This document shows positions 1-59,440 of a stretch of 59,440 bases of DNA, piece by piece; the first letter of the stretch is position 1; every line of letters begins with the position of its first letter. A program made the translations under genes and the position numbers. This DNA is from a virus. Where the stretch lies: positions 1 through 59,440 of the IMG/VR virus record IMGVR_UViG_3300044614_001667, one strand, 5' to 3'. A model generated the notes under the pieces. The model had not been told where the DNA came from. It was given only the letters and a program-made list of their open reading frames with translations, and searched no databases.

Positions 1-143
1 TTGCTGTCTTCACGAAGGGCTCTTTCTTGGTTTTCGAGAATTACGGCGGTTACAGCTTGTCTATGCTTATCCGTAATAGCAGGAGCTTCGGAAGCATTGA
101 GAACTGGTGCCCACTTCTCTGTTAGATGGGAAGCGTTAAACAT
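1..143 (-). CDS. 23: Major capsid protein gp23, N-terminal fragment
   Basis: Only the first 47 codons are present; the gene runs off the window edge. The protein starts MFNASHLTEKWAPVLNASEA and continues with AVTAVILENQE, the recognisable start of cyanomyovirus gp23. gp23 forms the hexamers of the capsid shell after cleavage of its N-terminal delta domain by gp21. An AGAGG Shine-Dalgarno sits just before the ATG at 143. It follows scaffold gene 22, as in T4, and late promoter-like AATAAATA and CTAAATA motifs lie at 180-193. The identification rests on a short N-terminus plus synteny. Confidence 0.9.
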   Translation of the reverse strand, partial: MFNASHLTEKWAPVLNASEAPAITDKHRQAVTAVILENQERALREDS

Positions 144-179
144 TTTTACCTCTTTTGAACGTATGTTATCGTTTGATAA

Positions 180-193
180 TATTTATTATTTAG
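180..193 (-). promoter_or_regulatory. Late promoter-like motif upstream of gene 23
   Basis: On the minus strand CTAAATA (187-193) is followed by an overlapping AATAAATA (180-187). Both resemble the T4 late promoter TATAAATA recognised by a gp55-type sigma factor. They lie 37-50 bases before the gp23 ATG, consistent with a separate strong late transcript for the capsid gene. Confidence 0.55.
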
Positions 194-194
194 A

Positions 195-1349
195 TCACTT
201 CCAGCGTTGTAAAGCTTGAAGATATGATGCCATTACTGGCGATACATCTTCGCTTAACGCTACTGGGGTATCATCACCTACTTCTGATTTGATTACTGAT
301 TCTGGGAAATATGATTTACGGAGAGTTTTTACTGATTCAGTAAATTGATCTGCCGTTTCAAATGTTACCCCTTCAGATAGGGAAGCAAGCTTTTCTTTTT
401 GAGTGTCAGCGAGTCCTTCCGAAACTTGGTTTAGGATTACAACTTTGCTTGACTCAGCAAGACGATTATTTAATTCCACGTTACGCTCAATTTGTTCATT
501 GAGGCGATCTTCCATCTCACGAAGCTCGTCAGCCATTTCCTCGACAACGTTTGCTTTTTCGTCGGGGATATTGATATAATGCTCAGCAAAGAGATTTCTT
601 AGACCAGCAATGAAGTCTTCGGTAATCTCGTTGCGGATGCCACGATCAATAGCAACTTGGTTTTCTTCGATCCAGCGTTGAATACCATATGCTACCATTC
701 CTTTTACTTCCTCAGAAAGTTCTTCCTTTACAGTTTCTACTTTCTCGGCAAGTTTTGTTTCAAACTGCTCTTCGAGTCTAGCGTACTCTTCGGTAAGCTT
801 TGCTCTTACGGCAGCTTCGAAAATTGTTTTTGCTTTATCCTTATACTCTTCTGAGAGTTCTTCTCCTTCGGTTAGAGCGGCGACATCCGAAGAAAGATCA
901 AGTTCTTCAAACGAAGGCTTGATTGGATAAGTTACAGCAGGACCAGTAGAAGTACCATAAGCAACTTCAGTACCTACAGTTGGAGTGGTTGCCATATCAC
1001 CAGGACTCTTTTGATGAGCCTGTTGAGCGTCACCCGAAATTTGAGAAATTGGGGCGGCAGCTTTTGCTCCTGGATTCTCTTCGCCTTCATCATCATGTTC
1101 GTTGGGGGTAGTTGATGTACCACCTAAATCAGTAGCAGGCTTTTGGCCAATAGCAACTGAAGGGGGAACTGATGGTTGGGGATCTTTACCTCCAGCACCT
1201 GAAGTTTGAACATCGGAAATTTGTGAAGGCTCTTTTCCAGTGCCAGGAATTACCGAAGCTGAAACTGTAGGCATTGGATCGCCAGATTCAAGGACAACTT
1301 TTTGTTCTTGAACAAGCTCCCCAAATTTTTCGTTTAGCATATCTGACAT
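195..1349 (-). CDS. 22: Prohead core scaffold protein gp22
   Basis: gp22 is the main internal scaffold of the prohead; it is degraded by gp21 protease during head maturation. The 384-aa protein is longer than T4 gp22 (269 aa). Residues 1 to about 140 are low-complexity and rich in Pro, Ser, Gly and Thr. Residues of about 150-320 are strongly acidic and helical with coiled-coil character (for example LEEQFETKLAEKVETVKEEL). Many Leu-x-Glu tripeptides match the known T4 gp21 cleavage preference. A GAGGAAACTC Shine-Dalgarno precedes the ATG. It lies between protease gene 21 and capsid gene 23, the T4 order. Confidence 0.9.
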   Translation of the reverse strand: MSDMLNEKFGELVQEQKVVLESGDPMPTVSASVIPGTGKEPSQISDVQTSGAGGKDPQPSVPPSVAIGQKPATDLGGTSTTPNEHDDEGEENPGAKAAAPISQISGDAQQAHQKSPGDMATTPTVGTEVAYGTSTGPAVTYPIKPSFEELDLSSDVAALTEGEELSEEYKDKAKTIFEAAVRAKLTEEYARLEEQFETKLAEKVETVKEELSEEVKGMVAYGIQRWIEENQVAIDRGIRNEITEDFIAGLRNLFAEHYINIPDEKANVVEEMADELREMEDRLNEQIERNVELNNRLAESSKVVILNQVSEGLADTQKEKLASLSEGVTFETADQFTESVKTLRKSYFPESVIKSEVGDDTPVALSEDVSPVMASYLQALQRWK

Positions 1350-1386
1350 TTGAGTTTCCTCGTACTTCTAACAATTATTCTAAGAT

Positions 1387-1394
1387 TATTTATG
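1387..1394 (-). promoter_or_regulatory. Late promoter-like motif upstream of gene 22
   Basis: CATAAATA on the minus strand, in the 48-base gap between genes 21 and 22 and about 38 bases before the gp22 start. It differs from T4 late consensus TATAAATA only at the first base. Confidence 0.6.
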
Positions 1395-1397
1395 AAA

Positions 1398-2042
1398 TTA
1401 TAGATTTGAAAGGAAGTGCTCAAAGGATTTGAGCTTCCTTTCTTCAATATTTCGCCTGGTAGATTCCGAAATATATCTGTGATATTTAGCTACTTGATGT
1501 TCACGTAGAATACCATTTTCCCAAATCCACTCTTTGCCTTCCATGATTCCATTAACAAAAGCATCTGGTGCGGAAGGATCTGCTACGATATCGGCAGCAG
1601 TGGCAAGCATAAAATCATCACGAACATAGTTCGCTCCGTTACGCTCTTCAAGTGAACCCATACCACGGGAAGAAACTCCGAGTCGTACACCTTCTTCTAA
1701 AAGTGATTTGGCAATTTTGCCCATAGGAGTATCGAGAACTTGTGCTTTACCAATAAAATTACTTCCTTCTGATTTGAGCGAAATAATTTTATGTGATACT
1801 CTATCTAAATTAACAGTGGGACCATCAGGATGTCCAAGTTCTCCTAAAGCACGACCAGATTTTACATACTGTTCGTTATACCTTTGTACTTCTCTGTTTA
1901 ATACTTCGTAAGGATATACACGTCCGTTGCGGTTTTTAATTTCGGATTGTAGAAAAATTCCTTCAATGTAAAGATGTTTCTTTCCGTTATTTTCTTCAAC
2001 GAGGACGTTAATCTCTTCGATATTTTCCGTGATTAGTTTCAT
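1398..2042 (-). CDS. 21: Prohead core scaffold and maturation protease gp21
   Basis: gp21 is the serine-type protease that cleaves the scaffold and the N-termini of capsid proteins inside the prohead. The 214-aa length matches T4 gp21 (212 aa). The motif GELGHPDG places the likely catalytic His at about residue 71, and GVSSRGMGS places the likely nucleophile Ser at about 124-125; this arrangement is typical of the gp21 (U9/U35-type) prohead proteases. The ATG overlaps the stop of the upstream 58-aa core gene by four bases (ATGA), suggesting coupled translation. Confidence 0.95.
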   Translation of the reverse strand: MKLITENIEEINVLVEENNGKKHLYIEGIFLQSEIKNRNGRVYPYEVLNREVQRYNEQYVKSGRALGELGHPDGPTVNLDRVSHKIISLKSEGSNFIGKAQVLDTPMGKIAKSLLEEGVRLGVSSRGMGSLEERNGANYVRDDFMLATAADIVADPSAPDAFVNGIMEGKEWIWENGILREHQVAKYHRYISESTRRNIEERKLKSFEHFLSNL

Positions 2043-2215
2043 TGTTCTGTTTCTAGTGGTTCTACTGGCTCATTAAAATAAGTAGAAGCGACAGCTTTTT
2101 TATACAGACCAATTGCTTCAGCAGCACTTGACTGCATCAGATCTTCAATTGAGTCTAAAGCTTCTGCTTTTTTGTTATCGGCAATCGAACTCACAATGTT
2201 CAAAATATTAGACAT
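2039..2215 (-). CDS. Small prohead core protein (gp67/gp68 position)
   Basis: A 58-aa ORF starting MSNILNIVSSIADNKKAEAL and ending EPVEPLETEQ. It is acidic and mostly helical. It sits between portal gene 20 and protease gene 21, where T4 has the prohead core genes 67 and 68, and its stop overlaps the gp21 start (ATGA). An AAGG about ten bases upstream is a weak ribosome site. The function as a prohead core component is inferred from position, acidity and coupling; the sequence alone does not say whether it corresponds to gp67 or gp68. Confidence 0.75.
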   Translation of the reverse strand: MSNILNIVSSIADNKKAEALDSIEDLMQSSAAEAIGLYKKAVASTYFNEPVEPLETEQ

Positions 2216-2242
2216 ATAAATAAACCTTAATTTAATATAGAA

Positions 2243-3943
2243 TTATTTAGCAGAACCTTTATTTGAGGCTGGTTTTGCTGGCGTTTTGGGTGCTAACTTT
2301 GCCTTTTCTTTTTCTAAATCCAGTTGTCTTTGGGCATCATCTTGTGCTTGAGCATCTTGAATTTCTGGAGCAAAAGCATCATTTTGTCTTGCCATAGTAT
2401 CCAATGACATAGAATCTGCTGCACTAATAGCAACTCCAGATTTGATATCTTTCTTCATCTGGCGATCCATTTCCTTGTATTCAACTTCAGTTTGCATCAA
2501 TACTTGGCGACGAATATATTCAGTAGAAAAATATTTTCCGACAAAAGGATCCATATCAATTGTTAAAGCAATTCTTTCTTTCATTAATTCTGTTTGCTTT
2601 AACTCATTAAAATGATTATCAAATAGGAAGTCATATTGAATATGCTCTTCCATATCCTCCCAATCTTCCGGAGTGATGATACCCTTAAGAATTAATTGTG
2701 TCTTAAGAATATCGTGGAATAGTTCACTAAATCTTTTACGAAGACGACCAATAAACTTAGCAAATTTAAGTTCGTCTCTGAGAATTTCTGTTGTTTTACC
2801 AAGATTAAAAGCTTTGTTGTCGTCAGTTAATCTTGATGGTGGAAGGTTAAGAGAATTGTAAAGTTTCTTTTTAAAATACTCTACGTCCTTAAGTTCTCCA
2901 AGATTCTGACCACCTGGGAGTGTTGTGATTTCTGTGCCACGACCACCTTCACGACGAGGTAGCCAAAAATCTTCAAGCATACTCATATGCTTTTTGTCAT
3001 CACGAATTTCTCCTGTGGCAGAATCGTATACTAACTTGTTACGATATCTTGCCATAACATCACGGAGGTATTGTTCCGCTTTTACTTTGGGAAGATTGCC
3101 TACATCAATATAAAAAATTCTACGTTCTGGGGCACGAGACAATCTATAGATAACAAGTGAGTCCTCAATCATTCTTAGCTGGTTGAGTGACTTGATTGAT
3201 TTGTGAAGAAAACTAATAGTCATCTTCTTATTAGTATCTTTCAAACCAGAATCACAATAAGCGATTGAGTCAGCTGCAATTTTAATTCCTTGACTGTTGG
3301 CATAGTTATATGTACCTGTCGTAGTAGGAACATTGGCTACACCAAATCCTTGTGGATTATACAGATAGTATTCGATATAATCTCCCCAATCAAATTCTAA
3401 AGCAGAGCCTCTTTCGATATGCTTTTCCGCTTCTCTTTTTTCAAATTTTTGTCTAACTTTTTTAATTTTTAAAGCATCAATATATCTTAATTCTAAAATA
3501 CCTTTCTTTGGATTATCTAAATCAACTACTTTATGATAATGTAATCTACCATCAATATACCAATTACGAATAATTTGGTGAGAGTGCTTATCAAATTTAA
3601 GCATTCTAAGAATTGTATTAAATTCTTGTCTAATTTTTGCTTTAATATTTTCGCCTAAATTTAAATTAGACAACTCAATTTCTACTGGCGTATCGTCGGC
3701 ATCAGAAACAACAAACTCATTCACAATTTCGTCAATAGCAGTATCACACTCAGGGTGAAGTGCCATGCTACGATATCGTTGAATGAGTTCGTACTCGTTT
3801 CTTGATATGCCTTCAACGTCAACATACGTGCCAAAATAGCCACCTGCTACGGTGGCTACGGCATCTTCTTGATTGGGAGGAATTGGGGATTGACCCTTCA
3901 ATCCCTCCTTCTTGTTAATTTTAAATCCAAACAGTTGACTCAT
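2243..3943 (-). CDS. 20: Portal vertex protein gp20
   Basis: gp20 forms the dodecameric portal at the unique capsid vertex, nucleates head assembly and docks the terminase and neck. The 566-aa protein is close to T4 gp20 (524 aa). Recognisable stretches include FGTYVDVEG near residue 40, the conserved Glu/Asp-rich ALHPECDTAIDEIVNEFV at about 57-74, and RAPERRIFYIDVGNLP near residue 275, all typical of cyanophage g20. The C-terminal 60 residues are Gln, Ala and Lys-rich. It lies between tube gene 19 and the core genes, in T4 order. Confidence 0.97.
   Translation of the reverse strand: MSQLFGFKINKKEGLKGQSPIPPNQEDAVATVAGGYFGTYVDVEGISRNEYELIQRYRSMALHPECDTAIDEIVNEFVVSDADDTPVEIELSNLNLGENIKAKIRQEFNTILRMLKFDKHSHQIIRNWYIDGRLHYHKVVDLDNPKKGILELRYIDALKIKKVRQKFEKREAEKHIERGSALEFDWGDYIEYYLYNPQGFGVANVPTTTGTYNYANSQGIKIAADSIAYCDSGLKDTNKKMTISFLHKSIKSLNQLRMIEDSLVIYRLSRAPERRIFYIDVGNLPKVKAEQYLRDVMARYRNKLVYDSATGEIRDDKKHMSMLEDFWLPRREGGRGTEITTLPGGQNLGELKDVEYFKKKLYNSLNLPPSRLTDDNKAFNLGKTTEILRDELKFAKFIGRLRKRFSELFHDILKTQLILKGIITPEDWEDMEEHIQYDFLFDNHFNELKQTELMKERIALTIDMDPFVGKYFSTEYIRRQVLMQTEVEYKEMDRQMKKDIKSGVAISAADSMSLDTMARQNDAFAPEIQDAQAQDDAQRQLDLEKEKAKLAPKTPAKPASNKGSAK
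2244..2250 (-). promoter_or_regulatory. Late promoter-like motif before the small core gene and gene 21
   Basis: CTAAATA (followed by AT) on the minus strand, overlapping the gp20 stop codon and 29 bases before the small core gene start. Same motif class as before other late genes in this window. Confidence 0.45.
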
Positions 3944-3968
3944 ATTAAATTAAATAGATTCGATGATC

Positions 3969-3976
3969 TATTTATT
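3969..3976 (-). promoter_or_regulatory. Late promoter-like motif before gene 20
   Basis: AATAAATA on the minus strand between genes 19 and 20, about 26 bases before the gp20 ATG. A short inverted repeat AATAGAT/ATCTATT (about 3953-3972) overlaps it. Confidence 0.45.
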
Positions 3977-3981
3977 TAAGT

Positions 3982-4623
3982 TTATTTGTTGACTCTTTTC
4001 TCTACACCAGCGATGCCAGTAGCAGCGCCATCGGTAATGGCGGTAGCTGTAGGCGTTTCGACTGTCCAGTATGAATATTGGAATTCTACAGAGAACTCAG
4101 AAATTTGATCATTGCTATCATAACCAAGATCAATTTGTGATACATTGGTTGGGAAAGCATGATGTAAAGTATATTCTCTGAGGATAGTTCCTCTTTCGCT
4201 ATTATTTTTTTCGAGTTGTTTTACTCTAACTGCTGCTGCCATATAACCTTGATCACCTGTTTGTGAAGGTCTGAATTTGGGAGCATTGTTGCCATTGTGA
4301 GTATTAATAGCTTCAAGCCATTGCTCAAAATAGGCACGAATTTTCATGTCCTTATCATTGAAGAAGGTTGGGGACCATGTATCAAAAGTTCTATCGCCAG
4401 CAATTTTGACTGTTCTACCTCTAAAAGGAACTTCAATAACACCTATTTGGGAAGCAGGAAGAGCAGCAGACTTACAAAGAAGATCTACTAAATTTTTGTC
4501 ATCTCCAGTAGCAGATGGATTGCCTGCTCCCAAATCACTTGGCCATACAATATCGATGGCGAACATGTTAGGCTTAGTACCTTGACCAATCCTTGAAATA
4601 AAATCGTTAATTTTTGTTGCCAT
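3982..4623 (-). CDS. 19: Tail tube protein gp19
   Basis: gp19 polymerises as hexameric rings to form the inner tail tube through which DNA passes. The protein is 213 aa against 163 aa in T4. The N-terminal MATKINDFISRIGQGTKPNM and the C-terminal EFSVEFQYSYWTV are typical of the T4-type tube fold. A GAGGT Shine-Dalgarno precedes the ATG, and the gene lies 33 bases after sheath gene 18 with no promoter motif between, so it probably shares the gp18 transcript. Confidence 0.93.
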   Translation of the reverse strand: MATKINDFISRIGQGTKPNMFAIDIVWPSDLGAGNPSATGDDKNLVDLLCKSAALPASQIGVIEVPFRGRTVKIAGDRTFDTWSPTFFNDKDMKIRAYFEQWLEAINTHNGNNAPKFRPSQTGDQGYMAAAVRVKQLEKNNSERGTILREYTLHHAFPTNVSQIDLGYDSNDQISEFSVEFQYSYWTVETPTATAITDGAATGIAGVEKRVNK

Positions 4624-4656
4624 TGTTTTTTACCTCGTTGTTTTGTTTGTGATTAA

Positions 4657-6900
4657 TCAGCGACCAACTACTTCAGCAAACGAAACACCAGTCTTAGTAG
4701 CCGTTAAGGTTACAGTGATATAGTTGATAGAACGGGTTGGTTTAATATAAATTTCAGCAACAAATTCGTTACGATCAATTACATCTGGAGTATTGTTTGA
4801 ATCATCACAAACAACCAGGAAGTCGGTTACACCTCTTCTTGCCTGAACTTCACCCATATAGGAATTTAGAGCACTAGCAAAAGATGCTCTAGTTGTTTCA
4901 TCATTCTGTTCGAATAGAACTTGCTTGGCAAGTCCTTCTGCTCTCTTTTGAACATTGAGGAATAAACGACGAACGTTAATTCTGTCAAAAGCACTTGGTG
5001 AAGCAAGAGCAGTTTTATCACCAAATAGAGTTACACCTGAGCCAGGGAAAGAAACAATAGGATTGATTCTTGCCTGATAAAGCTCATCTCTATCAGCTTT
5101 GTTTGGATTGTAAGCTAATTTAACAGCGTTACGTAGTGAACCTCTGTTTACCCCAGCAGGCGAATACCAATCATCTAAAGTTGCTGAAGTAGCTACACAT
5201 AAACCAGCGATATCTCCGTTACATGGAATATAACGATACTTATCATTGAAACGGTCATAGAAATACTTATAACCACTATCAAATATTCCATAAGATGTTG
5301 ATGCTAAACCATTAAAGAAATTAATAGTATTAATTTTTTGCTGTGAAGTAGTTAAAGCACCACTAGAACCTACTTGGTTTCCTTTATGTGGTGATACAAA
5401 AGCAATACAATCTTTTCTTGAAGCAGCAATTGAAAGAACTTTTGCCGCTTTTGCTTTAGTGTCTGATTCTAATGCCATAGATCCACCCATTAGTACAAAA
5501 TCTACGACAGTAGCTTCAGTATCTAAGAAAAGATCATAAGCTAAGCCAATCTCGGCTGAGTTATATTCGTAATCATCTGTGCCACCATAAAGAGTATTTG
5601 GTGATACTAAAGCTAGATTAAATTTATCTCCAGCTTCTAGATCGGTTGACTCTAGACCCCAAGCATAGTAAGAATAACCTCCACCAGCGTTGTAATTAGT
5701 AGAAGGATGAGCGCCAGTAAATACGTAAGATGATTGCTCGTTAATTACAGTTCTGTAATAAGTGTTAGCACTTTCGGTGCTTCTTCCATCGGCAAGTTTT
5801 GAAAGATAAGTAAATCTTTCTATGACATTATTTGCTGAACCAGAGATAGCACCAGTTAAATCAATAACAGCTACGTGTACTTCGTCCCATTCAATTCCTC
5901 TAGAAGAAGCATAGTCAGAAGTTCCTGGGCGAGGACCAACAGCAGATAACTTAATGCCAGTAGTTTGACCCATGCCGTAGGTAATTTCTGTGTTAGTGTA
6001 CCAATCAGAAACGGCAGTTACAGCAATTGCTGTGTTATTTACTGAAGCTACTTGGAAAGTGACATCAGGACCAGTTGTGCCAATTAAAGCAGCAGCAACA
6101 GTAATTGTATTTCCTACAATATATCCAGCGCCACCATTGACTACAGTAACATTAACTGTTCCGCCAGCTCCACCACCAGCATCGGCAATGGTTACAGTGA
6201 CAGTTAATCCGGCGCCAGTTCCCCCAGTAGTAGCAACACCAGTATAAGTTCCAGGAGTTCTGGTAGCAGAAATAGGACTTATCGAATTGATGGTTGAAAC
6301 TACACCAGTATCTGGAGTATCTAAAGTATCTGAAGTTGTAATTAACTCTGAACCGCCAGTTAATAAAACTGTAGCTACGTTTGTTTGAGAATTCCAGTAA
6401 ATTACTTCGGCAGTTTTTCCACCAGTAAATGTTAGGATAGTACCCTGCTGAACATCTGCTGGATCCTGATTCAAGGTTACGTATTGATCGGCACCTCTAT
6501 CAATTACAGCAACTAGAAGTGAATTACCCCAGGTTCCGGCAGTTCTAGCAACAAAAGGTTCCGAAATAGAACCACCAGAAATCCAATCCTGATCGTTCTT
6601 AACTAAGTAACCACCATCGGTAGTAGCATTTTCTACGTTGGTAGCCGAACGAACTACAGCTAATCTACCACCGTAGTTTAAAAATTCGGAAGCAACATAC
6701 CAATCTTCGGCGTTAGCATCTGAAGGTTTGCCAAATACATCGATAAGTTGTTTCTGTGAACTTACATTCACAATTTCATCAATAGGTCCTTTTTGAAATG
6801 TAGAAGCAAATGCGGCAGTAATCTGTTGAGCACCAGTGATTACAGCATTTGATAAATCACGCTCCTTAATTACAATTCCAGGCGAGACTTGACTTGCCAT
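4657..6900 (-). CDS. 18: Tail sheath protein gp18
   Basis: gp18 forms the contractile sheath around the tube. The start MASQVSPGIVIKERDLSNAV and the C-terminal half (PNKADRDELYQARINPIVSF, NVRRLFLNVQKRAEGLAKQV, FVAEIYIKPTRSINYITVTL) are the conserved sheath core. At 747 aa it is longer than T4 gp18 (659 aa). Part of the excess is a glycine- and threonine-rich insert at about residues 208-290 with a GGTGAG...GGAGY beta-repeat also seen in the baseplate and fibre proteins here. An AGGAGAAT Shine-Dalgarno supports the start. Confidence 0.97.
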   Translation of the reverse strand: MASQVSPGIVIKERDLSNAVITGAQQITAAFASTFQKGPIDEIVNVSSQKQLIDVFGKPSDANAEDWYVASEFLNYGGRLAVVRSATNVENATTDGGYLVKNDQDWISGGSISEPFVARTAGTWGNSLLVAVIDRGADQYVTLNQDPADVQQGTILTFTGGKTAEVIYWNSQTNVATVLLTGGSELITTSDTLDTPDTGVVSTINSISPISATRTPGTYTGVATTGGTGAGLTVTVTIADAGGGAGGTVNVTVVNGGAGYIVGNTITVAAALIGTTGPDVTFQVASVNNTAIAVTAVSDWYTNTEITYGMGQTTGIKLSAVGPRPGTSDYASSRGIEWDEVHVAVIDLTGAISGSANNVIERFTYLSKLADGRSTESANTYYRTVINEQSSYVFTGAHPSTNYNAGGGYSYYAWGLESTDLEAGDKFNLALVSPNTLYGGTDDYEYNSAEIGLAYDLFLDTEATVVDFVLMGGSMALESDTKAKAAKVLSIAASRKDCIAFVSPHKGNQVGSSGALTTSQQKINTINFFNGLASTSYGIFDSGYKYFYDRFNDKYRYIPCNGDIAGLCVATSATLDDWYSPAGVNRGSLRNAVKLAYNPNKADRDELYQARINPIVSFPGSGVTLFGDKTALASPSAFDRINVRRLFLNVQKRAEGLAKQVLFEQNDETTRASFASALNSYMGEVQARRGVTDFLVVCDDSNNTPDVIDRNEFVAEIYIKPTRSINYITVTLTATKTGVSFAEVVGR

Positions 6901-6939
6901 TTTATTCTCCTCTCGGTTTTATCCATTTAAATCTAAAAT

Positions 6940-6947
6940 TATTTATG
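6940..6947 (-). promoter_or_regulatory. Late promoter-like motif before gene 18
   Basis: CATAAATA on the minus strand in the 51-base gap between genes 17 and 18, about 40 bases before the gp18 ATG. It would give the sheath and tube genes their own abundant late transcript. Confidence 0.6.
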
Positions 6948-6951
6948 AAAA

Positions 6952-8598
6952 TCAGTTGTTCCACATATACGATACATCTTCTTGTGTATCTCCATACCAA
7001 ACAATACCATCTTCAACAAATCCTTCGTCTCCTTCTAGACCAGTTACGATGAAACCAAACGGAGACATGTCTTGTTCTATCTGATTTTTTTGCTCTTCAT
7101 AAATTCTTTTACGAACATCATTGTCCGTCATTTCTTTAAAATAATCTTGAACTGCCAACCATCCAAAAATTACTAAGCACATTACAAGATCATCGTGGAA
7201 TCCGTCGTCCGCCTCAAAAGATTGCTTTTTCTGTATGAATGTCGTAAGCTCAGATATAATTTCGTAATCTCTAAACAATAATTTGTCGTCTTCAATTAAT
7301 TGTTTAATATTTTGACATCCAACTTTTTTCACGGTGATGGACATTTTAATTCCTAGTTGTGTCTTGTTGCCAGAGAATCCTTGACCAACAATCTGACCAG
7401 CTCTACCTCTCATAGAACACATTAATACATTAGGGTACTCTAAATCATAGTTGAGAATAGATGCTACCTGATCGCCAACATCATTTACTTCACATAAAAC
7501 ATAGGCATTGTTGTATGCTCTAGCAACGTCATTGATGACGTTTGGAAAAAGCATCGGTTTTATTTCGTTGTTTCTGTATTTTGCTACAACTTTATATGGT
7601 ACAGTAGTAATATCAAACACAATAAACGCCGAATAGTCTCCACCAATACCTCTCGCTACGTCAGCAGTCATAATATATTCACGCTTTTCATCCGGCGTTT
7701 CGTACACATCCAATCCTTTATTTGAACTAATTGGAGTATCAAATACAAGTGATCTCAATTTAGAAGCGGCAATAAGTGTATCAACCGATCCTAAGAATTC
7801 ACACTCAAATTCCTGAGTGAACTGCCGTTCAGAAGTGTTCTTAATCGTTTCTTCTTTCCACTTAGCATCACGACCAGGAACTTCTGACCAGTGAACCTCA
7901 GTCCAAATATAATTGTTTCTTTGGTTTTGAGCATCTACCCACAACTTATAGAAGTGGTTCATACCATATGGGGTAGAAATAATAATAACTTTAGTTCTTT
8001 GACCAGATGAAATAGTGGGATATACAGACGAGAAGAAGTCGTCAGCAATATGGTTTGGTACGAAAGCAAATTCGTCCAAGAAGATAATGTTGAATGACAT
8101 TCCTCGAACGGCAGATGCTGAGGTTGACGCTGCCATAATCTTGGAACCATTCTCAAGTTCCATCGAACCTTTGTTCCATGAGAGAACACCCTGCTGTAAC
8201 CACTTTGGAAGATTTTCGTATGCCGTCTGTAATCTTCCTAGTAGGTCACGAGCAGTAGATGCTTTGTTTGCTAGAATGCCGATGTTAGAGCTATCGTTAA
8301 ACAACGCATAGTGAAGCAGATAGGAAACAACAACAGTTGATTTTCCAGTCTGCCTTGGGAGCTTAGCAATGTTAAATCTGTTTTCGTGAAATTTTTTGAC
8401 TAACTCTTTCTGAAAGTCATACATTCTAAAGGGTATTAAACCCTCATCAACCTGAACAATTTTAACGTAGTTTAGGGCGAAATATACTGGATCTTCTTTA
8501 CATTTTAAATATTCTTTAATTTCTGCTTTTGTCCAATTGTGGGGAACGTTTGCTTTTTTTAAAAGCGGATTCCCCAAATAAATTTGATCACTACTCAT
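6952..8598 (-). CDS. 17: Terminase large subunit gp17
   Basis: gp17 is the packaging motor and nuclease. The ATPase domain shows Walker A PRQTGKST at residues 81-88, Walker B IIFLDEF at about 171-177 and the coupling motif STPYG at about 208-212. The RNase H-like nuclease domain shows TADVARGIGGDYSAF with Asp at about 313, CEVNDVGD at about 369-376 and GFHDDLV near residue 469, supplying the expected acidic metal ligands. Length is 548 aa against 610 aa in T4. The start overlaps the upstream zinc-binding gene by eight bases and has a GAGGG site. Confidence 0.98.
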   Translation of the reverse strand: MSSDQIYLGNPLLKKANVPHNWTKAEIKEYLKCKEDPVYFALNYVKIVQVDEGLIPFRMYDFQKELVKKFHENRFNIAKLPRQTGKSTVVVSYLLHYALFNDSSNIGILANKASTARDLLGRLQTAYENLPKWLQQGVLSWNKGSMELENGSKIMAASTSASAVRGMSFNIIFLDEFAFVPNHIADDFFSSVYPTISSGQRTKVIIISTPYGMNHFYKLWVDAQNQRNNYIWTEVHWSEVPGRDAKWKEETIKNTSERQFTQEFECEFLGSVDTLIAASKLRSLVFDTPISSNKGLDVYETPDEKREYIMTADVARGIGGDYSAFIVFDITTVPYKVVAKYRNNEIKPMLFPNVINDVARAYNNAYVLCEVNDVGDQVASILNYDLEYPNVLMCSMRGRAGQIVGQGFSGNKTQLGIKMSITVKKVGCQNIKQLIEDDKLLFRDYEIISELTTFIQKKQSFEADDGFHDDLVMCLVIFGWLAVQDYFKEMTDNDVRKRIYEEQKNQIEQDMSPFGFIVTGLEGDEGFVEDGIVWYGDTQEDVSYMWNN

Positions 8599-8827
8599 CT
8601 AATGCCCTCTTTAAATCTTTATCAACAGCATCCATATTATTTAATCTATTCTCCCACCCCTTGCCATCGGTGGTTCCCTTACAAGGATTGATACATGTAT
8701 TATCTCCAAATTTGTCACAAACTAAAGAAGCAAGTTCTGATTCATCGCCTTTCTTGTTTGTGCCAGTCCAAAAATGCTGGTTGTCAATCCATTGAGCACC
8801 ACACTTTGGACATGTTTTGGTATTCAT
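8591..8827 (-). CDS. Small putative zinc-binding protein upstream of gp17
   Basis: A 78-aa protein starting MNTKTCPKCGAQWIDNQHF. CPKCG and a later VCDKFGDNTCINPC supply five to six cysteines, with a His between them, suggesting a zinc ribbon. A GTG nine bases further upstream is in frame, but AGGTGAG at 8832-8838 overlaps it and suits the ATG at 8827, so the ATG start was chosen. The gene ends inside the gp17 start (8-base overlap), implying coupled translation. Function is unknown; the context suggests a link with packaging or terminase expression, which is inference only. Confidence 0.75.
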   Translation of the reverse strand: MNTKTCPKCGAQWIDNQHFWTGTNKKGDESELASLVCDKFGDNTCINPCKGTTDGKGWENRLNNMDAVDKDLKRALDE

Positions 8828-8831
8828 AGTT

Positions 8832-8838
8832 CTCACCT
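8832..8838 (-). promoter_or_regulatory. Ribosome binding site deciding the start at 8827
   Basis: AGGTGAG on the minus strand, four bases before the ATG. It contains the alternative in-frame GTG, which therefore cannot be served by it. Confidence 0.6.
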
Positions 8839-8855
8839 GTATAAGGTTAATATTA

Positions 8856-8862
8856 TATTTAG
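8856..8862 (-). promoter_or_regulatory. Late promoter-like motif before the small zinc-binding gene and gene 17
   Basis: CTAAATA (continuing TAATA) on the minus strand in the 87-base gap between the 160-aa gene and the zinc-binding gene, about 29 bases before the ATG at 8827. Confidence 0.5.
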
Positions 8863-8914
8863 AATACGATGTTTGTGGTGTTACAATAGTTACCGAAGTT
8901 TTGTTAAGGAATCC

Positions 8915-9397
8915 TCACCCTTCGTGCTTATTGTCCATGTACTTAGCAGCAGAATCAATGTAGTCAGCAGCAAGAGTTACTTTGGACTGAACCCAACCAG
9001 GAACCTGCATTGTTGGTGATTTGATCGATGACATTAGACGATCACAGCAGTGCTTAATTTCTTCGAGTTGGTTAAGGATCATTGCTCCTTCATCATCAAG
9101 TTCTCTGCCCATGGCGACATCAATATGATTTTCTACCATACCAAGAGATTCTTTTATTTGTTTAAAAGATTTTTTCTTTTTGTATTCTGCTTTCATTTTC
9201 TTTTCCATTGCTAGTAAGTGTTTGTAGTAATCTGGAAATTCATCTAAATGCTGTAGAGCAATTTCGTAAGCAGCTTTGTGGTCAGTAACATGCTCACGCT
9301 CTACAGTAGAACCAACTTCGGCTTGACGTATAACATATTTAACAGAGACGCCATGTTTTCTGGCTATTTCTCTTTCGGAAGGAACTCTTTTTTTCAT
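8915..9397 (-). CDS. Hypothetical protein with N-terminal HTH-like and DUF5661-like segment
   Basis: A 160-aa protein beginning MKKRVPSEREIARKHGVSVK. The first 30 residues read like a helix-turn-helix. Residues of about 35-65 (DHKAAYEIALQHLDEFPDYY) match the DUF5661-type segment common in phage proteins. The C-terminus PGWVQSKVTLAADYIDSAA is a short motif found in several marine phage small proteins. An ATG six codons upstream exists, but it lies inside GGAGGGAG (9406-9413), the best ribosome site, so the ATG at 9397 was chosen; it overlaps the previous stop as TAATG. It lies in the terminase region; function unknown. Confidence 0.75.
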   Translation of the reverse strand: MKKRVPSEREIARKHGVSVKYVIRQAEVGSTVEREHVTDHKAAYEIALQHLDEFPDYYKHLLAMEKKMKAEYKKKKSFKQIKESLGMVENHIDVAMGRELDDEGAMILNQLEEIKHCCDRLMSSIKSPTMQVPGWVQSKVTLAADYIDSAAKYMDNKHEG

Positions 9398-10761
9398 TAG
9401 TAAATCTCCCTCCATTGAAGACCAGCTCGGATTGTTGCTGAGTTGTTATTTAAATTTGTGACTATAATTGCATAGACTTCTGATGATGTTGAATCAAAAT
9501 TTTGAACGATAATATTTTTCTTGGCAGAAGAAATTGAACCAGTTGATGCAGCAGATAAAGAGTTCTGTGATGCCCCAGCAGTCACATAACCACCAAACAA
9601 AGTATCTCCATCAGCAACAGTATATCCAGTAGCTCCTACAGAATACTGAACACCACTATCAGCATCTACATCCGTCCAAGAAAGTGTGCCTGCTAAACTT
9701 GCTTCACTTGGAAGCTTGACAATCCTAAATGCCATGGATTCGCCAAGTGGATACAAAGCAATATTGTTTAGTTTTACCGAAATTCTATTTGGGTAATTAT
9801 TGAAAGTATTTTTGAGACGAATTGCTAATACTGGTAGCGAAGCACCAGCTCCCACTGTTCTGGCAGTAGTCATTAACTGCATGAAATCAATACCACTTTC
9901 TGTGTATCCACCTTCTGACATTACGGTGGAACAAATCTGATCCATGGAACCACCAGAAGTTGTGCCTGTGTTTAGGATCTCACATCTTACTGGGAGGTTT
10001 GGATTAGACATATAAACTTCTGATAGCACATTCGAGCAGTAATATTCGTGTGCTAAAATGATCTGTCCATTGTGAACAAATCCACAACGAATTCTACCAA
10101 CACCAAGCCACTGAAAGTCAATATAAACCAGTTGAGTTTTTGATGTGTTGATATTAAACTTGGAAGGACCAGTTCCATCACAAGGATCAATACTCCATTC
10201 TGATTGAGGAACTCTTCTCTTGTAATCTCCTACTGTCTCTTCGCTAGCACTACCACCAGCATATGAACGAACTACAAAATTGAGTGTGCCGTTGGTTGTG
10301 CCGTCAGAAGTTCCATTACCAACTTGCTCAAAGTAAATGCCATCTCTATCATCAAAGTATCCAGTTCTTTTGGTTACATTCTGTTGGGCGTAACCAAAAC
10401 ATACCGAACTAAAGATAACTTGAGATTTACCTGGCTGGTAATGATGATAGAACTTTGTTTGGTGAGAAGCACTAGAAGCAACATTAGATGTTGTTGTCAT
10501 CGTAGCACATGCTTTATTCACGTTATATTGAATGTTTCCGCCATTCAATTTTTTATCGTTGAAGTTAGGGTCAATAGCATAAAGGTGCTTATAGTCACCA
10601 AGAGTGAATGTCTCAGCAACTCTCAAACGACCAAAGGCATCAACCGCAGTCGCACCAGTTCCAGCAGTAAGATTACCGAAGTTATCGGCAATCATAACTA
10701 CTTCAAAGTTTGTTTTTTCCTGTGGTAGGAAATCTTCGTAATGTTTACTATACTGTGCCAT
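9397..10761 (-). CDS. Putative virion structural protein between gp16 and gp17
   Basis: A 454-aa protein rich in beta-prone, Gly, Ser, Thr and Asn segments, without a signal peptide or membrane segment. The N-terminal part contains DNFGNLTAGTGATAVDAFGR and HHYQPGKSQVIFSSVCFGYA, and the centre WLGVGRIRCGFVHNGQIILA; this resembles conserved structural proteins of marine phages whose exact role is not known to me. It starts within the stop of the 87-aa gene (TGATG) and its stop overlaps the next start (TAATG). It may be a capsid decoration, neck or fibre component; this is inference from composition and place. Confidence 0.65.
   Translation of the reverse strand: MAQYSKHYEDFLPQEKTNFEVVMIADNFGNLTAGTGATAVDAFGRLRVAETFTLGDYKHLYAIDPNFNDKKLNGGNIQYNVNKACATMTTTSNVASSASHQTKFYHHYQPGKSQVIFSSVCFGYAQQNVTKRTGYFDDRDGIYFEQVGNGTSDGTTNGTLNFVVRSYAGGSASEETVGDYKRRVPQSEWSIDPCDGTGPSKFNINTSKTQLVYIDFQWLGVGRIRCGFVHNGQIILAHEYYCSNVLSEVYMSNPNLPVRCEILNTGTTSGGSMDQICSTVMSEGGYTESGIDFMQLMTTARTVGAGASLPVLAIRLKNTFNNYPNRISVKLNNIALYPLGESMAFRIVKLPSEASLAGTLSWTDVDADSGVQYSVGATGYTVADGDTLFGGYVTAGASQNSLSAASTGSISSAKKNIIVQNFDSTSSEVYAIIVTNLNNNSATIRAGLQWREIY
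9406..9413 (-). promoter_or_regulatory. Ribosome binding site deciding the start at 9397
   Basis: GGAGGGAG on the minus strand, eight bases before the ATG at 9397. The longer reading frame would place its ATG within this site. Confidence 0.65.
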
Positions 10762-11024
10762 CAGTTTGCAAAGGCGATTTTAGTTACTTTGACATTAGAA
10801 CCACCCGCTGATGAGGCTAGCAGTTGATCACCAGTTTTTTGAATATATACAACCTCATATTCTTTCATGGTAAAAGAACCAAGAATATCGGTATCAGTAG
10901 AATCTTTTACTAACAATGCTGACATAGCATTCTGATTATTGAATACTCTAACCAGAGTAGCACTACCAACACTACTTGAAGCAGTCAAACTAGTCTCTTG
11001 ATTTAATAATTTAAGAACTTGCAT
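10761..11024 (-). CDS. Hypothetical small beta-rich protein
   Basis: An 87-aa protein starting MQVLKLLNQETSLTASSSVG, with alternating hydrophobic and polar residues suggesting a small beta sandwich (LLVKDS, YEVVYIQKTGDQLLASS, VKVTKIAFAN). Such short proteins occur beside phage head and neck genes, but I do not recognise a defined family. It is followed directly by the 454-aa gene with a TGATG overlap, so the two are probably made in concert and may interact. A late promoter-like AATAAATA lies at 11045-11052. Confidence 0.65.
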   Translation of the reverse strand: MQVLKLLNQETSLTASSSVGSATLVRVFNNQNAMSALLVKDSTDTDILGSFTMKEYEVVYIQKTGDQLLASSAGGSNVKVTKIAFAN

Positions 11025-11044
11025 TTTATTTGTGGTTTATTTTA

Positions 11045-11052
11045 TATTTATT
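11045..11052 (-). promoter_or_regulatory. Late promoter-like motif before the 87-aa gene
   Basis: AATAAATA on the minus strand, overlapping the gp16 stop codon and about 21 bases before the ATG at 11024. Confidence 0.45.
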
Positions 11053-11467
11053 CCTCTCCAATTTTTCCCATCTCTTTGATCATTTTTTGAAGATCGGCAG
11101 TGCTGCCGACAAACATTGTATTGTTAACTGTGGTAGGTCCTTTGCCTTTGACGGGAGCATCAAGATCCTTCATCTTCTTCTGAAGATCAATTAATTTATC
11201 GGTCATGTCTGAGACCTGCTTCATAGCGTTCACAGCGACTTCAAATGCTCGGGGGTGCCCAGACTCCTGAGCGACCTCTAAGGCGCCTTGTACGGCCTCC
11301 TGGCCCTTCTCTATGAGGTCGTAGAGCTGACCCCTGGTATATTCGTAATCTTTTTCTGGATCTTCTTTCTTAACTGGGGCAGCTGGCTTTTCTTGTATAA
11401 TTTCTGTTTCTTCTGATGTAACTTCAATGTCAAATATTTGTTCCATATTCTTTTCAAAATCATTCAT
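11048..11467 (-). CDS. 16: Terminase small subunit gp16
   Basis: gp16 is the oligomeric regulator that recognises DNA and stimulates gp17 at packaging initiation. The 139-aa protein (T4: 164 aa) aligns by eye with T4 gp16: an acidic N-terminus, the central helical segment DYEYTRGQLYDLIEKGQEAV through SGHPRAFEVAVNAMKQVSDM with the shared SPR/HPR...EV pattern, and the C-terminal NNTMFVGSTADLQKM matching T4's NATVFMGSPTELMDE. It starts inside the gp15 stop (four-base overlap). Unlike T4 it is not adjacent to gp17; four genes intervene. A GC-rich patch at about 11221-11340 covers its central helices. Confidence 0.9.
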   Translation of the reverse strand: MNDFEKNMEQIFDIEVTSEETEIIQEKPAAPVKKEDPEKDYEYTRGQLYDLIEKGQEAVQGALEVAQESGHPRAFEVAVNAMKQVSDMTDKLIDLQKKMKDLDAPVKGKGPTTVNNTMFVGSTADLQKMIKEMGKIGEE

Positions 11468-12276
11468 AGTAGATCAATCTCTCCATTAAATCCAAAGTCA
11501 TCATCTGCTGTCAATAAAGCATCATCTAAAGCATTGATAACACCGTCATCATTTTTATCTTCAAGTGCTTTTGGTGTGTATGTAAATCTAGCATTACGCC
11601 TGTTTTGATCTAAATCACCAACAGTTTCGTAAATAATTGCCTTACGAATGATATCGGCTTGATTGAAGGGACCGTAGATATATGACTTAGCAGTGAACTG
11701 AAAAGTCCAAATAATTTGTCTTCTGCCTTTAAAATCATCATCCCAAGAATCATCAAGATCAACACTATTTAATACAATGGCAACGTCTTTCTTTTCATCC
11801 ATTTCAGGAATAAAATTGATGGTGACGTTAAAATTTGGTTGAAAGTATGGTAAAATTTGTTCTACAATCTGTAGTCCATCATCCTGTGACTTAACCAAAA
11901 CACCGAGTTCAAAGCTAATGTTGTATGGTACTGGAACATACTGTACTTTTACTTCGTTACCATTATCAGCAATAATGCTACGATATTTTTGAACTGGACT
12001 TACTTTACGACCACCATCGTAATTAATGCCAGTCATTTCAAAATAGATACGAGGGATTCTCATGTACTCGTAAGGAGCACCTGGAGTAGGATCAATGTTC
12101 TCCTCAATTCTACGAACAAATTTATCCTTTGGACCATATCCAATAGGAACTTTTTGAACTTCTAGCATCTCCCCCGTCTGGGGATCTTTACGTTGAACTT
12201 CTAAATTATTAAAAAGAGTTCCGAATCCGACAACTGTTTTTTTAATTGCCTCGTTATAAAAATGTGTACCTAACAT
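11464..12276 (-). CDS. 15: Proximal tail completion / sheath stabiliser protein gp15
   Basis: gp15 forms a hexameric ring at the head-proximal end of the tail and joins the completed tail to the neck. The 270-aa length matches T4 (272 aa). The start MLGTHFYNEAIKKTVVGFGT, LFNNLEV, and the central PVPYNISFELGVLVKSQDDG...QILPYFQPNFNVTI block are the conserved family features. Its ATG overlaps the gp14 stop (TAATG) and its stop overlaps the gp16 start, placing it in the coupled gp13-gp16 operon. Confidence 0.95.
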   Translation of the reverse strand: MLGTHFYNEAIKKTVVGFGTLFNNLEVQRKDPQTGEMLEVQKVPIGYGPKDKFVRRIEENIDPTPGAPYEYMRIPRIYFEMTGINYDGGRKVSPVQKYRSIIADNGNEVKVQYVPVPYNISFELGVLVKSQDDGLQIVEQILPYFQPNFNVTINFIPEMDEKKDVAIVLNSVDLDDSWDDDFKGRRQIIWTFQFTAKSYIYGPFNQADIIRKAIIYETVGDLDQNRRNARFTYTPKALEDKNDDGVINALDDALLTADDDFGFNGEIDLL

Positions 12277-13148
12277 TAGAAGCTATCCATAAAATTACCA
12301 TACTCACCGAAAGGATTACCCTCAGAAAAATCTAAAAGATTATCGGCAGTGTCTTCAATGTATTTATTTTCTTCGTAATTGTTATTTGGATCTTCTAATG
12401 TAGAGAAAGATTCAACTGTCCACGAAGCTTCACTATCTTCTCCAACAATATTTTCTTCTTCGACAAATGTTCCTGTTCTGGTGATAACAGTAAGTATTCT
12501 TGTTTCTGGATCCCATTTCGAAACTTTTGCCGTAACGTCTGATACAGATCCAGTTACAATTTCACCAACGATATAATCTTCCGTACCACTATCTTCTAGC
12601 ATAACAATGTCTATAGCTGGAGATAGAATGCTTTCAATCAGATCTATATCGGCAACTCCAGTATTAATGGATTCGTTGCCCATTTCATAAATTTCGGCAG
12701 TAATAGAATAGAATGGCAATTGACCAAATTGGAAAAATACTTCTTCTACTTGAACAAATTTAATTTCATACAAGTCTTTGGTTAGTGGGAAGAATAAAAG
12801 ATCACCTTCTAATGGTCTTTTGTCCAAACCAAAAGCAGTACCCTCTTGTACCCATCTTCGAGAAGAAACATTAAATCTAATTTCTTGTGTTATTTTAAGA
12901 CCAAATTTACTAATAAATTCAGACTCACCAAAACCACCTACATTCTGTAAAAGCATTTCAATTTGAAATTGCTCTTCAAATTTAGAGTAAATTAAATCAT
13001 CTAAAGTGTTTTCTTTAAGAAGAGTTCTTGGTAGATAATAGATATCCGAACCGAACAGCTTAATCTGCTCGTCAACAAGATCCTGAACTAGGTCTTGTTC
13101 ACCTTGGTAACCATCGTAGTAGCTTGGAAAATAAGGACTAGTAGGCAT
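12276..13148 (-). CDS. 14: Neck protein gp14
   Basis: gp14 with gp13 forms the neck that caps the DNA-filled head before tail joining. The 290-aa protein (T4: 256 aa) has the typical start PTSPYFPSYYDGYQGEQDLV and the block GSDIYYLPRTLLKENTLDDL. The segment at about residues 185-245 (EDSGTEDYIVGEIVTGSVSD...GEDSEASWTVE) looks like a small inserted beta domain absent from shorter relatives. It begins one base after the gp13 stop and is followed by gp15 with TAATG coupling. Confidence 0.95.
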   Translation of the reverse strand: MPTSPYFPSYYDGYQGEQDLVQDLVDEQIKLFGSDIYYLPRTLLKENTLDDLIYSKFEEQFQIEMLLQNVGGFGESEFISKFGLKITQEIRFNVSSRRWVQEGTAFGLDKRPLEGDLLFFPLTKDLYEIKFVQVEEVFFQFGQLPFYSITAEIYEMGNESINTGVADIDLIESILSPAIDIVMLEDSGTEDYIVGEIVTGSVSDVTAKVSKWDPETRILTVITRTGTFVEEENIVGEDSEASWTVESFSTLEDPNNNYEENKYIEDTADNLLDFSEGNPFGEYGNFMDSF

Positions 13149-13149
13149 C

Positions 13150-13980
13150 TTATCCGATCATATCCATTGGTGGTAGGGAGTAATCTGTGAGCATTCTTGC
13201 TTCTAAATCTTTAACTTCGGCATCGCCATCCTCCCAGATCTGACGACCGTTTAATGTAATGCCACCAGGCAATTGGACGTTGTTATACTTAATCAGGTTT
13301 TGACCCCACTGGCGCTTCATCAAAGCAGTGGCATAACGCTTCACAAAGCTATCATTCCAAATTTGATTCCATGCTTGAGGGTCTAACGCTCGATAACATT
13401 CAATAACTAAATATCTACCTTCTATAATTCTTTGTTTATCAATATCAAGATATAATCTATCTTGGCGTTTGTTGAAACGGTATTGTACTAATCCACCAAC
13501 GTTAACCACCATGTCAAGAGTTTCAAAATACTGCTTGATCATATAGTAGTATGACATGTCAAAGTTACCAAAAGTATAACCAGATGAGAAAGAAAAGATA
13601 TCAAGTAGGAAATACTGGTTACTTAATCCCCACATTTCATTGGAAGAAAGATTAGAAGTAACTCCAAATACTCTTTCTATACCAATTACGTGATCAGGAA
13701 CTTCTATAAAGTTTTTTCTATTTTCCCACACAGATCCATCTGGATCATCTGTAGAAGTAATTTCGTCGGTCTCATTAAATCTTACTACATCTTCAGCAGT
13801 AAATTCATGCTTTAGATACATCTTCTCAATACCATCGTAATGGTATTCTTGATAATACTGTATAGCTGTATCGATGATATCATCAACCTGAGTATCGGCA
13901 ATATTGATCTGTAACACTGGAGCACCCAGCTGTCTTTTACAATAATCAATAAGTTGCTGTCTTGATGATGGCTGTGCCAT
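13150..13980 (-). CDS. 13: Neck protein gp13
   Basis: gp13 is the head-completion and neck protein bound to the portal and gp14. The 276-aa protein (T4: 309 aa) shows SSRQQLIDYCKRQLGAPVLQ, NIADTQVDDIIDTAIQYYQE and the C-terminal PLPG/LPGGITLNGRQIWEDG block typical of T4-like gp13. It is the first gene of the neck operon; a rho-independent terminator lies immediately upstream at 13993-14025 and carries a late promoter-like GATAAATA in its loop. No clear Shine-Dalgarno is seen near the ATG. Confidence 0.95.
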   Translation of the reverse strand: MAQPSSRQQLIDYCKRQLGAPVLQINIADTQVDDIIDTAIQYYQEYHYDGIEKMYLKHEFTAEDVVRFNETDEITSTDDPDGSVWENRKNFIEVPDHVIGIERVFGVTSNLSSNEMWGLSNQYFLLDIFSFSSGYTFGNFDMSYYYMIKQYFETLDMVVNVGGLVQYRFNKRQDRLYLDIDKQRIIEGRYLVIECYRALDPQAWNQIWNDSFVKRYATALMKRQWGQNLIKYNNVQLPGGITLNGRQIWEDGDAEVKDLEARMLTDYSLPPMDMIG

Positions 13981-13992
13981 TTAGATAGATAC

Positions 13993-14025
13993 AAAAAATC
14001 CCTTCTTGTATTTATCAAGAAGGGA
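13993..14025 (-). terminator. Rho-independent terminator after the 60-aa coiled-coil gene, with a promoter-like loop
   Basis: On the minus strand a perfect 10-bp stem TCCCTTCTTG/CAAGAAGGGA (13999-14008 with 14016-14025) has a seven-base loop and is followed by six T. It lies directly after the 60-aa gene stop. The loop and one flanking base spell GATAAATA, the late promoter-like motif used elsewhere in the window. Confidence 0.85.
14009..14016 (-). promoter_or_regulatory. Late promoter-like motif in the terminator loop before gene 13
   Basis: GATAAATA on the minus strand occupies the terminator loop. A transcript would start near 14002 and run into the neck operon gp13-gp14-gp15-gp16, whose first ATG is at 13980. 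Confidence 0.5.
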
Positions 14026-14032
14026 CTTAAGG

Positions 14033-14215
14033 TTATTCTTCTGAAGCTTCTTCTGCTTCTTCTGGGGGATTGAGAAGAGCTAAGGTTTCGAGACCACCTT
14101 GAAGTTTAAGGCGATACTCTTTTGCTTTTTCGAGATTTGCTTCAAGATCAATAATCTGCTTTTCGGCAGTAGCAAGTTGCTCTTCAAAGTTCTTTTTGAG
14201 TTGTTCAGTGTCCAT
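14033..14215 (-). CDS. Small coiled-coil hypothetical protein
   Basis: A 60-aa protein starting MDTEQLKKNFEEQLATAEKQ. Heptad-spaced Leu and Ile with Lys and Glu through residues 1-45 predict a single coiled coil; the end is acidic (PPEEAEEASEE). No catalytic motif is visible. It is monocistronic in layout, with a late promoter-like AATAAATA upstream at 14244-14251 and a strong terminator downstream. Its place just before the neck genes suggests a minor structural, chaperone or scaffolding part, which is inference. Confidence 0.7.
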   Translation of the reverse strand: MDTEQLKKNFEEQLATAEKQIIDLEANLEKAKEYRLKLQGGLETLALLNPPEEAEEASEE

Positions 14216-14243
14216 GTGTTTATATAAAATGATGTGACTTTTT

Positions 14244-14251
14244 TATTTATT
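14244..14251 (-). promoter_or_regulatory. Late promoter-like motif before the coiled-coil gene
   Basis: AATAAATA on the minus strand, followed by six A, in the 39-base gap between the oxygenase gene and the coiled-coil gene, about 29 bases before the ATG at 14215. Confidence 0.5.
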
Positions 14252-14254
14252 TAA

Positions 14255-14872
14255 TTAATTGATATGGATATTTAAAGAAGAATCGCAATAACCGAATATG
14301 CCATTAGGAATTAAATTAAATGCTAGTGAATATCTTGGGGTATTTGATTTATGTAATCCAACTCTATGATTTAAATAACTTGGAAAGAATAAAATATTAT
14401 TTTTTGCTGGGTAAATACTCCAAGTGCTACAATTATAATTATTAAAATTTGATGGTTTATTAACCATAAAAGATTGTGGTTTTAAATTATCATCAGAAAA
14501 TTCTATAGGAGCACAATTTTCGAGATCATCAAAATATAATACCCCACTATACAAACAATTTTTGTGATTATGAAAATGAGAAATGGAATTTGATCCTACT
14601 TTAGTTATCCAACTAGTTGTTATTTCAAAAGAAGTTGAATGATAATTTAATATTTCGTTTTTAAAAAAATTAAAAACATTTAAAATATCAGACTTTAATT
14701 CTATGTGATCATTTAGAACATTAAATTTTTTACTACTATAACAATTTTTACTAGTAACGTGCTCTTCAAATTCTGTAGTTAATTTTAAATTTTCAAATAA
14801 TGTTTCATAGTTATTTTCCAATTTAGACTGGAAAACTACAGATGGAAATAGTGGAATAATATTATGCTTCAT
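14255..14872 (-). CDS. Putative 2OG-Fe(II) oxygenase (minus-strand member of the pair)
   Basis: A 205-aa protein of the type usually annotated 2OG-FeII_Oxy_5. Such enzymes use 2-oxoglutarate, oxygen and Fe(II) to hydroxylate a substrate. HFHNHKN supplies the HxH pair at about residues 101 and 103, FFPSYLNHRVG the distal iron-binding His at about 169, and PRYSLAFN the 2-oxoglutarate Arg at about 180. SGVLYFD between them is the usual double-stranded beta-helix strand. It is transcribed from a consensus sigma-70 promoter (14901-14929) rather than a late one. The substrate is unknown; nearby fibre proteins or nucleic acid are possible. Confidence 0.8.
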   Translation of the reverse strand: MKHNIIPLFPSVVFQSKLENNYETLFENLKLTTEFEEHVTSKNCYSSKKFNVLNDHIELKSDILNVFNFFKNEILNYHSTSFEITTSWITKVGSNSISHFHNHKNCLYSGVLYFDDLENCAPIEFSDDNLKPQSFMVNKPSNFNNYNCSTWSIYPAKNNILFFPSYLNHRVGLHKSNTPRYSLAFNLIPNGIFGYCDSSLNIHIN

Positions 14873-14886
14873 TCAAAATAAAGTAG

Positions 14887-14915
14887 TTGTTCCTGCTTTG
14901 ATTATATGCTATAAT
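14887..14915 (+). promoter_or_regulatory. Sigma-70 promoter for the plus-strand oxygenase
   Basis: TTGTTC (14887-14892), a 17-base spacer, TATAAT (14910-14915) on the plus strand, overlapping the minus-strand promoter. Transcription would start near 14922, 18 bases before the ATG at 14940. Confidence 0.75.
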
Positions 14916-14929
14916 TAAATTATTGTCAA
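14901..14929 (-). promoter_or_regulatory. Exact-consensus sigma-70 promoter for the minus-strand oxygenase
   Basis: On the minus strand TTGACA (14924-14929), a 17-base spacer, then TATAAT (14901-14906). Both hexamers and the spacing match the bacterial sigma-70 ideal. Transcription would start near 14894, 22 bases before the ATG at 14872. Confidence 0.85.
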
Positions 14930-14939
14930 TAGAAAACAG

Positions 14940-15539
14940 ATGAAAGATAATCTACCACAAATTCCTAGGATTGAAACGTGGTTCCCAAAATGTATCTACA
15001 TTGTGGATAATGTTTGTGTAAATCTTTTAGATGATTTAAAAACAAAAATAAAAAATAATGATATTCAAACTAAACGAAGTCAAACTTTAAATGTAGATTC
15101 TACTCATTTAGTTAATAATGTATTACATAAAACAGAAGTATTTTGTGATTTGAAAAATACTATAGAATATCATGCTAGATTATTTTTAGAATATATGGGA
15201 TATAATTCCGAATATATTTCAAAATGTGTTGTTGTGAATATGTGGTATAACATCAGCAACAAAAATGATTTCCTATTTCCTCATACACATCCAGGATCAA
15301 TATTGGCTGGAGCATATTATGTTGAATCTGTTGAAGAAAATAATATTATATTTTACGATGATATGACATCATCATATGAGCCACCAACTACCATAACAAA
15401 CCTTTCAATGACCACATGTAACTATCCTTGTATTCCTGGTAGATTAATGTTGTTTAGAAGTAACCTACTTCACGGAACACCAAAACAAATTAATGATGGA
15501 CAAAAAATAGTTATATCCTTCAATATTAATAAACTTTAA
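14940..15539 (+). CDS. Putative 2OG-Fe(II) oxygenase (only plus-strand gene)
   Basis: A 199-aa protein of the same broad fold class as its divergent neighbour but only distantly similar. FPHTHPGSILAGAYYVE gives the HxH ligands at about residues 115 and 117, and LFRSNLLHGTP the distal His at about 178. Where the family normally has an Arg binding 2-oxoglutarate, this protein has QKIVISFN with Lys at about 189. It has its own sigma-70 promoter and ends with a four-base stop-to-stop overlap with the convergent 146-aa gene. Substrate unknown; regulation by the shared promoter region suggests early expression. Confidence 0.78.
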   Translation: MKDNLPQIPRIETWFPKCIYIVDNVCVNLLDDLKTKIKNNDIQTKRSQTLNVDSTHLVNNVLHKTEVFCDLKNTIEYHARLFLEYMGYNSEYISKCVVVNMWYNISNKNDFLFPHTHPGSILAGAYYVESVEENNIIFYDDMTSSYEPPTTITNLSMTTCNYPCIPGRLMLFRSNLLHGTPKQINDGQKIVISFNINKL

Positions 15540-15976
15540 TTATTTTGAATTAAATCTTCTGGATTTGGTTTATTTTCTTCAATGGTTTTTATTTCTTCCA
15601 TAATCATCTGCTCAAACTTATCTTCAATCCATGATTGAGTTTCTTCTGACCAAATATATGGAGTTTCTCCTTCTGGTTTTGGAATGGGTGGTTCCCATCT
15701 TGCCAAGTCCTTATTAAGAACCCATGATGGAAATGGTTTTTCCTGAATAAAAATATCTAATTCTGGATTGTAATAATCACCAATGCCAGCATAATTTCCA
15801 CGAAAATTTCCATTATATGATGTTTGCTTCCAATTTGAATATCCGTGAATATTTGCCAAATATTGAATACCAACATGCTCGGATTCAATTCCATTCTCAT
15901 CCAATAAATTTTCGTTATCTACAACAGAGATATGAATAACTTTATTATTAGAATCTAATTTAGCGAAGTGTGCCAT
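15536..15976 (-). CDS. Hypothetical conserved phage protein next to the adhesin cluster
   Basis: A 146-aa protein starting MAHFAKLDSNNKVIHISVVD, with SYNGNFRGNYAGIGDYYNPE and FIQEKPFPSWVLN in the centre and a C-terminal acidic helix. This aromatic- and Gly-rich pattern recurs in short proteins encoded beside phage tail fibres; their role is not established to my knowledge. An exact TATAAATA late promoter lies only 14 bases upstream, and no Shine-Dalgarno is visible, so the messenger may have a very short leader. It is the last gene of the fibre block and converges on the plus-strand oxygenase. Confidence 0.7.
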   Translation of the reverse strand: MAHFAKLDSNNKVIHISVVDNENLLDENGIESEHVGIQYLANIHGYSNWKQTSYNGNFRGNYAGIGDYYNPELDIFIQEKPFPSWVLNKDLARWEPPIPKPEGETPYIWSEETQSWIEDKFEQMIMEEIKTIEENKPNPEDLIQNN

Positions 15977-15988
15977 AATTTTTTATTT

Positions 15989-17086
15989 TTATTTATAGAG
16001 ATATCTGATCACAACAATACCTGAACCGCCTTCACCACCTTTGTTGTTGGCATTGTAGTGAGATCCGCCACCACCGCCGCCGCCAGTATTAGCGCCGCCA
16101 TTGCCACCAGGAGTTTGCGCCCATGTGTTGATACCACCACCGCCTCCTGGAGATCCAGGATTTAATCCATCACCTCCTACAGTAAAACCAACGGCTCCTC
16201 CGCCGCCACCACCGTTACCGCCACTACCGCCATTGTATGCGGAATAAGCAGCGCCTCCGCCGCCTCCTCCCCAGTAAAGACTGGTTCCTAAAATATCACA
16301 TTCTTTTCCTATTCCTCCATTTGGTGGATATGTTGAATCATATCCTTTACCGCCAGCTCCGCCGCCACCACCGGAATAATATTGTCCTCCACCTTGACCA
16401 CCATTGTATCCCTGTCCAACAGTTCCTGCTCCACCTTGTCTAGTACCTCCATCGCTATACCCAGAAGCACCACCACCAGATCCACCAGCACTACCAGCAG
16501 CACCTGGAGAATATTGAAAATAAGAACTTCCTCCAGCTCCACCACCAATAGCAGTAAGACCAAAAACTGAAGAATTTGTTCCATTAGTTGCTGGTACTGT
16601 AAATTGATGTCCTCCTGGTTGAGGACCAACACCATCAGTTCTAATTCCTCCACTACCAGCAGGGGCACCATATCCGCCTCGTCCAACAACGACAGGATAT
16701 GTTCCAGCAGTACCAGCGACACGACCAAATAATACACCACCGCCACCGCCACCGCCACCCATATCCATTCCACCGCCCCCACCACCAGCAACAATCAAAT
16801 ACTCAAAGATACCAATACCCGAAGTTACACTGAATGTAAATGATCCAACTGTTTTGAAACTGTGTATTTTATAATTTCCATAATATGAAATCTCTCCTCC
16901 AGTAGCAGTGAAAGCGGTACTTCCAGAAACTTCCCATATGGTTCCATTCCACTTTTCAAAATTGGATATTGTTGTATTAAAAATAATTGAATTTACTTCT
17001 GGAGAAACTGGTCTAGTTCCAGTAGTTACGGTTGGTAGTATTAGTCCTTCCGAGAGAACCAGTTTTCCTACATTTAATTTAGACAT
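15989..17086 (-). CDS. Glycine-rich adhesin-like tail fibre protein, copy 1
   Basis: A 365-aa protein with a short N-terminal attachment-like segment (LPTVTTGTRPVSPEVNSIIF, then NTTISNFEKWNGTIW) to about residue 60, a beta linker to about 90, and then about 260 residues dominated by glycine runs with interspersed Asn, Ser and aromatic residues, ending GSGIVVIRYLYK. Such glycine-rich domains form polyglycine-II sandwiches in phage adhesins like S16 gp38. The whole layout recurs in the next two genes, so these are paralogues. It probably contributes to receptor recognition at the fibre tip (inference). Confidence 0.8.
   Translation of the reverse strand: MSKLNVGKLVLSEGLILPTVTTGTRPVSPEVNSIIFNTTISNFEKWNGTIWEVSGSTAFTATGGEISYYGNYKIHSFKTVGSFTFSVTSGIGIFEYLIVAGGGGGGMDMGGGGGGGGVLFGRVAGTAGTYPVVVGRGGYGAPAGSGGIRTDGVGPQPGGHQFTVPATNGTNSSVFGLTAIGGGAGGSSYFQYSPGAAGSAGGSGGGASGYSDGGTRQGGAGTVGQGYNGGQGGGQYYSGGGGGAGGKGYDSTYPPNGGIGKECDILGTSLYWGGGGGGAAYSAYNGGSGGNGGGGGGAVGFTVGGDGLNPGSPGGGGGINTWAQTPGGNGGANTGGGGGGGSHYNANNKGGEGGSGIVVIRYLYK
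15990..15997 (-). promoter_or_regulatory. Exact T4-type late promoter before the 146-aa gene
   Basis: TATAAATA on the minus strand, a perfect match to the T4 late consensus, overlapping the end of the glycine-rich gene and ending 14 bases before the ATG at 15976. Confidence 0.65.
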
Positions 17087-17118
17087 AGTAATAATTTTTT
17101 GAGAAGATATTTTTTAAT

Positions 17119-17126
17119 TATTTAAG
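17119..17126 (-). promoter_or_regulatory. Weak late promoter-like motif before glycine-rich copy 1
   Basis: CTTAAATA on the minus strand, 33 bases before the ATG at 17086. It departs from consensus at the second base position, so the call is weak. Confidence 0.3.
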
Positions 17127-18231
17127 CTAGATAACGAACTACAACGATACCAGAACCACCAGAACCGCCTGGACCTTGGTGGGCGCCACCACCACCACCG
17201 CTACCAGTATTAGCTCCTCCTGCTCCGCCTCCAGAAGCTGGAGATGCTCCGCCGTTTCCTCCAACGTTTAATCCTCCAGTGCCGCCAGCAGCGGCGCCAC
17301 CGCCGCCACCATCCCATCTACCGCCACCGCCACCACCACCTAATCCACCTCGACCAGCGCCAGCACCAGTATAAGCACCGCCACCACCGCCACCAGCCCA
17401 ATAAAGATTAGTTCCAGTAATTCCTAGGAAAGTTCCTGGACCACCTATTCCTGGTCTTAAACCATTAAATTTATTTACTTGACCATTACCACCAGAACCA
17501 CCGCCCCCACCAGCATAATAATTACTATCTACCCACGAACCAAACCCGCCACCAGTACCTTGCCCAAATAATCCTCTTCCTGGAGGTCTTCCTCCGCCAT
17601 AATCTGGTCTAAAACTACGATACGCAGCACTTCCTCCTCCACCAGACCCTCCATTTTGTGCTTGTGGTCCAGCAATTCCTGGCCATTCTCCTGGATCATA
17701 ATAATGTCCACTACTTCCACCACCACCACCATAAGCAATTAATGAACCAAAAACGGTATTTCCACCCTGTCCACCAGCTCTAGGGGAACTGCCGTAATCA
17801 GGATAACCAGGACCACCACCACCAATAGTCACTCCATAAGTTCCTGCCGTTATTGGATATGCTGGATTGTAAATTAAACCACCAGCACCACCTCCGCCTC
17901 CCATGTCGGACCCACCGCCTGCTCCACCAGCAACCATCAAAATTTCTATAGTTGCTCCGGCACTTGCTGAAGAAACTGTAAAAGTTCCGTCGCCAGTAAA
18001 CGTGTGTATTCTAAACACTCCACTTGTAGTTACAGTTCCTCCAGTAGCAGATACGGTAGATATGCCAGTAAAATTAGACCAAGATGTACCACTCCAATAC
18101 TCAACTGATTTGCTGGTGGTATTGTAAATCAACATTCCCGTATTTGGTCCTGCTGGTCTATTTGTGGAACTGAAAGCTGGTAATTTAACACCGCTATCGG
18201 TAGATAAAGTGCCTACATTTAATAATGACAT
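17122..18231 (-). CDS. Glycine-rich adhesin-like tail fibre protein, copy 2
   Basis: A 369-aa paralogue of the preceding and following genes. The N-terminus MSLLNVGTLSTDSGVKLPAF followed by RPAGPNTGMLIYNTTSKSVE is the conserved head, SATGGTVTTSGVFRIHTFTG the linker, and from about residue 105 glycine-rich repeats run to the end SGGSGIVVVRYLA. This copy has the longest uninterrupted glycine tracts. It lies 29 bases after copy 3 with a late promoter-like AATAAATA between them. The variable glycine region with Tyr, Trp, Asn and Asp insertions is where host specificity would be expected; this is inference. Confidence 0.8.
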   Translation of the reverse strand: MSLLNVGTLSTDSGVKLPAFSSTNRPAGPNTGMLIYNTTSKSVEYWSGTSWSNFTGISTVSATGGTVTTSGVFRIHTFTGDGTFTVSSASAGATIEILMVAGGAGGGSDMGGGGGAGGLIYNPAYPITAGTYGVTIGGGGPGYPDYGSSPRAGGQGGNTVFGSLIAYGGGGGSSGHYYDPGEWPGIAGPQAQNGGSGGGGSAAYRSFRPDYGGGRPPGRGLFGQGTGGGFGSWVDSNYYAGGGGGSGGNGQVNKFNGLRPGIGGPGTFLGITGTNLYWAGGGGGGAYTGAGAGRGGLGGGGGGGRWDGGGGGAAAGGTGGLNVGGNGGASPASGGGAGGANTGSGGGGGAHQGPGGSGGSGIVVVRYLA

Positions 18232-18253
18232 AACATTCTTATACCTTAAAAAT

Positions 18254-18261
18254 TATTTATT
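18254..18261 (-). promoter_or_regulatory. Late promoter-like motif before glycine-rich copy 2
   Basis: AATAAATA on the minus strand between copies 3 and 2, about 23 bases before the ATG at 18231. Confidence 0.5.
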
Positions 18262-19390
18262 AGATTTTATAACGAACTATTACAATTCCAGAACCTCCTG
18301 GAAGAGCATTTGGTGGTGTGTTATTTCCAGATCCACCGCCACCGCCACCACCAGTATTAGCAACACCTGCCGTGTTTCCAGTAGCAGATTGTCCTCCATA
18401 TCCTCTTCCACCACCACCTTTTGCTCCTGTATTAGATCCAGGGGCATTGGTTGGGGTGTATGGACCATACCAATAAAATCCACCACCACCACCACCAGCA
18501 AACCATCCACCAGGATCTCCTGCTACAGTAGCAAATTGTTCAAAATACATTCCAATACCGCCATCCGTAGCAGTACCAGTAGCATTAACTAAGGTTCCCA
18601 TTGCCTTTCCGCCTGGTCCGCCAGCGCCACCACCACCAGCACCTTCATGTGGTATTTCGTGACTATTGTTTTCTACTTCTGTTGGTCCGTTATAACCTCT
18701 GCTGCCACCAGGATTACCAAAACCTACACCACCACCACTATCCATTTGAAGTGGTAATCCACCAGTCCAACCATAGGCAGCTACTCCAGCATAGTAATCC
18801 CCTCCTCCACCACCAGAACCACCATCTTTATAAACACTACAAGTATAAAAACTTTCATTGCCACCACCACCACCAATTGCTAAAATATCCGCAATTTGGC
18901 TATTTCCTCCTTGAAATCCGTGGGAATTGTTTGTAGTTCCATAGTTTCCTGTTGTGGATGCAGCATAATATCTACCACCTTGTCCACCACCACCAACAGT
19001 AACAGTATAAGTACCCACGGGAAAATACTTGCTTGGATGGTATACAAGTCCACCAGCACCACCGCCACCGCCGCCTTGGTGACTTCCGCCACCACCGCCA
19101 CCACCAGCAACAACTAAAACTTCTGCTGTTCCAGCTGAAGTTACATTGAAAGCTGAATCTCCAGTAAATACATGAGTTCTAAATCCACTTGCCACGCTAC
19201 TAGTTCCGCCAGTAGCAACCATTGGTGAGCTATCTAAAGAATTCCACCCGCCATCAAAAACTTTTATTTTTTTATCAGTACTATCATAAACCATTAAACC
19301 AAGTTCACCAGCTGGCAAATTACTTGTAGTATATTCTGGTAATTTTAAACCAGAAGACAAGATAACTCTAGCTACATTAAGTGTTGACAT
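18260..19390 (-). CDS. Glycine-rich adhesin-like tail fibre protein, copy 3
   Basis: A 376-aa paralogue and the first of the three to be transcribed. The conserved head (MSTLNVARVILSSGLKLPEY, then LPAGELGLMVYDSTDKKIKV) occupies about 55 residues, followed by the VATGGTSSVASGFRTHVFTG linker and a glycine-rich body with SGIVIVRYKI at the end. The ATG follows the stop of the 3075-aa fibre protein without any gap (TAAATG), so the two are translationally coupled and copy 3 may be the adhesin stoichiometrically linked to that fibre. Copy heads are more alike than bodies. Confidence 0.8.
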   Translation of the reverse strand: MSTLNVARVILSSGLKLPEYTTSNLPAGELGLMVYDSTDKKIKVFDGGWNSLDSSPMVATGGTSSVASGFRTHVFTGDSAFNVTSAGTAEVLVVAGGGGGGGSHQGGGGGGAGGLVYHPSKYFPVGTYTVTVGGGGQGGRYYAASTTGNYGTTNNSHGFQGGNSQIADILAIGGGGGNESFYTCSVYKDGGSGGGGGDYYAGVAAYGWTGGLPLQMDSGGGVGFGNPGGSRGYNGPTEVENNSHEIPHEGAGGGGAGGPGGKAMGTLVNATGTATDGGIGMYFEQFATVAGDPGGWFAGGGGGGFYWYGPYTPTNAPGSNTGAKGGGGRGYGGQSATGNTAGVANTGGGGGGGSGNNTPPNALPGGSGIVIVRYKI

Positions 19391-22300
19391 TTATACAATC
19401 CTCCAAGTACCGCCAGCCGTGATAGTAACTGTTACACCAGTATTTATGGTGATTGGCCCAGTACTTACGGAATTAGTATTTGTTGGAATAGTGACGTTTT
19501 CGGCGATAGTGTTTCTATTTGATTTAAATATTCCATAAGTATCTAACCATTGTCTGTCAGCATTTGCGTATAGAACTGAGTTATTAACACCACCTGAGAA
19601 GTTAGTTCCTTGAATATTAACACCAGTATTAGCAGATCCACCAACTTGTAATGTATATGTTGGATCAGCAACACCAATACCAACTCTTGATAATCTATGA
19701 ATATCAGATCCATTAGTAGATTGTGTCCATCTCGAAGTTACGAAAGCAACATCATTCTGATAAAGAGTACCATTAAAGTTAATATTACCATTAACATTTA
19801 ACTTATATAAAATTGTATTGCCTGGATTAGCAAAAGTTGTGGATCCAATAGCTATATTGCCATCAGCACCACGAATAGCTAATGATGGAACAGACGCCCA
19901 GGTAGATCCACCAATGGCGGTGGATGGGGTGATTTCAAAAATATCGTTAGCAAGTAATTGATTGCCGATACGGAAGTTTCTGAATCCAGAAGAACCTAAG
20001 AATAGTAACGGAGCGCCAGAATTTCCGGAAGCATTATTAATGGTGATGCTATTGATAGATACTAAAGAATTGGTTTGTGTGGAACCATTAACTTGTAGTA
20101 AATTAGATGGGTCATTTGTGCCAATACCGACATTTGGACCTTTGATACGCATTGCTTCTGCAACAGTATCATTATTAGAGCCTGTTACATTTGTATGGAA
20201 TGCTATATATGTTTCGGCAGTCGCTGCTGGGTTAGTATAGGCAGAAAGAATTCTAGCAGTTCTTCCTGCTGGAGTTCTTAAACTAATTTCGTTTGCTGCT
20301 GAGTTTGAATCGGATTCGAGTCTTAACTGAGTGCCGCCAGCTTTGTATAAATGTAAATCTGTAGATGGGTTAGTTAATCCAACACCAACACGATTATTTG
20401 TAGCATCTACATGAAGTGTGTTTGTATCTACAGTTAAATTAGCACTTAAAGTAGTATTTCCAGTAACACCAAGAGTTCCGCCAACACTCAAGTTGCTGTT
20501 TGCTCCTGTAATTGATAGCGAACCAGTCATGGTGTCGCCTGTCTTCAATACGTTAAGTGAAGCAGCACCAGTTAAAGCAGCAGTGATTGTGCCAGCAGCA
20601 AAGTTGCCAGAAGCATCACGAATTACAGCAGTGCTTACAACGTTGGTGCTATTAAATGTTACATTACCAGCGTTCCAAACTGTGTTGCTATTAACTGTTA
20701 AACCGTTAGCACCAGAAACAATAACATTAAGAGATCCACTGCCGTCAGTAGCGTTACCACCAGATGATACGATAGCAGCATTGTAATTGGTTGCTGCTAA
20801 TTGGCTGGAGTTAAAGTAGATGGCGGGAGATGATGAGAAACCATCCTTTCTACCCAACTTCAATCTGGCAATACCGCCATCACTATCAAGTGAAGCAGTT
20901 TGATATGTTCCTGTTATATCAAGGCTGAAATCTTGGAACGCTATTCTATTACTTGCTGTACCAATTGTTAGAGCACCAATAAATGTTCCTGTTTGTAAAG
21001 AGCCAGTAATGATAGTATAATCATTGGTGTTATCATTAGCATCATCAATTGTTTCTACGTTTGTAATTAAAATTGTTCCTGTTCCCTGACCATTAGCATT
21101 GTATAGATTGACTTCTAAACCAGCTAAGAAAGGAGCAGTGGATAACAATACACCACTTAAGTAAATTTTATATCTTGGATTGTTTGTTGTTGTGAGAACT
21201 TTAATGGAGTTATTGAAACTCTTTGTGGTTTGATATTCTGGTAATCTATTATCACTAATAGTTCCAAAGTTAATGTTTAGAGCATTTTGATACCAAGTAC
21301 CTTGGCGATTATCGAGACGGTCGGCATCCAGATCAGTTCCTGGTCCATCGTTCAGCGAAGTCCAAACCTTACCCCAAGATCCAAATTCAGTAACATTATT
21401 ACCAGAACCACGAATCCACATATTGTCATTATCAGTAAATGCTAGCTGTCTAACACCACCGAAAGTAGCATCGAAACCAGCACCACCGTTTCTGATGGAC
21501 ATTACTAAGTGTCTAGTTCCACCATCATTCAAACCATCAGCACTGTTATTTTTAGTATCGGCAATAACACCAGTAGCAAAATTGCTTGGAGATGGGTTTG
21601 AAGTTGGGTTTGATGTGGACGAAATCAAACGAAGTGTGTTACCAGATTGTCCAGAAATACTGATGTTATATGTTCCAGAAAGACGATCTGTTGATACAGT
21701 ACCAGAGTTTAAGTTGCTAGCGTTTAGATAGAAAGCACCTTGAGCACCGTCAAGTAAGTCAGCATCAAGACCACTATCAGGACCAGTTTTTAACTGTACG
21801 GAACCATTTCCTCCCTGTCCAATAAGGAATTGGGATTTGAGGAATCTAGCAACACCAACTGTACCAAAAGCATCAGCAGAAATAGTTAGATCAGTAACTC
21901 GTTGAATATCAACTGAAGTATTAGCATACTGGCGATTAACTGTGCTTATTTTGGCAGCAAGAACGAGTCCAACTCCAGATCCAATTACAGCAGGAGCGGA
22001 GGTGATATTAAAGTCTCCCGTGTAGTTTATGCCACTATTTGTCACAGTAACTTCTGTAACAACTCCACCAGAAACTATAATGTTTCCACGAAGTCCAGTA
22101 CCAGAACCACCAGTTAACCCAACGTCAAAATACTGACCGCTGGTGTATCCAGAACCACCATTAGCAATAACAACATTATCAACAAAATTACCTTGAGTTA
22201 GTGAAGATTCGAAAGTAAGTGGAGAAGCTCCTCTTAAAAATTCAATAACTGTTCCTGAAGGAATATTTTGAGTTAATGGATTGTTAATTGATATTGTTGT

Positions 22301-25300
22301 TATTCCAGCAGCACTTAGAACTCCAGTGATATTGGTATTAGCAGCAATTCCAGATACGTTGCTAACAACAGTGTGACCAAGTAAAGTATTAGAATTGGTA
22401 CTGAATACTAATTGAGATGAACCGCTATTTGCTTGTTGAATTAATCTAGCAAAGTATCTTACTTCAGCTCCTTTAATTGACTGAACAACAGCGGCGTAAC
22501 TTTGATCACCTCTAAGGAATGTAAACGAGTTAGCAGCATCTGAGTTATTAGCAAGTCTTGATGTGGAAATAACACCAGAAGTAATATCATTAGCAGAAAT
22601 TTGGGTAGTTGAAAGTGATACCCAATTGTTTATATTATTAGCTGAGGTATTTACAACTCTGTTTATGTTTACAATATCTTGTGGTGAATTACTTGATAAA
22701 ATTGTATCAGTATCAGAAATTTTAACATTATTAACAATATCACCGTATAATCTGCTTTCAATTAGAGCAGAACCTTGAGCAGCAACACCAGATCCTCCAG
22801 GACCACTGAATATTACTGATGGTGGAGTTGTATACCCTTTACCACCAACGTAACCATTAAATTCTACTAGTTGAACAGTTACAACTTGACCATTAGCAAT
22901 GGTGGCAACCGCACTTGCTTGGACGGCTCCAACTTCAGGGTTTCCTCCAGAAATTGTTACTGTTGGTGGAGTTACATATCCAGAACCAGCATCAGAAAGA
23001 TTGAGTTGATAAACAACTCCTTTACGATACTCAGTTGATTGGATCTGACCCTCGGAAATACTACCTAAGAAAATATCGCCAATAGTAAATTCTAAATCAG
23101 TGTCAACTGGGAAAGTAACAAACAAACTATCATTATCATTGTTTAAAATATATGAAGTTCCTGTATCCTGTTGAATAGCAATATCACCAGCAAGAGCGCC
23201 TTCGATAGAAAGTCTTTCTGCTTCATCTTCTATGGTGTATACATTAAATGGACGTAGTGGAGGAATCTGGTCAATTGAAATCTTACCAGAATCAGTTAGT
23301 TCAACAAGTGCTCTAGGAACAGCATTGGTTGAATATGGTTTGTTAATATATGGACCCAGGTTATTGGTAATATAATCTCTAACTGCCTTTTGAGTTGGTA
23401 GTTTAGCGTCAGTAGAGTTAGCACCACCAAGAGTATTTGAGTTATCAAATCCAGTAACAACAACATCACCGCCTTTCAACTTAAGGAATTCAACTTCCGA
23501 AATTGTAACAGTACCTGTAAAAGTAATATTACCAGTTCTGTTTTCAATCTTAGCAAAAGTACCTACTTTAAAGTCACCAAGTTCGTCTGTACCTGAGCAA
23601 TAAACACGACCATAATCTTGAGATACTTGCTCATTAGCATCAACCTTAACACCACCATTTTCTGGTAGAGCGTTATAGTTCGTGCCAGAACCAGCAAATT
23701 CCCAAGTATGTGATGAAGAGTTAACAATAGAAGGTCTATGTAATCTAATAGTTTTACCAGAAAATTCTCCAATTCCAGTGCTGACAACTACGTTATCAGA
23801 ATCACGAATAAATTCTGCTGGATCTCCAGAACCACTTTCTAAAGTAATTTGAGCAGAGAAAGGAGGTCCAACAGTGACGCCAGCAACAACATCAACAAAA
23901 TATTCAATTTCTGGATTTACGTTACTATAGCCATCAATTTTAACAACATAATGCTCTAATGGTTCTCTCCCAAGACCATCTACAGTAAATATTGTTCTGC
24001 CTGTTGGAGTTGTCGAAACATTAACAATCGTTCCAACGTCAAAACTATAAGCAAAACTATTGTAACCTCTTGCTCTAAGAGCGTAGATACCAAAGTTTGT
24101 CGCTGAGTTAGTTACTGAAGCATATCCACCAGATTCAGCAAGAATGCCATCAAAAGCAAACAGAACGAACACCGAAACTAACTGACAGTATCCATCATTA
24201 ATAAGTTTATATCCAGTACCATTAAACGAAACAATGGTAAACTGAGCAGCAACCATTGACTTACCCTGATTCGGGAATGATGCCGAACCGTCAAGTTCTA
24301 GACCAGGGAATGGGCAGTTTGGTTGAGCAACTTTACTACCATCAATAAGGGCACCGCCACCACCTAGGAATGAAATAACTGAAGCATTTTGTGTGTAAGG
24401 AGAAGCTTCAATATAAGGCAAATCATCCCATGATGCTCTTGGTGTAATTCTCTTATTGTCGGCATCATATAAAGTATTATCTGGATACGATAAAATATTT
24501 ACTGTGTCATATAAAGTGCCGTATGTTTTTTCTGTAGCTCCAGGAGCAATTTCTCCGGAAAGTACATCATCAAGTAAAGCAAAGGATGTTGTAATAGCAG
24601 AAGCAACGTTAGCACAGATAGGAGTTGATGGATCAATAGCAATAGTTGAATCGGTATATAATTGCTTGATGGTGTATGTTGGTTCAAATACTGGACCAGT
24701 GCCGTTACCAGTTTTCCAATTTCTCATTGCCAAAATGGCAAGATCTCTTACCTGTACGAAAGCATAACGAGTTGGTGATAACTCTTCTTCTGGAATACCA
24801 GTTAATTGAGCACCAGTAAAGTATGCTTCGGCAGCGGTAAGCATACCAGCATTTCCGCCGAGAGTTAAATCTCTTCTTATAGCAGAAAGAATGTATCTAA
24901 TATCTCTCTTACAAGTAATGTATCTACTGAATGTGCCAGTATTTACTGTAGGCAATGAATTTAAATTGCCGTTAGTAACAGCAGTAATGGCAATAGCAGC
25001 AAGAGTATCAACTGCTGATTGAACATTAGCACAAGAGTTTATATTTGTATTGCTACCTGTAGCAGGGTCAGCTGTAATTGTTAAATCTTTTGAATATAGT
25101 TGATTGGTAATTGCTAGCTTAATTACAGCTTTTGCTTTGTTGAAAGCAACTACGGACTGTGCTACTTCACCTACTAAACCATTGCTAATGGGAGTTCCAT
25201 TATTAAAATATGATTGAGCAACTTCAATAATATTTGAGTTACCACCACTAATCAAATCGTTAGCAATAGCGGTAACAAAATAACCAATATCTCTTCTGCA

Positions 25301-28300
25301 CTTAGTAGAACCACTGAAAATAGTACCAGCATTTTCTGATGGTAATGATGTAGTGTTTCCAGCAGTAATTACTGTGGTAATTATACTAACTAAGTTATCA
25401 ATGTTTGTTCTTACATCGGAACAAGAAGAAGCAGATGTATTAGAACCAGTTACTGGATCTGCTGTAATTGTTAAATCTTTATAAGTCAGCTGATTAGTAA
25501 TTGCTGACTTCATCAAATCTCTAGCTTGATTGAAGGCGTATACAGATTGTGTTTCTTCGCCAACTAATCCATTAGAAATTGGCGATCCATTATTGAAGTA
25601 CTGTAGAGTAAACTTTCTGGCATACTTGTTGCCGCCCAAGAATACATCCAGCGAAACAGCATCTACAAAATAACCTAGATCTCTTTTACATTTTGTTTGG
25701 GTCGAACTTACACCAGGATATTGAGCAACTAATGCTGTCCAAGCGTCATCAATAATTTGAGTTCTATTTTTTTGAATTAATCTATATGAATCTAGATATC
25801 TCTTATTTGCTTGGTTGATTGTGTCGCCAGGAATAATCCAATCAGTTCCCCAAGCAGACTCACTGTATTCGACTGAAATTTCTGCTAATGATTTATCTTG
25901 AATTTCTTGTTTGTTAGCAAAAATTAAATTAGCAGCATCCTTAAATCTATTTGTTTCTGAAGCTTCGTCATTAAGATTTAAAGTTGGGTACTCTGCCAAT
26001 GTACGTCCAATTGCTTCTTCTGTGATTAACTCAGTATTACGAGCAATCAACTCAGCACTGTCCAGGAAACGCCCGCTAGCATTGTTTGTAAGTACTTCTG
26101 TGAAAACATACCCAAGGGCAGTAATAGCACTTTCTACGTCCTCACAGGCGGCTCCTACAGAGTCCTGAATGACAGTTGGATCAATGTATCTAGCAATAGA
26201 TGAATACTGTGGAGTGTATAGTGGAGCAGTAAGTTGTCCATTACCAGTTCTCCAACGTCTCATTGCTAGAATAGCAAGATCTTTGGCAATTTCGTATGCT
26301 CTTACTGATTCGGTAATTTCAGTTGACAGATAAGCAACTTGAGCGTTTTGTATATACGATTTGGCAGCTTCTATGACATTATAGTTGCCGCCATATTCTA
26401 AATCACGAATAAGAGCATTTACAAAATGACCAATATCCCTACGGCATTTTGCCTCATTTGGAACATTTAGATATGAAAATTCTTCTTGAATTTGTAAGTA
26501 GGCTTCATCAACAATAAATGGAATATTGTTACGAATTAAAATACAAGCATCCTGAAACCTTCTTGATACCGATTCAGCAACACCAAATTTGTTTGGTGAG
26601 TTTAGAAGTGATAAAGTTACTGAATAATCATATGATTTGACGGAAGCATTATTAGGAATAAAATTAGAATCAGTTAAGTTATCGTCCTGTTTATTTTGAA
26701 TAATAAATCTTCTAGATCTTCCGTCAGCATCACGAAGAATTTTATAAATTCTTTGCTTACCATTTAAGTAAGAAAGATCTGGTCCTGATGTGGGAAGACC
26801 ACTAATCTCAATTTGCTGACCTTCTTTGAAATCATGAACATTTTGTCTACCAACTAGAGCGTTGGTGTAGAAAATAATACCACCCGAATTATCCTCTGCT
26901 GGATCGTATTGAAAACCACCTTCAGAAGTTTCTGGGGTTCCTTGTTGAGAAAAATCAATTCTTACGATAGGTAAACTTGATACTAAATCTTTATTTTGAG
27001 ATACAACTTCACCTTCTGCTCTAATTGATCTAATATCGGTAGAAACAAACTCATAAGTTTGTTGGGACGGAGACACACCAATAGTATATTCAAATGTTTC
27101 TCCAGTGTTAAATGAACCACTGGTAATGTCAACGTCAATAGTTCCATTTACATAAGCATCGGGACCAGTTGTACTTTCAAAAGTTACAGCGGCAATTAAA
27201 CCAGTTGAACCAGTGTTGACACCAGAAACACTTAATCCAGCAATTAATTCCGTTCCTCCAGTGTGATTTTGGAAAGTTACTCTAATTCTAGGTGGACCAA
27301 AAATTTGATGACCGATTGGGAAATTTCTACCAAAATCTCCGCCAGTGGTAGAATCATAATAAATTCTTTGCTTGTCATCAAAGACCATAGCAAAGTCCCA
27401 AGTAGCAACAACATCGCCATTGCTATCAATTTGATCTCTAAAAACTATTCCCGTAAGATAATTTTTATCCCCAAATTTAAACATATGTTTACGGGGATTT
27501 TGTGGTCTTACGATAACTAAACGTAAGTTATCACCAACAATTGAACAGTCAGCTGGAATTGAAATTGGGTTATCTTCTAGATAATCGCCGCCAGAAATGA
27601 TAACAGTTTCTTTGATACCAACTGATGCCGAAGCAATCTGGCAGGCTCTTTTAATTGTTCTTACTGGAGCAACAGCAGAACGACCATCACTTTCATCATT
27701 ACCAATTTGAGCTGAAACATATACACGACCACCAACGTCGTTAGTGGCAAGATTTAAAACGTATTCTGTGGTAGCAATTTTATCAGATCTATCACCCAAT
27801 TGTGGAGTAATTGAACGAGGGAAAATACCACTATTTCCAGTTTGATTATAATATGGGGCATTTACATCAACTACTCTATAACCAATGTGTTTTAACTGAA
27901 CTTCGCCATTTAAAACAACTCCATCTATGTGAGTTGGAATTGTTGAACTAAGAGTTCCTGCATTTAATGCCTCGTAAACATTATCGCCAGCGTATCTATA
28001 GGCACCTTTCTGTAAAATTACATTAGGAACAAATTGAATTCCTGTATTATTTGCCCATGTTTTTAGATTTGGTGCTCTAAAACTAGCATCTGGAGTTATA
28101 AAATTATCAATATCTAAGTTAAGAATTCTAGCAGTATCAGAAATAATTGATGTGGATGTTCTGATAGCACCATTAATATCTAATTCAAAATCTACTGTAT
28201 CCAGAAATGCTGTAGCTGACGCTCCAGCTCCATTACCTCCAGTAATAGTTACTGATGGAGCAGTGAGATAACCATCACCAACTTCATCTACAATAATAGC

Positions 28301-28618
28301 AACAACAGAACCATTTGTGATAATAGCAGATGCTAATGCCTGAATTCCATCTGATAAATCTGGAGGACTTAATGTAACATTTGGAGTGAGACTGTATCCA
28401 GTGCCTCCCTGACCAGGATTAACTTTAATACTTTCTACTCTTCGTCCAGTTCTATTAATACCAATTCGAGGAAGACCAGTTAAACTATCTAACTGTGCTC
28501 GGAAAATTTCTTTTTCTGAGGCACCAACACCAGATCTAATAGTAAGTTCATTACTACCAACGAGTTTTGGATTAACTCCTTTAATGATTTCCTTGTCAGA
28601 ATTAAATTGAAAACTCAT
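19391..28618 (-). CDS. Giant tail fibre protein (3075 aa)
   Basis: The protein begins MSFQFNSDKEIIKGVNPKLV. Near the N-terminus GxGY-type beta modules occur (GGTGYSLTPNVTLSPP, GDGYLTAPSVTITGGNGAG). Residues of about 715-1330 carry four helical repeats marked by KC(K/R)RD(I/L) motifs at about 724, 977, 1105 and 1235. The last third has fibre features: DLDADRLDNRQGTWYQNA, NNRVGVGLTNPSTDLHL, GPNVGIGTNDPSN and a C-terminal TGPITINTGVTVTITAGGTW. It is probably a trimeric fibre or baseplate-attached receptor-binding structure. A late promoter-like CTAAATA lies upstream, and an adhesin-like gene follows immediately. Confidence 0.8.
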   Translation of the reverse strand: MSFQFNSDKEIIKGVNPKLVGSNELTIRSGVGASEKEIFRAQLDSLTGLPRIGINRTGRRVESIKVNPGQGGTGYSLTPNVTLSPPDLSDGIQALASAIITNGSVVAIIVDEVGDGYLTAPSVTITGGNGAGASATAFLDTVDFELDINGAIRTSTSIISDTARILNLDIDNFITPDASFRAPNLKTWANNTGIQFVPNVILQKGAYRYAGDNVYEALNAGTLSSTIPTHIDGVVLNGEVQLKHIGYRVVDVNAPYYNQTGNSGIFPRSITPQLGDRSDKIATTEYVLNLATNDVGGRVYVSAQIGNDESDGRSAVAPVRTIKRACQIASASVGIKETVIISGGDYLEDNPISIPADCSIVGDNLRLVIVRPQNPRKHMFKFGDKNYLTGIVFRDQIDSNGDVVATWDFAMVFDDKQRIYYDSTTGGDFGRNFPIGHQIFGPPRIRVTFQNHTGGTELIAGLSVSGVNTGSTGLIAAVTFESTTGPDAYVNGTIDVDITSGSFNTGETFEYTIGVSPSQQTYEFVSTDIRSIRAEGEVVSQNKDLVSSLPIVRIDFSQQGTPETSEGGFQYDPAEDNSGGIIFYTNALVGRQNVHDFKEGQQIEISGLPTSGPDLSYLNGKQRIYKILRDADGRSRRFIIQNKQDDNLTDSNFIPNNASVKSYDYSVTLSLLNSPNKFGVAESVSRRFQDACILIRNNIPFIVDEAYLQIQEEFSYLNVPNEAKCRRDIGHFVNALIRDLEYGGNYNVIEAAKSYIQNAQVAYLSTEITESVRAYEIAKDLAILAMRRWRTGNGQLTAPLYTPQYSSIARYIDPTVIQDSVGAACEDVESAITALGYVFTEVLTNNASGRFLDSAELIARNTELITEEAIGRTLAEYPTLNLNDEASETNRFKDAANLIFANKQEIQDKSLAEISVEYSESAWGTDWIIPGDTINQANKRYLDSYRLIQKNRTQIIDDAWTALVAQYPGVSSTQTKCKRDLGYFVDAVSLDVFLGGNKYARKFTLQYFNNGSPISNGLVGEETQSVYAFNQARDLMKSAITNQLTYKDLTITADPVTGSNTSASSCSDVRTNIDNLVSIITTVITAGNTTSLPSENAGTIFSGSTKCRRDIGYFVTAIANDLISGGNSNIIEVAQSYFNNGTPISNGLVGEVAQSVVAFNKAKAVIKLAITNQLYSKDLTITADPATGSNTNINSCANVQSAVDTLAAIAITAVTNGNLNSLPTVNTGTFSRYITCKRDIRYILSAIRRDLTLGGNAGMLTAAEAYFTGAQLTGIPEEELSPTRYAFVQVRDLAILAMRNWKTGNGTGPVFEPTYTIKQLYTDSTIAIDPSTPICANVASAITTSFALLDDVLSGEIAPGATEKTYGTLYDTVNILSYPDNTLYDADNKRITPRASWDDLPYIEASPYTQNASVISFLGGGGALIDGSKVAQPNCPFPGLELDGSASFPNQGKSMVAAQFTIVSFNGTGYKLINDGYCQLVSVFVLFAFDGILAESGGYASVTNSATNFGIYALRARGYNSFAYSFDVGTIVNVSTTPTGRTIFTVDGLGREPLEHYVVKIDGYSNVNPEIEYFVDVVAGVTVGPPFSAQITLESGSGDPAEFIRDSDNVVVSTGIGEFSGKTIRLHRPSIVNSSSHTWEFAGSGTNYNALPENGGVKVDANEQVSQDYGRVYCSGTDELGDFKVGTFAKIENRTGNITFTGTVTISEVEFLKLKGGDVVVTGFDNSNTLGGANSTDAKLPTQKAVRDYITNNLGPYINKPYSTNAVPRALVELTDSGKISIDQIPPLRPFNVYTIEDEAERLSIEGALAGDIAIQQDTGTSYILNNDNDSLFVTFPVDTDLEFTIGDIFLGSISEGQIQSTEYRKGVVYQLNLSDAGSGYVTPPTVTISGGNPEVGAVQASAVATIANGQVVTVQLVEFNGYVGGKGYTTPPSVIFSGPGGSGVAAQGSALIESRLYGDIVNNVKISDTDTILSSNSPQDIVNINRVVNTSANNINNWVSLSTTQISANDITSGVISTSRLANNSDAANSFTFLRGDQSYAAVVQSIKGAEVRYFARLIQQANSGSSQLVFSTNSNTLLGHTVVSNVSGIAANTNITGVLSAAGITTISINNPLTQNIPSGTVIEFLRGASPLTFESSLTQGNFVDNVVIANGGSGYTSGQYFDVGLTGGSGTGLRGNIIVSGGVVTEVTVTNSGINYTGDFNITSAPAVIGSGVGLVLAAKISTVNRQYANTSVDIQRVTDLTISADAFGTVGVARFLKSQFLIGQGGNGSVQLKTGPDSGLDADLLDGAQGAFYLNASNLNSGTVSTDRLSGTYNISISGQSGNTLRLISSTSNPTSNPSPSNFATGVIADTKNNSADGLNDGGTRHLVMSIRNGGAGFDATFGGVRQLAFTDNDNMWIRGSGNNVTEFGSWGKVWTSLNDGPGTDLDADRLDNRQGTWYQNALNINFGTISDNRLPEYQTTKSFNNSIKVLTTTNNPRYKIYLSGVLLSTAPFLAGLEVNLYNANGQGTGTILITNVETIDDANDNTNDYTIITGSLQTGTFIGALTIGTASNRIAFQDFSLDITGTYQTASLDSDGGIARLKLGRKDGFSSSPAIYFNSSQLAATNYNAAIVSSGGNATDGSGSLNVIVSGANGLTVNSNTVWNAGNVTFNSTNVVSTAVIRDASGNFAAGTITAALTGAASLNVLKTGDTMTGSLSITGANSNLSVGGTLGVTGNTTLSANLTVDTNTLHVDATNNRVGVGLTNPSTDLHLYKAGGTQLRLESDSNSAANEISLRTPAGRTARILSAYTNPAATAETYIAFHTNVTGSNNDTVAEAMRIKGPNVGIGTNDPSNLLQVNGSTQTNSLVSINSITINNASGNSGAPLLFLGSSGFRNFRIGNQLLANDIFEITPSTAIGGSTWASVPSLAIRGADGNIAIGSTTFANPGNTILYKLNVNGNINFNGTLYQNDVAFVTSRWTQSTNGSDIHRLSRVGIGVADPTYTLQVGGSANTGVNIQGTNFSGGVNNSVLYANADRQWLDTYGIFKSNRNTIAENVTIPTNTNSVSTGPITINTGVTVTITAGGTWRIV

Positions 28619-28661
28619 TTTACTATGTTGCTCCGCTTCCGAATTTCTTATTCCTTAGTTA

Positions 28662-28668
28662 TATTTAG
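28662..28668 (-). promoter_or_regulatory. Late promoter-like motif before the giant fibre gene
   Basis: CTAAATA (then TAA) on the minus strand, in the 54-base gap after the 169-aa gene and about 44 bases before the ATG at 28618. Confidence 0.5.
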
Positions 28669-28672
28669 TTTA

Positions 28673-29182
28673 TTAAGACCACAAAATATTAACTACATCT
28701 ACTGTAGATATCCATTTGATAGTTTCAACTGTTCCCGCTCTAACAGCAGAATAACTGAAACGATTTGCTGCTCCGCCATCATAAGCTTCTACTGTCCATG
28801 CTTGACCAGACGGAATACTATCTTTGATAATAGTAGTCAAACTAGAAAGAACTTGAACATCGCCAACTTCGTTACAAGTAACAGTACTTTCAATCTTAAC
28901 TGAATAGTGACCTCCACCACTGGTATTTACACCAATGATATGAGCAGTAATGAAACTGGCTGTATTACTAGGCAAAATAATTTGAGTGCCAATAGCATCT
29001 AAACCAAGAATAGCTGTATTAGTACCTCTCAAAATATATTGAGTTCTTGTACTATCACCAAACTGACTATTTTTTAATTCTAATGTGTTTATATTTTTTA
29101 CATCTTTAAGGTTGTTGATTACTGTAGTTTTATCTACCGAAAAACCACCAACAGAATCAAATTCTTTTAAATTAGTTGCCAT
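28673..29182 (-). CDS. Small virion structural protein
   Basis: A 169-aa protein. The first 60 residues (MATNLKEFDSVGGFSVDKTT, NNLKDVKNINTLELKNSQFG) look like an attachment segment. The rest is a beta domain with GVNTSGGGHYSVKIESTVTC, LTTIIKDSIPSGQAWTVEAY and a closing TIKWISTVDVVNILWS. This SGGGHYS...TVEAYD pattern is seen in cyanophage structural proteins of unknown exact role. It starts two bases after the 1415-aa gene and precedes the giant fibre gene, so a tail or baseplate connector is likely (inference). Confidence 0.7.
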   Translation of the reverse strand: MATNLKEFDSVGGFSVDKTTVINNLKDVKNINTLELKNSQFGDSTRTQYILRGTNTAILGLDAIGTQIILPSNTASFITAHIIGVNTSGGGHYSVKIESTVTCNEVGDVQVLSSLTTIIKDSIPSGQAWTVEAYDGGAANRFSYSAVRAGTVETIKWISTVDVVNILWS

Positions 29183-29184
29183 TT

Positions 29185-32100
29185 TTATTTCTTAATAATG
29201 GTTTTTACTACTGTAATATTTACCTGATTTCCTGTTTGAACCGAAGAGTTCAAGGCAAAATTTATTCTGACATTGCTAGAAGCATCAAAATCAAATGTAA
29301 CATCAATCAAATTACCACCAGTAACTAAATTTCCATATTCTGTGTGGTAAATATCTGTTCCCTTGGCTGAAACATTAAACTCTACCATTTCGACATCATT
29401 GGTTGTATTATTATGAGCAGAAACTACAATTTTAGATCCTGAGGCAATTGATGGAGAATAGACTACCGAAGAACCAGTATTTGTTGTTCCTTTTATCAAA
29501 TTAATATCAGCTGTAGATAATTTAGTATCATCTAATTCAAAATCTTTTAATTCATTTGAAAGTACAGTTAAATTATTTTCTATTGATGTACCAAATCCTC
29601 TATTAATAATAATATCTCCAGAGGTATTTAATCTCAATAGATGTTTATTTGTCAGACCAACCGACAGACCTAAATCTAAATTAATTTGGGTAGAAGAAAT
29701 AAATGTAGATGTTCCTGAGTTATCAATTGATGATGCTAAATTATCAAACGTTACTAAATTAGCATTGATAGCTAAAGTATCCGAATTCGATGAAATTGTA
29801 GAGATCGTTTGGAAAGTTAAAGCTGTTTTTGATAAACGTAAAGTATTTTCGCCATCATTATAGAAATATAAAATATTTTCATTAGTTCCGGGAGCAGTTT
29901 CTGGAATAATATAAGTATTGCCGTCTACATCTTTTACGCCGCCCAAACTAGTCCAATTACTTCCGTCATATCCTTCAAATTGTAAAATTGTTGTGTTATA
30001 ACGAATAGAACCTTGGGAAGCTGATCCTCTACTATTACCATCACCAGCAGGAATTACTAGAGATGTGGCGGCATCAATAGTAACTTTTTTACCTGAATTT
30101 GGTCTAATTACAACATCATTGATATCCGTTGAAATTACATTATTTGCTAGTCTTAAATCACTATTAATAACAAGAGGGAGATTTCCTAGTGGACCGACTT
30201 GTAATTCTTCAATCTCTTCAAAAACTAATGGTGCTACAGCAGAAATGTACCAAGTTAATTGTGCTGTTCCGTTAGGCTGAACTCCAGATGTGTGAACTGG
30301 TTCATTACCAGAAGTTCCGGTTGTTCCTCTAGTAGTTACTTCATAAAGATTATTTCTATACTTTACATAAGCTCCCAATTCTACTGGGGTATTTGATTGC
30401 CAATTAGTATATGTGGGTAAAGTAGTATCAAGCGAACGAATTTTCTTTACTGTATTAAAATCTAAGTATGATGTAGTTAATTTTAAAGTGTTGTTATTAT
30501 CATTAAAGAAATATAGTATGTTATCATTAGCACCAGTAAATGCTTCGGCAGCAATATAAGTATTGCCATCAAGATCTCGTACACCACCTAAAGATGACCA
30601 TGAAGTAGTTGTAGCACTGTAGCCTTCGTATTGGTTGGTATCTGTATTGAAGCGAATAGCACCATCGGCAACAATAGATCCAGAAGGTCTTTGTGAAGAA
30701 TCTCCTGATGGAATAATGATAGCAGTTGTCGTATTTACTTTTGCTACTCTACCCACTGGAGGTGTTAACTCAATATCATTACCAGTAGCAGTAGCAATAT
30801 TATTGTTATTGATTGTTAAAATATTATTAACATTCAATGTTCCATTAGTTCTTAAAACACCCGAGGTAGTAATATTTCCTGTGTTAGAAACTACGTCAAT
30901 ATTTGTACCAACTTTAAAATTTCCCAATACATTAACTGTTGTTGCTGTTAATGATAAATTTGCTGGGGATGTTATACTGTTAGCTGTAATACTACTGCCT
31001 GATATTGTTGGAGCAGTTAAAGTTTCTGTTACAGAAGCAGAAACAAAAGTCGCATCGTCGCTAGAAAAAGATGCTGCGGTGAACTCTCCAGTTTCTATAC
31101 TACCGCTGATTATATCTGTCGAACTTAATTCAGATACTGTAGCAGAAAATCCACTACCAAATACTTTAGGATTATTAACATTAATTGTGATTAAAGACTC
31201 TTGATTGTTGTCGCCACCCTCATCAACGTGAGAAGAACTTTGGGTGGCACAGTAATAATAAAGATTTGGAGTAGTTTCTGTTACTTTTATTGATAAAATT
31301 GAATTAGATCTAGTAACTCCATCAGTAAAAGCATTTCCTCTAAACGACAATGTAACTGAACCATTTGATTGAGGAGTACTAGTTAATGTTACCGTAGAAT
31401 TTGCGATATCAACCGATAATACTTTTGTATCTAGTGCTAATGAACCACTTCCTCCAGTAATCGAAACGTCCATTCCAGGAAGTATTCCTGTTGTACTAGA
31501 AACAACAATAATCGGTGATGTAGTTGTCAATTCGGCGGTTACATTTTCAATAAAACTAGGAGACCAAATACCATCACGATATTTACTGAACGAAAATACA
31601 TGACCATTATTTGAATTATCTGTTAAATTAAAATTATAAGTATTTCCAGAATACAATACTAAATTTGGTGTGATTTGAGAGCCCGATCCAGTATCAATAA
31701 AAAATTTATACGATAAAATAGCAGTATTTACTGTATACTGTGTGGCACTACCTTGTTTTGTAATAACATCAGATGATTCTAAACCTATATCATCGATTAA
31801 AATTGAAACAATATTTGATCCGCTTGTGTTTATTTTATAAATTTCTGCCGTTTCTGGCATAAGACCGCCAGTAAATTCTATTGTGTCACCGACACTAAAA
31901 ACAGAAGATGCTACTGTCCCAACAAAAGTTATTTTTTGAATACTTTTATTTGTTACTGTATAAACAATTGGTTGAACAATATCAAAAGGACTTACGGATA
32001 ATACGTCTGTCAAAGAATAACCATTACCGCCATCAGAAATACTGAATTGTTCAACCTCACCAACATTCAAAATTTCATATTGAAAATTGCTACTAGGTAC

Positions 32101-33432
32101 TCCATATGCTGGAGAAAAAGTTAACGTAGCTGTTCCTGCTTGTGTTGGTTGTGATGATAAAGTAATTACTTTAGTAGTTGAATTCACAGCAAAAACGGTA
32201 GTATTTGCTGCTAATATTCCAGTGCCAGCTGTTTTAGATACTAATGCTCCAGCAGTAATACCAGCAACAGAAGATACAGTTATTTCTGATAAATTTCCTG
32301 AAGATCTGAAATTTAACGACGCTGCTCCATTGCCAGTTGGTGGTGTTGATAATGTTATTTGAGTTAAACTATTTACTGTCAAAACAGTAGTTAAAGGTGA
32401 TAAAGAACCAGTACTACCTGTAGCGGCAGTTACTTCCATCCCCGCCAATATTCCAGTTGTGCTGGCAACAGTAATAACAGAAGATCCAGTATTTAATGTT
32501 GTTGACACCCCTTCAACTGAACCTTTTAAATTAGTTGATACTCCTGTTACTGGTACGGGTAGTGTTAAAATATCGTTTGCTTGATATCCAGAACCCTTGT
32601 TTGTAAAATTAACATCAGTAACTTTACCTGGATCTGATGTTATGGTAAATTGAAATCCAGAACCTTGCCCACCCAAATCACTGACATTTGCCGATAAAAC
32701 ATTGCCTGTTGTGTAATTTTGTCCACTATTTGTAATTTGAACTTGAACTACTGTTCCTGCTGCGACACCACTAAGTTCTCCTCCAATACTAATAGTTGCT
32801 AATGCTCCAGTTCCAGATCCACCAGTTAACGGAACATTTGTGTATTGTTGTCCGGTATATCCACTTCCTGCGTTAGTAATATCTCCATCAACTGGACTTA
32901 CTGTAATCCCAGCAGTTGCCCCTGTTCCAAATCCACCAAGCAAAGAAATATTTGAAAATGTTCCAGATCTATATCCTGACCCAGAAGAAAGAATTTCTCC
33001 AGTAAATGATGTTACTGTAATATTTGCTAAAGCTCCATCACCACCACCACCAATTAAAGGAACATTATTGTAAGTTCCGGGATCATAATTTGAACCATAA
33101 GATGTTACTGTAGTTCCTTCGGTCGTTAAAACCTTCTTTTGAAGGATTAAATCTCTAAATGAATAAAATGCTGTTGGTGATATATCAATTAATTTTTTGC
33201 CCTCAGCAACAAATCCAAAAGTTTTTAAATTTGCTTTATAAAATCCTAAACTATTATCAGAATCAAATGCCAACGATGGAGCAGTTCTAGTACCATCTCC
33301 CAATTTGAGATTTCCTGTAGCTAAATCACTGCCCCCACTTGAGATGCTAAAAACATCCGAAGCAATTTGATTTACCTTCTGCCTAAAAATTTCAAAGGTA
33401 TCGGTTTTAGCAACTGATCTAAGAACTGCCAT
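29185..33432 (-). CDS. Large baseplate/fibre structural protein (1415 aa)
   Basis: Starts MAVLRSVAKTDTFEIFRQKV, a start typical of cyanophage large structural proteins. Domains by eye: residues of about 110-320 hold GxGY beta modules; about 305-445 two tandem beta repeats of the ITVASTTGILAGM type; about 578-745 a cupredoxin-like module (SGNTYNFNLTDNSNNGHVFS to NLYYYCATQSS) interrupted by a third copy of that repeat; about 940-1250 two copies of a module containing SLGGVRDLDGNTY and ILYFFND; then a C-terminal beta domain. The role is probably a short fibre or tail pin. It overlaps the 68-aa gene by 14 bases, and CATAAATA lies inside that gene. Confidence 0.78.
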   Translation of the reverse strand: MAVLRSVAKTDTFEIFRQKVNQIASDVFSISSGGSDLATGNLKLGDGTRTAPSLAFDSDNSLGFYKANLKTFGFVAEGKKLIDISPTAFYSFRDLILQKKVLTTEGTTVTSYGSNYDPGTYNNVPLIGGGGDGALANITVTSFTGEILSSGSGYRSGTFSNISLLGGFGTGATAGITVSPVDGDITNAGSGYTGQQYTNVPLTGGSGTGALATISIGGELSGVAAGTVVQVQITNSGQNYTTGNVLSANVSDLGGQGSGFQFTITSDPGKVTDVNFTNKGSGYQANDILTLPVPVTGVSTNLKGSVEGVSTTLNTGSSVITVASTTGILAGMEVTAATGSTGSLSPLTTVLTVNSLTQITLSTPPTGNGAASLNFRSSGNLSEITVSSVAGITAGALVSKTAGTGILAANTTVFAVNSTTKVITLSSQPTQAGTATLTFSPAYGVPSSNFQYEILNVGEVEQFSISDGGNGYSLTDVLSVSPFDIVQPIVYTVTNKSIQKITFVGTVASSVFSVGDTIEFTGGLMPETAEIYKINTSGSNIVSILIDDIGLESSDVITKQGSATQYTVNTAILSYKFFIDTGSGSQITPNLVLYSGNTYNFNLTDNSNNGHVFSFSKYRDGIWSPSFIENVTAELTTTSPIIVVSSTTGILPGMDVSITGGSGSLALDTKVLSVDIANSTVTLTSTPQSNGSVTLSFRGNAFTDGVTRSNSILSIKVTETTPNLYYYCATQSSSHVDEGGDNNQESLITINVNNPKVFGSGFSATVSELSSTDIISGSIETGEFTAASFSSDDATFVSASVTETLTAPTISGSSITANSITSPANLSLTATTVNVLGNFKVGTNIDVVSNTGNITTSGVLRTNGTLNVNNILTINNNNIATATGNDIELTPPVGRVAKVNTTTAIIIPSGDSSQRPSGSIVADGAIRFNTDTNQYEGYSATTTSWSSLGGVRDLDGNTYIAAEAFTGANDNILYFFNDNNNTLKLTTSYLDFNTVKKIRSLDTTLPTYTNWQSNTPVELGAYVKYRNNLYEVTTRGTTGTSGNEPVHTSGVQPNGTAQLTWYISAVAPLVFEEIEELQVGPLGNLPLVINSDLRLANNVISTDINDVVIRPNSGKKVTIDAATSLVIPAGDGNSRGSASQGSIRYNTTILQFEGYDGSNWTSLGGVKDVDGNTYIIPETAPGTNENILYFYNDGENTLRLSKTALTFQTISTISSNSDTLAINANLVTFDNLASSIDNSGTSTFISSTQINLDLGLSVGLTNKHLLRLNTSGDIIINRGFGTSIENNLTVLSNELKDFELDDTKLSTADINLIKGTTNTGSSVVYSPSIASGSKIVVSAHNNTTNDVEMVEFNVSAKGTDIYHTEYGNLVTGGNLIDVTFDFDASSNVRINFALNSSVQTGNQVNITVVKTIIKK

Positions 33433-33625
33433 TTCTTACTATCTCTCTGAGAAGCTGTTTGATTTCAGATATTTCTTCCTTCAAAGTATTTATGTCATCA
33501 ATGGCATTACTAAATTGCCTAGAGAAATTTTTGGGAGCTGGTTTGTCTGTATTGACAATAGCTCCCGTCGAAGCATCTCTAAACAAATTTTCGTGACCTT
33601 CAACTTTCAAATAACGATTATCCAT
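33419..33625 (-). CDS. Small conserved coiled-coil protein
   Basis: A 68-aa protein with the N-terminal motif YLKVEGHENLFRDASTGAIV followed by NTD, a recurrent signature in short phage proteins, and a C-terminal coiled coil (IDDINTLKEEISEIKQLLRE). The N-terminus may dock on another virion protein and the coil may trimerise. The start overlaps the stop of the 2690-aa gene (TAATG) and the end overlaps the 1415-aa start by 14 bases, so it is coupled to two large tail proteins and may be a linker or chaperone (inference). Confidence 0.75.
   Translation of the reverse strand: MDNRYLKVEGHENLFRDASTGAIVNTDKPAPKNFSRQFSNAIDDINTLKEEISEIKQLLREIVRNGSS
33487..33494 (-). promoter_or_regulatory. Late promoter-like motif inside the 68-aa gene
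   Basis: CATAAATA on the minus strand within coding sequence, about 55 bases before the start of the 1415-aa gene. The motif alone cannot tell an internal promoter from chance. Confidence 0.35.
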
Positions 33626-36600
33626 TAGTATGAAGCAACGGCACGAAGATCTTGAATTTTTGGAACATAAGCTGGGTCATCTGTCTTCATAACAATTTTG
33701 ATAGCAAATGATGTAAACTCTGGTAAATTAGGAGCACTATATTTAAATTCTTGATAATATGATTGTTTTTCAAATTGACCAGAAATTGAATTTGATGCTG
33801 TTGCTAGATCATCATTATCTGGATTACCGTCAATATTAAAGTAGTTCCAATTAATATCATCAAAATTAGATTGTGATGATGTTTCTTTAATTTTGTATAG
33901 TACCTTGACGTTTTCTGTATTTTTTAGATTGATAGTTAATCTAACATCAATAGAAGATCCGGCAGAATTAATTGAAACTTCTTTTGTTACATATTTGGCA
34001 GCAGCAGAACTATTTTTAGCATCAGTTTCTTTCACGTAATCTACACCAGTAGTAAATTCCATAGAAGCAACTTCTACGTATCTACCATCAGAAGATTTTA
34101 AAATATCTCCAACTCTAAAAATATCAGGGGATTGACTTGCTTGTGTTTCTTGTCTTACAAAAACGCTATCTTTAGTAATTTTACTTGTGTAATCATTGTT
34201 AATAGGAGCATAAGAATTTTCAATAATCATTTCTTTATCTTTGGAATCCCAGACGATTACTCTGCCATTAATTTTGTTGGCATATTCTATGGTTACATTT
34301 TGAGGATAGTAAGCAAGTACATTAGAATTTTCACTGAAATTAAATGATAGTTCAGAAATAGAAGAAATATTAATACTAATAGTATCAATTACTGTGCCAT
34401 CAGAAGAAATTAATGTAGCTGCTTCATTTTGTAAAAACGGAGTTTTTGTTTTTAATCTAATTAAAGCAACACTATTTGTAATTTGAACAATCGTACCTTC
34501 AGCTTTAGATGTTGCTCCAACTAAAGTTTGATTTTGTGATATTTGTCCAGCTGTTCCTACTACGGTTAGAGTTAAATTGTATAGAGGCGAGAATCTTAAT
34601 ATTTGATCTCTCTTACCATATCTATTTTCATATCCAGTAGAATTTTCTACTCTTGATGACTGTGTTTTGACAGAAGAAGTTCTCAGATCAATTACAGGAG
34701 AAAGATTAGAATTTGTTGAAGAAAGAACAAATTTGTAAGTTAACGATCTATCTAATTGATTCAAAGTTTCATTAATACGAGAAGAAATAACTTTTTGATT
34801 GGTAAAAAATTGTTCCTCATTAATGAAAGTTTTTTCAAAATCTGATTGTGAGTATGATAGGTAATTGGTTGTATTTGAATCAACTGGAACAGCATTTGTT
34901 GTCTTAACAAACGAATCTACATTAGTGCCATCTAATTTTAAGAATGCCACTTGAGCATATAATTTTTCAAATTTTCTATTATAAGAAGCAAGCACTTTAC
35001 TGCCTCCTCCTAAAATACTAGCTCCAGCTCTGTTGGGTCCAATAATATTGTAAGTATCAATACCACTGTTAGTAATTCTAAACAACTTGCTGTTTAAACT
35101 TACTGAAGAAATACCACCAACATCTTCACTATTTTTGAAGAACACATAAGAATTACCTTTGTCTTCAAAACCATGATCTCTGTGAGAAACTTTAATGATT
35201 GAGTTGTTATTTTTAAATAGTGAAGATGTAGCATTTGTGGCAGATCTAACACTAGTTTCGAATGGCGAAACATCTAATAATTCATAACCAAGATTTTCAT
35301 TCGTTGCCAATAGCTCAGCATTTTTTGAAATATCAAATTCTGCTTTGTAAAGACTAAATTTAATATCTTCGAATAGATCTTCTGTCCAGTTATCTGTATT
35401 TTGTGATTTGTAAACTGATCCAAGTAGAGGTTGTGACGAAACAATATTGCTAGTAGAAATTTCAGTTTCTCCCAACTTAGAAGCCCATAACTCATATTCT
35501 ATGGAATCAGTTTCGATAGTTAAAGCATATTCAGTATTATTTTGTAGATAAACTGGATGATTGAAATTAAATCTAGTCGGGACAGTAGAAGGTGTTATAC
35601 CATCTCTATCAATAGCTACGCCCATCGAAACGGCTGGGGAATCGATCTCGATGACTGATTCAATGATTGCCCCACCAGACCCAGTTCCGACGCCTCTAAT
35701 GACCACAGAAGGGGCTTCTGTGTAGCCTCTACCGCTTAATGATATAGTGGTGTTGTAAATTTTACCATCAGACACATCTACTGTACCTGTTGCTGTGCTG
35801 CCGCCCGGAAGTTGGGGACTTTCGACAATAATAGTGGCGCTAGTGTAATTTTCACCAACATTAGTTACTTTTAAATCAACCACTTTACCAGAATCTTTGG
35901 CAATAAAAATATTGACATTAGTATTATTTCTGGCATTATACTGAGTAACGGAAGAAATTATCAACTGTTCATTTTGAACAAATGAAATGCCGTTATGATT
36001 TTCCAGTACTAAAGTATATACTTGTTCTTTATTTAAATCAAATCTTACCGAAGTTTCGTCACCAATTTGAATATTGTTCTTATCAAAAACTTTTAAAATA
36101 GGTCCACTAGCATTTGAATTTTTGCCAGTGACAAATTCAGATTTATCTATAGTTATAGTTTCTGTATCGCCAGTAACGTAAATTTTCAATAAAGTTTCTG
36201 GTCTTAATGTACACTCTGTGCCAGGAACAATATATTTTCCTGGTTTTCCTACATCAACATTGGTTAAATAAGCTTTGACTGGAATAGAAGAACTCTTCTT
36301 AGCAAAGAATAAATCAACTCCAGTGACAAATACCCCACCAGCATAGTTTTCAATTTTAAATGTTTGTGCTAATGGATTTGGTTTAATTTCAATATCAGTA
36401 TTGCTGTTTACTAATTGAACTCCTTCATTAGCTTTGAATGTGGCGGTGTCTGTGGATACGATGGATGGTGGATTTTGTGGAATTACGCCAGAAGAATAGA
36501 ACTTAACTTCAGCGTATGTTTCTACATTTTCCTTAATTTCATTCAAAGAACTTGAAGTAAATCTTATAGTTTTATATCCAGATGTAAATCTAACTTCTTC

Positions 36601-39600
36601 AGAATTTTCGTCGTATGAAACTGTATCTGGATTACCTGTCCATCTGCTATTCTCAACAGGAGACTTTCCTGCTGGTACTAAAATGATACCACTTAAATTT
36701 CCGTTTAGATCAGTGACTAGAGGAGAATTGAAAGTAGATAATGAGTTACCAGGAACTCCAGTAAATCTAGTATCAGGAATCGTCCATTTACCTACATCTC
36801 TACCTTCCATAAAAATATAAACTCTAGTATTGGGCTTTAATCTCCCAACAACAAATTTTACTGGAATTGAACGAGCAAAGAACTGTAGTTCAGTTGAAAC
36901 ATTTAAATCATTAACTGTTTTTGAATTTACGCCTTTAGCTAGTTCGTTGTTTTGTGGACTTACGTTAGAAGAACTTGCTACGGAAGCACTAGTTACTGAA
37001 GATTGAGTATCTTCACTGTTAATATTGGCAAGAGATTCTATATTATAAAATGCCTTGTTAGTGCCTGTCCAATTCACGATAAATGAATTGTGGATACTAG
37101 CAAAGGATTCTTTTACGGAATCTTTGGCTAAGAATATGCTGTTTAGTTTTGTATTTGTATCATTAACCAAAGGAGCTACTGTGGTGTCATACCATTGATC
37201 TATAGAAGGAGTTAAAGATCCATCTCCGACGTATTGAATTACAACAAAAGGATTTGGATTTAAAGTTTTTGTTGCGTTGTCATTACCTAAAAACTTCAAA
37301 CTCTTATATGGGAGAGTGATAACACCATTGTTGTTTACGTAACCAGAAACACTTCTTTGGTCATTTCTAGTATTAACTTCAACCAAATTGAAACAATCTT
37401 CTTTAGTTTGTGGACGTAATACAGATTGTTGTGAATCTATGGCACACTTATAATCTAAAGAATTGAGATTGCCAATTTTGTGGGCTTCAAAATTATCAAC
37501 AATAAAACCACTCTTAAATCGATCGAAACCAATTTCATCTTTAATTTGCATATTTAATGCTTGTTGCTCAAGAATACTTAAGGTCGTATAGTATTCTAAA
37601 CGCTCTATTCTCTTCTCAAGCTTACCAATATCTTTCATTGTGTAACGCTTATTATTCACAGAAATAATTCTTACGTCTTTACTATTATTAGTATAGGCTG
37701 GAATATGTAAATAACATAAAGCTATAGCATCATCTACTGGGTCTGGTCTAGATGGATTTTGTGATGAGTTACCTTCTTTGACTACAAAATCTCCTTTTTT
37801 AGTTAAAAATACTCCGTCAATTCTATCAAGATATTGAGTTTCTGTGAAAGAAACTGTGTATTCTAAATTACTATCAGAAGCAGGAGATAGAGAAGTAACT
37901 CCGCCAGCACCAACAAAATTAATATAATCTCTTCCAGCAGGATTTGATAAAATTGAAATATCTTGGAAACCTGTAATTGTTGTTTCGCTATCAACTTTAG
38001 GTCTAAAATCTACAGCATCTTTTAATGAAATTACTCCATTGACAGAAGAATTGAATAAAGGAATCTCATCTACAGAAACACCAGCTTCATGTAAATAAGA
38101 ATCTACGGTAGAAAAATCTCCTTGAGAATGTTCAAAATAATCAAACGCTACTACAAGTTGTCCGTTTGGAGGATCAAATCCAGGCTTTAACACAATTCTC
38201 GATACATCATAGAAAGTATCTCTTTGACCATCATCAAATGTGAATTTATATGTGATATCAGTTCCACTGACAAGATTGCCATTGGCATCAACTTTAGGGG
38301 GATTAGTTGTGGTTCCTTCGTAAATATATCTTAATCTATAGGCGTCGGAATATGAGAACGTCTCGATAGTTTCGCCATCATAATCTTGCCCTCTCAGAGG
38401 AATAACTCTATCACCACTAGAAATAATTACAATTCTCTTATTTTTAATTGATGTTTTTAATCTTGGTCTTGCTTTATCTATTTCAATAGTAGCGGTAAGT
38501 TTTAACTTGGGGAAAGTTCCTCCGAGAGGAATTGATCCAAAATAATTTGTTGGTAAATTAATTACAAAAGCACCAGCAGAAATTTGATTTGAAGTAATTT
38601 CTGATTGAATAATAGTAACATTCTCTGGGGAAATGTAAACAATATCTCCATTGTTGACAGCAGTTGAAGAACCTTTATCTAAAACAGTAACTACATAACT
38701 GTTCTCATTAAAATTAACAAATCTTTGTGTGCCTACTGGCAATTGAGCTGTGAATGTTATATTTCCACCACTAGATGAAAGATCGGTAATGAAATCTTTT
38801 CTAACATAATATTTAAATTTGGTGTCACTGGTATCCTTGATTAAAGATCCAACTTGCTTCGACCCAGTTGGGAATACTAAAGTTGAACTATTAGTATTTT
38901 CAATATTTGGTCTAAGTCTAATAATAGTAGCATTAGTAATATCTTCAGGGAGAGCATAATCAAAATAAATTCTTGATTTAGTAATTCCTTCTGGATCGGT
39001 TACTGATTGAACAATATTACGAATAACATTATTGTTAATATCTGTAAATTGAATCAAATCTCCTTGAACTAAATCTTTTGATAAATTAGCTCCAAATCCA
39101 TTACACTCAATATATTTTCTTCCTTTATAACCGAAGAAAGAAAAATCACTTATTTGTGTGTAAGTAGAATACTGAGTATTAGTGACATCTACATCAGCAG
39201 TAAATTTATGATTGTTGTATGTAGAAGAAAATGATTTAATATTTTGTGGAGTATAAGTTAGAACAGAATTTTTATTTAATACAGGAACAATAGTAGCAGC
39301 ATTAGTTGATAGTGAAGGAGCTGGCGTTACAGTGACAATTGGTGGCGAAGAATATGTCGAAGAAATTCCATCTCGACTAATAATTTTTGCCGAATAAATT
39401 GTTCCTCCATACTGACTTACAGAAACTTTTGACTGATCTATTTCTTGGCCATTAATAACAATTTTTGATGTAGATGGATAAGAATTGCCGCCGTTGGTAA
39501 CAATAAAATGAGAGATTGTATTATCTTTAGCAATTTTAACTGAATTGCCATCTTCATCAAGAATTGTTTCTCCTGATAAGAAAGTTCCTGATAATGTAGA

Positions 39601-41697
39601 AACAAATAAAGTATTGCCGAAAGTGTAATTACCTGTAGTATCTGATTCGATTACACCATAAGCTCTACTAGTTCTTCCAATGATATATTTGCCCGTAGTA
39701 AAACCAGCATCAACTAAACTATCCAATTTAATTCTAGTAAAAAATACTGGATTGAAATAAGAGAAATTGAATGTAGCATCATAAGGTCTAGTATTATTAC
39801 CAGTTCTTCCTTTTGAAATTACAATATCAGTATCTTCATTAAATCCAGAAGCCCTTTTAACTAAAGAAAAATCTTTGGGTTTAGCAATACCAATGATTGG
39901 AGTTATGGTTTCATTATAATCTACAACTATGCCATAGATAGATTCACTAGAATTTGATAGAGCTAGAGATTCAGACAAGTATAAAAATCTTTTTTTGGAA
40001 GGACTGCCTTCATCATATTCTAAAAGATATGAATCTAGTAATGATTTTTTACCAACTACAGTGAACTCGATGTAAAATTGTCCACTAGATTCTGAAACTT
40101 CTGGTCTTCTAACTACAGAATGACCGATTACATCAGCATAATCTACAGTTGACGCTAATCCACCACTTCTAGTTTTAATAAACCACAACTTAGATGGAAA
40201 ATCTGTTTCTAGGGAAGGAAGCTCTCCAGTTACTTGAACATATATTGTTCTAATGCCATCACTCAAAGTAAATGGAACAGATCTTCTATTTTTTGTTTGT
40301 TTAAAATAAATTGAAGATTCTTCGTTGTTTAATCCAATTGTGCCATCATTAAAAACACTATTCAAATAAATGTTTGGTGTTGATGTAATTTCATCTCCAA
40401 TTGTGTTTAGTGGAACTGAACCATATAGATTAGTAATCTTAAATTGTGATAATCCTTTAGTTTTGATAGTTACGTTATCTTTTACTAAAGTATCTCTAGC
40501 TTTATTAACTGTAATAGATTTGGTTTCTTTATTTACTATCTCAAATCCTTTTACATATGCCTTTCCTGGCCCAACACCCAAAACTAATTTTGAAGATGCC
40601 TCGGAAAGAGATAATCCATTTACTTTATTAGTAGCTGAATCTAATTTGTAAATGCCATTATTATTGTTTTGATAATATTCTCTTACATCGAATGAAAAAT
40701 TGTCTACGACATAATCACCTGATTCATCGTATGTTCTTCTGGCGAGAGTTTCTTCTAATAAAGTATAATCGGCTGGCTTTATTTGTCTCTCGATTACGCC
40801 AGAATTAATCTGTAATAATTGTATAAAATTTTTATCTGTCTGTGCCAAATAATCAAATTTCTTCAACTCTAAAGAAATCTTTAATCGATGGGCTCCAGGA
40901 GAAGAAAAATTAGAATATCCTCTAGAGTTATCATATAAAGAAGCATCTTCTTCTGGAGTAACAATCGATTCCTGAATAACAAAACCAACTTTTGCTGATG
41001 GCTTATCGTAGTACTTATCAATAATTAAAATCTGTGTTTGATTTTGTACAAAATAACCATTAATAAAATAAACACCTTCATTTACTTCTGCAGCAGAAGC
41101 ATAACCCATTGCTGGGCTTTGTAGACTAGTAGTTTCTTCTGTGATAGGATTAGTTACAAAAATACTAGTTGGAAGAACGCTGCCATCGGTTCCTACAACT
41201 AGTAAAGGTGTATTTACTCCACCAACAACTTCTAATGTTTCGCCTTGTCTAAAGGTATTTTCGTTGTTGGCGTCTCCGCTTGTCAAATAATTTACAAAAA
41301 TTGTATCTGATTCTATTTCAGAACCATATTCTGAAGATATTACCGAAGCAATAACTCCAGAATTTATGCCTCTTAATTGAGACCCAACTAGCTTCTTGAT
41401 ATCATATTTTTGATATACAATATTGCCGTCAACATTTACGGCAACTTCAGAAACAGAAGACAATTTAACATAGTTTAACTTGTTATTTAACCCGACTTCT
41501 CCAGGTATAACAAGTTCTCCTTGCTTAAATTGGAATTTTCCGTAACTCTCGATTTGATTTTGGAGAATTGATTGGAGGGAGGTTAACTCCCTCGTTTGAA
41601 CGGAATATCCAGGTCTAAAAAGAACTTTATAGAAGTTCTTTGAAGAATCAAAATCATCATAATATGGAGCTACATTAAGATTTGTCTTCTGTGGCAT
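33625..41697 (-). CDS. Giant baseplate/tail structural protein with DUF4815-like N-terminus (2690 aa)
   Basis: Starts MPQKTNLNVAPYYDDFDSSK, then FRPGYSVQTRELTSLQSILQ. This, with LVLGVGPGKAYVKGFEIVNK at about residue 375, is typical of the DUF4815 phage structural family. The middle contains many short beta modules including SGRGYTEAPSVVIRGVGTGS at about 2000. A helical segment KLEKRIERLEYYTTLSILEQ lies at about 1360. The C-terminus FAIKIVMKTDDPAYVPKIQD is the conserved end of this cyanophage protein. It follows gp8, where T4 has gp9-gp12, so it may replace baseplate or fibre-connector functions. The exact T4 counterpart is unclear. Confidence 0.78.
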   Translation of the reverse strand: MPQKTNLNVAPYYDDFDSSKNFYKVLFRPGYSVQTRELTSLQSILQNQIESYGKFQFKQGELVIPGEVGLNNKLNYVKLSSVSEVAVNVDGNIVYQKYDIKKLVGSQLRGINSGVIASVISSEYGSEIESDTIFVNYLTSGDANNENTFRQGETLEVVGGVNTPLLVVGTDGSVLPTSIFVTNPITEETTSLQSPAMGYASAAEVNEGVYFINGYFVQNQTQILIIDKYYDKPSAKVGFVIQESIVTPEEDASLYDNSRGYSNFSSPGAHRLKISLELKKFDYLAQTDKNFIQLLQINSGVIERQIKPADYTLLEETLARRTYDESGDYVVDNFSFDVREYYQNNNNGIYKLDSATNKVNGLSLSEASSKLVLGVGPGKAYVKGFEIVNKETKSITVNKARDTLVKDNVTIKTKGLSQFKITNLYGSVPLNTIGDEITSTPNIYLNSVFNDGTIGLNNEESSIYFKQTKNRRSVPFTLSDGIRTIYVQVTGELPSLETDFPSKLWFIKTRSGGLASTVDYADVIGHSVVRRPEVSESSGQFYIEFTVVGKKSLLDSYLLEYDEGSPSKKRFLYLSESLALSNSSESIYGIVVDYNETITPIIGIAKPKDFSLVKRASGFNEDTDIVISKGRTGNNTRPYDATFNFSYFNPVFFTRIKLDSLVDAGFTTGKYIIGRTSRAYGVIESDTTGNYTFGNTLFVSTLSGTFLSGETILDEDGNSVKIAKDNTISHFIVTNGGNSYPSTSKIVINGQEIDQSKVSVSQYGGTIYSAKIISRDGISSTYSSPPIVTVTPAPSLSTNAATIVPVLNKNSVLTYTPQNIKSFSSTYNNHKFTADVDVTNTQYSTYTQISDFSFFGYKGRKYIECNGFGANLSKDLVQGDLIQFTDINNNVIRNIVQSVTDPEGITKSRIYFDYALPEDITNATIIRLRPNIENTNSSTLVFPTGSKQVGSLIKDTSDTKFKYYVRKDFITDLSSSGGNITFTAQLPVGTQRFVNFNENSYVVTVLDKGSSTAVNNGDIVYISPENVTIIQSEITSNQISAGAFVINLPTNYFGSIPLGGTFPKLKLTATIEIDKARPRLKTSIKNKRIVIISSGDRVIPLRGQDYDGETIETFSYSDAYRLRYIYEGTTTNPPKVDANGNLVSGTDITYKFTFDDGQRDTFYDVSRIVLKPGFDPPNGQLVVAFDYFEHSQGDFSTVDSYLHEAGVSVDEIPLFNSSVNGVISLKDAVDFRPKVDSETTITGFQDISILSNPAGRDYINFVGAGGVTSLSPASDSNLEYTVSFTETQYLDRIDGVFLTKKGDFVVKEGNSSQNPSRPDPVDDAIALCYLHIPAYTNNSKDVRIISVNNKRYTMKDIGKLEKRIERLEYYTTLSILEQQALNMQIKDEIGFDRFKSGFIVDNFEAHKIGNLNSLDYKCAIDSQQSVLRPQTKEDCFNLVEVNTRNDQRSVSGYVNNNGVITLPYKSLKFLGNDNATKTLNPNPFVVIQYVGDGSLTPSIDQWYDTTVAPLVNDTNTKLNSIFLAKDSVKESFASIHNSFIVNWTGTNKAFYNIESLANINSEDTQSSVTSASVASSSNVSPQNNELAKGVNSKTVNDLNVSTELQFFARSIPVKFVVGRLKPNTRVYIFMEGRDVGKWTIPDTRFTGVPGNSLSTFNSPLVTDLNGNLSGIILVPAGKSPVENSRWTGNPDTVSYDENSEEVRFTSGYKTIRFTSSSLNEIKENVETYAEVKFYSSGVIPQNPPSIVSTDTATFKANEGVQLVNSNTDIEIKPNPLAQTFKIENYAGGVFVTGVDLFFAKKSSSIPVKAYLTNVDVGKPGKYIVPGTECTLRPETLLKIYVTGDTETITIDKSEFVTGKNSNASGPILKVFDKNNIQIGDETSVRFDLNKEQVYTLVLENHNGISFVQNEQLIISSVTQYNARNNTNVNIFIAKDSGKVVDLKVTNVGENYTSATIIVESPQLPGGSTATGTVDVSDGKIYNTTISLSGRGYTEAPSVVIRGVGTGSGGAIIESVIEIDSPAVSMGVAIDRDGITPSTVPTRFNFNHPVYLQNNTEYALTIETDSIEYELWASKLGETEISTSNIVSSQPLLGSVYKSQNTDNWTEDLFEDIKFSLYKAEFDISKNAELLATNENLGYELLDVSPFETSVRSATNATSSLFKNNNSIIKVSHRDHGFEDKGNSYVFFKNSEDVGGISSVSLNSKLFRITNSGIDTYNIIGPNRAGASILGGGSKVLASYNRKFEKLYAQVAFLKLDGTNVDSFVKTTNAVPVDSNTTNYLSYSQSDFEKTFINEEQFFTNQKVISSRINETLNQLDRSLTYKFVLSSTNSNLSPVIDLRTSSVKTQSSRVENSTGYENRYGKRDQILRFSPLYNLTLTVVGTAGQISQNQTLVGATSKAEGTIVQITNSVALIRLKTKTPFLQNEAATLISSDGTVIDTISINISSISELSFNFSENSNVLAYYPQNVTIEYANKINGRVIVWDSKDKEMIIENSYAPINNDYTSKITKDSVFVRQETQASQSPDIFRVGDILKSSDGRYVEVASMEFTTGVDYVKETDAKNSSAAAKYVTKEVSINSAGSSIDVRLTINLKNTENVKVLYKIKETSSQSNFDDINWNYFNIDGNPDNDDLATASNSISGQFEKQSYYQEFKYSAPNLPEFTSFAIKIVMKTDDPAYVPKIQDLRAVASY

Positions 41698-41711
41698 TTT
41701 ACCCCGACATT

Positions 41712-41731
41712 ATACTACTATCTCGTAGTAT
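41712..41731 (-). other. Leader hairpin before the 2690-aa gene
   Basis: A perfect 7-bp inverted repeat ATACTAC/GTAGTAT with a six-base loop lies between the promoter-like motif and the GGGGTAAA ribosome site. It has no T-tract, so a leader stem-loop is more likely than a terminator. Confidence 0.45.
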
Positions 41732-41738
41732 TATTTAG
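41732..41738 (-). promoter_or_regulatory. Late promoter-like motif before the 2690-aa gene
   Basis: CTAAATA on the minus strand in the 57-base gap after gp8, about 35 bases before the ATG at 41697. Confidence 0.5.
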
Positions 41739-41754
41739 AAGAGTAAAAGTTAAA

Positions 41755-43584
41755 TCAGAACTCAATTACGAGTTTGATATCTTCAATTTGGTCAGGTGCT
41801 CTGGTGATCAATCTTCTGTTTTCAATATAGATGAGGTCTCCAGAATTATTTTCAATTTCAGGTGTAGCTAAACCAGCAGCAAATGTTACTCCATTAGTAG
41901 TAGCATTACTTGCCGTATCTACATTACCAGCAGCAAGTGAAGAAGCTCCTGTAACAGCATTAGCACCGTTAGAAGCAAAAGCTCTTACTTTGCCATTGTC
42001 TGTGTGTAAATCTGGCGATTGAACGTACTTAAGAACACCAGAAGTGGTGCTACCAGAATCTAATGTCCAAGATACTACAGTACCACGAGCAGTTCCTCCG
42101 GTTACAGTTTGTGAAATTACTTCGTCTGCTTGGAAACCTGCTGTAGCTCCAGTAATTTTTAGAGCATAAAGACCACTCAAGGTTGAAGTTGTAGCAAATG
42201 TGGTTGTGCCGTAAGCATAAGGATCTTTAATAATACCGATTCTTCTAAAATCGTTATCTACAGGGAAATCACCTGAACCTTCAGCGTAGGTTAAGCGAAT
42301 GTTTGTCATAACACGCTTACCATTCAATTCCATTTCCATGTTGGAACCGTGACCACCCTGAGGAGAAATGATGGGCTCTAGAGCGCCTGTAGCAGTACCT
42401 CCAACAGTCACTGGAGTTGTTAGACCAACATTGCTGAATAAGCCATAAGCAGTTGCTCCTGAACCAGTGCCAGTTTTTAGAGGAACTGAAGCATAAGTAT
42501 AACCAGAACCAATAGCATTAACGCTAACATCAGTTATTGCTCCGCCGCTAACTACGATAGTTACTTTACCGCCTGTGCCATCACCAATGATAGGAGCATA
42601 GTGAGTTCCGTTTGGTAGGTTAGCACCTACGTTTTCGACGAGAACTGCTTGAACAGCACCGCTCACGGCACTTGCTTCTACAGCAACCCTAGAAGGTTCT
42701 GTTGCCGAAACAATTGGCATGAAGTCTGTGGAAAGAAAACGAAGTACGTCATCAGTAGGAATTGTGAACATGTACTTCCATACATAACCAGCAGTTCCTG
42801 ATTCTTCTGTAAACAATCCACCGCTATATGTACCCTGACCAGCAGAAGGAGTTGTTTTTGGTTCGTTGGTGGCATTTCTGCCAGTTGGGTTGGCTGGGTT
42901 TTCGCCGTTATAGAGACACTTAAATACTTCGTAATTAGAGTTAATTACATAAAATTTAGCATCAGAAATTGAAGTAGCTCCAGTAGCTGAAGGCTTGCCG
43001 ATCAATCCACCACTACCTGGAGTAGATGAATAATCGGGCTTCCACATATCAAATTTAGGATTAGCTACTAAATCCCAATTATAACGTCTAACTACAGTTC
43101 TGGCAAAATCAGATGTAATTCTTTTAGCAGCAATAATATCATCATAGATATCAAATTTTTCTTTTTGGTTATCTAGAGGAACTGGGGGAACATCTTCGGT
43201 AGCATAACGATAAACGCCCGTTAACGCTTGAGCACCAGTATCAGCAGTTCCGTTCCATCCTTTAATAGTTGAACCAACTGTAGGAGCAGATGATGTTGTT
43301 GGACCAACACTATACAGAAGTAAACTATTTTCGTAAACTTCTCTTACGACTGCCTTAAAAGTAGCAGCTCCGTAACTAGCACCAACATAAACTTCATCGC
43401 CAGCTACAAAAGCAGTGGCGTTTTTGTTGAAAATTTCAATATAGGCATCCCAACGCTGAGGACGACCTACAAAAAAATACATTCTAGTTCTTTCGGCGCT
43501 AGTATCTGTGCTACCTTCCGAAAGAGATTCTAGAAATTGTTTAGCATTAAAAATTCTAAACTTATCTGAAATAATAGCAGCCAT
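41755..43584 (-). CDS. 8: Baseplate wedge protein gp8
   Basis: gp8 is a dimeric wedge component linking gp7 and gp10 in T4. The cyanophage form is larger, 609 aa against 334 aa. Conserved features are MAAIISDKFRIFNAKQFLES, the FVGRPQRW segment at about residue 35, the YVWKYMFTIPTDDVLRFLST block near residue 270, and the C-terminal YIENRRLITRAPDQIEDIKL. Residues of about 310-385 hold a GxGY-type beta module (GSGYTYASVPLKTGTGSGAT) likely to be an added domain. Two overlapping exact TATAAATA late promoters precede it. Confidence 0.93.
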   Translation of the reverse strand: MAAIISDKFRIFNAKQFLESLSEGSTDTSAERTRMYFFVGRPQRWDAYIEIFNKNATAFVAGDEVYVGASYGAATFKAVVREVYENSLLLYSVGPTTSSAPTVGSTIKGWNGTADTGAQALTGVYRYATEDVPPVPLDNQKEKFDIYDDIIAAKRITSDFARTVVRRYNWDLVANPKFDMWKPDYSSTPGSGGLIGKPSATGATSISDAKFYVINSNYEVFKCLYNGENPANPTGRNATNEPKTTPSAGQGTYSGGLFTEESGTAGYVWKYMFTIPTDDVLRFLSTDFMPIVSATEPSRVAVEASAVSGAVQAVLVENVGANLPNGTHYAPIIGDGTGGKVTIVVSGGAITDVSVNAIGSGYTYASVPLKTGTGSGATAYGLFSNVGLTTPVTVGGTATGALEPIISPQGGHGSNMEMELNGKRVMTNIRLTYAEGSGDFPVDNDFRRIGIIKDPYAYGTTTFATTSTLSGLYALKITGATAGFQADEVISQTVTGGTARGTVVSWTLDSGSTTSGVLKYVQSPDLHTDNGKVRAFASNGANAVTGASSLAAGNVDTASNATTNGVTFAAGLATPEIENNSGDLIYIENRRLITRAPDQIEDIKLVIEF

Positions 43585-43618
43585 TGAAAAATCTCTCTAT
43601 TAAAATGTTTGTCTGTTG

Positions 43619-43632
43619 TATTTATATTTATA
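43619..43632 (-). promoter_or_regulatory. Double exact late promoter before gene 8
   Basis: Two TATAAATA octamers overlap on the minus strand (43625-43632 and 43619-43626), 35-48 bases before the gp8 ATG and inside the short gap after gp7. They are perfect matches to the T4 late consensus. Confidence 0.7.
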
Positions 43633-46600
43633 TTAAATGGTGTATGGAATGATATCATTTCCAGAATTTATTGTTGAAGATCCTGCTATCAACACACAAC
43701 CAGTGAATGAATTCGAAGTTTTACCAGTATAACTAATTACAGAATATTGTGATGATGATCCTTGGAAAATATATCCTGATGTTGGGAATTTAGAAATATT
43801 ACCAACAACAGTCAATGTAGAAGACGCTGATAAATTGGAACTAGTAGAATATACCACGGGATTTTGAACAGATGGTGGAGCAAAATTAAATATTTCTCCA
43901 GTCAATGTGATCGATGAATATGGGCGATCTTCAAAATCTTTGATTGTTAATGAAGGATATGCTAATGTTAAATCTCCAATAGTATTTGTTGTTGCTAATA
44001 ATCCAGTGTCTACAAAAGCAGAATTTTCGAATGTTTTTAAATTAAACCCAGCATTTCCTAAATTGTAAGAATCGTAGAATTCTTCTTTGTAAACTGATTT
44101 GTTAGAAACCAAAATTATTTCATTATCTCTAGTATATACTTCGTTTATTAGAGAATTTAAAGTAACTGTGCCATTTCTAGTGAATATTGGATTTACTAGT
44201 ACTACAAATTCTTCAAAATAATCTAAAGATCCTGTTTTATAGAATCTAGTTACGTCAGCATTTTTTGCTAACTTAGATGTTAATACATTAGATAAAGTAT
44301 ATACAGTTAAGGGAACATCTAGTTGACTTACTATACTACATGATGTTTGTACATTAGTATTATCTCTAATTAATTGTATATCTAATTTTACTTCAGAAGT
44401 AGTATTTTCTGAATATAAAGTGGATATTAAACTTACAGCAGATAACGTATTTGCTGTAAGTAATGTTATATTAGAAGATTCTACAATATTTGAAACGTCG
44501 AGATTTATATCGACAAAAGCAATAATATTTTTGTCTAATGTTATGATTGAAGATGTAACTACAGAAGATACAGAACTAAACGAATAATCTACTTCTGTTA
44601 CTATTTGTGAAGATGATACAATATCAAGATTTAAATTAATAGATGCTGTCGTAGTTATTTGACGATTTGCTTCGTCAATCATTCTAGCATCTGCTATTAC
44701 AGTTACGCCAGAAACTCCAGCTGCTTCTTGTGCTGTAGAAACATAAGATTGAGTGGAATAAATGTTTGTAACAATATTGAATGAAGTTGGTGGTATAATA
44801 ATAATTTCTTTTGATGAATCAATATTTGTATTATCAAGTTCAATTTGATATTGGCCATCTAATTGTTCTGATACATTCTGTACACTATTACAATCAATTA
44901 TACTAGATATTGATTGAATAATTGATGTTGGTTGAGTAATTATAGTCGATGTTACTTCGGTAGTAAATATCGTAGTTGGTCCAACAGGAATAATAGCAAT
45001 AAATTCTGGTAGATGTCTTAAATAATCACCAGCTGAGTGAGTTATTGCTGTTGTTCCAGCAGCACCTCTTTCTACGTTAAGAAAACGGTCGGGTAGTTTT
45101 TTAGCATACCTTACAATTTCTTTACCAATAAGTAATCTGCTAGCATCAGGGAATCTTCTTGTATCTGGAATGTATACAATAGTATCAGTTTCCGTCATTG
45201 GAGCGTCTAAGAAAGCTCCAATATCATTTACTGCTTCTGATGGTATTTCAATAATAGCATTATTGAGAATTTTATCAATTTTTCTAGTAATTTCTCTGTC
45301 AGTAGAAGAAATTGTCGAAGAAGAAATAATATCTGCTTTAGCATCAAGTATAGAAATAATTTGATTATAGAATTTATTAAATTCGTATTCAATAATTGCT
45401 GGAGGGGATTGTAACGTAACTTCAGAATCAAATTTTTTCTGTGATGTTGATAATATTTTTGGTATTGGAAGAATTATTTGAGTTATATCTCTGTTTAATT
45501 CAATATTTCCAAAACCACCTAATGTAATTACAGAAACTTCGGTTGGAAGTGTGGGTTCAAGGCTACCAGTAATAGAAACACTAGAAGAAATAATTAAACG
45601 ATCAACTTTAATATCTTCTGGTGTTAAAGTTAAATATGAAACACTATCAATTTTTCTATTAGTTTTCTTTATTCTGTTGTATCCTCTAGCCACAACCACT
45701 TTTGGTGGCTGAGTATAACCAGAACCACCATCAACTAAAACAATGTCAAGTATTTGGCCACCATAAGCAACAACTTCTGCTTTCGCTCCCCCACCATTAC
45801 CATCTACTGGAATAAAATATACTTTGGGTGTGGTATAATATTGATATGCTGTTGGCTGAAGTAATATACCAGTATCAAAATAAAGTTGTAAATCTCTTTT
45901 GTTGAATTCAATGTCAGAAACATTCAATGAACTTATTGATCCAGATTCAAAATCTACATTAGCAGTTAAACTTAACCCTTCGCCTCTAGTTAAACCTTCA
46001 TAATTTGTTGCTTTTACTTTTGAATATATTTCGTTGGAGATATATTCTCCTGGATTATAATTTCGTGTATTAGCAGAATTCGGTAAATATAATATTTCCC
46101 TATAATCAAACTCTCCATCTATCTGAATTTTGTCTCCAACGAGTAAATTAGAGAGAATAAAATTATTTTCTAACCAAGCGTCATCACCTAACTTAGTATC
46201 AAATAACCACGAAGGAAGATTTTTCTGTAATAATCTAGTTCCTTCTGAATCAGTATAGTATTCATATGAAATATTATCAACATTAGGTATCAAATATTCT
46301 TTATTAATTGTAGTAACTTGAGGAACAAATATTGGATCACTTGATAAAACATTAATTTCCCCATAATAAGGTCCAAATACATCAACATAATAATATTTTT
46401 GTGTAGTGGTAGAACCAGATAATATCCAAGTTGATGTATTGTTGAAAGCGCCATTATTTTGGACAGCTTCAACTTCGTTGTTTTGATTATAATATGTACC
46501 ATTATATGGAAGAATAAAAATTCGTCCAGAAACGGAGGGAGATCCTACTAATTGATAGTAATATATTGAATTAACATCATCTCCAACTACCCAGCTAATA

Positions 46601-49600
46601 GTACCATCATCGGTTTGATTATTGGTAATATTTTCTGTTACTGGAGTTCTAGTACCAAATTCATCTTCTTTTACAATAACTACAGGATATCCCAAAGAAT
46701 CTATATTTAAATTTAAAGTATAAAAAGATTCTATTGTTAATGATGCGTTTATTTCCCCTGGTCTGCTGGGATTAATAAATCCAGTTCCGTCGTAATTTAA
46801 AGTATACGAGGTAATACCAATATTTTGAGGTTCTAATGTATCTAAAATATAAAATGGTCTTCCCTGAGAATTTACATTAAATGTAACTGTATTTCCTTGC
46901 CTTAAAGTTAGAGAGGAATTTACTGGTTTTTCTATTAATGTTTCTGTATCTGTAATAACCCATCCACTATTATCTTCTGCCCAAGAAATATTATAATCAT
47001 AGCTAGCAGTATCAAGTTGCTCAACTAAAATAATTGTTTCTTCAAATTGATCTAAGTTGATAATCTTTAATTCTGGATCCAACAAATCAATAGAACTTGA
47101 TAAGTTATGATTTATTAAAATTACTTCAATTTGATTAGAAGATATTTTGTTGATATTTTTTATGTAACCTAAAATGTTACTGCCTTCGTATAATAAAATT
47201 TTATCATTTACAACTGGATTATATACATCCAAGAAATTATTGTAAATATTGTTGCCGTTTACAGTTAATGTAATTGTATTATAATATGTGTCTGGCTCAA
47301 AATCATAAAATGTTAGTGTTTTTGCTAAATCTCGACCATATGCTAGTAGTATTGATACATTTTGATATATAATTTCACCAGATTCTGAGGTATATTTTTT
47401 GAGTGCCTCGTTAAATGTTATATTTGGTCCTACAATAGTATAGGAATCCCCTTCCCTTTGTAAAACACCATCAATTATAACAAAAGCATATAATGGTTCA
47501 TCAATTTTTCTAACTCTTTTTTCAATTTCATCTAAAATTAAATATGGACCTCCTGCCCTATATTCAATTAATTTATTTTCTATTGTAAATCTTTCATAAC
47601 TACCAATGCTGTAAATAAAACATTTTTCGGATCCTTTTAATTCTGTTGGTATTTCAGTATCATATAAATCTTCTTGATCAATTGGTGGATTTGAGAAAAC
47701 TATTTTATCTGTTGTACCAGCATCTTCTGATCTTAAAATATAATATGAATTTCCAAATTGTGTATCTGCTGACGATTTGCAATTTTGAATTACGCCATTT
47801 AATGTAACAATTAAATTTTCGTTTATGTCAGTTTTTACAATACTATTGTCTTCATAATACAAATTAAATTCTTTTTTAGTGCCATCAAATTGATTTGATA
47901 TTGATTTAATTTTTCTGAAATATTTTGTGTTTAAACTATTATCTTTGAATTTTATTGCTCTACAATAAAACTTTTGAGCACTAACTTCTTGCCCTTCTAC
48001 TATTCGTTGACCTAAAGGTGGTTGAGAAAAAGTTATTGTAGTGCCAGAAATAGTATATGCTTTTCCTGGTTCTTGTAAAACACCATCTAAAGTTATAATT
48101 GCCTGTTGAGCATTGTTTAAAAGAACAGGAGAATTATTTTTTGTGTTTATTAATGTGAAAGTTGTTTGGCCAACAACTTTTCCTGTGTTTGGATCATAGT
48201 CACCATTAAATTCTGTAGCTAATTCTATATCAAAAGCTAATGTTTCTGAAGAATCGAAAGTATCTACAGAAACAGCACCAAGACCTTTTTCTACTAGTAA
48301 TGATTCGAAATTAATAATAGTATTAGTAATATATTTTCTAGTTTCAATAATTGTTATGTCAATTGGCGCTACATTAATTGTAGATAATGTCTCTACTGTT
48401 TTTTGTATGGATGGCATTGTTATGCTACCATCCGTTTCAATTAATACTTCACCAAATAATTGGAATCCCGCTGGGTGAGTAGTTTCTTTAATTAAATCTT
48501 TCCAAATTTCTATTGGAGTTTTTGATTTAATTACATAGGAATAATCTTGGTAAAAATATGAATCTAGTAATTTTTGTGAACTTGATCCAATTTTTCCTTT
48601 GTCGGAAGAATAAAATCCTTGATTGTCATAATAAGAACGAACATCAGGATTAAACTCTGTAGAAATTTGAGCAATTAAAGTGCCAGTTCTAGAAGCATCT
48701 TTACCAACAATACTAGCATTATTTTTGAAAACACCAGTAATATTTTCTACTTTTAGTAAATTGCCGCCAATTCTCCATCCATTTTTTGAAACTTTTGCTT
48801 TAGCGCCAGTAGATGGTTGAGTTATAGTTTCACCAGGATAAAAATCATAATCTCCAGCATTAGTTAAAACAAATGTTGTTGGTGATTTGTATTTTGCTAA
48901 TGATGTTTTATCATTATTAAAATAATACCCGTTATTTACAATACTTACGTTTTGTGGTACACCTATGTTTTCTGATTCGAAATGAATTGTTACATCAGAT
49001 TCTACAATTTTTACTGATGGTTTTTGATCAAATTTGCCGCCATTTAAAATTAAAATGGATGTTATTTTACCACCTTCTTGGATACATTCAAAATTGTATG
49101 ACGTATCATCTGAATTAATTACAACTGCTTTTGGTTTTGAATAATTTTTGCCTGGATTTGTAATATTAAACCCATTAACAGTCTTGTCAATAGTATTGTA
49201 AATAGGTTCAACAATACACTCGTATTCCTGAGATGGCAATACTCCAGTAACGAAAGGTAATTTTTTGTAATTTTTGCCGGTATTGGAAATTTTTATGCTA
49301 TCGATTTTTCCAATAGCAAAGGAAGAATTGGTTGTGTATGTAATTTGACCAGTACCGTCATACTCGGGAGTATTTGATAAATTGTATACTATTTGTCTAT
49401 CAGTAACATAAGTTACATTCTTTTCGCCCGATAGTGGATCGTCAATAATTTTTAAGAAAGAATCTTCTGTATTTACATCAGGAGATACTTTAATGAAGTA
49501 AAAATAATTATTGAAATTAATTGGTTTTCTTTCTGTAAAATTATTGTTAGCAATATTTGGTCCAAATCCTAATTTTACAGTCAAATAAGATCCGGCATTT

Positions 49601-52600
49601 CCTGGAGAAACAGTGCTGACAAATTTTTCCTCTGTAAAAATATTATAATTTGAACTTGCCGAGAAATCCAAATATGTGTTAAGCATTGAAAAATGACTAA
49701 CATCAAATTTGTATTTGTAATACTTTTGTATTTGTACGATTGGATTTGTGATTAAATTAGTTTCATTATTTTTTGAAAACTCTAATTTAAATTGTGGTTC
49801 TTCGTTAGATCTTATTGTAACTAATTTTGCTGGAGTGCTAGAATCAAAGAAGCTAGAACTTCTTGAAATTTTTATTGGTGTATTTGTTCCGTAATCATAT
49901 GAAATAAAAATTTCTTTGTTTTCATTGTTGTATGAAATAATATATGGTTTGTTTATTTCACTACCAAAAGGTCTGTAATTTTCATCAAATCTATAATTAC
50001 CTTCAAATAAAGAAACCGACAAACCATTAAAGTGATTTGTTACTTTAGTTCCTTTTTGACCTCTTTGTACAGTAACTGTTTTTGATTGAACATCAACAGA
50101 CGTAATTTTTACTAATTCTTCTCCTAATGATAATAAATCATCAACAGAAAGATTACTAACATTAGATAATTTTATAACTGAATTGTTGGCAGCAAATCCA
50201 ACATGATCAACAACAATATACAGACGTTGCTCATTACCTGAATTTGTTAATCTTCCTAAATCTTCGTCAGCAACAGTTAAAACATCTCCTGGTAAATAAC
50301 CAGACCCTTTATCTGTAATCGTTACACTACTAACAGGACCATAACCTAAAGCATCAATATTTGATACTTGTATAGTAGCTTTAGCATTATTAGGATTTCC
50401 TGGTAAACCAAGACCATCTCTAGATTTTGAAGAATCTTGGAAAATTAATTCAATATTTTGATAATTAGTGGCGAAAGCATAATCAGCACCACTGTTTAAT
50501 ACATCTGCGCTACCAATACCAGTATCAACAATACGAGATGAATGTGATATTGGGTTTAAAATTGCTTTTTGATATAATCTTTTTCTTACATAATATGTTG
50601 TTTCCGTTAAAGTATCATCTGGTAATATATCAACGTTAATTTTATCACCTATAGCAACACCATGATTTTGGTTAGTTTTTAGAATCGCTACGTTATTAGT
50701 AATTTCAAAAATATTTAAATTTTCACTTAACGACAATTTACTAATTATTTTTGATCTTGAAGTGTCTCCTAAATTGCTGCTCTTTAAAAAATAATTGTTA
50801 TCAATTATAAATTCACCACTAATCACCTTTATTTTTACTGAATTTTGACGAATAATTCCTTCTAAAATTTCTCCTACTGCTAAATCAGAATTATTTTTTC
50901 CTTTACCATCTGTTAATGTTATTGTCGATCCTTTTGTAAAAGTAGAATTTTTATCTAAAATTAAAGTAAGTACTTGAGTTGATGAAGAAATAGGATCTGT
51001 TAAATTAAAATTGCCAGAAACATTTCTTAAGACAAAATTGTTATCATTAAATACATCTCCAATCAATACACCACCAGCTTCATTGCCGTCATCTTGAAGT
51101 TGTGTTATAATATCGCCTTCAAACAAATATGCTATCTCTTTAGTTTTTATTTGAATTGCTTTTGTTTCTTCTGATTCTAAAGAAACAACATTTTTGCCTT
51201 TTACAGAAGAAACGATTGCTTCTGCTCCATCACCATCAGATAAGAAATTATTAATTGATACAAAAGAATTGACTGAAAAATTTTCTAATGAATCGTATAC
51301 AGTTGCTTTTGATACGTTTCCAGATTTTACATCTTTAATAAAGCCATAAAACTCAGCGCCATTTTGCTCAAAATCTGCAGTTTTTAATCTTTTTACATTT
51401 AATGGGATATCATCTTGAGAAATTTCCGAATTGTAATTGGAATCTACTGGCAATGAATAAAAATTATTGCCCAAAACGTATGGGAAAACGGGAGTGTTGT
51501 TCGAATCAATCGTTAAGAAATAAGCATATACCCCATTTGGATAATCTGGGGTAACACAAAATCTGCCGTTATTTTGATCTAATTCTAATTTACCAGATTG
51601 AACACTAGGAGTCCAAACGTAATCATCAATAAATGTGCCCAACGAATATTCTTCTACAGATGGTCCGTTTGGTCTGGAATTTTTTAAAACATATCCACTA
51701 GAAAGTCTTGCTATTTGAGATGTGTTGTTAACTGGATTTGAATATCCATAAGGACCATATATTGGATTACCGTCGTAGGCGTATCCAATAATTGGTGAGT
51801 GGGATAATGGGCTGGTTTGTTGATATAAAGCATTAATGTTGTCGTTAATTCTTTTTCTTAAAACAACTGGATTGGCTACTACACCATAACCGTATTTTTT
51901 CGACGTATCAAAATTTTCAAATACGTAAGAATTATTTGTGTCTAATAAATTTTGTAATTTGTTATATCTATTTTTAACCCATTTTCTAATAGATGCTGTT
52001 GCTTGTGCCCCTTTACCTACAGGCTCAACAAAAATTGACACATAGCCACGAGTATAAAATCTACCACCACTAATTCTTTTACATGATTCTATTGTTCCTT
52101 CAGTTGATAAAATAGCCTCATATTCGGCAAAATTTCCTTTGCCCAATTCATCAATAATTCTGATAGTGGGTGGAGAAGAGTAATAACGACCAGGGTTATC
52201 AACTTTAATACTCGTAATTCTACCATCAGTAACAATAGCAGATAATTTAGCATTTTCACCTGAGGTAATTCTTATTACTGGATCTTCTTCATATACATCG
52301 GAAGAAATTAAATCAACACTACCAACAGTTTGACCAGCCAAAGATGCTAATGCTTTATTTGGTTCTTCGTTAATCAAAACAAAAGGTGGGGCGTTATAAC
52401 CGTTTCCTTTATTTTCTATTTTAGTAGATACAATATTTCCATATTTGACAAAATCAAAATCTTTATAACCAAATACAGGAGTACCATCAATTAAAATACC
52501 TACATCTCTATTTGATGTTTGATATACTTCGGTAGTAGTAATTGGTTGCTTTCTGATTAATTTTAGGTGTTTTTGATCAGCAAGTGGTTCTGTAACTTCA

Positions 52601-54069
52601 ATAGTAAGTAAATCAGAAGCATTTGGGAATGAAGAAGAACAAACGTAGAAATATTGATCATCTTCATAAATTGCTGATACATCAGAATTTAAATTACCTA
52701 CTTGAGAATTTACTCCAGGTACAACTGAATTTACTTTCGTGAAATCTGTGTTTATAAACCATCTGGTGGCATCTGTTGATTGATTATAAACAACAGGATC
52801 TCTAGTTTCAAAACCAAGATTTTCTACTTGAATAAAATCTCCTGTTTCTGAGTAAGGTTTTCCTTCTTTTGGTAAGAGATTATATAAAATGCCTAATGTA
52901 ATTAAAGAAACGCCAGATCCTGTAGTTGTGGAAAAACTATAAACATTTTTTCCAGCAGAATGTAATTGTTGGGCAGATCTTTCATCAATTACAAATTGAT
53001 TTAAATTTTTGTCGGTGTATTTAAAAATTTCTGAACCAATTTGAAGTTTTCCTTGCTTTGGAAAACCTTGTGTTGAAAATACATCGACTCTAAAATTGGT
53101 ACTATTAGATGGCGAAATATTAGTTCTTAATGTTGATTTACCAGCAACTTTAAAATTACCATTTACAGTAGATGGCTCTAAAACTAATTCGTAAATATCT
53201 TCGCCATCAACTTGTCCAACATAAGAAATACTGTCAACTACAGCAGAAGCAAATGAGATAGTTTTATCAAACTCATCTAATGATTGAGTAATTACATTTC
53301 CAATTAAATTATTAACATCACCAGAAATAACTTTAACTTTTAAAGCATACTTGTTAATCCAATCAGAAGTAGATGATTTTATTGTAAAATCTTTTGGATT
53401 ATATACAGATACTTCTTCTGTTGAATCTTTTGATATAATAGAATTAAAAATAAATTTGATAGATCTGTCAGTTCCTTTTGATCTATAAAAATTACTAATA
53501 TTTTTAATTAATGTTCTTTTGTCTACATCACCCTTCAGATATTTTTCTGGAAATGCTCCTAGATACTCGCTTTCAAAATTTTTAACAAAAGCATATAGAA
53601 ACAGATTACTTATGTTAAGAACATCATCTCCAGCATAATGTGGCGCTGCTTGAGTGGTTACAAATTCAGATGAAGTATATAAATCTCCTAGAGTGTTATT
53701 TCCGCTAACTCCTCTAGAAACTTCTAAGAATTGTGTATTAGTTCTTTCTTTATAAAAACAAATTTCGTCACCAATTTTAATATAGCCATTCTCTTCAGGA
53801 AAAGAACTAGCATCCTCAACAGTAATTGTAGTAGAATTATTTAATATTGATTGGACAAGAGTTGTTTTTTGATTTAGTAAATTCTTTTCGTAAAAATTGA
53901 TATCACGATATTTCGTGAGATTCGATAAAATATCTAATGGCTGCCCAACAATCTCCAGCTGTTCGTAATACTTTTCTACGAACTTGGAAAAATTTTCATA
54001 TTCCGATGATATAAACCCAGGTAATTGGCTTTCAATTAGGGTTGAAATTTTTTTGGTTCTTGTTGACAT
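43633..54069 (-). CDS. 7: Giant baseplate wedge protein gp7
   Basis: gp7 links wedge components and the baseplate periphery. This 3478-aa version is over three times T4 gp7 (1032 aa). The N-terminus (LIESQLPGFISSEYENFSKF, then VEKYYEQLE) is conserved. Residues of about 755-870 form a YHYH-type domain (GYAYDGNPIYGPYGY, DQNNGRFCVTPDYPNGVY). Several copies of a short motif with FP, IG(S/D/K)EI and a Gly-rich turn occur, for example near residues 95, 320 and 3000, plus GxGY beta modules. The C-terminal 900 residues are repetitive and Ser, Thr and Ile-rich. gp7 follows gp6 after four bases. Confidence 0.92.
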   Translation of the reverse strand: MSTRTKKISTLIESQLPGFISSEYENFSKFVEKYYEQLEIVGQPLDILSNLTKYRDINFYEKNLLNQKTTLVQSILNNSTTITVEDASSFPEENGYIKIGDEICFYKERTNTQFLEVSRGVSGNNTLGDLYTSSEFVTTQAAPHYAGDDVLNISNLFLYAFVKNFESEYLGAFPEKYLKGDVDKRTLIKNISNFYRSKGTDRSIKFIFNSIISKDSTEEVSVYNPKDFTIKSSTSDWINKYALKVKVISGDVNNLIGNVITQSLDEFDKTISFASAVVDSISYVGQVDGEDIYELVLEPSTVNGNFKVAGKSTLRTNISPSNSTNFRVDVFSTQGFPKQGKLQIGSEIFKYTDKNLNQFVIDERSAQQLHSAGKNVYSFSTTTGSGVSLITLGILYNLLPKEGKPYSETGDFIQVENLGFETRDPVVYNQSTDATRWFINTDFTKVNSVVPGVNSQVGNLNSDVSAIYEDDQYFYVCSSSFPNASDLLTIEVTEPLADQKHLKLIRKQPITTTEVYQTSNRDVGILIDGTPVFGYKDFDFVKYGNIVSTKIENKGNGYNAPPFVLINEEPNKALASLAGQTVGSVDLISSDVYEEDPVIRITSGENAKLSAIVTDGRITSIKVDNPGRYYSSPPTIRIIDELGKGNFAEYEAILSTEGTIESCKRISGGRFYTRGYVSIFVEPVGKGAQATASIRKWVKNRYNKLQNLLDTNNSYVFENFDTSKKYGYGVVANPVVLRKRINDNINALYQQTSPLSHSPIIGYAYDGNPIYGPYGYSNPVNNTSQIARLSSGYVLKNSRPNGPSVEEYSLGTFIDDYVWTPSVQSGKLELDQNNGRFCVTPDYPNGVYAYFLTIDSNNTPVFPYVLGNNFYSLPVDSNYNSEISQDDIPLNVKRLKTADFEQNGAEFYGFIKDVKSGNVSKATVYDSLENFSVNSFVSINNFLSDGDGAEAIVSSVKGKNVVSLESEETKAIQIKTKEIAYLFEGDIITQLQDDGNEAGGVLIGDVFNDNNFVLRNVSGNFNLTDPISSSTQVLTLILDKNSTFTKGSTITLTDGKGKNNSDLAVGEILEGIIRQNSVKIKVISGEFIIDNNYFLKSSNLGDTSRSKIISKLSLSENLNIFEITNNVAILKTNQNHGVAIGDKINVDILPDDTLTETTYYVRKRLYQKAILNPISHSSRIVDTGIGSADVLNSGADYAFATNYQNIELIFQDSSKSRDGLGLPGNPNNAKATIQVSNIDALGYGPVSSVTITDKGSGYLPGDVLTVADEDLGRLTNSGNEQRLYIVVDHVGFAANNSVIKLSNVSNLSVDDLLSLGEELVKITSVDVQSKTVTVQRGQKGTKVTNHFNGLSVSLFEGNYRFDENYRPFGSEINKPYIISYNNENKEIFISYDYGTNTPIKISRSSSFFDSSTPAKLVTIRSNEEPQFKLEFSKNNETNLITNPIVQIQKYYKYKFDVSHFSMLNTYLDFSASSNYNIFTEEKFVSTVSPGNAGSYLTVKLGFGPNIANNNFTERKPINFNNYFYFIKVSPDVNTEDSFLKIIDDPLSGEKNVTYVTDRQIVYNLSNTPEYDGTGQITYTTNSSFAIGKIDSIKISNTGKNYKKLPFVTGVLPSQEYECIVEPIYNTIDKTVNGFNITNPGKNYSKPKAVVINSDDTSYNFECIQEGGKITSILILNGGKFDQKPSVKIVESDVTIHFESENIGVPQNVSIVNNGYYFNNDKTSLAKYKSPTTFVLTNAGDYDFYPGETITQPSTGAKAKVSKNGWRIGGNLLKVENITGVFKNNASIVGKDASRTGTLIAQISTEFNPDVRSYYDNQGFYSSDKGKIGSSSQKLLDSYFYQDYSYVIKSKTPIEIWKDLIKETTHPAGFQLFGEVLIETDGSITMPSIQKTVETLSTINVAPIDITIIETRKYITNTIINFESLLVEKGLGAVSVDTFDSSETLAFDIELATEFNGDYDPNTGKVVGQTTFTLINTKNNSPVLLNNAQQAIITLDGVLQEPGKAYTISGTTITFSQPPLGQRIVEGQEVSAQKFYCRAIKFKDNSLNTKYFRKIKSISNQFDGTKKEFNLYYEDNSIVKTDINENLIVTLNGVIQNCKSSADTQFGNSYYILRSEDAGTTDKIVFSNPPIDQEDLYDTEIPTELKGSEKCFIYSIGSYERFTIENKLIEYRAGGPYLILDEIEKRVRKIDEPLYAFVIIDGVLQREGDSYTIVGPNITFNEALKKYTSESGEIIYQNVSILLAYGRDLAKTLTFYDFEPDTYYNTITLTVNGNNIYNNFLDVYNPVVNDKILLYEGSNILGYIKNINKISSNQIEVILINHNLSSSIDLLDPELKIINLDQFEETIILVEQLDTASYDYNISWAEDNSGWVITDTETLIEKPVNSSLTLRQGNTVTFNVNSQGRPFYILDTLEPQNIGITSYTLNYDGTGFINPSRPGEINASLTIESFYTLNLNIDSLGYPVVIVKEDEFGTRTPVTENITNNQTDDGTISWVVGDDVNSIYYYQLVGSPSVSGRIFILPYNGTYYNQNNEVEAVQNNGAFNNTSTWILSGSTTTQKYYYVDVFGPYYGEINVLSSDPIFVPQVTTINKEYLIPNVDNISYEYYTDSEGTRLLQKNLPSWLFDTKLGDDAWLENNFILSNLLVGDKIQIDGEFDYREILYLPNSANTRNYNPGEYISNEIYSKVKATNYEGLTRGEGLSLTANVDFESGSISSLNVSDIEFNKRDLQLYFDTGILLQPTAYQYYTTPKVYFIPVDGNGGGAKAEVVAYGGQILDIVLVDGGSGYTQPPKVVVARGYNRIKKTNRKIDSVSYLTLTPEDIKVDRLIISSSVSITGSLEPTLPTEVSVITLGGFGNIELNRDITQIILPIPKILSTSQKKFDSEVTLQSPPAIIEYEFNKFYNQIISILDAKADIISSSTISSTDREITRKIDKILNNAIIEIPSEAVNDIGAFLDAPMTETDTIVYIPDTRRFPDASRLLIGKEIVRYAKKLPDRFLNVERGAAGTTAITHSAGDYLRHLPEFIAIIPVGPTTIFTTEVTSTIITQPTSIIQSISSIIDCNSVQNVSEQLDGQYQIELDNTNIDSSKEIIIIPPTSFNIVTNIYSTQSYVSTAQEAAGVSGVTVIADARMIDEANRQITTTASINLNLDIVSSSQIVTEVDYSFSSVSSVVTSSIITLDKNIIAFVDINLDVSNIVESSNITLLTANTLSAVSLISTLYSENTTSEVKLDIQLIRDNTNVQTSCSIVSQLDVPLTVYTLSNVLTSKLAKNADVTRFYKTGSLDYFEEFVVLVNPIFTRNGTVTLNSLINEVYTRDNEIILVSNKSVYKEEFYDSYNLGNAGFNLKTFENSAFVDTGLLATTNTIGDLTLAYPSLTIKDFEDRPYSSITLTGEIFNFAPPSVQNPVVYSTSSNLSASSTLTVVGNISKFPTSGYIFQGSSSQYSVISYTGKTSNSFTGCVLIAGSSTINSGNDIIPYTI

Positions 54070-54073
54070 CTAA

Positions 54074-55876
54074 TTACTCGGGATAAGCAGTAAATTTACT
54101 TCTAGCAATATCAACATCTAAGTAAACATTACGTAAAGCATTGATATCATTCGATAATGGATTTGCTCGAATTTCGATACGATTATCATCAAAACTACCT
54201 TTTATGATAGTTAAATCGTATAAAAGGACTTCACCTTTTTCATAATTTACGATACCTTGTGAATCATTTAAAATGATTTTGTCACCAGATATAGAATCTA
54301 ATCTATATAGGATAATTTTGCCATCTCGATCTTCAAAATACACAGTATCATTGGGATATTCGCTAACTACGAACCCACTTGACATAATCGAAGGACCTTC
54401 ACAATCTCTCTTAAATTGGTTTTGATAACATACCTCATAAAAGAAGGTTGAGTTTAATGAAGGATAAAAATCCTTCCTCATCATGACCGAAGTTTGGTTT
54501 GAATTGATTGCTCTATCTGAATCATCAATTACAGAAATAAATTTACTGTATCTAAATTTGCCATTGAATTTTTCTGTATCAGATTGGTTTAGATATTCCT
54601 GAAGCCCAGTAATAACTTTGTTACGAATTTCTTCGGGTTTTTGTGTAGTTTTTGATCTAGAATAAAAAACTTTGCTGGTAAGTTCTACATAAACAATCGA
54701 AGGATCTTCAATATCTGCTGTCACAGAACCAACCATATAAGGTTTTAATTTACGAATAATATCTTGTTTTGTTACACTCGAAAGTAATGCCGTATTTTTT
54801 GGCTTGATTACAATTTTTACTTTGCCATATTCTGGATTTCTTGCTTCTTCGCCACCATAGGTGATAATATCAGCAACTGCTGGATAAATGTTACGGATGA
54901 TTGCTGCGTAATCTTCGGCAGTTACTGCTCTATCCTGAGTTCCGAAATATTTTGGAGCATTAAATTTAATTTTAGAAATATTTTCAATTTCTTCGCCGCC
55001 GTTTGCTGGAACAGTAATGTTATTAAAAACACTAATATTTACTGGATAATTACTGCTGCCGTTCACATCTTCCAAGACACCAGCAAAAGTAAATGTTCTA
55101 GCTCCATTGGTTAGTGAACCATTAGTAATTAAATAACTAACTTCAACAAATTCTCCATTTTGTAATTTTCTTCCTAGAACACCATCCCCAAAGAAAAGTT
55201 CATATTTTTCATCTTCAATCTCTTCTACGTAAAAAACTTTGGAATCTTTGTTTACATTTAAGATATTATCAGAATATTCGTAGAATTCGAATGATGTGCT
55301 GCTTTGTGATTCGAATATTTTAACTCTAATTGATGAAATATCTGCCCCTGGATTTTCAATCACAAATCTTTGTGATTTGAGTGATGTGTTTACTGTATAA
55401 GTGTTAGTAACTAAACTACCTTCGTAAATAGGGACACTTCTAAACTGTGCTGTTCCATCTACAACAGCAGCTTCTTGATTTTCAATTACAACATACTGAT
55501 ATAAATTATCATCAAAAATTGTATTAAATCCAGTTCCTTTTCTCAAAAAGGTGACACTAGGAGAAGTTCCTGTAAACTGAACATCAAAATTAATGTACGC
55601 TACTGGCGAAGTAATTGATTTTGGTTTGTATCCTAGCTGCTTTGCTAATGCTACTACGTTATCTCTCAAGGTAGCAGAAGATAAAAACAGCTCATTTACC
55701 ACCATATTAGTGTTAAATGCTGTATAATAAGTATTATACGCTAATAAATCAACAAGAACGCTTAGAGTTGAACCCTCAAAATCATAATCGGTAAATTCCG
55801 ACTGTGATCTTAAGTACTCGATAAGCGAGGTTCTGATTTCATTAAAATCTAGATTATTGATTTGAACGTATGCCAT
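54074..55876 (-). CDS. 6: Baseplate wedge protein gp6
   Basis: gp6 forms the inner baseplate ring with gp25 and gp53; its counterpart in other contractile systems is the J-like TssF/Mu gp47-type protein. The 600-aa protein (T4: 660 aa) shows FNEIRTSLIEYLRSQSEFTD, DFEGSTLSVLVDLLAYNTYY and RDNVVALAKQLGYKPKSITS, followed by the conserved NAPKYFGTQDRAVTAEDYAA segment near residue 310. It follows gp25 without a gap (TAAATG), implying coupled translation of two contacting wedge partners. Confidence 0.96.
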   Translation of the reverse strand: MAYVQINNLDFNEIRTSLIEYLRSQSEFTDYDFEGSTLSVLVDLLAYNTYYTAFNTNMVVNELFLSSATLRDNVVALAKQLGYKPKSITSPVAYINFDVQFTGTSPSVTFLRKGTGFNTIFDDNLYQYVVIENQEAAVVDGTAQFRSVPIYEGSLVTNTYTVNTSLKSQRFVIENPGADISSIRVKIFESQSSTSFEFYEYSDNILNVNKDSKVFYVEEIEDEKYELFFGDGVLGRKLQNGEFVEVSYLITNGSLTNGARTFTFAGVLEDVNGSSNYPVNISVFNNITVPANGGEEIENISKIKFNAPKYFGTQDRAVTAEDYAAIIRNIYPAVADIITYGGEEARNPEYGKVKIVIKPKNTALLSSVTKQDIIRKLKPYMVGSVTADIEDPSIVYVELTSKVFYSRSKTTQKPEEIRNKVITGLQEYLNQSDTEKFNGKFRYSKFISVIDDSDRAINSNQTSVMMRKDFYPSLNSTFFYEVCYQNQFKRDCEGPSIMSSGFVVSEYPNDTVYFEDRDGKIILYRLDSISGDKIILNDSQGIVNYEKGEVLLYDLTIIKGSFDDNRIEIRANPLSNDINALRNVYLDVDIARSKFTAYPE

Positions 55877-56269
55877 TTATCGTGTTCTCTCTAAAAAGAA
55901 GGTAATTTCTCTTGGAATATCTTCTCTTCCAACAACCTCAAAGACTAATTCTATATCAAAACCATTATCATCAAAATTTGGTGTTGTTGATAAAGAAAGA
56001 ATTCTAATTCTTGGTTCATATGACCTTAATGTGTTCTCAATTTCGGTATTAACTAAAGATGCTGTAGCAAAATCTAACTGTTCAAATAGTAATGCCGACA
56101 GTGAAGATCCAATTCGAGAATCGAAAAATCTTTCACCACGATTAGTGAGTAACAAATTAATAATCGCCTGCTTAATAGAAGCCTCATCCTTTACAACGGT
56201 TAGATCTCCCGTAACCGGATGAGGCTTAAAAGTAATATTCAGATCTTTGAAAGTCTGAAAGGTAGGCAT
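55877..56269 (-). CDS. 25: Baseplate wedge protein gp25
   Basis: gp25 is the sheath-initiating wedge protein at the baseplate core, related to GpW/gp25 and type VI TssE. The 130-aa length equals T4 gp25 (132 aa). The hallmark NRGERFFDSRIGS lies at about residues 43-55 and the YEPRI motif at 84-88. An exact TATAAATA late promoter precedes it at 56285-56292, so gp25, gp6 and gp7 probably form one late transcript. Confidence 0.97.
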   Translation of the reverse strand: MPTFQTFKDLNITFKPHPVTGDLTVVKDEASIKQAIINLLLTNRGERFFDSRIGSSLSALLFEQLDFATASLVNTEIENTLRSYEPRIRILSLSTTPNFDDNGFDIELVFEVVGREDIPREITFFLERTR

Positions 56270-56284
56270 AGAACTGTTTTCTAT

Positions 56285-56292
56285 TATTTATA
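56285..56292 (-). promoter_or_regulatory. Exact late promoter before gene 25
   Basis: TATAAATA on the minus strand, 16 bases before the gp25 ATG and right after the stop of the 63-aa gene. Perfect match to T4 late consensus. Confidence 0.65.
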
Positions 56293-56293
56293 A

Positions 56294-56485
56294 TTACTCT
56301 TCAAATCTTTCTACAAAATCATCAAAACCGCCAGCCCCACCACATTGACGGGATAAACGGTTTTCTGGAACTTTATATTTACTGAGTTTATGTTTTCTGA
56401 TGTATTTTTCTGAAGCAAGGTCTGAAATCAGAGTCATACCTGACCGAATAAAATCTTCGCCTTTATCTACTGGACTCATAGCCAT
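56294..56485 (-). CDS. Small basic hypothetical protein (63 aa)
   Basis: Starts MAMSPVDKGEDFIRSGMTLI and ends QCGGAGGFDDFVERFEE, with a Lys-rich middle (EKYIRKHKLSKYKVPE). An open frame extends 73 codons further upstream, but that extension is the 47-aa gene and its terminator read in another frame. GGAG at 56493-56496 before the ATG at 56485 supports the short start. No family recognised. It lies after a terminator and before the gp25 promoter; an obvious promoter of its own was not seen. Confidence 0.65.
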   Translation of the reverse strand: MAMSPVDKGEDFIRSGMTLISDLASEKYIRKHKLSKYKVPENRLSRQCGGAGGFDDFVERFEE

Positions 56486-56492
56486 CTGTTTT

Positions 56493-56496
56493 CTCC
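56493..56496 (-). promoter_or_regulatory. Ribosome binding site deciding the start at 56485
   Basis: GGAG on the minus strand seven bases before the ATG. It supports the short 63-aa product over the 136-aa frame that would read through the terminator. Confidence 0.55.
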
Positions 56497-56556
56497 ATTG
56501 AGGTTTAAACAGAACTTTTAAAGGGGTTGCTATCCCTTCCATACTATTTACAATCA

Positions 56557-56580
56557 ATAAAAAAGCGGCTTTCGCCGCTG
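56557..56580 (-). terminator. Rho-independent terminator after the 47-aa gene
   Basis: On the minus strand AGCGGC/GCCGCT (56574-56579 with 56564-56569) closes a four-base GAAA loop and is followed by TTTTTATTG, the last T of the stem giving a run of six. It lies six bases after the 47-aa gene stop. Confidence 0.9.
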
Positions 56581-56585
56581 AATTA

Positions 56586-56729
56586 TTAGTTGCCTTGACC
56601 ACGATACTTTTTACGAGCATTATTTCTGCTTGTGGCAGCATACTTCGTGTTCTTCCCAGCACCCTGACGAGTGGACTTGGGTTTGGACTCGATTTTGACG
56701 CCACCAGTGAAAGACGGACGCTTAGCCAT
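56586..56729 (-). CDS. Small highly basic protein (47 aa) with its own promoter and terminator
   Basis: The product MAKRPSFTGGVKIESKPKST continues to ARKKYRGQGN. About 13 of 47 residues are Lys or Arg and none forms a hydrophobic core, so it is likely disordered and may bind nucleic acid. I recall similar short proteins in cyanophages but no known function. It is a separate transcription unit: a sigma-70 promoter (TTGACA, 17 bases, TATACT) at 56755-56783 and a terminator at 56557-56580. No Shine-Dalgarno is seen. An early host-directed role or abundant DNA-binding role is inference. Confidence 0.82.
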   Translation of the reverse strand: MAKRPSFTGGVKIESKPKSTRQGAGKNTKYAATSRNNARKKYRGQGN

Positions 56730-56754
56730 AAGTTTGAATTTGAACGACGATCCT

Positions 56755-56783
56755 AGTATACCCTATTTACTTCCTTGTGTCAA
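56755..56783 (-). promoter_or_regulatory. Near-consensus sigma-70 promoter for the 47-aa gene
   Basis: On the minus strand TTGACA (56778-56783), a 17-base spacer, TATACT (56755-56760). The -35 box is inside the end of the PAAR gene. Transcription would start near 56748, 19 bases before the ATG at 56729. Confidence 0.8.
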
Positions 56784-57096
56784 CAAAGACGGAGGTGGCT
56801 CCAAAAGCCGCTACCTGCCCAGCAGGACCGTACTGAGACGTAAGTAAGCTACCAATCACTGCCATTGGCTGCTTGTTCACAAAGACTGTTGGAGACCCCG
56901 TAGAGATACGATCTGTGTGAACATCGGGTGGTAAGTGAAAATGGGGTAGGGTCTCGTTTCCTACATGGTGTACCTGCTTGCTATTGATGTAGACGTTGCT
57001 AGAAGCCCCTGTAGGGGGCGGAGCGTAGCCTACAGGTGGCCAAGGACCATGCCCGCTTGTCATGTCGTCTGGGGTGTACAGAGCGGGTATATCCAT
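56767..57096 (-). CDS. PAAR-repeat spike tip protein (gp5.4-like)
   Basis: A 109-aa protein with the PAAR layout: SGHGPWPPVGYAPPPTGASS, NVYINSKQVHHVGNE, RISTGSPTVFVNKQPMAVIG, AAFGATSVFVDTRK. Spaced His residues near 41-42, 52 and 60 could bind the metal at the tip. PAAR proteins sharpen the central spike of contractile tails; T4 gp5.4 (97 aa) does this on gp5. The start overlaps the preceding stop (TAATG). Its base composition is more GC-rich than its neighbours. Confidence 0.85.
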   Translation of the reverse strand: MDIPALYTPDDMTSGHGPWPPVGYAPPPTGASSNVYINSKQVHHVGNETLPHFHLPPDVHTDRISTGSPTVFVNKQPMAVIGSLLTSQYGPAGQVAAFGATSVFVDTRK

Positions 57097-57959
57097 TACT
57101 CTTCTTCGAAGTTATCTCCTTCTATATTTAGAACAGCATTCCTTCTTCTACGTCTTAATAGAAACTTCAATCGTTCGTTTGCTGCCTTTTGATTATACTG
57201 TACAATCATATAAGCAGTAAATGGATACACACCAAGAGTAGATGTAACCGTTACATCAAAGTAAAATCTAAGTTTTTTGATGTCTGTACCTTTATATGAT
57301 ATAACTTGACCAATACTCCCCAAATATCCTTCCAGTAATTCAGATTCTGTCTTATAAGCAGCACCTACTGTCAGAGGATAAAAGGTGTTAATGTTTACGC
57401 TCGATGGCAGAGCAATCTTAATAGCATTCAAATCAAATGGTAGATTATATGGAAAGTTCTCTAATGGAGCATAGAAGAATCCATTACTGGTGAACTTAGC
57501 AATAGCATTTAAGTATGACACAGTAATTACTCGGTCATACCAGTTTCTTTCTGTGAAATACCCAGAGATCGTTGCTGCTGGTCCAGGTGTACACACGACC
57601 AGAGGTTCTAAGAACAATCCAGGTGCCCAAAATGGCGACACAGGTATTTTAAGTTCTTTGTTTAGTGATTTTGTTGTGTCACTTCCAGGTAATGGGTCTT
57701 CTAAAATACATCTATTCGGACCAAGTATTGTAACATTTGTTACAACTTCGAGTGGTGCTGTTGGTATGGCACTCACAGTTAATGTAAATGGCTGGTAGGT
57801 GCTGATGTAATTGGCATTTGGACCACTTTCACCAGAAGGTAATGTTCCAGCCTGTGGGCGGAACTCGAAGGTTGCTGGGGGCAACGAAGGATTCGCTGTC
57901 GGTGGTCCTGGCAATGGTGCTGGACCAACTGTAATACCGTCAACTAATAGTGTTGCCAT
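57096..57959 (-). CDS. Putative virion protein upstream of the PAAR gene (287 aa)
   Basis: No family recognised. The N-terminal 60 residues are Pro-rich (VDGITVGPAPLPGPPTANPS, then LPPATFEF), followed by beta-prone segments (YQPFTLTVSAIPTAPLEVVT, LRFYFDVTVTSTLGVYPFTA) and a strikingly basic C-terminal LLRRRRRNAVLN before an acidic tail. TAATG coupling to the PAAR gene suggests the two proteins meet in the baseplate hub or spike. There is no signal peptide. A structural role is inference from position and composition. Confidence 0.6.
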   Translation of the reverse strand: MATLLVDGITVGPAPLPGPPTANPSLPPATFEFRPQAGTLPSGESGPNANYISTYQPFTLTVSAIPTAPLEVVTNVTILGPNRCILEDPLPGSDTTKSLNKELKIPVSPFWAPGLFLEPLVVCTPGPAATISGYFTERNWYDRVITVSYLNAIAKFTSNGFFYAPLENFPYNLPFDLNAIKIALPSSVNINTFYPLTVGAAYKTESELLEGYLGSIGQVISYKGTDIKKLRFYFDVTVTSTLGVYPFTAYMIVQYNQKAANERLKFLLRRRRRNAVLNIEGDNFEEE

Positions 57960-58143
57960 TTTCTAACTTTCTAAGTCTTTCATCGAGTTCATCCAGAAAC
58001 TCAACAATATTTACATATTCTTCCCGTTGGGGAGGTCTGTACATCATTTTGAATGGTACTGGAAGTTGGTCGAGTTTAGATTTGAGGCTCTGAACTATCT
58101 TCACTAAGGAATTCCATTCCTCTAGGCTCACTTGGTTGTTCAT
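57940..58143 (-). CDS. Small helical hypothetical protein (67 aa)
   Basis: MNNQVSLEEWNSLVKIVQSL is followed by a Pro-rich loop (MMYRPPQRE) and a second helix (VEFLDELDERLRKLENGN), a likely helical hairpin or coiled coil. AAAGGAG at 58154-58160, ten bases before the ATG, is one of the best ribosome sites in the window and fixes this start, even though the preceding gene overlaps it by 68 bases in another frame. Function unknown. Confidence 0.68.
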   Translation of the reverse strand: MNNQVSLEEWNSLVKIVQSLKSKLDQLPVPFKMMYRPPQREEYVNIVEFLDELDERLRKLENGNTIS

Positions 58144-58324
58144 TTGTGACTTTCTCCTTTCTTACCATAGTATCATAAATGGTCTCCACTGAGACCTCGG
58201 GCTTCATGCCAGAATAAAATTGATTGGCGATTTCGTCCATGCTATCGGCAAACTCATTGAAGTTATCAAACATTCTCTCCTGGAGAATGCCATCGGGGGT
58301 TTTGAAAGTAACTCTATGTTCCAT
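58076..58324 (-). CDS. Small acidic hypothetical protein (82 aa)
   Basis: MEHRVTFKTPDGILQERMFD is followed by an amphipathic helical region (FNEFADSMDEIANQFYSGMK) and a charged tail (SEPRGMEFLSEDSSEPQI). No family recognised. It is the first gene after the non-coding region and the first of a run of overlapping genes leading to the PAAR spike gene. No Shine-Dalgarno is evident; a late promoter-like CTAAATA lies at 58401-58407. The last 22 codons overlap the next gene. Confidence 0.6.
   Translation of the reverse strand: MEHRVTFKTPDGILQERMFDNFNEFADSMDEIANQFYSGMKPEVSVETIYDTMVRKEKVTNEQPSEPRGMEFLSEDSSEPQI
58154..58160 (-). promoter_or_regulatory. Ribosome binding site deciding the start at 58143
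   Basis: AAAGGAG on the minus strand, ten bases before the ATG and inside the coding sequence of the 82-aa gene. Confidence 0.6.
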
Positions 58325-58400
58325 GGCGACTTTTTGAGTGATTTTTTCTGGGGGAAATTTTTTGGAATCGAAGGACTTGAGATTTCGAAATCCTTTTTAT

Positions 58401-58407
58401 TATTTAG
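58401..58407 (-). promoter_or_regulatory. Late promoter-like motif before the 82-aa gene
   Basis: CTAAATA (then ATAAAAA) on the minus strand, about 77 bases before the ATG at 58324. It may start the operon that leads to the PAAR gene. Confidence 0.45.
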
Positions 58408-58460
58408 AGGGCTCTGGGAAACGTTTATAGCTTAGAACGATGGGTCCCCTTTCGCTATAC

Positions 58461-58476
58461 GTTAATTATAATTAAC
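58461..58476. repeat. 16-bp perfect palindrome containing TATAAT on both strands
   Basis: GTTAATTATAATTAAC reads the same on both strands. TATAAT occurs at 58467-58472 (plus) and as ATTATA at 58465-58470 (minus). It overlaps the first repeat unit. Confidence 0.8.
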
Positions 58477-58530
58477 GAACGATTACGATTAACTGTTATT
58501 ATAATTAACGAACGATTACGATTAACTGTT
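58465..58530. repeat. Perfect tandem repeat, 2 x 33 bp
   Basis: Two identical 33-bp units lie head to tail at 58465-58497 and 58498-58530. Each begins ATTATAATTAACGAACGATT and ends GATTAACTGTT. The 33-bp period is close to three helical turns. Confidence 0.95.
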
Positions 58531-58594
58531 TATTCTTTATATCCACACATACGATTACACAGTTATTATAATACACATCTAATCGTAATTACTG
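58531..58594. repeat. Decayed copies of the 33-bp repeat
   Basis: A third unit of about 34 bp (58531-58564) keeps ACGATTAC and ends ACAGTT. A fourth, of about 30 bp (58565-58594), keeps ATTATAAT at its start and a related CGTAATTACTG end. Similarity falls off with distance from the perfect pair. Confidence 0.5.
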
Positions 58595-58651
58595 AATAAT
58601 ACTAATAATCAACAAATATGATTTAATTGTTATAATTATATTTTCAAACAT

Positions 58652-58680
58652 AAAAAAGAGAGTGATAATAATCACTCTCT
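58652..58680 (-). terminator. Rho-independent terminator after the KTSC-like gene
   Basis: On the minus strand a perfect 10-bp stem AGAGAGTGAT/ATCACTCTCT with a four-base TATT loop is followed by TTTTTA. It lies about 60 bases after the stop of the 93-aa gene. Confidence 0.9.
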
Positions 58681-58740
58681 AATAAATCTGTGATTCTATT
58701 ATTATTAGAAATAGATGTTTTTTATGAAATACTTTCTCCC

Positions 58741-59022
58741 TCAATCTTCAGGAAATTCGATAATCTGAAGATCTCCAATCTTCCGAGCTTTCGCTATAGT
58801 CGCTCCGAGTGAATTACCGAGGAGATCGGGTGACTGAAGCATGGCAGTTAGGTGGGAAATAAATCTAACTGAACCCTCGAAGGAATACGCCCGCTCGGTG
58901 TTACTGTGAAAAATGATTTCCACGAGATTCTCATCAATCTCGATGTTGTAGATTGCCGAGGATTCGTCTTTCGTGAAAGTCCGAAAAATGGGGGCGTTCG
59001 TGATTTCGAAAGAAACAGACAT
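58741..59022 (-). CDS. KTSC-domain-like small protein (93 aa)
   Basis: The segment SSAIYNIEIDENLVEIIFHS followed by NTERAYSFEGSVRFISHLTA resembles the KTSC-type small domain (strand, strand, then Tyr/Phe and a C-terminal helix), common in phage and bacterial small proteins of unknown function; the namesake motif itself is not clear. It is the last gene of the upstream unit, followed by a strong terminator. No Shine-Dalgarno precedes the ATG at 59022. Base composition is intermediate between the AT-rich phage genes and the GC-rich ORF before it. Confidence 0.6.
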   Translation of the reverse strand: MSVSFEITNAPIFRTFTKDESSAIYNIEIDENLVEIIFHSNTERAYSFEGSVRFISHLTAMLQSPDLLGNSLGATIAKARKIGDLQIIEFPED

Positions 59023-59047
59023 TTCGAGAAAAGTGTAGAGAATGGGA

Positions 59048-59067
59048 GGGGGGCTGGAGTGCCCCCC
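59048..59067 (-). other. GC-rich hairpin between the two small genes
   Basis: GGGGGGC/GCCCCCC form a perfect 7-bp stem with a six-base loop. No T-tract follows on the minus strand, so it is not a standard intrinsic terminator. It may pause RNA polymerase or stabilise the end of the upstream transcript. Confidence 0.5.
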
Positions 59068-59088
59068 GTTGCTCGCTATCCTACCACA

Positions 59089-59385
59089 TCAGACGGCGGA
59101 GGGGCGATCCTGTGCCCACTGGCTGAGGCGCTTGGTGCTCGCCTTGCTGAACACCCGATCGGTCTGGGTGATGGTGCCGTCGTCGTGGGTGACACGGTGG
59201 CGGTTGGCAGCCTTGGCACACGCCTGGAGGGCACGACGACCGTTGGGGTTGGTCTGTGCCAGGTTCAGCAGGAGGGCGGCACGGTGGGCGCCGATCACCT
59301 GGGGACGCTGGAGCAGGAGAGCAGCCACACGCTCGGCGTCGCCCATGAAAGCGGCGAAGCGGGAGGAGGGGATGATCTTGAGCAT
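59089..59385 (-). CDS. GC-rich small hypothetical protein (98 aa)
   Basis: MLKIIPSSRFAAFMGDAERV leads into an Ala, Leu and Arg-rich helical protein (HRAALLLNLAQTNPNGRRAL, KAANRHRVTHDDGTITQTDR) with a basic C-terminal part. No family recognised. Counted lines are about 67 percent GC against roughly 35-40 percent elsewhere, and the third codon positions are almost all G or C. This supports coding on the minus strand rather than the overlapping plus-strand frame, and suggests acquisition from a GC-rich source. No Shine-Dalgarno is obvious; the promoter may lie beyond the window. Confidence 0.65.
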   Translation of the reverse strand: MLKIIPSSRFAAFMGDAERVAALLLQRPQVIGAHRAALLLNLAQTNPNGRRALQACAKAANRHRVTHDDGTITQTDRVFSKASTKRLSQWAQDRPSAV

Positions 59386-59440
59386 CGGTCTCGGGGCGGG
59401 GGGTGGTGGAGGTCTGTCCCCCTCGCTTGAACGTATCCTA

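Follow-up and report, generated by a model that had tools for sequence, protein, structure and literature searches.

The window analysed here, a virus record of 59,440 bases, belongs to a T4-like cyanophage (Kyanoviridae), and its gp13-gp16 neck/packaging genes match those of S-PM2 and other Kyanoviridae. A second record, IMGVR_UViG_3300042522_000700 (hereafter G001, 88 kb), is identical to the window wherever compared around the locus and reaches further, into the early/replication region. Almost all the genes of the structural block are minus-strand genes; oxyP, the exception, diverges from its neighbor oxyM and converges with a PHROG 7759 gene (Table 1).

Table 1. Features of the oxyM/oxyP locus, in window coordinates
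Feature	Position	Strand	Description
p580 gene (PHROG 580)	14033..14215	-	Conserved left flank of the variable site
Intrinsic terminator	13996..14028	-	13-bp stem and T run; ends the oxyM-p580 transcription path
Late motif AATAAATA	14244..14251	-	Precedes the p580 gene; L017/L018/L041 conserve it
oxyM	14255..14872	-	205 aa, 2OG-Fe(II) oxygenase (PF13759, PHROG 81), late-strand orientation
Spacer between the two ATGs	14873-14939		67 bases; separates oxyM (-) and oxyP (+)
PoxyP, sigma-70 promoter	14887..14915	+	-35 TTGTTC 14887-14892, 17-nt spacer, -10 TATAAT 14910-14915
10-bp inverted repeat, one mismatch	14897..14919	.	TTTGATTATA-TGC-TATAATTAAA, made by the two opposed -10 elements
PoxyM, sigma-70 consensus promoter	14901..14929	-	-35 TTGACA 14929-14924, 17-nt spacer, -10 TATAAT 14906-14901
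oxyP	14940..15539	+	199 aa; a 2OG-Fe(II) oxygenase gene running against the structural genes around it
PHROG 7759 gene ("tfc")	15536..15976	-	Adjoins tail-fibre genes; convergent with oxyP, with a 4-bp overlap of the two stops
Late-type promoter motif CTATAAATA	15990..15998	-	14 bp upstream of the 15976 start

An initial annotation had named the two ORFs flanking the spacer as 2OG-Fe(II) oxygenases, which was borne out by their matches to Pfam PF13759 (E = 1.3e-15 and 2.8e-13) and to PHROG 81. The two proteins are only ~21% identical. The family motif consists of an HxD/E...H iron triad plus an R/K for 2-oxoglutarate; the invariant residues of this group are HxH...H...K/R (HxH...H...R in oxyM and HxH...H...K in oxyP), with His throughout at the position of the canonical acid. 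The structure model of oxyP (pLDDT 86.5) has a double-stranded beta-helix fold that matches those of PHD2, prolyl hydroxylase and ABH2, while the oxyM model is weaker (pLDDT 67). Profile and fold thus place both proteins in the family, oxyM with the weaker model. They share family, size, multiple copies per phage and plastic location with the described cyanomyovirus 2OG-Fe(II) oxygenases (PMC3037559; PHROG 81), from which they differ in being inverted and divergently promoted at the border between p580 and the tail-fibre genes.

Opposed promoters in the 67-base spacer

The hexamers, the 17-nt spacings and the three bases between the two -10 boxes were found at the coordinates given in the initial annotation. 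PoxyM matches the consensus at 12/12 positions and, in a motif scan of the window, is the sole exact TTGACA-17-TATAAT; its predicted start is an A at 14894, which gives a leader of 22 nt. The -35 of PoxyP is weak (3/6 consensus positions), but TGC at 14907-14909 completes a perfect extended -10 (TGCTATAAT, 14907-14915) that the initial annotation had missed. The predicted PoxyP start is an A at 14922 (leader 18 nt), 28 bp from that of PoxyM. With this arrangement the polymerase footprints at PoxyM and PoxyP are predicted to overlap, and simultaneous occupancy is probably ruled out. The inverted repeat over the two -10 elements is largely a by-product of the facing TATAAT boxes; a repressor operator at this position was considered and rejected, as two such boxes yield the repeat automatically. 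No Rfam element was found in the window.

Chance poorly explains the paired promoters. Under an order-1 Markov model, a window of this size should contain 0.03 exact copies of TTGACA-17-TATAAT; none arose in 60 order-3 simulations, and the facing pair ATTATA-3-TATAAT is expected 0.02-0.03 times per window. None of 3000 simulated spacers equalled the scores of both strands, while the plus score alone was reached by a fraction of 0.012 (1.2%) and the minus score alone by 0.002. In a scan of 12-20 kb, weaker promoter-like sites were no more frequent than in shuffled sequence (23 vs 27), so that the exact site of PoxyM alone stands out there. The spacer has a single second copy, in G001, and the two are 100% identical, which leaves no within-lineage variation to compare.

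It could be argued that only the minus promoter matters, with oxyM expressed early, the plus TATAAT arising as an AT-rich by-product and oxyP being weak or leaky. The half-consensus -35 of PoxyP, the frequency with which simulated spacers reach the plus score and the 90 lone TATAAT boxes in the window agree with such an explanation, as does the oxyP side of the corresponding pair in ACG-2014g, where no recognisable promoter was found. Against it, a perfect extended -10 can act without a -35, the oxyP side carries TGATATAAT in S-RIM50 and a near-perfect promoter in L216-L219, and an intact inverted gene requires some promoter. We therefore regard a role for the minus promoter alone as unlikely.

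Early and late promoter classes

On the minus strand of the window, 15 copies of the late motif NATAAATA were counted, against one on the plus strand; the motif lies within 80 nt upstream of 12 of the 30 minus-strand genes, compared to 1.5% at random positions. It is absent from both strands of the spacer (14873-14939), which therefore shows no gp55-type promoter; that the late genes use signals other than those between oxyM and oxyP, as initially annotated, thus holds. The sigma-70 consensus is matched with at most one mismatch at 11 minus-strand sites of G001 versus 1 plus-strand site, and the genes that follow them (named from their translations) include talC (5 bp downstream), petF (63 bp), hli (26 bp), primase (29 bp), mazG (120 bp) and gp55 (31 bp), among others. 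Similar strand biases are found in S-PM2 (14:3), S-RIM50 (18:1) and Sf-CH11 (16:1); records of isolated phages typically have 11-18 sites on one strand versus 1-4 on the other, and reversed-pattern controls give 0-4. Between 117 and 166.5 kb of S-RIM50, 9 of 11 forward sites lie <=120 bp from a gene start, and the genes near them include gp43, mazG, primase, hli and petF. Given that TTGACA-17-TATAAT-like sites are over-represented, strand-biased and located upstream of such genes, the near-consensus sigma-70 sites constitute an early/AMG promoter class in this phage, in agreement with the initial assignment of the spacer's promoters to host sigma-70-type signals.

This is consistent with previous findings that cyanomyoviruses lack alt/mod, have sigma-70-like motifs at early genes and use NATAAATA as the late motif (PMC2984593). 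The hexamers and spacing found here are the same as those of the early promoters of the T4-like cyanophages S-PM2 and Syn9 (PMC2984593), and on the oxyM side the promoter shares its strand with the majority of this phage's early/AMG promoters. Unlike the S-PM2 and Syn9 promoters, those described here lie inside the late structural block and are doubled on the opposite strand. The sigma-70 sites in the spacer, together with the absence of NATAAATA, point to oxyM and oxyP as an early-type unit within the late block, and control of the pair by the host RNA polymerase, with presumably early timing, is well supported by these sequence features.

Homologues of both genes are found in late operons (S-RSM4, L036-L039 and L225-L249), from which it might be supposed that oxyM and oxyP are both late, the sigma-70-like motifs being inactive relics and transcription coming from read-through or from unrecognised late promoters. 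The strand of oxyP is, however, the wrong one for late read-through, the spacer is devoid of NATAAATA in both directions, and an exact 12/12 promoter is unlikely to persist as a relic. Purely late expression of the pair is accordingly highly improbable.

Further sites of these classes were observed elsewhere. A second near-consensus site of the window, TTGACA-17-TATACT at 56755-56783 (minus strand), precedes the gene at 56294-56704, close to the window's right end, by ~50 bp. Back-to-back near-consensus sigma-70 promoters are found upstream of gp55 (a gene seen in G001) at 41632-41695 of G001, 84446-84508 of S-PM2, 65263-65323 of S-H9-2, 63801-63861 of S-RSM4 and 126956-127019 of Sf-CH11. The counter-oriented promoter of these pairs has a conserved spacer, TTGACANNNNCTCAGAAACTCAGTACAAT, which occurs about once per genome with zero control matches; on its strand, G001 has no gene for 5.5 kb downstream, and this promoter possibly drives a conserved non-coding or antisense RNA. 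A wcaG RNA (RF01761, 95.7 bits) lies beside tRNA genes at 11030-11130 (minus strand) of L290, which corresponds to 11030-11130 of G001; in G001 an exact TTGACA-17-TATAAT at 11277..11249, in the early region, closely precedes it.

The strong intrinsic terminator at 13996..14028 (z -4.35) holds the late motif of gp13, GATAAATA, in its loop. Read on the minus strand from 14028 to 13996, it has the form CCCTTCTTG-ATAAATA-CAAGAAGGG-TTTTTT with the NATAAATA motif in the loop, and a terminator of the same kind is found in the same place in L016-L039, S-PM2, S-H9-2 and S-RSM4. Its stem shows apparent compensation between most relatives, e.g., CCCTATCTG/CAGGTAGGG and CCCTGCTTC/GAAGTAGGG, so that it looks like a conserved combination of terminator and late promoter before gp13.

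Inverted oxygenase units in related cyanophages

Scans of relatives using either oxygenase singly matched the identical contig only, and further oxygenase homologues were retrieved by alignment query. In the nearest relatives (L017, L018 and L041; gp13 93% identical), neither oxygenase is present at the site, which is occupied instead by a different short gene (~66 aa), and homology to the window resumes at about position 14256. The comparison of related phages proposed in the initial annotation thus finds both genes missing in near relatives, which makes the pair a mobile, cassette-like insertion. The accompanying description of the pair as a moron does not apply in the strict sense: the genes have promoters and are absent at the same site in these three relatives, but neither has its own terminator. 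At the same junction, L036-L039 have an oxyM homologue (35% identical) on the late strand, directly upstream of the p580 gene, and several oxygenases in a row occupy the late strand in S-RSM4.

The closest oxyP homologues, which are 49-54% identical, are those of L216-L219, and they are inverted at the same site. There, gp13, p580 and a small gene (113-118 aa) on the minus strand are followed by a divergent spacer of 50-61 bp, and the plus strand carries oxyP and four more oxygenases that converge with a Gly-rich tail gene. Facing oxyP, the L216-L219 spacer contains TTGACA-17-TATACT with an extended -10. Divergent oxygenase pairs in which an oxyP homologue leads occur in S-RIM50 and ACG-2014g; there an 11/12 promoter faces the other oxygenase, and the -35 of this promoter abuts or overlaps the oxyP start. 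The predicted starts in S-RIM50, near 4972 and 4977 of its record L010, are 5 bp apart, while in ACG-2014g the strong promoter is directed only toward the other gene.

As in the window, oxyP heads a counter-oriented unit beside tail-fibre genes in all these islands, with a divergent gene 50-67 bp away, at least one near-consensus sigma-70 promoter, and overlapping or abutting convergent stops at the other end. They differ from the window in comprising several genes where it has oxyP alone, and in carrying the 113-118-aa gene (L216-L219) or another oxygenase (S-RIM50 and ACG-2014g) in place of oxyM. Judged from these gene orders, inverted oxygenase islands border the tail-fibre genes in several cyanophage lineages, and the arrangement in the window is one of their variants. 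In the oxyP tree, the window and L216-L219 form a clade with support of 100/99 and the deeper branches are weak; the tree requires a minimum of two transitions between the inverted and the co-directional placements. Given that oxyP is co-directional in a late operon, and presumably late, in S-RSM4 and most IMG/VR homologues, early expression would not be essential for the family. In the literature, no description of an inverted, divergently promoted oxygenase arrangement at the p580/tail-fibre border was found, and these oxygenases go unmentioned in the paper on P-HM2 expression.

Polymerase competition and timing of expression

Opposed sigma-70 promoters over a pseudo-symmetric -10 have been described in bacteria, often between divergent, functionally linked genes and with mutually exclusive polymerase binding (PMC12825309; PMC10268837), which is predicted here as well. 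The starts of those promoters mostly lie 10, 18 or 23 bp from each other and flank a -10 that both directions share, whereas in the spacer each promoter has a complete -10 of its own and 28 bp separate the predicted starts; on this spacing, a bidirectional promoter of that type was rejected. The tested E. coli examples have basal activity too low for competition, and an improved -35 on one side greatly cuts transcription in the other direction (PMC12825309); the promoters described here, in contrast, belong to a lytic phage, and one side is an exact consensus.

The initial annotation had read the overlap as a built-in either/or choice between the two oxygenases. On that view, exclusive occupancy by RNA polymerase would be the selected function, and the choice would be made per template or per cell. 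The full overlap of the opposed promoters, with their closely set -10 boxes, and the steric exclusion established at comparable E. coli promoters (PMC12825309) are compatible with such a switch. Neither the geometry nor the relative strength is conserved among related divergent pairs, however: the stronger promoter faces oxyM in the window but oxyP in L216-L219, and in L216 and L218 the strong promoter is mainly toward oxyP. Nor is the geometry specially enriched in divergent spacers; among the matches listed for viral contigs, this exact overlap was found at 13 divergent versus 70 co-directional sites (background 2.2% and 5.6%), an enrichment over background of about ten-fold for co-directional and about five-fold for divergent spacers among those matches. 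In addition, the locus lacks a feedback element to store a choice, and a consensus -35 on one side predicts simple repression of the other (PMC12825309). A selected choice is, on this evidence, very unlikely, and that part of the initial reading was not upheld.

We consider it probable instead that the spacer is a compact divergent early promoter region, asymmetric in favor of oxyM over oxyP, on which late read-through is superimposed in the sense direction for oxyM and antisense for oxyP. Unmodified host sigma-70 RNA polymerase would transcribe both genes soon after infection, inside the late structural block, and, the footprints overlapping, one template would be used in one direction at a time. 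From the sequence and the E. coli data, the most likely outcome would be a fixed bias, with oxyM strong, because PoxyM is an exact consensus, and oxyP weaker. When infection reaches its late stage, the CTATAAATA motif at 15998 would start gp55-dependent transcription in the leftward direction. No minus-strand terminator was found between 15998 and 14028, and none was found after oxyP or, before the shared one at 14028, after oxyM; a late transcript would therefore cover oxyP in antisense and oxyM in sense. The read-through, assumed to extend over ~1.1 kb, would make OxyM early and late and oxyP mainly early. The leader of only ~7 nt at the 15998 motif counts against this explanation. Antisense RNA is documented at another locus, CfrI, in S-PM2 (PMC2984593).

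A broader form of this divergent early region would be a positional early-to-late timer, in which several lineages keep an early-promoted, counter-oriented oxygenase unit that late tail-fibre transcription silences by antisense or collision, while its partner stays on. Such a general timer seems to us unlikely; if true, it would serve enzymes for which tail fibres or host targets are possible substrates.

The locus provides a natural case, in a phage, on which competition between polymerases at opposed strong promoters can be studied, but of more interest than the overlap is the host-promoted, inverted oxygenase unit that recurs at the border of the tail-fibre genes. Cyanophages carry many 2OG oxygenases, and this family sits in the late tail-fibre operon in some lineages and inverted behind a near-consensus host promoter in others. 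The co-directional and inverted placements across lineages thus make the timing of the oxygenases testable by comparison, and raise the question of an early action of the enzymes on the host, a late one on the tail fibres, or both.
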